A DNA stretch of 27,119 nucleotides from a virus. Made by a program: the position numbers and the translations under genes. Of the stretch, positions 1 through 27,119 are shown one piece after another (the first letter of the stretch is position 1; every line of letters starts with the position of its first letter). Below the pieces are notes generated by a model that was not told the origin of the DNA, did no database searches, and worked only from the letters and a program-made list of their open reading frames with translations. The stretch is from positions 1-27,119 of IMG/VR virus record IMGVR_UViG_3300037042_002822; one strand, given 5' to 3'.

Positions 1-1
1 A

Positions 2-475
2 AAGCTGATGGTTGGCGGTTTGTTGGACAGTGGATTGCGTGAGAAGTTTGGTCAGGTTGCTGTGGGTGAGCTTGAGTTGGCTATGAAGTCTACAGGCAAC
101 CCAAACACGCAACCATCTGCTAACCGTTCTATTATTGGCACTATGCGTGGTGTAGCTCAGTGGCAATATGATATGGCTCAAGATATGCAGAATTATGTTG
201 ATCAAAAAGGTGGGTCAACAAACGTGACTGCTCGTGAGTTGCGCCTGTGGCAAGCCAAAAACTGGAACGACAAACTGGCTGATTATGTTGATAAATCCAA
301 AGCCAGCCTTCCTGTTGAAGGTGAGTTGAAGATTTCTGACGATGGCATGTTGGAAACGGTTAACGGAAGAAGCCCGAAAAAAGGCTATCAATACATGGTT
401 CCAAGCAGTGCTGGAGAAGAGTATAGTGGCATGATTGTTGTCTATGACGGCAAAAACTTTGTTGAGGCGCAATAA
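2..475 (+). CDS. Virion-module protein, C-terminal part (5' end outside window)
   Basis: The frame is open to the left edge (Lys-Leu precede the first Met at base 8), so this is probably the C-terminal part of a longer protein; at least 155 residues are visible. I do not recognise the family. The visible part is hydrophilic, with no membrane segment: a helical first half (Gln/Met/Asp-rich around residues 45-65), then a Lys/Trp-rich helix (ARELRLWQAKNWNDKL, about residues 76-91) and a beta-rich end that could be a small domain (GYQYMVPSS, SGMIVVYDGKNF). It ends two bases before the next start codon, so it is co-transcribed with the 802-aa protein. Its T-ending codons (GCT, GTT, CGT) match that neighbour. 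A structural or ejected virion protein is likely from position only. Confidence 0.7.
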   Translation, partial: KLMVGGLLDSGLREKFGQVAVGELELAMKSTGNPNTQPSANRSIIGTMRGVAQWQYDMAQDMQNYVDQKGGSTNVTARELRLWQAKNWNDKLADYVDKSKASLPVEGELKISDDGMLETVNGRSPKKGYQYMVPSSAGEEYSGMIVVYDGKNFVEAQ

Positions 476-477
476 AC

Positions 478-2886
478 ATGGAACCCAAAGTTTTTGGTTA
501 CAAGCCGTCAGTTGAAGATCAAGGGTTGGCTATTACCCCTGATCAGACACCTGCTCCGCAAACATCTAATCCTCTGGTGTTTGGTTACAAGGCACCAACA
601 CAAGTTGAAGATGTCTCAACACTTCAGGATATTGGCAAATCCTTGCAGAGCGGCGCTCTCATGGGTGCCGCAGCACTGCGTGGGCTTCCGGGGTCTGTTA
701 TGTACTACGGGGATAAAGCTGGCGATTTTCTTTTGGGCCGCACACAGCCGGATCAAAGGGATCTTGAAGATGCTGGCAATCTTTCTCGTGAGCAAAGAGA
801 AGCCGTTCGCGCTGGCGAAGCAGTTCCGTTTTACCTTCGCAAACCACAGCCTCCTGCTGGCCGGATGGCTCAGGAAAGTGACCCATATGATCTCAATGCC
901 GCCTTTACGCTTCCCACTGTCACCGGGTCTATCAAGGAAATGCAGCGTGCTTCTGAAGCGGCCCGCTACGATCCAGATACTATGCTTGGTGACCTGAGCA
1001 AAACTGGCGCTGATTTTATGGTTCAAGGTGGGCCTATGGGCGCACCTCGCAAAATTATTGGACGTTCAGTTGCTGCTTTTGGCTCTGGCGCTACTTCTGA
1101 AGCTGTAGGTGACATTTCCAGCATTGGTGGCCCATATGCAGAAGCTGCTGGTCGCATTCTGGGTGCTGTTGGCGGGGATCTTGCCACACGAAAGTTCAGC
1201 ACAATTTTAAGTAACGTGGCTATGGCAGATACAAAAGCCGCCGCTACATTGGCTGAACTTGCTGCAAAAGATTTGTCCGATAATCCAGAGTTGGCCTCCA
1301 AACTTCAGGCTGCATTGGATCGCGGTGAGAACATCATTCCATATGACTTCCTTGGGCCAAACGCAAAGTCATACTTAAATAAACATTTTACACCGGATCA
1401 GGTTGCCTTCATTTCCCAGTTTAACAACAATTTGAACAAAAGGGCTGCTGCTGTTGATGGTGAATTGAATGATTTCTTTTCTCAGACCTTTGGCGGCAAT
1501 CTGCGTGATGAAAATTTTGCCAGTTCAATCAAGGCCGTAAACGATGCAGAGCGCACCCAGCTTTATACGGGTATGCGTAATTTACCTCATGCCCAAAGTG
1601 TTTGGACACCAGAATTGCGTGGTGTTTTGGACAATAATGGTCTTGTTGCAGAAGCTGCAAACATGGTTAGCGGCATGGCAAAAGCCAAAGAGCTTCCTTC
1701 AAAATGGAATATCCAACCGCTTGATGTAACCCCGCCCATTAGAGGGGTTCCGCAACAATTTATTGTTAACCCCAATGTTCCCCCCAACATCCAATATTGG
1801 GATCAAGTTCAACGCAAGCTTCGCGCTCTTGCAGACGCGGCAGATAGGTCTACTGACCCTTCAATGGTTGGCAAGGCAGAAGCTTATAGAGAGGCTCGTA
1901 CAGAGCTTTTGAACGCAATTGAAGCGCAGAATGCGGTTCCAGAGTTCTCCGCTGTTCGTAACAGGGCGGCTGAATTGTTTGGAGCAGAAAACTCACTTGA
2001 AGGCGGATTTAAGATGGCCCAAAAATTGGGTGGTCAAAATCCGTTCAAAGTAGACGAGTTTATGAGCAATTTTGATAGTTTGACACCAGCGCAAAAATCT
2101 CAATTTGTTCAGGGTGCTGCCCGTTTTGTTTTTGGCAAGGCAAACAAAGGCGTGTCTGGTGCCGTTTCCTATCTGGAAAACCCAGAGGTCAGTGATGTTC
2201 TTAAACGTGTTATGGGGCCAGATAAGTTTGAGGCGATGTATGGCAAGGTAGTTGCTGGTGCTATTAAGCAAGATGCAACCATGCTTGAAACGGCGGCACA
2301 ATCCAGTGGCAAACGCTTTACCTCTCAGGATGCTTTCCAGTATTTGCTTGCAGTTGGTGGGTCTGGTGCGGCTGGTGCTGCACCTGCCATTCTTACAAAT
2401 CCAAGCACGGCTGCGCTTCTGGGTGGTGCCGCCGCAACAATTGGCTTGACTGGTAAGCTTGCTTTGAGCGCATCAGAGGCTCGTATTGCAGAACGGGTTT
2501 TGACGCTTGCAATGTCCAAAAATCCGGCTGATGCAAAGAAGCTGGGCCAATTGATCAGCCAGAATTACGATGCTGCCTCAGTTCTGATGAAGCAGTCCGA
2601 TTTGCTGCGTTCCACAACACAAGGCTTGTACAACAGCACCCTCAACATGGCTGCGCGTGATGCCGAAGAGAATATGCAAAACGCTCCCATTCCAATTGAG
2701 CCGCTTTCTGTGCCGCTTCAAAATCGTGGCGGTCGCGTAGAGCGCAAATCAGGTGGACGGGTTGCCAATGCTATTTCCACAGAGGTGGATCGCACCCGCG
2801 CTCTCCTGAGCAACAAAACTGCATCGATGCTTTCCATGCCGGATGATGCTATTGTTACAGCCCTGAACCACGCTAAAAACACATAA
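478..2886 (+). CDS. Probable internal/ejection virion protein (802 aa) with GGRV C-terminal tail
   Basis: Large, mostly helical protein of the late module. The N terminus carries two spaced copies of a VFGYK motif (about residues 5 and 34) in a Pro-rich, probably unstructured stretch. The middle is long helical sequence. Near residues 620-665 there is a Gly/Ala-rich hydrophobic stretch (AVGGSGAAGAAPAILT, then LLGGAAATIGLTG) that could insert in a membrane. The C terminus has a Gly-Gly-Arg-Val motif twice (RGGRVERKSGGRV) followed by a helical tail containing MPDDAIVTALNHA; I recognise this tail from large virion proteins of alphaproteobacterial phages and prophages. These traits suit a DNA-ejection or internal head protein. 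The start ATG lies two bases after the upstream stop, with a GAGG ribosome site about 10 bases before it. Function is inferred from layout and composition, not from a catalytic motif. Confidence 0.72.
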   Translation: MEPKVFGYKPSVEDQGLAITPDQTPAPQTSNPLVFGYKAPTQVEDVSTLQDIGKSLQSGALMGAAALRGLPGSVMYYGDKAGDFLLGRTQPDQRDLEDAGNLSREQREAVRAGEAVPFYLRKPQPPAGRMAQESDPYDLNAAFTLPTVTGSIKEMQRASEAARYDPDTMLGDLSKTGADFMVQGGPMGAPRKIIGRSVAAFGSGATSEAVGDISSIGGPYAEAAGRILGAVGGDLATRKFSTILSNVAMADTKAAATLAELAAKDLSDNPELASKLQAALDRGENIIPYDFLGPNAKSYLNKHFTPDQVAFISQFNNNLNKRAAAVDGELNDFFSQTFGGNLRDENFASSIKAVNDAERTQLYTGMRNLPHAQSVWTPELRGVLDNNGLVAEAANMVSGMAKAKELPSKWNIQPLDVTPPIRGVPQQFIVNPNVPPNIQYWDQVQRKLRALADAADRSTDPSMVGKAEAYREARTELLNAIEAQNAVPEFSAVRNRAAELFGAENSLEGGFKMAQKLGGQNPFKVDEFMSNFDSLTPAQKSQFVQGAARFVFGKANKGVSGAVSYLENPEVSDVLKRVMGPDKFEAMYGKVVAGAIKQDATMLETAAQSSGKRFTSQDAFQYLLAVGGSGAAGAAPAILTNPSTAALLGGAAATIGLTGKLALSASEARIAERVLTLAMSKNPADAKKLGQLISQNYDAASVLMKQSDLLRSTTQGLYNSTLNMAARDAEENMQNAPIPIEPLSVPLQNRGGRVERKSGGRVANAISTEVDRTRALLSNKTASMLSMPDDAIVTALNHAKNT

Positions 2887-2895
2887 GGAACTGCC

Positions 2896-4215
2896 ATGCC
2901 CGTTTTGCCAAATACAGGTATCAAAATCCCAGATCCCGGCGTAACAACCAACTGGGGTACGAACACCACTTATGGTGCCAATGACGCTGGTTTGAATTTT
3001 TCTTTTACTCAGATTGACAATATTTTTGCTGCCGCTGGCAGTGGCACTTCTATTGGTCTTCAGGTTGGGTCTGGCAAGACATTGCTGATCGGTGGCACTC
3101 TTCGTGCGGCCAGCGGTAGCACTGTTCTCATGGGTGCTGATGGTGCTTCTGGTACAGTGGCTGGCAACACAATCCGCGCTGGCAATGCATCCGGTTCTGA
3201 TACATCGGGCGGAAGCCTGACCCTGCAAGGGGGCAACAGCACAGGCAACGCTGCTGGTGGCTCTATCTTTATGCAAGTGGCGGCGGCTGGGCCTTCCTCT
3301 GGAAGTAGTGCCAATACCCTCCGCAACGTCCTTCGTGTGGAAAGCACAAACCGGGTGGGTGTGAACACTGGCAGCACAGCCCCAGCAGTGACGCTGGATG
3401 TCGGTGCTGGCGGTTCCTCTGGTTCTGCCACAGCCCAACAGGGCCTTCGCCTGAACGGCTCCAGCGCGGGCAATGGCACCCAAGGTGGCTCCCTGCTCAC
3501 AATTGCCAACAATGGCACCAACACAGGCGCTGTAGGCAATTACAGCGCGGTCATGGGCGGATCTACCACCTATGCCGCCGATACCACCATTGCCAGCGCC
3601 AGCACCCTCCGCTTCTTCACCGGAGCCACCATCGCTGGTGCAACAGCCGCTAACGAAAAACTTCGTATTGGTACGTCTGGTGAAATTGGTATTTGGGATG
3701 CAGGAACATCCGCCATTAACAACGGCACGGCTGGTCAGGTGTTGGTGTCTGGTGGAACGGGTGCTGCCGCCGCTTGGGGTGCATCAACAACAACATTGCT
3801 TGCCCCCGGTACAAGTGTCGGCACAGGCCAGACATACACCATCGATAATTCAACCATTACTGCCAAATACAAAGTTCTGGAGTTGTATTTGCACGAACTT
3901 CGTCAAAGCAGTAGCGGCAGCAACTTGTCTATTCAAATCAGCGGAGATGGCACAACTTATACAACTTTACTTGCCATTGGTGCTGTTACAAATAGCGCTT
4001 ATACCGTAAGCGGTATTGTAAAAATTGCTGCCGCCGACCTTTTGACAGGATCGCGGTTTATTTATGCAAACACAAATGGGAATGGCAGTCTTGCTGGTAG
4101 CGTTTATACCCAAACGCCAAGTGTAACTACCGGATACATCAAATACATCCGGTTTGATTGGGATGGCTCAGATGTGTTTAATGCCGGAACCGTAGCTTTG
4201 GTTGGATACGCTTAA
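2896..4215 (+). CDS. Tail-fibre/appendage-like virion protein (439 aa)
   Basis: Low-complexity, Gly/Ser/Thr/Asn-rich protein with repeated short beta strands, typical of phage fibres and other trimeric appendages. Residues about 45-150 are repetitive (SLTLQGGNSTGNAAGGSIFM). This is followed by fibre-type phrases such as RVGVNTGSTAPAVTLDVGAG near residue 155 and EKLRIGTSGEIGIWDAGTSA near residue 255. The last 130 residues lose the repeats and look like a separate beta-sandwich (NLSIQISGDGTTYTT, IKYIRFDWDG), a plausible receptor-binding or tip domain. No endosialidase chaperone or catalytic motif is visible. AAGGA lies 6 bases before the ATG. The stop codon shares TTAA with the stop of the convergent HNH gene, so there is no intergenic terminator. 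Confidence 0.75.
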   Translation: MPVLPNTGIKIPDPGVTTNWGTNTTYGANDAGLNFSFTQIDNIFAAAGSGTSIGLQVGSGKTLLIGGTLRAASGSTVLMGADGASGTVAGNTIRAGNASGSDTSGGSLTLQGGNSTGNAAGGSIFMQVAAAGPSSGSSANTLRNVLRVESTNRVGVNTGSTAPAVTLDVGAGGSSGSATAQQGLRLNGSSAGNGTQGGSLLTIANNGTNTGAVGNYSAVMGGSTTYAADTTIASASTLRFFTGATIAGATAANEKLRIGTSGEIGIWDAGTSAINNGTAGQVLVSGGTGAAAAWGASTTTLLAPGTSVGTGQTYTIDNSTITAKYKVLELYLHELRQSSSGSNLSIQISGDGTTYTTLLAIGAVTNSAYTVSGIVKIAAADLLTGSRFIYANTNGNGSLAGSVYTQTPSVTTGYIKYIRFDWDGSDVFNAGTVALVGYA

Positions 4216-4574
4216 TCGTCCCGGCGAACCACACTTCCATCCATTTTCTTTTTCCACTTAGACCCTTTGCCTCCGGGCAGGGGGTTTTTGCTTTTCTTGA
4301 GGCCCAGAGCCTTGCTCTTGACCCGTTTGGCCTTAGCGGCCCTCCGGTGGTCATCCTTTGTCTTCACGCCCGCACAGGGCAAGCAGGTGAGCCTGATATT
4401 GTCATCGGTGTCAGTGCCGCCCAGTTCCAGCGCCCGGACATGCTCATAGATGAATTTACCGGGCTGTAGGCGGGTGCTGCACATCATGCACAGGCCCTTT
4501 TCCCGCTCCCAGATGCCCAGCTTCCTTCGGGTGGACAAATGGCCTCTGGCGGTGGTTCCTACGTCCTCAGTCAT
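4212..4574 (-). CDS. HNH endonuclease
   Basis: Small HNH nuclease (120 aa). A first CxxC (C29, C32), the His of the EHV motif (H45), Asn59 in DDNIRLTC, a second CxxC (C64, C67) and a later His76 form the expected zinc-stabilised beta-beta-alpha metal finger. The rest is a very basic tail (Lys/Arg-rich, residues 75-120) suited to DNA binding. I prefer the ATG at 4574, which overlaps the upstream stop as ATGA and has AAGG 7 bases before it; the in-frame GTG at 4580 leaves almost no spacing. It is the last gene of the minus-strand recombination operon. Phage HNH proteins often act in packaging or as free-standing homing nucleases. Here the operon context points to DNA processing, but the substrate is unknown. 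Confidence 0.88.
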   Translation of the reverse strand: MTEDVGTTARGHLSTRRKLGIWEREKGLCMMCSTRLQPGKFIYEHVRALELGGTDTDDNIRLTCLPCAGVKTKDDHRRAAKAKRVKSKALGLKKSKNPLPGGKGSKWKKKMDGSVVRRDD

Positions 4575-5050
4575 TTCCACACCTTCAGTTTTGCCTGTTC
4601 CATAAAATATGTTTCACCATATCCAAGGCTTTTCAAATTTTCATCACGCACAAAATCATCTTTATGCACCCACCCAACAATGGCGGTTTCCACTCCTGAC
4701 ACATAAATCAGGATGTAAATATCAACATTGGATTTGTCTGTGTGCTTGTGAGTGATAAGATTTTTGTGCGGTTCTGCAATGGCTTTGATGTCGATGCGTT
4801 TGCCATTAAGGATGCAATCATGCCCCACATCTTTGCCGCCAAAAGCACCATCAAAAAAAATATTAAAATGTTTACAGAAGGCATATTCTGCAATGAGGCC
4901 CTCTTCTTCATTTTTGATGTGTTCAGCAAATCCGGTTGAAAAAGGTCTGTTTACGTTGTTCCGCCTGTTGGCTGCCGTTCGCAAAGAGGCAAACATCTTG
5001 CAGACAGCCAAATCCCCCTCAGTCAGGGGGGTTAAATATTTCCAAGTCAC
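4571..5050 (-). CDS. PD-(D/E)XK-like nuclease
   Basis: 159 aa. The order of residues fits the PD-(D/E)XK nuclease fold: Glu55 in a helix (LIAEYAFCKHF), Asp78 in VGHDC, then a strand with RIDIKA giving Asp87-x-Lys89, followed by a hydrophobic strand (VDIYILIYV) and a Trp-containing strand (IVGWV). These are seen directly; the fold assignment is inference from the pattern. Start is GTG overlapping the upstream stop as GTGA, with GGGAG 9 bases before. In an operon with an ERF annealing protein and an SSB-like protein, it could be the end-resecting exonuclease partner. A restriction- or resolvase-like role is also possible. Confidence 0.6.
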   Translation of the reverse strand: MTWKYLTPLTEGDLAVCKMFASLRTAANRRNNVNRPFSTGFAEHIKNEEEGLIAEYAFCKHFNIFFDGAFGGKDVGHDCILNGKRIDIKAIAEPHKNLITHKHTDKSNVDIYILIYVSGVETAIVGWVHKDDFVRDENLKSLGYGETYFMEQAKLKVWK

Positions 5051-5385
5051 CTAAAATTGCTCCCGGCTCTCTGGCTGGCACTCTCAGTGCGCCACGCCTC
5101 AATAATACTATCAGCCTTGTTACGTTCATTGCGATGGAACTCGTCCGCTTCGACCGCCAAAGCTTCTGCTTCACAGGCTTCAGCGTAGAGGTCGTGGGCT
5201 TCCGCCCACGCCTCCCGCATTGTTGCTGAACGCTCTTCTGACTGAAGGATCAGCTTGGCTCGTGTCCGTTTCCGCTTGTGTTCTGCACGGATGCGGTTTG
5301 CACGGGCCGCCGCTGTCATCTGTGATGCTGTTGCCAAATACTGGATGGCAACCTCAATCATGTCATCGGTGACCAGTCTGCTCAT
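5047..5385 (-). CDS. Small helical protein of the recombination operon
   Basis: 112 aa, almost entirely alpha-helical and rich in Ala, Arg and Glu (DDMIEVAIQYLATASQMTAA at the start, then an Arg/Lys-rich helix and an acidic helix). No catalytic motif or membrane segment. Proteins of this look sit beside SSAP and SSB genes in other phages, but I know no assigned role. It starts with ATG overlapping the upstream stop (ATGA) and its own stop overlaps the nuclease start (GTGA), so it is translationally coupled on both sides. It may be a partner of the recombination proteins. Confidence 0.72.
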   Translation of the reverse strand: MSRLVTDDMIEVAIQYLATASQMTAAARANRIRAEHKRKRTRAKLILQSEERSATMREAWAEAHDLYAEACEAEALAVEADEFHRNERNKADSIIEAWRTESASQRAGSNFR

Positions 5386-5630
5386 CGATTTTTGTTCTTC
5401 CAGTCAGGATCATAGGGAACCAATGTCAGCCAGCACTCCCCATCCCGATTTGGGAACGGGGCGGCATACAGCTTCACATTGATAGCATCGCTCTCTTCTT
5501 TGGCCCAAGCGCGGCCAATCTTCAGATAGTTTGTCCTGCCCTTCCTGTCGGTCTGGTAATGCATCACATCCCAAACATCGACAACATCTTCAGAACCTAC
5601 TACGTTTTCCGTGCTGTAATTGTCAGACAT
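5382..5630 (-). CDS. Conserved small beta-rich protein (82 aa)
   Basis: The chosen start is the ATG at 5630, with AAGGA 6-7 bases upstream directly after the stop of the previous gene. A longer reading frame to 5804 would run through the SSB-tailed gene and is rejected. The protein reads as a small beta domain: DVMHYQTDRKGRTNYLKIG, then INVKLYAAPFP and ECWLTLVPYD. This layout resembles small phage and plasmid proteins with the pattern tyrosine - KDG - W/Y-x-x-I-G-x-A - small-molecule-like strands, whose function is unknown to me. The stop overlaps the next start as ATGA. Confidence 0.72.
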   Translation of the reverse strand: MSDNYSTENVVGSEDVVDVWDVMHYQTDRKGRTNYLKIGRAWAKEESDAINVKLYAAPFPNRDGECWLTLVPYDPDWKNKNR

Positions 5631-5640
5631 TATTTTTCCT

Positions 5641-5967
5641 TCAGAACGGAATTGTGTCATCAAGTTCAGGAACACCGCCAGATGAAAGGTTACCGGAAGC
5701 CCCAGAAGGTTGGCCGGATGCAAGCTTACTGAAGCTGCCAGTGCCGCCATTGGCACCAGCGGCGGCATCCTTGGGAGTGTAGGACAGCGACAAGAACTCT
5801 CCATTCCTGCCCTGCTTAACCCACGCGCTGACCCACAAATCCATCACTTCGCCTGACGGAGTTACGATTTGAGCTTGCCCACGGAAATTTGGATGATTGG
5901 CCTCGGTCTTCTTGTCGTTAACAAAAAGTGCGCCAGTGTTCCGGTTATCATACTGCTTGTCGGTCAT
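5641..5967 (-). CDS. SSB-like protein with acidic SSB-type C-terminal tip
   Basis: 108 aa. The first 65 residues are compact and probably beta-rich (TGALFVNDKK, FRGQAQIVTPSGEVMDLWVS, FLSLSYTPKD). These are followed by a Gly/Ser-rich flexible linker and a C terminus ending ELDDTIPF. That end closely matches the acidic DDDIPF tip by which bacterial SSB recruits partner enzymes. A beta domain plus disordered linker plus acidic tip is SSB architecture, although the core is shorter than canonical SSB. AAGGA lies about 7 bases before the ATG, and the stop of the ERF gene is one base upstream. I infer single-strand binding in ERF-dependent recombination and replication. A DUF736-like protein is an alternative. 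Confidence 0.68.
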   Translation of the reverse strand: MTDKQYDNRNTGALFVNDKKTEANHPNFRGQAQIVTPSGEVMDLWVSAWVKQGRNGEFLSLSYTPKDAAAGANGGTGSFSKLASGQPSGASGNLSSGGVPELDDTIPF

Positions 5968-5968
5968 T

Positions 5969-6589
5969 TCACTTTCCTTTCAATTTGCCACTACAATCTG
6001 CCGCCGCAGCGGTCAGGATCTTGTAAGTTTCGGTGGTATTGATGATCCCAAGTTTGCTGCGGTTGGCGGCTTCACCCTTCCACCACTCATTGAGATCTTC
6101 AACGCTCTCCTGCATCTCAATGGCCTTCAGAGCCACATCCCGGTAAGTCTCATGGGATTTGGCAAGGGCGGCCTGTTGGGCTGCATCGTTCTCAGGGTCA
6201 TCCCCAGTTTCGATTTGGAAGAGCTTGAAGAGCAGATATTTGTTTGCGCCTGTGATGGCCTTGTAAAGACCCTTGTCACCCACGCCATTCTTGTTGCGGT
6301 CACCGCCACAGCCAGCAGCCATAATCTTGTCCGGCCACACATCGCCATCTTTGTGGATGAGTGTGTATCCAAGGATGACATTGGTGTTGCCGTATTCGTC
6401 AGGCGATGAAACGCTTTCGACACTGGGGATCAGCATCAAACCATTTTCCACCATAGCAGGGCGAAGCTTCTCAAGAAGGTCAGCCTCACTGGCGTACTTG
6501 TATCCGTGATGATCGTTTTTGCTTTGCTTTTGCACATAGTCAACTTTGGACATTACCGCGTGCAAGGCGGCAGCAATCTTTGCAGACAT
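5969..6589 (-). CDS. erf: ERF-family single-strand annealing protein
   Basis: 206 aa. Family hallmarks are visible: KNDHHGYKYASEADLLEKLR near residues 24-43, LRPAMVENGL, and GDKGLYKAITGANKYLLFKL near residues 104-123 followed by FQIETGDDPE. These match the ERF superfamily of phage annealing proteins (P22 Erf type), which pair complementary single strands in phage recombination and circularisation. The C-terminal third is a less conserved helical region. AGGAG precedes the ATG by 6 bases. Position between the Gp157-like gene and the SSB-tailed gene is usual for this class of operon. Confidence 0.93.
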   Translation of the reverse strand: MSAKIAAALHAVMSKVDYVQKQSKNDHHGYKYASEADLLEKLRPAMVENGLMLIPSVESVSSPDEYGNTNVILGYTLIHKDGDVWPDKIMAAGCGGDRNKNGVGDKGLYKAITGANKYLLFKLFQIETGDDPENDAAQQAALAKSHETYRDVALKAIEMQESVEDLNEWWKGEAANRSKLGIINTTETYKILTAAAADCSGKLKGK

Positions 6590-6601
6590 TCAGTTCTCCT
6601 A

Positions 6602-7099
6602 TTACCTAATCGTCAGAGAGGTTCCGCCATTTGACAGCGTAGCTCCCGGCACATCTTGGCCCCCTACGAGGGCTTCTTTAATAGCAGTCTTGTTTGGCTC
6701 GCGTTTCACTCGCACGAACTCATCCGGTATAGCACTCTCATCAGTAATAATCACCTTCGCTGGTGACTTACCCAGAGAAATTTTTGCAGTGGGCAAATCA
6801 ATGTTGCGCTGGTCGGCTACTTCCATCAAGCGTTTGATCAAAGCCCTTTGGAAATCAACGCGGTTTTTCAATACTTCTCTGCGCCGATTTATATCGTCCA
6901 AAATGTCGATCAAGCTATGCATCAAAGCAGCATTGTACATGATGTTCAGGTGGATTTTTCCCACCAATTCATAAAAGTCAGTGCTGCCAAGCAGCATGTC
7001 TTCCTTCAGGTCTTCATCCAACATCATGTCTGGATGTTCGTTCATAAGGGCTTGTATCTGCTGTTCTACGACACCAGCCGCAAATTGATATTTAGCCAT
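6602..7099 (-). CDS. Siphovirus Gp157-like protein
   Basis: 165 aa. A long N-terminal helical/coiled-coil half (residues about 5-95) is followed by a beta-rich end with the family pattern: short strand (AKISLGKSPAKVIIT), an IPDEFVR motif, a Lys-containing helix start (NKTAIKEALVGG), a VPGATL motif and a terminal SLTIR. This matches the Gp157 family, which often lies beside annealing proteins in phages and has been linked to resistance of hosts to infection; its biochemical role is unclear. It is the first gene of the minus-strand operon, with GGAGA about 6 bases before the ATG, and is divergent from RusA. Confidence 0.88.
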   Translation of the reverse strand: MAKYQFAAGVVEQQIQALMNEHPDMMLDEDLKEDMLLGSTDFYELVGKIHLNIMYNAALMHSLIDILDDINRRREVLKNRVDFQRALIKRLMEVADQRNIDLPTAKISLGKSPAKVIITDESAIPDEFVRVKREPNKTAIKEALVGGQDVPGATLSNGGTSLTIR

Positions 7100-7175
7100 T
7101 CACATCTCCAATTGCACCATAGCGGGCATAGGTATATGTTACGATTTGGATTAAAAAAGCAAATTGGGGTGTGGA
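7100..7175. promoter_or_regulatory. Divergent promoter region (recombination operon / replication operon)
   Basis: This AT-rich gap of about 75 bases separates the divergent Gp157-like and RusA genes, so promoters for both operons should lie here. On the plus strand TTGCAC (7112-7117) stands 17 bases before TATGTT (7135-7140). On the minus strand TTGCTT near 7160 faces CATATA near 7137. Both are weak matches to sigma-70 boxes and overlap, which would make the two directions compete. Confidence 0.4.
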
Positions 7176-7538
7176 TTGTCTGGAACAAAAATCGTTATAG
7201 AGCTTCCTTTCGCCCCAAGCGTTAATCGTTTGTGGCGGGTTGGAAAGAACAAAAGATTTTATAAAACAAAGGCTTATGAAGAATGGTTGGGAACTTGCAG
7301 TTGGCTTATTGCCATAAATAAACTGACCCCTATTCTTGGTAATTATCGCCTGACTATTGAGGCAACGCGACCAGATAAAAGGAAAAGAGACATTGACAAC
7401 TTTATCAAAGCTGTTTCAGATCTGTTACAGACAAACGGGATAATCGAAGATGATTGTCTATGTGAAGAAGTGATTGCTAAATGGGTCAAAGCTGGCCCTC
7501 CAATGTTGATAACCGTGGAGAAATTAGATGTCGTATAA
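7176..7538 (+). CDS. rusA: RusA-family Holliday junction resolvase
   Basis: 120 aa from the chosen TTG start. The family pattern is clear: an N-terminal strand ending in a Pro/Ser-Val-Asn motif (PFAPSVNRLWR, residues 11-21), a YKTKAYEEW segment, then the catalytic region RPDKRKRDIDNFIKAVSDLL with Asp72 and Asp74, and NGIIEDD with Asp92/93. These correspond to the three catalytic Asp of E. coli RusA. No ATG is available at the N terminus; TTG at 7176 has GGGG 6 bases before it, while the upstream in-frame TTG at 7164 has no ribosome site. It cuts four-way junctions from replication and recombination before packaging. The 3' end overlaps the next gene by 11 bases. Confidence 0.92.
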   Translation: MSGTKIVIELPFAPSVNRLWRVGKNKRFYKTKAYEEWLGTCSWLIAINKLTPILGNYRLTIEATRPDKRKRDIDNFIKAVSDLLQTNGIIEDDCLCEEVIAKWVKAGPPMLITVEKLDVV

Positions 7539-8040
7539 GTCAGATCTTGAGAAGAAATACGCTGAAATCAAAAACCGGATGTATGGTAAAAACACAGCGG
7601 TAGTTAACGAAAATGCCATTCGTGCCGCACAACAGGTGCTGTGGGATACACCGCCAAACACATTTGATGATCTTGAGCCACCCATGCAAGTTGGCGGCGT
7701 GGCTGGCCCTACTGGGGTCATCATCCCAGAACCAGTTGTCAAGTCTGGCTTGACACCTCTGATCGACACCAAACAAAGCTACATGAATATGCTTTATTGG
7801 ATTGCCAAAAAGCACCGCATTGATCCCGCCCTGATCCAGAGCGAAGGTCGGAACAAGCGGTTGGTGGCTGCCCGCCATGAGCTTTGGTGGCGCGTGAGAA
7901 CTGAATTGAACTATTCTTTCCCACGTATTGCCCGCCTTGCACATCGGGATCATTCTACAATTATTTACGCTGTTCAAACTTTTGCTGCCAAGGCGCTTGA
8001 CAGCAAAGAAGCTCAGGTTCAGTCTGCAAAAACCGCGTAG
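7528..8040 (+). CDS. DnaA domain IV-containing phage protein
   Basis: 170 aa. Residues about 95-155 match the C-terminal DNA-binding domain of DnaA: a helix with RNKRLVAARHELWWRVR, a helix-turn-helix (SFPRIARLAHRDH) and the signature DHSTIIYAV (141-149), close to the DHSTVLYA of DnaA proteins. There is no AAA+ ATPase domain. The N-terminal 95 residues are helical then Pro/Gly-rich and unfamiliar. It overlaps RusA by 11 bases and lies one gene before the iteron-bearing initiator. I infer that it binds specific DNA in the phage origin or at DnaA boxes, either helping phage initiation or competing with host DnaA. Confidence 0.8.
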   Translation: MSYKSDLEKKYAEIKNRMYGKNTAVVNENAIRAAQQVLWDTPPNTFDDLEPPMQVGGVAGPTGVIIPEPVVKSGLTPLIDTKQSYMNMLYWIAKKHRIDPALIQSEGRNKRLVAARHELWWRVRTELNYSFPRIARLAHRDHSTIIYAVQTFAAKALDSKEAQVQSAKTA

Positions 8041-8061
8041 TCGTGGTAATCTCCCTCAACT

Positions 8062-8097
8062 TGGGCCAGTCTAGTTCCTCCGGGCTGGCCCATTTTT
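8062..8097 (+). terminator. Rho-independent terminator after the DnaA-like gene
   Basis: Perfect 8-bp inverted repeat TGGGCCAG (8062-8069) and CTGGCCCA (8085-8092) with a 15-base loop, followed at once by T5 (8093-8097). It lies 21 bases after the stop of the DnaA-like gene. Confidence 0.72.
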
Positions 8098-8105
8098 AGG
8101 GCCTT

Positions 8106-8144
8106 AAAAAACGAACCGCCCCAGTCGGCAAACCGGGGCGGCTC
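8106..8144 (-). terminator. Minus-strand intrinsic terminator facing the previous one
   Basis: CCGCCCC (8116-8122) and GGGGCGG (8135-8141) form a 7-bp GC-rich stem with a 12-base loop. On the minus strand it is followed by a T6 run (complement of A6 at 8106-8111). It would stop leftward transcription, although no leftward gene is visible just to its right; it may protect the RusA/DnaA-like genes from antisense transcription. Confidence 0.55.
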
Positions 8145-8164
8145 AAAAACAGAACGAGTGCGCG

Positions 8165-8198
8165 TTCTGATGATTTACACCCACAATATATAGTGGGT
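8165..8198 (+). promoter_or_regulatory. Candidate promoter/operator of the replication initiator
   Basis: A 6-bp inverted repeat ACCCAC (8179-8184) / GTGGGT (8193-8198) flanks an all-AT 8-base centre (AATATATA). TATAGT (8189-8194) could be a -10 box with TTCTGA (8165-8170) as a weak -35 at 18 bases. The repeat would sit on the -10 box, as an operator does. The half-site CCACWAT also occurs twice near 12631-12655. The 194-base gap 8041-8234 holds the two terminators and this element. Confidence 0.45.
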
Positions 8199-8234
8199 CG
8201 ATCATTGGAACAAGCCATATTGATGGGGTTCCAC

Positions 8235-8924
8235 ATGAGTTTCCAAGCAATGGCATGGGCTGTAAAACAACAGCTTCCTACCAATGAAAAGTTCCTCCTG
8301 ATTATGTTGGCAAACTATGCCAGCAACGATGAAGGCGAGTGTTTTCCCGCCATTGAAACGCTGATGCGCGAAACTTCATTGGCTCGTACCACTGTCAGAA
8401 AGTGTCTTCATAGTCTGCAAACCAAGGGTTATATCAGCGCCCATGAGCGGTGGTCAAATGGCCGCCAGCTTTCCAATTCTTACCGAATGGTTGTGGGTTG
8501 GGGGGAGGGGTCGCCACACGACCACCGGGGGTCGCCACACGACCGGGGGGGGTCGCCACACGACCCCACGGGGGGTCGCCACACGACCCCTAATCTATCA
8601 TTAGAACCTATCAATCAACCTAAAAAGGTTTTGCCTCCAAAGTTTGATGAGGCGGAATTGACCTTTGACTTTGAAATCTTCTGGGCGGCTTATCCCAAGC
8701 GTCCAAGCAACCCTAAGCAGCCAGCACTCAAGAGTTACCTGAAGGCTCGCAAGGAAGGGGCAACCAAAGAAATCATTATGGCGGGGGCTATGGCTTATGC
8801 CAAGACAAGGGCCGGGAAAGAAACTGAATACACCGCGATGGCGGCAACATGGTTGAACCAGAAGCGGTGGGAAGATGACTACGGGCCTGTGAAGGCGGTG
8901 CGTAATTCAGGTAACTTCGTATGA
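8235..8924 (+). CDS. Phage replication initiator, winged-HTH (lambda O-like in layout)
   Basis: 229 aa. The N terminus (MSFQAMAWAVKQQ) followed by a winged helix-turn-helix (NEKFLLIMLANYAS; ETLMRETSLARTTVRKCLHS; residues about 15-70) is typical of phage replication O-type proteins. Residues 91-118 are a repeat (GSPHD three times) encoded by DNA iterons. The C-terminal 90 residues carry the usual FW-AYPKR and ATWLNQKRWEDD motifs (149-154 and 205-215). I chose the ATG at 8235 because homologous proteins begin here and GGGG lies 6 bases upstream; GTG 8193 and ATG 8223 are alternatives. It should bind the iterons within its own gene and recruit the helicase encoded just downstream. The stop overlaps the next start as ATGA. 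Confidence 0.85.
   Translation: MSFQAMAWAVKQQLPTNEKFLLIMLANYASNDEGECFPAIETLMRETSLARTTVRKCLHSLQTKGYISAHERWSNGRQLSNSYRMVVGWGEGSPHDHRGSPHDRGGSPHDPTGGRHTTPNLSLEPINQPKKVLPPKFDEAELTFDFEIFWAAYPKRPSNPKQPALKSYLKARKEGATKEIIMAGAMAYAKTRAGKETEYTAMAATWLNQKRWEDDYGPVKAVRNSGNFV
8509..8588. repeat. Four iterons inside the initiator gene: probable origin of replication
   Basis: Four exact copies of GGTCGCCACACGACC at 8509-8523, 8530-8544, 8551-8565 and 8574-8588. Start-to-start distances are 21, 21 and 23 bases. Each copy is itself an inverted repeat (GGTCG / CGACC around CCACA), and G/C runs extend the arms in later copies. The last copy is shifted in reading frame (protein changes from GSPHD to GRHTTP) yet keeps the DNA sequence, so selection acts on DNA. 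An AT-rich stretch (8591-8640) follows. This is the layout of the lambda origin inside gene O. Confidence 0.78.
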
Positions 8925-9241
8925 GCGATGTGGAGGCGATTTTATCAGAGTTGGGGATAACTGGGCGGCGGTATCGCACTGGGGGTGGTAATTTCAAAAC
9001 TCTTTGCCCCCAATGCAGTCATAAACGTAAGCACAAATCAGATCCGTGCCTTTCCGTGCGTGTAGACGAAACAGGTGTTGGCATTCGGTGCCATAATTGT
9101 AGTTGGACAGAAGGTAGATTTTTCGATGGCTATCAGCGAACTTCACATGCAGTGGCTGGACAGCAGGGGCGTACTCAACGCCGCGATGGGTACGGGGATT
9201 TACTCCGGTCGGCGCGATCAGGATGGGCAAGTCAACGCTGA
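8921..9241 (+). CDS. Primase zinc-binding domain ORF (separate or frameshifted from helicase)
   Basis: 106 aa. Residues about 20-62 form a primase-type zinc ribbon: LCPQC, then a basic stretch, PCLSVRVD and IRCHNCSW, giving two CxxC pairs. In T7 gp4-like primases this module reads the template start site and precedes the Toprim domain in the same chain. Here the frame continues past the zinc ribbon into 40 Arg/Gln/Gly-rich residues with no family resemblance, while the expected Toprim continuation lies in the +1 frame from 9126. A T5 run (9119-9123) stands at the junction: removing one T would fuse both into a 567-aa primase-helicase. Natural split, programmed +1 slippage and an assembly error are all possible. 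It overlaps the initiator gene by 4 bases (ATGA). Confidence 0.75.
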   Translation: MSDVEAILSELGITGRRYRTGGGNFKTLCPQCSHKRKHKSDPCLSVRVDETGVGIRCHNCSWTEGRFFDGYQRTSHAVAGQQGRTQRRDGYGDLLRSARSGWASQR

Positions 9242-10625
9242 CGCGGCGGGTGACATCCTCGTTTTCCCATTCATTCGCAATGAGGCGGAGATTGGGGCCA
9301 AGTATCGCGCCAAGGGTAAGCGGTTCTGGCAGAAGCCAGATTGCCCAAAGCTGTTCTTCAATGGCGATGTATTGGATGACCCCAGCCTGATCGATGGCAG
9401 CCATGCGCTGGTCATTGTTGAGGGAGAGGTCGATGCCTTGTCTTTCATTGAGGCGGGTTATCCGTTCGTTGTTTCGGTGCCGGATGGCGCTCCTCCTGCG
9501 CGAGACAAGCATGGCCGATTGATCAGTGTGCCGGAAGGCACCGCAGACATCGACATCGACAACGATGACAAGTTCAGTTTCATTGTTAACGAGTGGGATG
9601 CACTGGCGAAGATCAAGTCGATTATTATTGCCACAGATGGTGACGAGCCGGGGCAGCGGTTGGCTAAGGAACTGGTGCGAAGGCTCGACAAGATCCGCTG
9701 CATGTTCGTGACCTACCCAGAAGGGTGCAAGGATGCGAACGAGGTTCTGGGGAAGTTTGGTAAGCAAGCGGTTTTGGATCTTGTTAAGAACGCCAAGCCT
9801 TATCCGGTCAGCGGTGTTTACACTTACGAAGATTTGCCGCCAGAGCTTCCGATTGAGACAGTCTACACAGGCTGGGACAGCCTCAATGGCTCTCTGAACC
9901 CATATAGACCTTGTTTTATGGTCGTGACGGGTTTCCCCGGCAACGGCAAGTCAACTTGGACTGTGCAGCTTGCCGCCCATCTGGCTTACCTGCATGGATG
10001 GAACATCGGCCTTGCCAGCTTTGAAATGCGGATCAAGCCTTATGTCACTGATCAGATTTCGGGTGCGTTCAAAGCCATCAGGATGCGTATGCCTTCAGGT
10101 GACGAGAACCTGACTGCCGAACGCTTCATCCAGAGGCGGTTCTATTTCATCGCGCCTGACCCAGAGGACGATGACACAGTTCACGACATCGATTGGCTTC
10201 TGGAGCGCATGACTACGGCGGTGATCCGGCACGGCATGAAAGTCTGCATCATCGACCCTTGGAACGAAATTGAACACCGCCGGGAGCGTGATGAGAGCAA
10301 CACCGATTATACCGGGCGGGCCATCAGGAAGTTGAAGGCATTTGCCCGCCGCTACGATGTGCTGGTGATCGTGGTGGCTCACCCAGTGAAGGGGGCCGGG
10401 AGCAAGGAGGCGCAAGACTTGGGCCTGTACGACATCAGCGACAGCAGCCACTGGGCGAATAAGGCTGACATCGGCGTGATAGTGGCCCGCCTTGGAGATC
10501 TGAGCATATCCAGCGAAACCGGGATCTTTATCAAGAAGATCAGATACCAACCAGACGCGGGTCAAATTGGCGATGTGACCCTGAACTTTAACCGGACAGA
10601 CCGCATTTTTGAGCAGCGTAATTAA
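9126..10625 (+). CDS. Toprim primase / RecA-fold replicative helicase (T7 gp4/Twinkle-like)
   Basis: 499 aa from ATG 9126. N-terminal linker (HMQWLDSRGV), then Toprim: ALVIVEGEVDALSFIEAG with catalytic Glu near residue 99, and IIIATDGDEPGQRLAKEL with the Asp-x-Asp pair near residue 172. The C-terminal RecA-like helicase has Walker A GFPGNGKST near residue 265, SFEM, Walker B VCIIDPWNE near residue 370, then VLVIVVAHPVKG and a motif-4-like SHWANKADIGVIVAR. It primes lagging strands and unwinds the fork. An in-frame ATG at 9075 lies inside the zinc-finger ORF; 9126 fits the family start of this segment. The true protein may be a fusion with the preceding zinc ribbon through a +1 shift. It ends the replication operon. 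Confidence 0.92.
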   Translation: MAISELHMQWLDSRGVLNAAMGTGIYSGRRDQDGQVNADAAGDILVFPFIRNEAEIGAKYRAKGKRFWQKPDCPKLFFNGDVLDDPSLIDGSHALVIVEGEVDALSFIEAGYPFVVSVPDGAPPARDKHGRLISVPEGTADIDIDNDDKFSFIVNEWDALAKIKSIIIATDGDEPGQRLAKELVRRLDKIRCMFVTYPEGCKDANEVLGKFGKQAVLDLVKNAKPYPVSGVYTYEDLPPELPIETVYTGWDSLNGSLNPYRPCFMVVTGFPGNGKSTWTVQLAAHLAYLHGWNIGLASFEMRIKPYVTDQISGAFKAIRMRMPSGDENLTAERFIQRRFYFIAPDPEDDDTVHDIDWLLERMTTAVIRHGMKVCIIDPWNEIEHRRERDESNTDYTGRAIRKLKAFARRYDVLVIVVAHPVKGAGSKEAQDLGLYDISDSSHWANKADIGVIVARLGDLSISSETGIFIKKIRYQPDAGQIGDVTLNFNRTDRIFEQRN

Positions 10626-10628
10626 TTG

Positions 10629-10643
10629 CCCAAGTTGGGTTTT
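10629..10643 (+). terminator. Weak hairpin plus T4 after the helicase gene
   Basis: CCCAA (10629-10633), one base, TTGGG (10635-10639), then TTTT (10640-10643). Because the loop must be at least three bases, the real stem is about 4 bp, so termination would be weak. It lies 4 bases after the helicase stop. Confidence 0.3.
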
Positions 10644-10648
10644 GACTA

Positions 10649-10704
10649 TTGAGGTGTCCCGAAAACGGGAATACAAGGATGGTCATAGGGCGAACGGTTC
10701 GCCC
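10649..10704 (+). promoter_or_regulatory. Regulatory cassette copy 1: -35-like TTGAGG, palindrome, 5' hairpin
   Basis: TTGAGG (10649-10654), the 14-bp palindrome TCCCGAAAACGGGA (10657-10670), ATACAA (10671-10676, possible -10), CATAGGGC (10684-10691) and a hairpin GGGCGAA/TTCGCCC (10688-10694/10698-10704). The start codon follows 40 bases after CATAGGGC. Two further copies with the same order and spacing are at 13406 and 13759. The palindrome lies between the putative -35 and -10, as an operator would. The hairpin would be at the very 5' end of the mRNA. Confidence 0.6.
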
Positions 10705-10723
10705 CTCACATGGAGATAGACCG

Positions 10724-11056
10724 ATGACCAAGACCAACATCAAGAACCTGCCCGAAGGCAAGTATTTCACCGAAATTGGTTACAGCCAGAGCTATCCGTG
10801 GGTGATGATCAAGCGCACCGATAAGACTGTCACTTTGGCCCGCGTGCTGGTGGATAAAGATCCGGCCTTCGTCCCCAACATTATCCCCGGCGGTTTTGCT
10901 GGTCACTGCGATAACCAGAGCGAACAGACTTGGCTCTACAAGGGCATCAGCCAGCGCGAAACCAAAACCATCCGCCTGACAAAGAAGGGTTGGAGCCATC
11001 AGGGTGTGCGCTTCTGGGAAGATGTGGCCCGCGAGTTTTACGACTGGAACTTCTAA
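10724..11056 (+). CDS. Conserved phage protein (110 aa), monocistronic, cassette-controlled
   Basis: The start is the ATG at 10724 with GGAGA 7 bases upstream. The protein has a beta-rich first half (GKYFTEIGYSQSYPWVMIKR; KTVTLARVLVDKDP), a central IPGGFAGHCDNQSEQTW segment and an aromatic end (RFWEDVAREFYDWNF). I recognise this pattern (GGFAGHCxNQ, then a C-terminal FYDYNF-like end) from a widespread phage and prophage family without known function. It stands alone between regulatory cassette copy 1 and a UUCG hairpin, so it is probably strongly expressed as a single unit. Confidence 0.82.
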   Translation: MTKTNIKNLPEGKYFTEIGYSQSYPWVMIKRTDKTVTLARVLVDKDPAFVPNIIPGGFAGHCDNQSEQTWLYKGISQRETKTIRLTKKGWSHQGVRFWEDVAREFYDWNF

Positions 11057-11063
11057 TTTTAAC

Positions 11064-11079
11064 GGGGGCTTCGGCCCCC
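11064..11079 (+). terminator. UUCG-tetraloop hairpin, copy 1
   Basis: GGGGGC (11064-11069), TTCG loop, GCCCCC (11074-11079): a perfect 6-bp GC stem closed by the very stable UUCG tetraloop, 7 bases after a stop codon. No T run follows on the plus strand, so it may protect the 3' end or terminate weakly. An identical 16-base element lies at 11797. Confidence 0.5.
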
Positions 11080-11106
11080 ATCACCACCCAACGCAAGGAG
11101 ATGCAA

Positions 11107-11307
11107 ATGTCTGAAGAACTGAAAAACGCTTCACATGAAATGGGTTTTGTTGGCAACTATCTTGTCCAATATGCAGCCGTATTTCACTACAGCGAAGACA
11201 AAGGAACGCAGCGGTATATGCTGAAGGAGATGATTAAGTTTGCCGACCGCGTGACGGCTGCTGCTGAGATCATGCGTAAGCAAATTGACAAGGGGGGTGC
11301 TGACTGA
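11107..11307 (+). CDS. Small conserved helical protein (66 aa)
   Basis: ATG 11107 is chosen because AAGGAG ends at 11100 and leaves 6 bases; the in-frame ATG at 11101 would have none. Helical, mildly charged, no membrane segment: NYLVQYAAVFHYSED, then LKEMIKFADRVTAAAEIMRK. I do not recognise the function. The stop overlaps the next start as TGATG, so the two are coupled. Confidence 0.68.
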   Translation: MSEELKNASHEMGFVGNYLVQYAAVFHYSEDKGTQRYMLKEMIKFADRVTAAAEIMRKQIDKGGAD

Positions 11308-11492
11308 TGCGGCACATCCAATCCCTCGAACTGATCCGCAAGGTTCTCATTGAGGCCCGTATGGCGCTGGTCGAAGAAATGATTGAAAATCCAGAAAGCT
11401 CTATCCATTGGATTGATCACACGCCAAAGATTTTTAACCGCATTGATGAGGCGGTTTGTGAGTGCGACAGCTATGACATTAACAAGAGGTGA
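11307..11492 (+). CDS. Small helical hypothetical protein (61 aa)
   Basis: Starts at the ATG overlapping the previous stop by one base. Helical and acidic with aromatic residues in the middle (ENPESSIHWIDHTPKIFNRI) and two Cys near the C terminus (AVCECDSYD). No recognised motif. Part of a three-gene unit 11107-11790 ended by a UUCG hairpin. Confidence 0.6.
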   Translation: MRHIQSLELIRKVLIEARMALVEEMIENPESSIHWIDHTPKIFNRIDEAVCECDSYDINKR

Positions 11493-11496
11493 CGAT

Positions 11497-11790
11497 ATGA
11501 AGAACATTTCACCATATGCCAAAGCCGCTCTTGAGATCCTGAAACAGGGCGGCGTACTGCGTTCACAGAAACAGCGCGATGGCTCCGTTTTGATTTTCCT
11601 CTATGACGAAACTGGGAAACGTCTGGGTGGCACTTACAATTCCGTTCAGATCGTCCTTGATGGCATGGGCGTTCTCAATGGGGCAATTGTCCCAGAAGAT
11701 GGTCACCATGTGTGCGAATGGATTTACTGGCCGCAGGAAGAGCCTTGGGACTACGATCCCCGGTCGATGGCTAACACAGTGTACGCATAA
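11497..11790 (+). CDS. Hypothetical protein (97 aa), last gene of a three-gene unit
   Basis: Start ATG 11497 has AGAGGTGA just upstream; the frame extending back to 11383 only shadows the previous gene. The N-terminal helix (SPYAKAALEILKQGGVLR) is followed by strands (GSVLIFLYDETGKRLGG) and an acidic/aromatic end (HHVCEWIYWPQEEPWDYDP). The shape suggests a small alpha/beta domain. No known function. The UUCG hairpin at 11797 follows the stop by 6 bases. Confidence 0.68.
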   Translation: MKNISPYAKAALEILKQGGVLRSQKQRDGSVLIFLYDETGKRLGGTYNSVQIVLDGMGVLNGAIVPEDGHHVCEWIYWPQEEPWDYDPRSMANTVYA

Positions 11791-11796
11791 CATAGA

Positions 11797-11812
11797 GGGG
11801 GCTTCGGCCCCC
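11797..11812. terminator. UUCG-tetraloop hairpin, copy 2, between convergent genes
   Basis: Same 16-base sequence as at 11064: GGGGGC, TTCG, GCCCCC. It fills most of the 22-base gap between the plus-strand stop at 11790 and the minus-strand stop at 11813, touching the latter. The stem can form in either transcript, though the UUCG loop exists only in the plus-strand RNA. No T run on either side. Confidence 0.5.
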
Positions 11813-12070
11813 TTACGATCTCTTGATCAAATAGCGTTTGGCTTCGTGCAAATCTTCGGTGGCTTCTTTGAGTTTTATGTTCAGCAAATCAATTTCGTCT
11901 TGCATCAAATCAATAGCCTCCACGAGGGAGGCAAATGCGTTCATGGGCGGGCGGTCTTCAATCCATTTACGCATTTCAGTGATGTTAAAAGATGGAATGG
12001 CATCTGGCCGTTCAAGCCAGTCTGACCATTCATCTTTTGCAGATCTCACAAGGGCTGGGTTAAGTTTCAT
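11813..12070 (-). CDS. Coiled-coil hypothetical protein (85 aa), end of minus operon
   Basis: Residues about 45-82 form a heptad-rich acidic coiled coil (SLVEAIDLMQDEIDLLNIKL). The N-terminal part has several Trp (DEWSDWLERPDAIPSF). No enzymatic motif. Overlaps the upstream gene by 11 bases and its ribosome site is weak, suggesting translation coupled to that gene. It is the last gene before the UUCG hairpin. Confidence 0.6.
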   Translation of the reverse strand: MKLNPALVRSAKDEWSDWLERPDAIPSFNITEMRKWIEDRPPMNAFASLVEAIDLMQDEIDLLNIKLKEATEDLHEAKRYLIKRS

Positions 12071-12194
12071 GTTCCAAAGCCTGTTTGATGATGCGTTTAA
12101 TAATTCTCAAACTTGGCTTGTCCGGGTTGGGTATGATGGCATCAATTTTCTTGAGCGCAGAAATGGCGCTTTCAGCCCGATGGACTTCAGCCAT
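12060..12194 (-). CDS. Very small hypothetical protein (44 aa)
   Basis: The ATG at 12194 overlaps the upstream stop by one base (TGATG). A longer reading from 12260 (66 aa) would overlap the previous gene by 67 bases and is less likely. Helical with an IIPNPDKPS turn in the middle and a basic C-terminal helix (LRIIKRIIKQALEHE). No function recognised. Confidence 0.45.
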   Translation of the reverse strand: MAEVHRAESAISALKKIDAIIPNPDKPSLRIIKRIIKQALEHET

Positions 12195-12412
12195 CAACCG
12201 CTCTGCGCCATACCACGCAGCCTCAGTCTGCTCTCCGCTTCCAGTGTCCTGCGCCGCCATTTGTCGTTATCCCGTTCCCGTTCATGGAGAAGATCTTGGA
12301 GCAATTCGATTTGATTGGCGGCCTCAGACAAAAGCCGGATGTGCCGGGGAGAGATACTCCCAGCCTTGATAGCCGCCAGTTGTCGAAGGCCGTCAATCAA
12401 TGGTGTTTTCAT
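12194..12412 (-). CDS. Small coiled-coil protein related to the 17.3-18.3 kb paralogue array
   Basis: 72 aa. The pattern LIDGLRQLA then SEAANQIELLQDLL followed by an Arg/Glu-rich coiled coil matches the D-I/L-x-x-L-R ... EAA-x-x-I-E-x-L layout of the four tandem genes at 17290-18275, placing it in the same small phage family. No biochemical role is known to me. The ATG overlaps the stop of the HTH gene (ATGA), so it is coupled to it. Confidence 0.6.
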   Translation of the reverse strand: MKTPLIDGLRQLAAIKAGSISPRHIRLLSEAANQIELLQDLLHERERDNDKWRRRTLEAESRLRLRGMAQSG

Positions 12413-12624
12413 AGGGTCGGGTTATCACCAACAGGCGTTGCTGACAACACCACCTTAGGCTTCCTTTTTGTTGGCTGCCTCTTGTGCGGGTTGACTGCAA
12501 AATAGGCCGCAGGAACGCTCACTTTGAATTTGCGAGCGATTTGCGTGTAAGTAGCACCGCTCTGCCGCATCTCGCGGGCTTCGCTGTGCCATGTGCCTTG
12601 CGGCACTTTGGATGTTTCGGTCAT
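12409..12624 (-). CDS. Small HTH DNA-binding protein (71 aa), first gene of minus operon
   Basis: Residues about 14-45 read as a helix-turn-helix: EAREMRQSGATYTQIARKFK then VSVPAAYFAVN; a Lys/Arg/Pro-rich tail follows. This is the shape of small phage or resolvase-type HTH modules that start a new DNA contact after a short N-terminal arm. ATG 12624 is preferred over an in-frame TTG at 12630. It leads a four-gene leftward operon divergent from the transglycosylase and may regulate the shared intergenic region, where CCACWAT half-sites lie. Confidence 0.65.
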   Translation of the reverse strand: MTETSKVPQGTWHSEAREMRQSGATYTQIARKFKVSVPAAYFAVNPHKRQPTKRKPKVVLSATPVGDNPTL

Positions 12625-12630
12625 GCTCAA

Positions 12631-12661
12631 CCACTATGTGTTATTAACCACAATGGGTCAA
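12631..12661 (-). promoter_or_regulatory. Promoter of the minus-strand HTH operon with CCACWAT repeats
   Basis: Read on the minus strand: TTGACC (12661-12656), a 17-base spacer and CATAGT (12638-12633). The expected start point is near 12626, only about 2 bases before the ATG at 12624, so the transcript may be leaderless. On the plus strand the same bases contain direct repeats CCACTATG (12631-12638) and CCACAATG (12648-12655), 17 bases apart, covering the -10 box and spacer. Confidence 0.5.
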
Positions 12662-12700
12662 GATATGCCTTGCCTTCGCCGCAATGTTTCCCCACGATTG

Positions 12701-12720
12701 TTCGTTCTGTTAACAACGAA
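12701..12720 (+). promoter_or_regulatory. Inverted repeat before the transglycosylase ribosome site
   Basis: TTCGTT (12701-12706) and AACGAA (12715-12720) are separated by 8 bases. The repeat ends where the GAGGA ribosome site starts (12721-12725), so it could be an operator or a leader hairpin. No clean sigma-70 promoter for the plus-strand gene is visible between 12625 and 12732. Confidence 0.35.
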
Positions 12721-12732
12721 GAGGAATTAACG

Positions 12733-13362
12733 ATGTCCGTTAATCAAATTATCGCTGTCGGTACTGTGGCCCTTATGGCCTTCTTGATGTGGGCTGCATA
12801 TGCTTCAGCCCAATCTTATTCAAATGATGCCACGCTGATCGTCAGGCAGGCTGCTATCCGGCACCATGTTCCGGTGGACTTTGCCCTGAAGATTGCTCGC
12901 CATGAAACGGGCGGCAAAGGTGGCCGCTGTGGCCTGCGCGGCGCGGCGGGTGAAGTAGGCCCGCTTCAGATCCTGCCAGCCACTGCACGAGGCATGGGCT
13001 ATCGTGGTGTGGCATCTGCCACCTGTGAGGCTCAGGTGGATGCTGGCATGGCTCACCTTGCTCAATGCTGGCGGCATTTCCGGGTCGAATGGATGGCGGC
13101 TGCTTGCCACAACCAAGGCCACCGCACCATTCAGACAGGTAAATTTGCCAAGAGCGCCAAGCGGTATGCGGCGGCTGTGACCGGGGCGGCGGTAAAGACC
13201 ACCCAGAAGGCCACACAGGTAACTGTGGAGGCCGTTTCCTACCCTGTGAGGGCCGTCACCTCCACTTGGACGTTTATGCGCCTGATGGCCCCAGAAAAGG
13301 CCCGCAAGCCAGCCACCCAAAAAGTGGTCTATAAGTGCAACTGGGTAAACTGCCCAAAATAA
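12733..13362 (+). CDS. Secreted lytic transglycosylase (SLT domain)
   Basis: 209 aa. An N-terminal hydrophobic segment (residues 5-25) ends in an Ala-x-Ala signal-peptidase-like site (YASAQS), so the enzyme is exported or anchored by an uncleaved signal. The SLT fold follows: ALKIARHETG with catalytic Glu58, GEVGPLQILPATARGMG (73-89), then MAHLAQCWRHF and a short AAACHNQG segment where the family has its Tyr-Asn-x-Gly turn. It cleaves the MurNAc-GlcNAc bond of peptidoglycan without hydrolysis. The C-terminal 75 residues are basic and end with a Cys pair (KCNWVNCPK); their role is unclear. The start has GAGGA 7 bases upstream; the longer frame to 12484 is a shadow of the opposite HTH gene. An endolysin role is likely; a holin cannot be named. 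Confidence 0.85.
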   Translation: MSVNQIIAVGTVALMAFLMWAAYASAQSYSNDATLIVRQAAIRHHVPVDFALKIARHETGGKGGRCGLRGAAGEVGPLQILPATARGMGYRGVASATCEAQVDAGMAHLAQCWRHFRVEWMAAACHNQGHRTIQTGKFAKSAKRYAAAVTGAAVKTTQKATQVTVEAVSYPVRAVTSTWTFMRLMAPEKARKPATQKVVYKCNWVNCPK

Positions 13363-13373
13363 GCGCAAAAATG

Positions 13374-13400
13374 AAAGACCGGGCAAGTTTCCGGTTTTTT
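13374..13400 (+). terminator. Strong rho-independent terminator after the transglycosylase
   Basis: ACCGG (13378-13382), 8-base loop, CCGGT (13391-13395) with the stem lengthened by G-U and A-T pairs from AAAG (13374-13377), followed by T6 (13395-13400). It begins 12 bases after the stop codon and lies just before regulatory cassette copy 2. Confidence 0.8.
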
Positions 13401-13405
13401 ACCCC

Positions 13406-13460
13406 TTGAGGTATCCCGAATAAGGGAGCATTGTCTGTTCATAGGGCAAGTGATTTGCCC
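13406..13460 (+). promoter_or_regulatory. Regulatory cassette copy 2
   Basis: TTGAGG (13406-13411), palindrome TCCCGAATAAGGGA (13414-13427), a -10-like CATTGT, CATAGGGC (13440-13447) and a hairpin GGGCAA/TTGCCC (13444-13449/13455-13460). Order and spacing match copy 1 to within one base (palindrome to CATAGGGC 26 versus 27; CATAGGGC to start codon 39 versus 40). It directly follows a strong terminator, so transcription must start here. Confidence 0.6.
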
Positions 13461-13478
13461 CCAACACAGGAGCTTCAG

Positions 13479-13754
13479 ATGTTTGACTTTGACGAGAAGA
13501 TGGATACCCAGATCGAACTGAACGGCGCTGTTTATAGCTTTTTTGGCGTGTGCAGCTTTACCTTGGCTGACTATGACAGCAGCGCAGAGTTCTGGTCTTT
13601 TGAAGGCACTGTGTGCGAAATGGACGAAGGCAACCCGGTTGAGATGACTGAAGAGATGTTAGCTGCTCTGGCCGCTCACTTGAACGGCAGCGTTTGGCTG
13701 GCTGATGTCACCCGCCAGTTCCTCGACAATCTGGCTGACGATTGGGAAGATTAA
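13479..13754 (+). CDS. Acidic small hypothetical protein (91 aa), cassette-controlled
   Basis: Start ATG 13479 with AGGAG 6 bases upstream. Strongly acidic (many Asp/Glu, few basic residues). The first half looks beta-rich (TQIELNGAVYSFFGVCSFTL, then AEFWSFEGTVCEMD) and the second half is helical (TEEMLAALAAHLNG). No recognised motif. Isolated between cassette copies 2 and 3, so expressed as a single gene. A highly acidic phage protein of this size could be a DNA-mimic or inhibitor, but nothing in the sequence proves that. Confidence 0.68.
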   Translation: MFDFDEKMDTQIELNGAVYSFFGVCSFTLADYDSSAEFWSFEGTVCEMDEGNPVEMTEEMLAALAAHLNGSVWLADVTRQFLDNLADDWED

Positions 13755-13758
13755 CAGC

Positions 13759-13812
13759 TTGACGGCCATCCTCAAATCGGGATATAAATTAACACATAGG
13801 GCAATCACGCCC
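13759..13812 (+). promoter_or_regulatory. Regulatory cassette copy 3 with good sigma-70 boxes
   Basis: TTGACG (13759-13764), 18-base spacer, TATAAA (13783-13788). The spacer ends with TCCTCAAATCGGGA (13769-13782), which matches the copy-1 palindrome at 11 of 14 positions. CATAGGGC (13795-13802) and a short GGGC/GCCC hairpin (13799-13802/13809-13812) follow, then the start codon 37 bases after CATAGGGC. The good -35 and -10 here support reading the other two copies as promoters. Confidence 0.65.
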
Positions 13813-13831
13813 CCCAACGAAGGAGCTTACT

Positions 13832-14119
13832 ATGTCTAACCTCATTACCCTCGCTGACGAAATTGGCCGCCTTGATGCTATGAAAGCTGCACTTGAAGAA
13901 AAGCTTGCCGCACTGAAGGCGGAGTTCAAGGCCGCTGGAGTGGATAAGGTCGAAGGTCAAATGTTTGTCATCACCCAGTCCACCGCCATCCGCCAGACGC
14001 TGGTCACCGCCTCTGTGCTGGCTGACATGGGCCAGAAGTGGTTCGATGATCACAGCAAACTGGCAGAAGTTACCACTGTGCGCGTGAAGGCCAAAGCGCC
14101 TATCACCATTGAGATTTAA
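13832..14119 (+). CDS. Small coiled-coil phage protein (95 aa)
   Basis: Residues 6-37 form a Leu/Ala/Glu/Lys coiled coil (GRLDAMKAALEEKLAALKAE). A beta-type segment follows (VEGQMFVITQSTAIRQTL) and the end is strand-like (VTTVRVKAKAPITIEI). This coiled coil plus eG-x-F-x-V layout is common among unnamed phage proteins near replication genes. GAAGGAGC precedes the ATG. First gene after cassette copy 3. Confidence 0.75.
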   Translation: MSNLITLADEIGRLDAMKAALEEKLAALKAEFKAAGVDKVEGQMFVITQSTAIRQTLVTASVLADMGQKWFDDHSKLAEVTTVRVKAKAPITIEI

Positions 14120-14128
14120 GGAGTTACA

Positions 14129-14302
14129 ATGCGTTACCCCATAAACCATCTGGTCGAGCGGGTTCTGTCAAGCCGGGGTTGGAGCCAGCGTGAGCTTGTT
14201 CTTAGCCTTGGCTGCGGCAAGAACAGTATTAAAACTTGGCTTACCGATGGTGCGCCTTATTACATTGTGCTGGCATTAGAACACATTGACGAGGTTCAGT
14301 AA
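14129..14302 (+). CDS. Cro/XRE-like small HTH protein (57 aa)
   Basis: Short gene: ATG at 14129 with AAGGAG upstream, stop TAA 14300-14302 overlapping the next ATG (TAATG). The protein has a clear helix-turn-helix: VERVLSSRGWSQRELVLSLG then CGKNSIKTWLTDGAP. The short Cro-like size and position in an early cluster suggest a transcriptional regulator; its target may be one of the palindromes described here, but this is not shown. Confidence 0.7.
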   Translation: MRYPINHLVERVLSSRGWSQRELVLSLGCGKNSIKTWLTDGAPYYIVLALEHIDEVQ

Positions 14303-14601
14303 TGTGGGAGAAACCGCCTTTCGAGGCCACCAAATCATGGTATGATGCACCCATGATGAAATCAGTTGGATCAATCGATTGCTTTGTGCTGGGCGATGGC
14401 GACCAGATGGTTCGTCTTACTGTCAATGAGGACTTCCACGCGCTCGACCCAATCGACAGGGTGAGGTTTCTGGTGGCTATCAGCCAAGTGGCTTTTACGG
14501 CTGCCAGTGAGATTGGATCAGACCACCCGGACGATTTGGACGAAATCATGGAGATGATGCAATCCATCGAACTTGAACCCGTGAAGCCACAATTGAACTG
14601 A
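14302..14601 (+). CDS. Hypothetical protein (99 aa)
   Basis: ATG overlaps the HTH stop by one base. N-terminal strands (SIDCFVLGDGDQMVRLTVNE) are followed by a helix (IDRVRFLVAISQVAFTAASE) and an acidic end (DDLDEIMEMMQSIELE). No motif recognised; soluble and acidic. Confidence 0.65.
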   Translation: MWEKPPFEATKSWYDAPMMKSVGSIDCFVLGDGDQMVRLTVNEDFHALDPIDRVRFLVAISQVAFTAASEIGSDHPDDLDEIMEMMQSIELEPVKPQLN

Positions 14602-14608
14602 GGCTATT

Positions 14609-14929
14609 ATGAGCAACATTCCAGAAGCCCGCGCCCGCTTGCAGCACATCATTAACTGCGCGAAGGACGGATACCCTTACTCGCCTGAGCAAATCGCCCA
14701 GAGCTTGGAGAACATCCTTCCTCTGCTTCACCGCAAAACCGCTATTCGTAAGGCGGAACCACAGAGCGCACCTATGACCCCTGAACTGGCGGCAGCTATC
14801 AAAACATTTGCCAATCGCAACCAACACATGCCATTTCAGGCAATCGGACAGCGGTTCAATGTTAATGCAGGGAGGGTGACGGAAATCCTGCAAGGAGAGT
14901 ATTTGAATGAAAAAAGCTTTGACAGATAG
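14609..14929 (+). CDS. HTH-domain phage protein (106 aa)
   Basis: The N-terminal half is helical (EARARLQHIINCAKDG). The C-terminal half has a helix-turn-helix pattern: LAAAIKTFANRNQHMPFQAI, then GQRFNVNAGRVTEILQGEY, where N-V-N-x-G-R-V-T/S-E is a phrase I know from small phage DNA-binding proteins. GAGG precedes the ATG. The 3' end overlaps the next gene by 23 bases. Confidence 0.75.
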   Translation: MSNIPEARARLQHIINCAKDGYPYSPEQIAQSLENILPLLHRKTAIRKAEPQSAPMTPELAAAIKTFANRNQHMPFQAIGQRFNVNAGRVTEILQGEYLNEKSFDR

Positions 14930-15080
14930 TGAAGCTGAAGATGCCCGTATTCTTCGTGCTAGGGGCCTAAGCCACACTGATATTGGCATCCTGATGGGGG
15001 TATCCACATCAACCGCAGAAGCCGCTGTAAAGCGTATGGGTGCCTATCGCGGCGGTCGTGTTGAGGGGGAGAAGAAGTGA
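14907..15080 (+). CDS. Small HTH protein (57 aa)
   Basis: Starts inside the previous gene in another frame with AAGGAG about 9 bases before ATG 14907. The protein reads as one HTH: EAEDARILRARGLSHTDIGI, then LMGVSTSTAEAAVKRMG, with a short basic tail. Resolvase- or sigma-like HTH. The third HTH protein within 1 kb, so this region is a regulator cluster. The stop overlaps the next start (GTGA). Confidence 0.68.
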   Translation: MKKALTDSEAEDARILRARGLSHTDIGILMGVSTSTAEAAVKRMGAYRGGRVEGEKK

Positions 15081-15217
15081 AACAAAAGACTGAACCAGTG
15101 TCTGTTAAAGACCCAGACACCGATGAAATCCATGTTCCTTGGGGAACAATGGAAGAAGAACTTAAATATCTTGGTTTAATTAACGCAGATGAAAGGATAA
15201 TTAACACAAATGCCTGA
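15077..15217 (+). CDS. Very small acidic protein (46 aa)
   Basis: GTG start in a GTGA overlap with GGGGGAG upstream. Acidic, with a VPWGTMEEELKYLG motif and no membrane segment. Supported by the coupled start and uninterrupted packing, not by homology. Confidence 0.5.
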   Translation: MKQKTEPVSVKDPDTDEIHVPWGTMEEELKYLGLINADERIINTNA

Positions 15218-15482
15218 TCGTTTTACACATGACTGGGAGCGCGATCCTGATGTCAGAAAAGGCAAGCGCATGGGAGCACTGTGGGCCGATATGGACTGTG
15301 GTGAAGGCGAGGTGACCCTTAACATTCTTCTGGATGAAGAGAGCGATCTTTTCCGGGCGGATGTGATCCAAGACTGGATTGGTCTTTTGCAAAGGGAATA
15401 CGACTTGGCTGTTGGAAAAGTTTTTCCGACCAAAGAAGCAAAGAATAGCGAAATCGCTTATATATTGGGACATTCAGAATGA
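15210..15482 (+). CDS. Hypothetical protein (90 aa)
   Basis: ATG 15210 overlaps the previous stop by 8 bases. Two charged N-terminal helices, a strand pair (EVTLNILLDEES) and a helix with Trp (VIQDWIGLLQREYDLAVG). No motif recognised. Its stop overlaps the next start as ATGA. Confidence 0.65.
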   Translation: MPDRFTHDWERDPDVRKGKRMGALWADMDCGEGEVTLNILLDEESDLFRADVIQDWIGLLQREYDLAVGKVFPTKEAKNSEIAYILGHSE

Positions 15483-15715
15483 GTGAAGGCACAAAAGAGT
15501 TTAACGCGCAGGAAGAGATCGAACGCCTCAAGAGGATGTTTGAGGACGGCGAGAAGGCAATGGAACTCGCAATTGAACGCATGGCGGGTCTGGCTAATAT
15601 CGTCTTCCAGATGGACGAGTTCATGCGCTCCATGCTGATGGCGGGGCATTTCGATGCCAGTATCGCCAAGATGCAAGGCAAGGAGCCTGAGCAGAAACCG
15701 AAGATTATCATGTGA
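15479..15715 (+). CDS. Coiled-coil hypothetical protein (78 aa)
   Basis: Helical throughout, with an acidic coiled coil (EEIERLKRMFEDGEKAMELA) and a Met-rich second helix (MDEFMRSMLMAG). ATGA overlap with the gene before and TGATG with the gene after. No function recognised. Confidence 0.65.
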   Translation: MSEGTKEFNAQEEIERLKRMFEDGEKAMELAIERMAGLANIVFQMDEFMRSMLMAGHFDASIAKMQGKEPEQKPKIIM

Positions 15716-15933
15716 TGCAAACACGCTGGGGGAGCCTCGTAGAGGCCGCAATTAACATCGTTATTGGTTACATCACCGCCATCGCGGCACAGATCGTAAT
15801 CTTTCCGCTGTTCGGCCTCTACGCCTCTACGCGGGATCATCTCCTGATCGGCATCTGCTTCACGGCGGTGAGCATTGTTCGACTGTATGTTCTCCGCCGG
15901 ATCTTTAACGCAATGAAACTGTTTAACAGGTGA
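15715..15933 (+). CDS. DUF7220-like two-helix inner-membrane protein (72 aa)
   Basis: Start ATG overlapping the previous stop; a GTG three bases earlier is an alternative. The phrase QTRWGSLVEAAINIVIGY, then VIFPLFGLY, an FTAVSIVRLYVLRR turn and FNAM near the end, matches a small phage membrane protein family. Two hydrophobic segments (about residues 10-35 and 42-58) with a basic C terminus predict a hairpin in the inner membrane. Function is unknown; a holin-like role is possible but such proteins usually lie outside lysis cassettes. Confidence 0.75.
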   Translation: MQTRWGSLVEAAINIVIGYITAIAAQIVIFPLFGLYASTRDHLLIGICFTAVSIVRLYVLRRIFNAMKLFNR

Positions 15934-15936
15934 CAC

Positions 15937-16197
15937 ATGACTGAACCCAGCCTTGAGGAAGGCAACATCATCGTTAAGCCCACGCACTACACAAGGCACA
16001 AGATTGAGCCAGTGACCTTTGTGATGGAAAACAACCTGCCGTTCCACATTGGGAACATCGTGAAATACGCTGTCAGGGCAGGACACAAGATCTATGACGG
16101 CATGGATGCAGTGGATAGCGAGATCACTGATCTGGAGAAAGTCAGGCGATACGCTGAGATGCGGATCAACCAGCTTAAAGGGAAGAGTGTGTTGTGA
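15937..16197 (+). CDS. DUF3310 protein (nucleotide-kinase-like helper)
   Basis: 86 aa. Family pattern: PTHYTRHKIEPVTFVMEN, then FHIGNIVKYAVRAGHK, then acidic ITDLEKVRRYAEMRI. The GN-x-x-KY-x-x-R-x-G-x-K core and the DLEK helix define the DUF3310 family, related to the T7 gp1.7 nucleotide kinase in part. It may act in nucleotide metabolism, but catalytic activity cannot be read from this short protein. The stop overlaps the next start (GTGA). Confidence 0.85.
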   Translation: MTEPSLEEGNIIVKPTHYTRHKIEPVTFVMENNLPFHIGNIVKYAVRAGHKIYDGMDAVDSEITDLEKVRRYAEMRINQLKGKSVL

Positions 16198-16436
16198 GTG
16201 CAAGGTATCGCCATGTGCTTCGAAATATACCCAGAGATAAGGACGGGCATATTTACATCACTGATGTGCTGAAGGCTCTGGAGGAAGAGTGTCTAAGGAC
16301 GGAAAGTCTCACGGACACTATCTCTCGCTACAATCATCAAGTCTTTAACGTCATTGAGAAAAAACCATGCAAACCAAAGTCACACCGCAGCCCGGCAGCA
16401 GTGAAGCGATCAATCAAGGCTGCACTTGCCCGGTGA
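16194..16436 (+). CDS. Hypothetical protein (80 aa), overlapped at its 3' end
   Basis: GTG start in a GTGA overlap. A helical first half (YITDVLKALEEECLRTES) and a basic Lys/Pro/Arg-rich end. The last 70 bases also encode the start of the next gene in another frame. No motif recognised. Confidence 0.55.
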   Translation: MSARYRHVLRNIPRDKDGHIYITDVLKALEEECLRTESLTDTISRYNHQVFNVIEKKPCKPKSHRSPAAVKRSIKAALAR

Positions 16437-16591
16437 TGGATAACAATAACGGCAAAGGCATTGGCCCGATGAAGGATGGGACAATGATGTTTTGGAGAAG
16501 CGGAGGATGCCCACTGCATGGAAGACCAACAGTTGATGATCGAAATCGCACCGATGAGGGCGGAGAACCAAAGGATGCGGGAGGCACTTGA
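16367..16591 (+). CDS. Conserved Cys-containing phage protein (74 aa)
   Basis: The phrases PGSSEAINQGCTCPVMDNNN and FWRSGGCPLHG match a small, widely spread phage protein whose GCTCPV and CPLHG parts suggest a metal site made of three Cys and a His. No activity is known. It overlaps the preceding gene by 70 bases and the following gene by 74 bases, each in a different frame. The ribosome site (GAGAAA) is weak. Confidence 0.75.
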   Translation: MQTKVTPQPGSSEAINQGCTCPVMDNNNGKGIGPMKDGTMMFWRSGGCPLHGRPTVDDRNRTDEGGEPKDAGGT

Positions 16592-16688
16592 GAAGATCAT
16601 GGCCTTTGAACCAAAAACTGGGGAAAAGGCCAATTCAGTGGCGTATTCGTTGAAACTTATTGCTAAAATGGGCCTTGGTTTAAGGTGA
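16518..16688 (+). CDS. Small helical protein (56 aa)
   Basis: ATG 16518 has GGAGG 11 bases upstream, inside the previous gene. The protein starts with a coiled coil of the form common in phages (MRAENQRMREALEKIMAF) followed by NSVAYSLKLIAKMGL. No function known. The alternative start ATG 16536 gives 50 aa. Confidence 0.6.
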   Translation: MEDQQLMIEIAPMRAENQRMREALEKIMAFEPKTGEKANSVAYSLKLIAKMGLGLR

Positions 16689-16717
16689 CCTATTCAACCA
16701 AACACATGAGGGAACAA

Positions 16718-16933
16718 ATGAGCCTGATTATTTTTGAAGGATGCACTTTCGAGGGCGAGAAGGTCGCCATCCGTGGTGCGTCAGTCACTGGTGTTGTGTC
16801 TGATCAGACAGATGATGGCAGCCGCCGCACAGTGATCCTGTTCCGGTCTGGCGACCATGACCACCGGGCTGCTGTTAAGCACAGTGTTGAGGAAGTGGTC
16901 GAAGCCATTAACAAAGTAAGCGAGTTCTTCTGA
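16718..16933 (+). CDS. Small beta-rich protein (71 aa)
   Basis: ATG 16718 with GAGGGA 6 bases upstream is preferred; a GTG at 16685 would add 11 unlikely residues. Strands are evident (LIIFEGCTFEGEKVAIRG; RRTVILFRSG) followed by a helix (SVEEVVEAINKVSEFF). The V-x-V ... ESVEEVxxxI layout resembles small FlbD-like and other phage proteins, but I would not assign a function. Confidence 0.65.
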   Translation: MSLIIFEGCTFEGEKVAIRGASVTGVVSDQTDDGSRRTVILFRSGDHDHRAAVKHSVEEVVEAINKVSEFF

Positions 16934-17115
16934 TGTGGGTATTGATCTTGGTCTTCATTGGCGACTTCGGGAACATCAGTACCGAACAGGTAAGCTGGTA
17001 TCCTACGAAGGATGAATGCATTGCCGTGGCGGCCAAGATCGACATCCAGCGCACTGAAGGGCGGCCTTATGAAATTGTAGGTGAGTGCTTTGAAGCAGCA
17101 GGGAGTGGGGAATGA
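16933..17115 (+). CDS. Small exported protein with two Cys (60 aa)
   Basis: TGATG overlap start. A short hydrophobic N terminus (MWVLILVFIGD) could be a signal or anchor. The rest is soluble with two Cys (DECIAVAAKI and VGECFEA) that may form a disulfide, as expected outside the cytoplasm. Function unknown. Confidence 0.62.
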   Translation: MWVLILVFIGDFGNISTEQVSWYPTKDECIAVAAKIDIQRTEGRPYEIVGECFEAAGSGE

Positions 17116-17297
17116 TTAACGCACTGAAATACGCATCTTTGGTTATGTTTGCACTGGTGGCTTTCCCGATAGTGCTGACTGTCCAGATCATCTTGGGTGT
17201 GCTGTGGGGCATCCTTTACAGCATCCACGATCTGATCCACGGGTTGTCAATGCCTGAAGAGAGCAGGTGGTATGTATGGATGGGCTGGGATGATTGA
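17112..17297 (+). CDS. Small inner-membrane protein (61 aa)
   Basis: ATGA overlap start. One long hydrophobic stretch or two short helices (residues 5-40; SLVMFALVAFPIVLTVQIIL) followed by a Trp-rich tail (RWYVWMGWDD). No charged pattern typical of a known holin class is clear, although size and topology would allow it. Confidence 0.65.
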   Translation: MINALKYASLVMFALVAFPIVLTVQIILGVLWGILYSIHDLIHGLSMPEESRWYVWMGWDD

Positions 17298-17496
17298 CAT
17301 TCTGACAAATTTGAAAAGGTATAAAGCACCTCCCAATTTTGAAGTAGATAACTTGTTGGGTGAGGCAGTTTATGAGATTGAACGCCTTCGGAAAGGCTTG
17401 CAGGAAATCAAGGATTTGGGGCCGCATCCAGAATTTGGTGAAACTCCTGCGGTTACTTATCGCATCATGGCGGCACGAGTATTGGAGGGGAAATGA
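17290..17496 (+). CDS. Paralogue array member 1 (68 aa)
   Basis: Start ATG 17290 chosen because it yields MIDILTNLKR, matching the MxDI/LxxLR start of the next three genes; it overlaps the previous gene by 8 bases. GEAVYEIERLRKGLQEI then matches the EAA-x-x-I-E-x-L segment. Helical, soluble. Family function unknown. Confidence 0.68.
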   Translation: MIDILTNLKRYKAPPNFEVDNLLGEAVYEIERLRKGLQEIKDLGPHPEFGETPAVTYRIMAARVLEGK

Positions 17497-17843
17497 CTGA
17501 CATCGTTAAGTGGCTCCGTGAACAGGCGGCCAATGATTTCACCTGCGAGGCCAAGCTGATTGAGGCTGCCGACAAAATTGAACACCTGCGCCAAGTTCGC
17601 GTTGATCTGGATGTAAAAATCCACCACATGAATGTCGAGTTCATCCGGTTGGAAAACGAGGCCAACAACGCCAAGGCGGGACAGAGGTGGACAGAGAGAA
17701 AACACAATGCGTTAAAAGCCAGCATGGAGCGCATGAAGACCCGGTTAAAGAAGGCGGCTCAGTATGAGAAGGCGGAGGCGGTGTTAACGCGCTTAATGGG
17801 TGCGGTCAATGAGGTCGAGAAAAGGATGAATGATCGTGACTGA
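17493..17843 (+). CDS. Paralogue array member 2, long coiled coil (116 aa)
   Basis: ATGA overlap start. MTDIVKWLREQA and LIEAADKIEHLRQVRVDLD carry the family pattern. The rest is an extended coiled coil rich in Lys, Glu and Asn (residues 40-115). The longest of the four tandem copies. Probably structural or protein-binding; no catalytic residue pattern. Confidence 0.7.
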   Translation: MTDIVKWLREQAANDFTCEAKLIEAADKIEHLRQVRVDLDVKIHHMNVEFIRLENEANNAKAGQRWTERKHNALKASMERMKTRLKKAAQYEKAEAVLTRLMGAVNEVEKRMNDRD

Positions 17844-18054
17844 TCTCATCCACAGGCTTCGGGAGCGGGCGGCGGCTATTGAACTTGCCACACGCGGTCG
17901 TAAAGAGAGATACCAAAGCCTGACTGGCCTTCTTCTGTTGGAAGCGGCTGATACGGTTGAACTGTTAATAAACGATACTCACCAGCTTCACGACATCTGT
18001 GACCAGAATGAAGAAGAGATTGAACAACTGAGGAAAAAATTGGAGGGGAAATGA
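17836..18054 (+). CDS. Paralogue array member 3 (72 aa)
   Basis: GTG 17836 gives MTDLIHRLRERA, matching the other copies, with AAGGA 9 bases before it; the ATG at 17830 leaves only 3 bases. LEAADTVELLINDTHQL and EEEIEQLRKKLEGK complete the family layout. Overlaps member 2 by 8 bases and member 4 by ATGA. Confidence 0.65.
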   Translation: MTDLIHRLRERAAAIELATRGRKERYQSLTGLLLLEAADTVELLINDTHQLHDICDQNEEEIEQLRKKLEGK

Positions 18055-18275
18055 TGGACATTGTTAAACGGCTGCGTGAAGGTGACCTTGGATATAACAA
18101 GGAAGCCGCTGATGAGATCGAACGCCTGAAGGCTATGACATGGGCGCAAGCAGGTGAGATAGACAGGCTGGCGGCAGAGAATGACAGGCTGACCAATAAC
18201 GTGGCGGCTTTACAGAACAGGCTCTATCTTAACAAACTACCGCATGAACTTATAGAGGACGCAAATGGGAAATAG
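18051..18275 (+). CDS. Paralogue array member 4 (74 aa)
   Basis: ATGATG start in an ATGA overlap. MMDIVKRLREGD, KEAADEIERLKAM and a coiled coil (EIDRLAAENDRLTNN) show the family pattern most clearly, close to many unnamed phage proteins. The 3' end overlaps the next gene by 11 bases. Confidence 0.7.
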   Translation: MMDIVKRLREGDLGYNKEAADEIERLKAMTWAQAGEIDRLAAENDRLTNNVAALQNRLYLNKLPHELIEDANGK

Positions 18276-18621
18276 ATTTATTCAAACCATGAAGGCGCTA
18301 ACAGGAGGCATGATCCTGCTGTCATTAACGAACATCACACAGGCCGTTGCTAAAAAAGATTTTGCCACAGTGACCTGCATCGCATCCAACAATGAGACAT
18401 TTGCCATCTTTGTTAAAGGCAATGAAGCAGTGATCAAGTGGCCCCAAGGCACATATCCTGCTCAAGCCGCTGTGGAAGGCTCCAAGTTCTACCTGATGCA
18501 AGAGGGCAAGTATGGAACCTTTGGCCTCTCATACGACATGGATGTAGGGGTAGGCATGGCCGCAACCAAATTCAAAGATGGTAGCGTAATTAACAACACT
18601 ATTCGTTGCACATTAAATTAA
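18265..18621 (+). CDS. Secreted periplasmic protein (118 aa)
   Basis: A typical signal peptide (Arg/Lys near the N terminus, hydrophobic core GGMILLSLTNITQAVA, likely cleavage after AVA). The mature part is beta-rich (ATVTCIASNNETFAIFVKGN; FGLSYDMDVGVG) with two Cys (TVTC and IRC) that would pair. An envelope target is likely; a lysozyme-inhibitor-like or superinfection-blocking role is conceivable, but no motif proves it. GAGG precedes the ATG. Confidence 0.68.
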   Translation: MGNRFIQTMKALTGGMILLSLTNITQAVAKKDFATVTCIASNNETFAIFVKGNEAVIKWPQGTYPAQAAVEGSKFYLMQEGKYGTFGLSYDMDVGVGMAATKFKDGSVINNTIRCTLN

Positions 18622-18631
18622 GGAGCAGACA

Positions 18632-18817
18632 ATGGAATACCTGATTATCTATCTTTACATCATCCCAGCCATCTACTTCTACTGGGAGACATCAGAGGAA
18701 CCTGAACTGGTTGAAGGCTTACAATGGATGATCCCGGTGTTCATGTGGCCTGTGATGCTCCCGTGGTACATGATCTCCAACACAATCTTCGGCAGACACG
18801 AAGAAGACGAAGAGTAA
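18632..18817 (+). CDS. Small inner-membrane protein (61 aa)
   Basis: AAGGAG 7 bases before the ATG. Two hydrophobic segments: IIYLYIIPAIYFYW at the N terminus and a Trp/Pro/Met-rich MIPVFMWPVMLPWYMI in the second half, with an acidic tail (HEEDEE). Together with the preceding secreted protein it may act at the envelope. No family recognised. Confidence 0.66.
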   Translation: MEYLIIYLYIIPAIYFYWETSEEPELVEGLQWMIPVFMWPVMLPWYMISNTIFGRHEEDEE

Positions 18818-18830
18818 TCCACAGGCTTGA

Positions 18831-18859
18831 TTGCTTGATGGCTATGTATGTGATATTAT
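18831..18859 (+). promoter_or_regulatory. Candidate promoter of the methyltransferase gene
   Basis: TTGCTT (18831-18836), exactly 17 bases, then TATTAT (18854-18859; 5 of 6 matches to TATAAT). The start codon at 18882 follows 23 bases later with AAGG in between. The best -10 match with correct spacing in the right half of the window. Confidence 0.5.
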
Positions 18860-18881
18860 TGATGAAATCAAAGGTGGGATG

Positions 18882-20474
18882 ATGAAGTATTTATCAATAT
18901 GCTCTGGGATTGAGGCGGCATCTGTCGCTTGGCATTCCCTTGGGTGGCAGCCTCTGGCGTTTTCAGAGATTGAGCCATTCCCCCGTGAAGTTCTGTCTAA
19001 GCGTTATCCTGATGTTCCCTGTCATGGTGATTTCACTGTCTTGAGAGATCAGGAATGGATTGTTGATGCCGATGTATTGGTAGGCGGAACACCCTGTCAA
19101 GCATTCAGCATTGCCGGGTTGCGTAACAGTCTGTCTGACCAGCGTGGTAATCTTTCATTGGAATTTGTGAGGCTTGCAGATGCAATTGACAATTTTCGAT
19201 TTTCTGCCGGAAAACCCCCAGCCATCATCGTCTGGGAAAACGTCCCCGGTGTCCTCTCAGTCAGTGACAACGCCTTCGGATGCTTCCTCGCAGCATTGGC
19301 TGGAGACGATACCCCCTACGTTCCGCCACGGGGAAAATGGACAAACGCGGGTGTGGTTGCTGGATCCAAAAGAACAATCGCGTGGATCATCAAGGATGCC
19401 CAATATTATGGAGTGGCCCAACGCCGCCGCCGTGTGTTCGTTGTCGCAAGTTCTCGAAACGGGTTTGATCCCGCAGCGGTTCTTCTTGAGTTCGAAGGCG
19501 TGCGCCGGGATACTCCGCCGCGCAGAGGCGAGGGGCAAGAAGCTTCCCCATCTTCTGGAACAGGCTTTGTTGGCGGGTTCCAATCCAGCCAATCCGGTGT
19601 CCGATTAACAAACACCCATGCTACCTTGGATGCCAACAACGGCTCAAGGCGGCATAATGGGGTTATTGTTGAACAGCCTATTGCCTACTCAATCATGCCG
19701 ATGAACTCAGGCAAAGATTACAAAGCCCGTGAGACAGATATTTCCCAGCCGTTAATGGCTGCTGGCCCAGTGGGTGGTAATCAAGGCGGTGACTTCGTAG
19801 CCCAGCCATTGGTATATGACACAAGAAACGGCCTTGCACCGCATGGTTCAATGCAAGGGTCACCAGTTGTTGGAGCTTTGCTTGCCAAAGAGGCGGAAAT
19901 GCCTATGGTTTTGTCACGCCAACCTACAGCGTATGGCTTCCAGCCCCGCATCGCCCGTAATGGCCGGGGTGACATGGGTGATGTTGTCGGAACCCTCAGC
20001 GCAGAAGCTGGAACTGGTGATACCGCACCTTGCGTGGCGGTGGCTTATCCCATCCAATCACCGGGAAGGTGTGATGGACAAGGTTCGGTTGGCATTGGGC
20101 AGCCTGAAGATCCGATGTTTACATTGTCCACCATGAAAGACCAACACGCTGTTGGTTTTTACGCAAATGAAGGTTCACATGGTTCTGGCAATAATGCGGA
20201 ATTGTCGCCTACGCTGAAAGCACACCCAAAGACCAGCAATCTGGCAGCCGTAGCAACCTCAATGCAAGTGCGCCGATTAACACCCACAGAATGCGAACGC
20301 CTTCAAGGCTTCCCAGATGGTTACACAGCCATACCTTGGAAGAAGAAGGATGCCAATGAATGCCCAGATGGCCCCAGATACAAGGCATTGGGAAACAGCA
20401 TGGCTGTTCCAGTAATGAGATGGATTGGTGAGAGAATTAACAACCAAGTTAATCAATCCTTTTCCACACTCTGA
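18882..20474 (+). CDS. dcm: C5-cytosine DNA methyltransferase
   Basis: 530 aa from ATG 18882 (AAGG 7 bases upstream). All core motifs are present: I, SICSGIEAASVAW (5-17); IV, GGTPCQAF with catalytic Cys72; VI, WENV (118-121); VIII, GVAQRRRRVFVV (177-188); IX, RLTPTECERLQGFP (465-478); X, ALGNSMAVPV (502-511). It transfers a methyl group from S-adenosylmethionine to C5 of cytosine. The target-recognition part (about 235-460) is long and made of roughly six degenerate repeats, so the recognition site cannot be predicted. A second conserved gene lies inside it in the +1 frame. No restriction endonuclease partner is visible, so it probably protects phage DNA. Confidence 0.95.
   Translation: MKYLSICSGIEAASVAWHSLGWQPLAFSEIEPFPREVLSKRYPDVPCHGDFTVLRDQEWIVDADVLVGGTPCQAFSIAGLRNSLSDQRGNLSLEFVRLADAIDNFRFSAGKPPAIIVWENVPGVLSVSDNAFGCFLAALAGDDTPYVPPRGKWTNAGVVAGSKRTIAWIIKDAQYYGVAQRRRRVFVVASSRNGFDPAAVLLEFEGVRRDTPPRRGEGQEASPSSGTGFVGGFQSSQSGVRLTNTHATLDANNGSRRHNGVIVEQPIAYSIMPMNSGKDYKARETDISQPLMAAGPVGGNQGGDFVAQPLVYDTRNGLAPHGSMQGSPVVGALLAKEAEMPMVLSRQPTAYGFQPRIARNGRGDMGDVVGTLSAEAGTGDTAPCVAVAYPIQSPGRCDGQGSVGIGQPEDPMFTLSTMKDQHAVGFYANEGSHGSGNNAELSPTLKAHPKTSNLAAVATSMQVRRLTPTECERLQGFPDGYTAIPWKKKDANECPDGPRYKALGNSMAVPVMRWIGERINNQVNQSFSTL
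19180..19608 (+). CDS. Conserved phage protein overprinted inside the methyltransferase gene
   Basis: 142 aa in the +1 frame relative to the methyltransferase (covering its residues about 100-242). ATG 19180 has GAGG exactly 7 bases upstream. The C-terminal half has WPNAAAVCSLSQVLETG, IPQRFFLSSKACAGILRRAE and ARGKKLPHLLEQAL, which I recognise as a widespread phage protein family (WPN/S-x-A-x-VCSLSxVLE-G, PQR-FLS-ACxGILRRAEKRGK). The N-terminal half (TTPSDASSQHWLETIPP, QTRVWLLDP) also fits that family. Such whole-length resemblance would not arise from a shadow frame. Function is unknown; co-occurrence with the methyltransferase suggests a linked role. Confidence 0.8.
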   Translation: MQLTIFDFLPENPQPSSSGKTSPVSSQSVTTPSDASSQHWLETIPPTFRHGENGQTRVWLLDPKEQSRGSSRMPNIMEWPNAAAVCSLSQVLETGLIPQRFFLSSKACAGILRRAEARGKKLPHLLEQALLAGSNPANPVSD

Positions 20475-20511
20475 TTTGCCGTTAACCAGTAAATGACATA
20501 CACTGATCATC

Positions 20512-21099
20512 ATGGCTAAGAAAAAACAATCAGAACCAAAAGAACTCACTGGACAAGATCTCGCTGTTATTAACGCTAACAGAGGTGGAAGACCTGCGTT
20601 CAAATGGACAGACAAGATCGAAGAACAAATCCTTGGGGACATCATAGCTGGTAAATCAATCAGGCAGATGGCTATGGAAGCTGATGGCGACTTTCCAAGC
20701 TCTGATACTATTTACAGGCGGATTGCATCTGACAGTGGGTTTTGCGAGCGTTACATGCGCGCGCGCGTACTCCAGCAGGACACTTACGCAGAGGAGATCA
20801 TCGCCATCGCTGATGGTGTGCATCCTTTGTTCGTGGGCAAGGAGGCGAGCGATAAGCACATGGCAATTGAAGCCCGTAAATGGAAGATGGGCAAAATTGC
20901 GCCAAAGAAGTACAACGAGAAGATCATCACTGAGATTACGGGCAAAAACGGCGCTCCGTTAATCCCGACAAGGAACATCGATGTTGCCATTCTTACTGAT
21001 GAGCAGCGCGATGCGTTAAGGTTTGCCATCACAGCCATTGAGAGCCGTGAGGGTGAAGTGGAAGACATTAACTTCGAAGATGGAGAAGACAATGAGTGA
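20512..21099 (+). CDS. terS: Terminase small subunit
   Basis: 195 aa. After a basic N terminus and a NRGGRPAFKWTDKIEEQI start, a helix-turn-helix (IIAGKSIRQMAMEADGDFPS, then SDTIYRRIASDSGFCERYMR) binds pac/cos DNA. It is followed by ARVLQQDTYAEEIIAIADG and the IEARKWKMGKIAPKKYNEK segment characteristic of Sf6-like small terminases. The end is acidic. It forms rings that recognise phage DNA and load TerL. The start has no clear ribosome site. The 3' end overlaps the next gene by 8 bases. Confidence 0.9.
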   Translation: MAKKKQSEPKELTGQDLAVINANRGGRPAFKWTDKIEEQILGDIIAGKSIRQMAMEADGDFPSSDTIYRRIASDSGFCERYMRARVLQQDTYAEEIIAIADGVHPLFVGKEASDKHMAIEARKWKMGKIAPKKYNEKIITEITGKNGAPLIPTRNIDVAILTDEQRDALRFAITAIESREGEVEDINFEDGEDNE

Positions 21100-21262
21100 T
21101 CTAATTTTCTGGGGTCTGACGGCGGTATTCCTTGCCGTTCTGATTTGGGCCTTCTGGCCTAAGCTTGCGGGCTTGTTGCGTATTACCGCCAATGAAGGCG
21201 ATGAACTGATGACGAACATTGAGAATGTTCGTAAACAGGCAAAGCGTAAACTGAAGCGGTAA
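21092..21262 (+). CDS. Small membrane protein between TerS and TerL (56 aa)
   Basis: ATG 21092 with GGAG upstream, overlapping the TerS end by 8 bases; its TAA overlaps the TerL start (TAATG). One transmembrane helix (FWGLTAVFLAVLIWAFWPKL), then a basic tail (VRKQAKRKLKR). A membrane protein inserted between the two terminase genes is unusual; role unknown. Confidence 0.68.
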   Translation: MSDLIFWGLTAVFLAVLIWAFWPKLAGLLRITANEGDELMTNIENVRKQAKRKLKR

Positions 21263-22854
21263 TGAAGCTTCTACATGGCGAGGCGATCCGAAACATAACC
21301 GGGTCGCCTCACCCCATCGACATCGACAAAGTTAAACAGGATCTGCTCCGGTACGACTGTGAGCAGAGCCTTTACACGTTTATGCAGAACGGCTGGAAGT
21401 ACATCGATCCCAATCCCTTCGTGCCGGGTTGGCATCTGGAAGCCATTGCAGAGCATCTAGAGGCGGTTGCTGACGGCCAGATCAAGCGCCTGATCATTAA
21501 CCAGCCACCACGCACATCCAAGTCATCCATGATGGTGGCCTTTGACGCATGGGCATGGGCGCAGCCACACGTTAGCGATACATCTGGCCCCGGTGTGCAG
21601 TTCCTGCATAGCTCCTATGCCCAGACGCTATCCATCCGTGACAGTGTTAAGACCCGCCGCCTGATCGAAAGCCCGTTCTATCAAAGCCTCTGGGGCGACA
21701 GGTTCCAGATCACCAGTGACCAGAACACCAAGGTGCGCTTCGACAACGATCATGGCGGCTATCGCCTTGCCACATCCGTGGGCGGTGCGTTGACGGGTGA
21801 AGGCGGTGGCGTGATCATCATTGACGATCCTCACAATGCCGTGGAGATGGAGAGTGAACTTGTTCGACAGGGGACGATTGACTGGTTTGATAACTCGCTG
21901 TCTACGCGCCTTAACAACGCGCGAACAGGTGCCATCATCCTCGTCATGCAGCGTTTACACGAGAGTGATCTTACCGGACACATACTCGCATCCGGTGATA
22001 GTTCATGGGTGCATCTCATGCTTCCAATGCGTTACGAGCCAGAGCGGGCAGCCATCCTTTATCCGAATGCAATTGGATGGTCAGACCCTCGTACAGAAGA
22101 CGGCGAACTGCTCACCGAAGATCGTTACGATGAGATGAGCGTTGATCGTCTGGAGCGCCAGCTTGGCCCGTTCGGTGCCGCTGGTCAGCTTCAACAGCGT
22201 CCTGAGCCAAAGGGCGGCGGCATCATTAAGCGTGAGTGGTGGCAGGATTGGGAGCGCGAGACATTCCCTGAGATGGAGTTTGTCATCGCCGCTGTAGACA
22301 CCGCCTATACCACAAAGCAAGAGAACGACTTCTCTGCCATGACTGTCTGGGGCGTTTACCGCGATGACAATGATGTGGCGCAGGTGATGTTAATGAACGG
22401 CTGGAAGGCCCGCCATGAGTTGCATGATCTGGTCGAGCGCGTGGCCGCCACTGCCCGCAAGTTCAAGGTTGACCACCTGTTGGTCGAAAACAAAGCCTCT
22501 GGCATCAGCGTGGCACAGGAAATCAGGCGGCTGTATGACTACGAGGACTTTAGCGTTCAGTTGATCGACCCCAAGAACCAAGACAAGGTGGCCCGTGCCT
22601 ATTCTATCCAGCACATCTTTGCAGAGGGCCTGATCCATGCCCCGATGGACTTCTCATGGGCCGACATGGTTGTGACCGACTGCTCCCAGTTCCCCAAGGG
22701 GAAGCACGATGACATCGTTGACACAGTGACGATGGCTTTGCGTTATCTACGCAATACGGGTATGATCACACGCGGCGCTGAACGGACGGCTGAGACTGCC
22801 GAAGGTATGCGCTTCCACGGCAACGCGGGCGAGAAGCCCCTTTATCCGACTTGA
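21262..22854 (+). CDS. terL: Terminase large subunit (packaging ATPase/nuclease)
   Basis: 530 aa. ATPase domain: adenine-binding region near WHLEAIAEHLE, deviant Walker A QPPRTSKSS (81-89, Ser in place of the usual Gly before Lys), Walker B VIIIDDP (184-190), coupling motif around VMQRLHESDL. C-terminal RNase H-like nuclease: AAVDTAYTTK with the first metal Asp near residue 345, LLVENKASG near 410, and KHDDIVDTVTMAL near 485. It cuts concatemers and pumps DNA into the prohead. ATG overlaps the previous stop (TAATG). Full length for the family. Confidence 0.96.
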   Translation: MKLLHGEAIRNITGSPHPIDIDKVKQDLLRYDCEQSLYTFMQNGWKYIDPNPFVPGWHLEAIAEHLEAVADGQIKRLIINQPPRTSKSSMMVAFDAWAWAQPHVSDTSGPGVQFLHSSYAQTLSIRDSVKTRRLIESPFYQSLWGDRFQITSDQNTKVRFDNDHGGYRLATSVGGALTGEGGGVIIIDDPHNAVEMESELVRQGTIDWFDNSLSTRLNNARTGAIILVMQRLHESDLTGHILASGDSSWVHLMLPMRYEPERAAILYPNAIGWSDPRTEDGELLTEDRYDEMSVDRLERQLGPFGAAGQLQQRPEPKGGGIIKREWWQDWERETFPEMEFVIAAVDTAYTTKQENDFSAMTVWGVYRDDNDVAQVMLMNGWKARHELHDLVERVAATARKFKVDHLLVENKASGISVAQEIRRLYDYEDFSVQLIDPKNQDKVARAYSIQHIFAEGLIHAPMDFSWADMVVTDCSQFPKGKHDDIVDTVTMALRYLRNTGMITRGAERTAETAEGMRFHGNAGEKPLYPT

Positions 22855-22861
22855 GGGTTTG

Positions 22862-23068
22862 ATGTTAAAGTGCCAAGCAGTCATTGATTTTGATGTTAAC
22901 AAGGAAATCTACACTGTCACTGTGGTTGCTGAAGATGGCACCACTGCGAAGTATATGGTTCCCTTCATCGAAGCCCGTGATCAGAAGATACAAGAAGACC
23001 CAGAGAGCTATGCAGCCATGAAAGCTATTAACATCTTCATGGAACAGCACGAACAGAAGGAAGCCTGA
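22862..23068 (+). CDS. Small conserved protein between TerL and portal (68 aa)
   Basis: ATG 22862 with GAGG 6 bases upstream. A beta hairpin start (AVIDFDVNKEIYTVTVVAED) and a helical end (YAAMKAINIFMEQHEQ). No motif. Its location in the packaging module, one base before the portal gene, suggests a head-assembly role. Confidence 0.72.
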   Translation: MLKCQAVIDFDVNKEIYTVTVVAEDGTTAKYMVPFIEARDQKIQEDPESYAAMKAINIFMEQHEQKEA

Positions 23069-23069
23069 T

Positions 23070-25448
23070 ATGGCGCTGACACCCGGCTTGAACCCAAACC
23101 TCCGACTGGTTCCCGATGAGATCAATCTGCCGCCTATGGACGAGGCGGATGTGATCATTGAGGAGGTGGGCGACAGTGATGAGGATACGCCTGAGATTGA
23201 CGAGAAGGGCAATATCCTCCGCATTGACCATGCCGATGGCTCTATCTCTGTTTCTCTTGATGGATCACCGCTTGGCTCTGTTAATGAAGACCGCGATGAT
23301 GGCTGGTTCCAGAACATCGCTGAAGAGGCCGACCAGCTTGAACTGTCGCGCATTGCTGAAGAACTGCTGCGTGGCATTGATGCCGACATTCAGAGCCGTT
23401 CGGACTGGATTGAAGACCGCGCACAGGGTTTGCGTCTTCTTGGCCTGAAGATTGAGATCCCCGGCGTACAGGGTTCGTCTGATGGTGCGCCTGTCGAAGG
23501 CATGAGCAAAGTTCGCCATCCGCTTCTGCTTGAGGCGGTGCTGCGCTTCCAAGCTAATTCACGCTCTGAGCTTCTGCCGACCGATGGCCCGGTTAAGACC
23601 CGTACAGATAGCAACAATGGATCTGCCCGCCTTGATGAGCTTGCAAAGGCTCTTGAGAAGGACATGAACCACTACCTGACCACCACGGCAACTGAATACT
23701 ATCCCGACACCGACCGCATGTTGTTCATGCTGGGCTTTGGCGGCACGAGCTTCAAGAAGGTCTACCACTGCCCGCTGCGTAATCGCCCGGTGTCTGAGAG
23801 CATCGATGCCGATGACCTGATCGTTAACAATCTGGCTTCGGATCTGGATAACGCCAAGCGCATCACCCACCGCATCATGATGCGTCCCAGTGTGGTGAAG
23901 CGGATGCAGTTGATTAATGCCTATCGTGACATCGACCTGCATGACCCCAAGCAGGTGATGCCTGACGCGGCGCAGGAAGAGAAGCTGGCCCAGCAAGGCA
24001 TCAGCCCGAACATCACCAATGCAGAAGATCGGGATCGTGAGATTTATGAGTGCTACTGCGAATTGGACATTGCCGGGTACGAACACAAGAAGAATGGAAA
24101 GGTCACTGGCCTTGAGATCCCCTACCGGGTGACCATCGATGTGTCGAGCCGCCAGATCCTGTCCATCATGCGTAACTTCGATGAGGACACGCGAGAGCTT
24201 CCGGTCGCCCGCAAGGTGTTTGTTAAGTATCCATTCGTGCCGGGTCTGGGCTTCTACGACATTGGCCTTTTGCACATTTTGGGCAATACCACGAATGCCG
24301 TCACGGCTGCGTGGCGTGAGCTTCTGGATGCGGGTATGTATGCCAACTTCCCCGGCTTCCTCTATGCCGATGCAGGTGGCCGCCAGAACACCAACATCTT
24401 CCGTGTGCCTCCGGGCGGCGGTGCAGCGGTCAAGACAGGCGGAATGCCCCTGAACCAAGCAATCATGCCTCTGCCCTACAAAGAGCCGTCAGCGGCCCTC
24501 GCAGCCCTCGTACAGAGCATGGTCGAAACAGGCCAGCGCGTGGGTGGTACGGCTGAGATGGGTGTGGGTGAAGGTCGTGCAGATGCCCCGGTGGGTACGA
24601 CACTGGCCCTGATCGAACAGGCCACCAAGGTTCTGAGCAGCGTTCACAAACGCCTTCATGCTGCCCAGTCTGAGGAGTTCCAGCTTCTGAAGGAGTGCTT
24701 CAAGGATAATCCTGAGAGCTTCTGGCAGCGTAACAATACCCCGGCCTATCCGTGGGATCAGGCCACCTTCCTTGAGGCTCTGGAAAGCGTTTACATCATC
24801 CCACAGGCAGATCCGAACACCGCCAGCCAAACCCAGCGCATGATGAAGACACAGGCCCTCGTGCAGTTGGCTATGGCAAGCCCGCAGATGTTCAACATGG
24901 ATGCCGTTAATAGACAGGCCCTGCGTACAATTGGCTATGACAACGCCGATGAGTTCCTGAAGCCAACAACTAATCAAATCCCGCCTGAAATGTTTGAGAA
25001 GATTATCCAAGCCAAGATTGCTGACAAGCAAGCAACTGCGGCTGAAATCTCTGCTCAGGCTGACATGCTCAACGCACAGACAGATGCACAGTCAAAGGCC
25101 GCAGAGGCCCAGTTCAAGGGCATCGAACTTCAACTCAAGGCTCAAGAGATTGGTAAATCTGAAGGCGGTGGTGTTGAGGCTAATCAAGCTGACATGATGG
25201 AAGCGCAAGCTAAACTGATTGCCGCGCAGACCAAAGCCCAAGAGCTTGAGATCAGGTCAAAGGAAATTGATGTTAACCACAAGGACATCGTGTTGGACGG
25301 CCAAAACCGCGCAGCCGAACGTCAAAGCCGTGAGAAGCTGGCGGGCATGAGGATGCAGGAAAACGAAATGAAAATGACGAATGACCTGATCCTTGATATG
25401 GCAAAGCCCAAGCCTGTTAAGAAGAAACCCGGTCTGACCGGAGAGTAA
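23070..25448 (+). CDS. Portal protein, P22 type
   Basis: 792 aa. An acidic N terminus (residues 20-70) leads into the portal core: DIQSRSDWIEDRAQGLRLLG near 115, then VRHPLLLEAVLRFQANSRSE, and GFGGTSFKKVYHCPLRNRPV, which are typical of P22-like portal proteins. A stem/clip part with LLHILGNTTNAVTAAWRELL follows. The C-terminal 150 residues form an Ala/Gln/Lys-rich coiled coil (barrel-like helix) ending in a basic Lys/Pro tail. Twelve copies form the DNA gate of the capsid. GAAGGA precedes the ATG by about 8 bases. Confidence 0.95.
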   Translation: MALTPGLNPNLRLVPDEINLPPMDEADVIIEEVGDSDEDTPEIDEKGNILRIDHADGSISVSLDGSPLGSVNEDRDDGWFQNIAEEADQLELSRIAEELLRGIDADIQSRSDWIEDRAQGLRLLGLKIEIPGVQGSSDGAPVEGMSKVRHPLLLEAVLRFQANSRSELLPTDGPVKTRTDSNNGSARLDELAKALEKDMNHYLTTTATEYYPDTDRMLFMLGFGGTSFKKVYHCPLRNRPVSESIDADDLIVNNLASDLDNAKRITHRIMMRPSVVKRMQLINAYRDIDLHDPKQVMPDAAQEEKLAQQGISPNITNAEDRDREIYECYCELDIAGYEHKKNGKVTGLEIPYRVTIDVSSRQILSIMRNFDEDTRELPVARKVFVKYPFVPGLGFYDIGLLHILGNTTNAVTAAWRELLDAGMYANFPGFLYADAGGRQNTNIFRVPPGGGAAVKTGGMPLNQAIMPLPYKEPSAALAALVQSMVETGQRVGGTAEMGVGEGRADAPVGTTLALIEQATKVLSSVHKRLHAAQSEEFQLLKECFKDNPESFWQRNNTPAYPWDQATFLEALESVYIIPQADPNTASQTQRMMKTQALVQLAMASPQMFNMDAVNRQALRTIGYDNADEFLKPTTNQIPPEMFEKIIQAKIADKQATAAEISAQADMLNAQTDAQSKAAEAQFKGIELQLKAQEIGKSEGGGVEANQADMMEAQAKLIAAQTKAQELEIRSKEIDVNHKDIVLDGQNRAAERQSREKLAGMRMQENEMKMTNDLILDMAKPKPVKKKPGLTGE

Positions 25449-25458
25449 AAGGTACACA

Positions 25459-26430
25459 ATGGGACAGCCCAAATTTTCGGCCCAAGACTTTGCCATGATA
25501 TGGAACAAGCTTGGGGAACCAGAACTTGTGGCTAAGGCCACGGGTCTTTCGATCAGGGCGGTTTACCGCTCTCGCCTCCGGGCAGAGAAGGAACTGGGCA
25601 TTGTCCTGCCTGTTCACAAGCCACAGAACGACCGCTCTGGCCGTAACAAGATGAACCTTGAGAAGGTGGGTCACCGCCGAATTATGAACCTCAAGGGCGG
25701 TCTGGCTGTGATCTTTTCGGACGCGCATTTTTGGCCCGGTGAACGCTCCACTGCCTTTGATGCGCTGGTGAAATTCATCAAGCAAAACAAGGCCGACATC
25801 AAGCTGATCGTCTGCAACGGAGACGCATTCGATGGCGCAAAAATCTCACGGCACAGCCCAGCGCAGTGGCAGAACCTGCCTGATGTGGCGGATGAGCTTG
25901 ATACCTGTAAGGAACGCCTTGCTGAGATTGAGCATGAGGCACCTGAGACTGCCCCGCTGGTGTGGTGCATGGGCAACCATGACAGCCGCTTCAGTGCGCG
26001 TCTGGCCCAGATGGCACCCGAATATGTCCGTGTGCTGGGTACGGATTTGCCCGACCACTTCCCGGCTTGGGATCATTGCTGGTCGCTGGAGATCAACGAA
26101 CACACGATGGTCAAGCACCGATGGCACAACGGCATCCATGCCACATGGAACAACGCACTGAAGGGCGGTCGCAACATCTTCACAGGCCATCTTCACCGCC
26201 TGATGGTGACACCGATGACCGATTGGAATGGCCGCCGTTATGGTATCGATACTGGTACACTTTCCGACTTCGGCCCCACCGCTGAGAAGTTTAACTACGG
26301 CGAAGACAACCCGTTCAACTGGGCATCAGGCTTTGCAGTGGCAACCTTTGATGACAAGGGGATGCTCTTGCCTCCTGAGCTTGTTACTGTTATTAACGGG
26401 AAGGCTTACTGGAGAGGTAAGCCGCTTTAA
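25459..26430 (+). CDS. Metallophosphoesterase with N-terminal HTH
   Basis: 323 aa. Residues about 20-45 form a helix-turn-helix-like segment (ELVAKATGLSIRAVYRSRL). The calcineurin-type phosphoesterase domain carries all metal-binding motifs: FSDAHFWPGE (D88, H90), CNGDAFDG (D122), GNHDSRF (N173, H174, D175), a HRWH pair near 220-223 and TGHLHRL (H244, H246). It may hydrolyse phosphodiesters in nucleic acid or nucleotides. Location between portal and head genes is known in several P22-like alphaproteobacterial phages as far as I recall, but the substrate is not. AAAGG precedes the ATG by 7 bases. Confidence 0.88.
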   Translation: MGQPKFSAQDFAMIWNKLGEPELVAKATGLSIRAVYRSRLRAEKELGIVLPVHKPQNDRSGRNKMNLEKVGHRRIMNLKGGLAVIFSDAHFWPGERSTAFDALVKFIKQNKADIKLIVCNGDAFDGAKISRHSPAQWQNLPDVADELDTCKERLAEIEHEAPETAPLVWCMGNHDSRFSARLAQMAPEYVRVLGTDLPDHFPAWDHCWSLEINEHTMVKHRWHNGIHATWNNALKGGRNIFTGHLHRLMVTPMTDWNGRRYGIDTGTLSDFGPTAEKFNYGEDNPFNWASGFAVATFDDKGMLLPPELVTVINGKAYWRGKPL

Positions 26431-26444
26431 CAGGAGGCTTGCCT

Positions 26445-26630
26445 ATGGAGAAGTGCGAGAACTGTGGCACCTGTGTGTACTGGGAACGCAACTGGATGAA
26501 CGCCTATGAGGGCTACTGTGCGGCTCGTGTTGAGATCACGGATATGCTCTTCAAGTGCAACGATTATGGGGCGATGACAGATGAAACCCACGCTGAAACC
26601 GCTGAAGCCAGTGTTGGTGGAATGGTCTGA
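26445..26630 (+). CDS. Cys-rich small protein (61 aa)
   Basis: AGGAGG 7 bases before ATG 26445. Five Cys: C4, C7 and C10 in CENCGTC, one in GYCAARV and one in FKCNDYGAM, arranged as a small zinc-binding knuckle. The C-terminal third is acidic and probably disordered. No family name recognised. Overlaps the next gene by 50 bases. Confidence 0.68.
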   Translation: MEKCENCGTCVYWERNWMNAYEGYCAARVEITDMLFKCNDYGAMTDETHAETAEASVGGMV

Positions 26631-26868
26631 CATCCTTGATGGCGGTGCTGAATGGCATGAGCATGATGCCAAACACCAATTGAAGCCCGTGCGTGTTAAG
26701 ACCACGGGCTATCTCCTGTCGGTAAGTAAGAAACATATCGTCATCGTGCGTGATTACTACGACAGCGATGGCAAACGCACCTTGGGCGGTCGGATCGCCA
26801 TCCCATGCGGGTGCATTGAGAAGATCCTGTACCTTGCCCAGACAGATGAGAAGCCTGATATTTCTTAA
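26581..26868 (+). CDS. Conserved small beta-rich phage protein (95 aa)
   Basis: PVLVEWSDILDGG, then PVRVKTTGYLLSVSKKHIVI, RDYYDSDGKRTLGG and IPCGCIEKILYL fit a small phage family in which TxGYLL, a turn, and IPxGCI occur in this order. Probably a beta barrel-like domain. The role is unknown. It starts inside the previous gene in another frame. Confidence 0.72.
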   Translation: MKPTLKPLKPVLVEWSDILDGGAEWHEHDAKHQLKPVRVKTTGYLLSVSKKHIVIVRDYYDSDGKRTLGGRIAIPCGCIEKILYLAQTDEKPDIS

Positions 26869-26901
26869 AGACAAATCTGCATAGCGTGTGGTAAATTGCA
26901 G

Positions 26902-26918
26902 GGAAACTGAGGGTTTCC
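26902..26918 (+). promoter_or_regulatory. Hairpin placing the ribosome site in its loop
   Basis: GGAAAC (26902-26907) pairs with GTTTCC (26913-26918) and the loop is TGAGG (26908-26912), the likely ribosome site, 7 bases before ATG 26920. Exposed in the loop, the site would be accessible; a bound protein or extended pairing could close it. The 51-base gap shows no clear promoter. Confidence 0.45.
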
Positions 26919-26919
26919 A

Positions 26920-27119
26920 ATGCCATATGAAAAGATGAACGATCAGGATATTTCAGACGCTTTGGCGTTGGCTAATCAATCCACACAAGAGCTTCGTAAT
27001 GCTAAGGCTCTTGTTCGTGATCAAGCTTATGCTGATCGTTCAATGTCTGATTATGCTGGCGATGTTGGCCGTACACTTTCCGGCATGAAAGACATTGGCC
27101 TGTTCCACGACATCATTCC
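26920..27119 (+). CDS. Structural-module protein, N-terminal part (runs off window)
   Basis: Open from ATG 26920 to the right edge (66 codons visible) with GAGG/GAGGG upstream in a hairpin loop. The start is helical and polar: MNDQDISDALALANQSTQEL, then ALVRDQAYADRSMSDYAGDV. No motif recognised. Its T-ending codons (GCT, CGT, GAT, GTT) resemble the genes at 1-2886, not the neighbouring portal and terminase genes. It probably belongs to the head/virion module. Confidence 0.7.
   Translation, partial: MPYEKMNDQDISDALALANQSTQELRNAKALVRDQAYADRSMSDYAGDVGRTLSGMKDIGLFHDII

Follow-up and report, generated by a model that had tools for sequence, protein, structure and literature searches.

The locus examined here raises the question of why a phage replication initiator gene should carry, in its middle, four identical copies of a DNA sequence that do not all lie in the same reading frame. 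The window, that is, the whole 27,119-bp stretch of DNA analysed, is the entire viral record searched and perhaps a fragment of a larger genome. Within the gene of a 229-aa replication initiator (8235..8924, plus strand), it contains four exact 15-bp copies of GGTCGCCACACGACC, each of them an inverted repeat, at plus-strand positions 8509..8523, 8530..8544, 8551..8565 and 8574..8588. These copies and their steps of 21, 21 and 23 bp had been pointed out in a preliminary description of the sequence and are confirmed. The dyad takes the form GGTCG-CCACA-CGACC and, in copies 3 and 4, extends to 8549-8567 and 8572-8590, respectively, with 7-bp arms (GGGGTCG...CGACCCC). The first three copies are in codon phase 1 and read GSPHD, and the 23-bp step moves the fourth, again as previously described, to another reading frame; this is phase 0, in which the unchanged DNA reads GRHTT. 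No further copy, with up to three mismatches allowed, was found in the whole record besides the four, and the shuffled record contained on average 0.55 such copies and 2 at most. The spacers between the iterons (ACCGGG, GGGGGG and CCACGGGG) vary in both sequence and length, and because they differ, the array is not simply a fresh tandem duplication.

In 5000 synonymous codon shuffles of the initiator gene, which preserve the protein sequence and the codon usage, any given 15-mer occurred at most twice, compared to four times in the real gene. Together with the relatives considered below, these sequence comparisons support the earlier proposal that selection acts on the DNA of the repeats rather than on the peptide. 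The weight originally placed on the break of codon phase has to be reduced, however: the break is real here, but it is a common state, shared by about half of the relatives and by lambda, rather than an unusual one. The succession of 21, 21 and 23 bp is not unique either, being identical in Serratia rubidaea (L060) with another repeat sequence. Exact pairs of the iteron were not found in viral contigs, the closest case being the relative L236, so that, among the contigs searched, this iteron is private to the phage.

The identification of the gene product rests on a match to PF13730 (HTH_36) of 46.8 bits (E 2.6e-12; curated cut-off 25) and on a match to PHROG_270, replication initiation protein, over almost the full length (E 1e-45). 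The start was set at ATG 8235 by homology, given that relatives (MSFQAMAWA) begin at the same methionine; the frame is likewise open from an in-frame GTG upstream, at 8193. In the AlphaFold2 model, residues 1-85 (8235..8489) form a winged helix-turn-helix DNA-binding domain, predicted with pLDDT mostly above 90 and matching winged helices in the PDB. The turn and the start of the recognition helix, LARTTVRKC, occupy residues 49-57 (8379..8405), the modelled helix spanning residues 51-64. The initiator has no sequence relatives in the PDB, and the fold search returned general winged helices, among which Rep (5kbj) and DnaD (2v79), both winged-helix matches with Foldseek E values of 0.08-0.1, are not prominent. 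Residues 91-128 (8505..8618; pLDDT below 50) are predicted to form a disordered linker, and the DNA encoding them takes in the iterons together with the beginning of the AT-rich stretch that follows. A C-terminal helical domain, FWxAYPKR...ATWLNQKRWEDD (8649..8894; residue 139 onward in the model), is matched by the PHROG_9327 (primosomal) and PHROG_9474 (initiation) profiles and probably contacts the helicase or its loader.

Pfam and PHROG profiles identify further replication genes adjoining the initiator, namely, RusA, a DnaA-domain-IV-like protein, a primase-like protein and a DnaB-like helicase. The next gene downstream (8921..9241, plus strand) encodes a zinc-ribbon, primase-like protein with a weak match to PHROG_47, DNA primase (E 2e-4). 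It is followed by a Toprim plus DnaB-like helicase protein (9075..10625, plus strand; DnaB_C E 1.5e-11, Toprim_2 E 3e-11, PHROG_239 primase/helicase E 4e-76), which is a candidate for the helicase loaded at the origin. The coding sequences of the primase part and the Toprim/helicase part share a stretch that is read in different frames and includes five consecutive T at 9119-9123; either there are two genes, or a single gene is frameshifted, or the sequencing was in error. On its upstream side, the initiator gene is directly preceded by that of a 170-aa product (7528-8040, plus strand), which resembles the C-terminal domain IV of DnaA (Bac_DnaA_C, E 6e-11) and is without the AAA+ part of that protein. 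Between these two genes, several terminator-like hairpins are present on both strands (8068-8169), and an operator-like dyad, ACCCACAATATATAGTGGGT, lies at 8179-8198, directly upstream of the initiator start. Elsewhere in the record, a C-5 cytosine DNA methyltransferase gene (18831-20474, plus strand) matches its profile in two separate stretches. DnaA boxes in the window are close in number to the chance expectation (4 matches against 2.8), and none is located at the iteron array. The GC skew, which had been offered as a check on the position of an origin, does not bear it out: its sign changes at about 7 kb (near 7.1 kb), together with the switch of coding strand, and not at the iterons.

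Relatives of the initiator were gathered from viral contigs, genomes, phages and plasmids, and 168 non-redundant loci were scorable for families of interrupted palindromes, which were sought blindly in the 270 nt that follow the winged helix (score threshold, at least 30). A palindromic repeat family was detected in the linker region of 82 of these, compared to none of 1155 control windows taken from the same genes and their flanks; in 68%, the observed score exceeded those of all 60 synonymous shuffles. Among 58 previously unused loci with less than 75% identity to the first set, 17 carried such a family, against 0 of 343 controls, the thresholds having been set before this held-out set was examined, yet after the first examples had been seen. 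Altogether, about a hundred distant relatives in the two sets possess such arrays. About half of the relatives fall below the threshold, some of them perhaps with imperfect or non-palindromic iterons, and the detection rate of roughly one in two is therefore probably a lower bound.

The repeat sequences vary widely among these relatives (GGTCAGCGGCTGACC, TGCAAAATTTGCA, GGTGCTGACAGCACC, GTCCGCCACACGGAC and others), and the check proposed earlier, that relatives should vary the peptide and keep the repeats, comes out in favour of the DNA: the dyad and steps of 21-24 bp are retained in varying codon phases. L236 has an iteron nearly identical to that of the window and different encoded peptides. 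The most frequent steps, counted without correction for ancestry, are 21 (52 cases), 24 (38), 22 (38) and 23 (31), and the residues of the steps modulo 3, likewise uncorrected, are distributed 96/42/42. Codon phase is broken at 40 loci and kept at 38, and in the held-out set it is broken at 15 of 16. In 44 of 55 cases, out-of-phase steps that follow one another total a multiple of 3, most often as 22+23=45, as expected if arrays change by in-frame units only, since single units of 22 or 23 bp would require a frameshift and pairs would not; because the loci are related, this is not a clean test. Palindromic repeats, ACCGAATCGGT, are also found inside the genes of an initiator-like family with another N-terminus (L012 and L015; also L009-L017). 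Two relatives, from Sulfitobacter and Microbulbifer, are located on circular plasmid records that also carry phage head and tail genes and are probable phage-plasmids; no other initiator is annotated on these records, but their gene tables are incomplete, so that the lone initiator is only consistent with an initiator function.

The preliminary description was correct in that AT-rich DNA directly follows the array (67% A+T over 48 bp), but it missed a second repeat array in the same stretch. This candidate DNA unwinding element (8589..8636, plus strand) contains three degenerate, strand-specific repeats, AATCTATCATTAG, AACCTATCAATC and AACCTAAAAAGG, starting at 8592, 8605 and 8617 (8592..8628, plus strand). 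In the window, these AACC-type units include one clear unit only and are separated by steps of 13 and 12, hence in two codon phases. The rise in A+T is family-wide: in the relatives, the A+T fraction is 0.56 in the 60 bp past the last iteron against 0.47 in the rest of the gene (p 1e-12), and at third codon positions of the same 60 bp it is 0.65 against 0.42. The family consensus of the direct repeats, which are about 12 bp long and spaced by steps of 12, 17, 11 and 13 nt, is rAACCwrTCAnn. In 91 segments, AACC is found 223 times and GGTT 21 times, so that the element is strand-specific; synonymous shuffles contain AACC 116 times on average and 131 times at most. In the held-out set, the corresponding numbers are 36 for AACC against 20.7 in shuffles (largest, 27) and 2 for GGTT. 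Relative to the iterons, the AACC array never changes sides, and its units are found in more than one reading frame at 51 of 73 loci. In many members from gammaproteobacteria, translation of the first unit gives RTSH and that of the following unit EPVN, so that the conserved peptide RTSHSxEPVNEP comes from a single DNA repeat in two frames. The AACC repeat may serve as a landing site on single-stranded DNA, in analogy to repeats of this kind of which plasmid Rep proteins bind one strand (PMC4081077). The literature searched, which covered few subscription papers, contains no description of it that we found.

If the iterons are sites for the encoded protein, their sequence might be expected to follow that of its recognition helix. 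For 3194 pairs of initiators, a count not corrected for ancestry, the similarity of iteron half-sites was set against that of the winged-helix alignment in nine-column windows, with correction for the rest of the domain. Half-site similarity peaks at the recognition helix, LARTTVRKC, with a partial r of 0.32 (maximum of 0.13 in 500 label permutations), and does not exceed about 0.12 outside this helix and its approach; these are related sequences, and the permutation test controls for ancestry only partly. As a predictor of the half-site, the initiator with the most similar recognition helix outperforms the one most similar in the remainder of the domain (0.585 against 0.516, p 0.002, n=99), and the 18 held-out loci point in the same direction (0.61 against 0.50) with a p of 0.14 that is not significant alone. 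The window's own half-site is predicted poorly (0.375) from the nearest recognition helix, that of L062. Recurrent pairs are MGRSTVK with GGTCAG, IGRSTVK with GGGGCAG, SRRSV often with GTGAA, and MG[VI]STLK with GGTCAGA; L236, with 32% domain identity to the window's initiator, has in common with it the half-site GGTCGCC and the residues RT with which the helix begins. This pattern, drawn from sequence, supports direct binding of the encoded initiator to its own iterons and is not proof of it. Covariation of helix and iteron in HTH_36 initiators was not found in the literature searched, in which few subscription papers were covered. The unwinding repeat, by comparison, covaries with lineage (r 0.60 with total identity) and with a helix-2 segment rather than with the recognition helix, a pattern confounded by ancestry.

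Explanations without an origin were also weighed for some of these features. Copies 1-3 agree in their peptide, as would be the case if the DNA repeats were a by-product of selection for GSPHD; however, copy 4 keeps the DNA and loses the peptide, dyads of equal spacing in relatives encode unrelated peptides, and the iteron-encoded segment is predicted to be disordered. With none of the 5000 synonymous shuffles yielding more than two copies of any 15-mer, peptide selection was rejected and can hardly be credited at all. Every copy could also form a stem of 5-7 bp with a 5-nt loop in the initiator mRNA, with a role in translation or mRNA decay. RNA stems would tolerate G-U, and the lack of an excess of G-T mismatches in 1788 dyad pairs of relatives (65 G-T/T-G against 85 A-C/C-A) therefore speaks against such hairpins; moreover, the steps cluster at two helical turns and the sites covary with the recognition helix. 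The hairpin explanation was accordingly rejected as very improbable. We consider a recent, functionless expansion by slippage to be just as implausible. The exact identity of the four copies and the slippage-prone, G-rich spacers would fit it, but the 15-mers are exact while the spacers vary in sequence and length, and many lineages show the arrangement in the same position with different sequences, compared to 0 of 1498 control windows of the two sets, a recurrence that contradicts it.

A rival that deserves somewhat more attention, even if it is unlikely, is that the repeats are sites at which the initiator controls its own expression or the timing of replication, the origin being elsewhere. 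Dyad sites of a winged-helix protein are likewise compatible with an operator, and plasmid initiators are known that serve both at the origin and in autoregulation; a separate dyad, ACCCACAATATATAGTGGGT, is moreover available upstream of the gene. An operator would nevertheless be poorly placed 280-350 bp within the coding sequence, and a search of the plus strand at the iterons gave no sigma-70-like promoter, whereas a strand-specific AT-rich array constantly on one side of the iterons suits an origin. We therefore regard it as very probable that the region is a phage replication origin inside the gene of its own initiator, which would bind the four dyads. From the repeats, the phase break, the arrangement in the family, the covariation, the A+T rise and the second array, all obtained by sequence analysis, we infer binding, opening, helicase loading and origin activity, the best reading being a lambda-like origin with iterons and unwinding element within the initiator gene.

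The location of the lambda origin inside the initiator gene O is textbook knowledge (PMC7466680, PMC5043065), and the likeness noticed in the preliminary description holds for the layout: as in the window, lambda has four inverted-repeat iterons in the O linker, after the DNA-binding domain, and an AT-rich stretch of about 40 bp directly after them (PMC7466680, PMC5043065, PMC6022878). In the annotation of lambda, the iterons begin at 39034, 39054, 39078 and 39101, with steps of 20, 24 and 23 that also break phase, so that a phase break is ordinary for such origins. The likeness extends neither to the iteron sequences, which are unrelated, nor to the protein. Lambda O matches Phage_rep_O (PF04492; 123 bits) and has no HTH_36 match, and the reverse is true of the window's initiator, in which PF04492 is absent among Pfam matches up to E 0.01. 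Because the latter is an HTH_36 protein, the resemblance is one of layout and not of demonstrated family membership, although the initiator may work like O despite the missing match. Furthermore, the lambda AT-rich stretch is without the AACC-type units present in the window, and the next gene in lambda is the loader P, in place of which the window has the primase-like zinc ribbon, then the Toprim/DnaB-like protein, and no P.

Plasmid replicons and other phages offer further parallels. The hybrid Rep of pPR9 has a pfam13730 (HTH_36) N-terminus, the same Pfam DNA-binding domain as that in the window, with a phage replication protein as a homologue; the segment that was replaced spans the domain and the origin, and the mini-replicon is functional (PMC5703833). 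pPR9, however, is a staphylococcal plasmid with a pSK41-type C-terminus. In pSK41 RepA_N, the Rep boxes are in the middle of the rep gene, between the winged-helix N-terminus and the C-terminal domain, and the peptide that they encode is dispensable (PMC5703833); the window shares the mid-gene repeats and, as predicted from sequence and model, their coding for a linker. The pSK41 boxes involve an intrinsically bent A+T tract, in contrast to the GC-rich dyads of the window, the initiator of which has no RepA_N domain (PF06970) among Pfam matches up to E 0.01. The replication protein of Obolenskvirus (AB1, Brutus, Scipio) is homologous to that of the window (AB1gp53, hit H78/L029), and short mid-gene repeats were proposed previously to mark the origin in these phages (PMC10888812). 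In the passages of that account that were consulted, the repeats are named direct and measure nine to about twenty bp, as opposed to the dyads of the window, and we found no discussion there of phase, dyads, covariation or unwinding repeats (PMC10888812). In RK2-type iteron plasmids, as in the window, iterons adjoin an AT-rich element, which in the RK2 type has 13-bp repeats, and Rep binds one strand of the unwinding-element repeats (PMC4081077). The RK2-type Rep has two winged helices and binds direct-repeat iterons as monomers, whereas a single winged helix is predicted for the initiator of the window, with dyads as its sites.

These observations can be arranged into a simple model of initiation at this origin. 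Dimers of the 229-aa protein would use the recognition helix of the N-terminal winged helix to bind the dyads at 8509-8588 and, because the iterons are about two helical turns apart, would sit on similar faces of the DNA, forming a compact complex. This complex would strain and open the AT-rich stretch at 8589-8636, the AACC-type units may hold one of the opened strands, and the C-terminal domain would help to recruit the phage helicase encoded directly downstream. Because the encoded segment would be just a flexible linker, the repeats would be free to occupy any codon phase, provided that they do not close the reading frame of the gene.

More tentatively, and as a possibility held a shade below an even chance, HTH_36 phage initiators might share one origin grammar over distant hosts. 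It would consist of a dyad iteron readable from the recognition helix, followed by a strand-specific rAACCwrTCAnn that is shared among phages with differing iterons, both arrays being written through coding sequence in several frames. Under such a grammar, RTSHSxEPVNEP would have no function as a peptide, being the shadow of a DNA repeat, and the initiator or the helicase would land on the unwinding repeat as a single strand.

The layout as such is already known from lambda O, pSK41 RepA_N, the pPR9 HTH_36 hybrid and Obolenskvirus. What the present analysis adds at the level of the family is the covariation of helix and iteron, along with an unwinding repeat common to phages with different iterons, and for an uncharacterised phage it supplies the likely origin. 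The results suggest a rule under which the origins of many phages, prophages and phage-plasmids could be found from the initiator gene alone, and, given the covariation of helix and iteron, the specificity of origins and, in consequence, the incompatibility of replicons would become predictable and testable.
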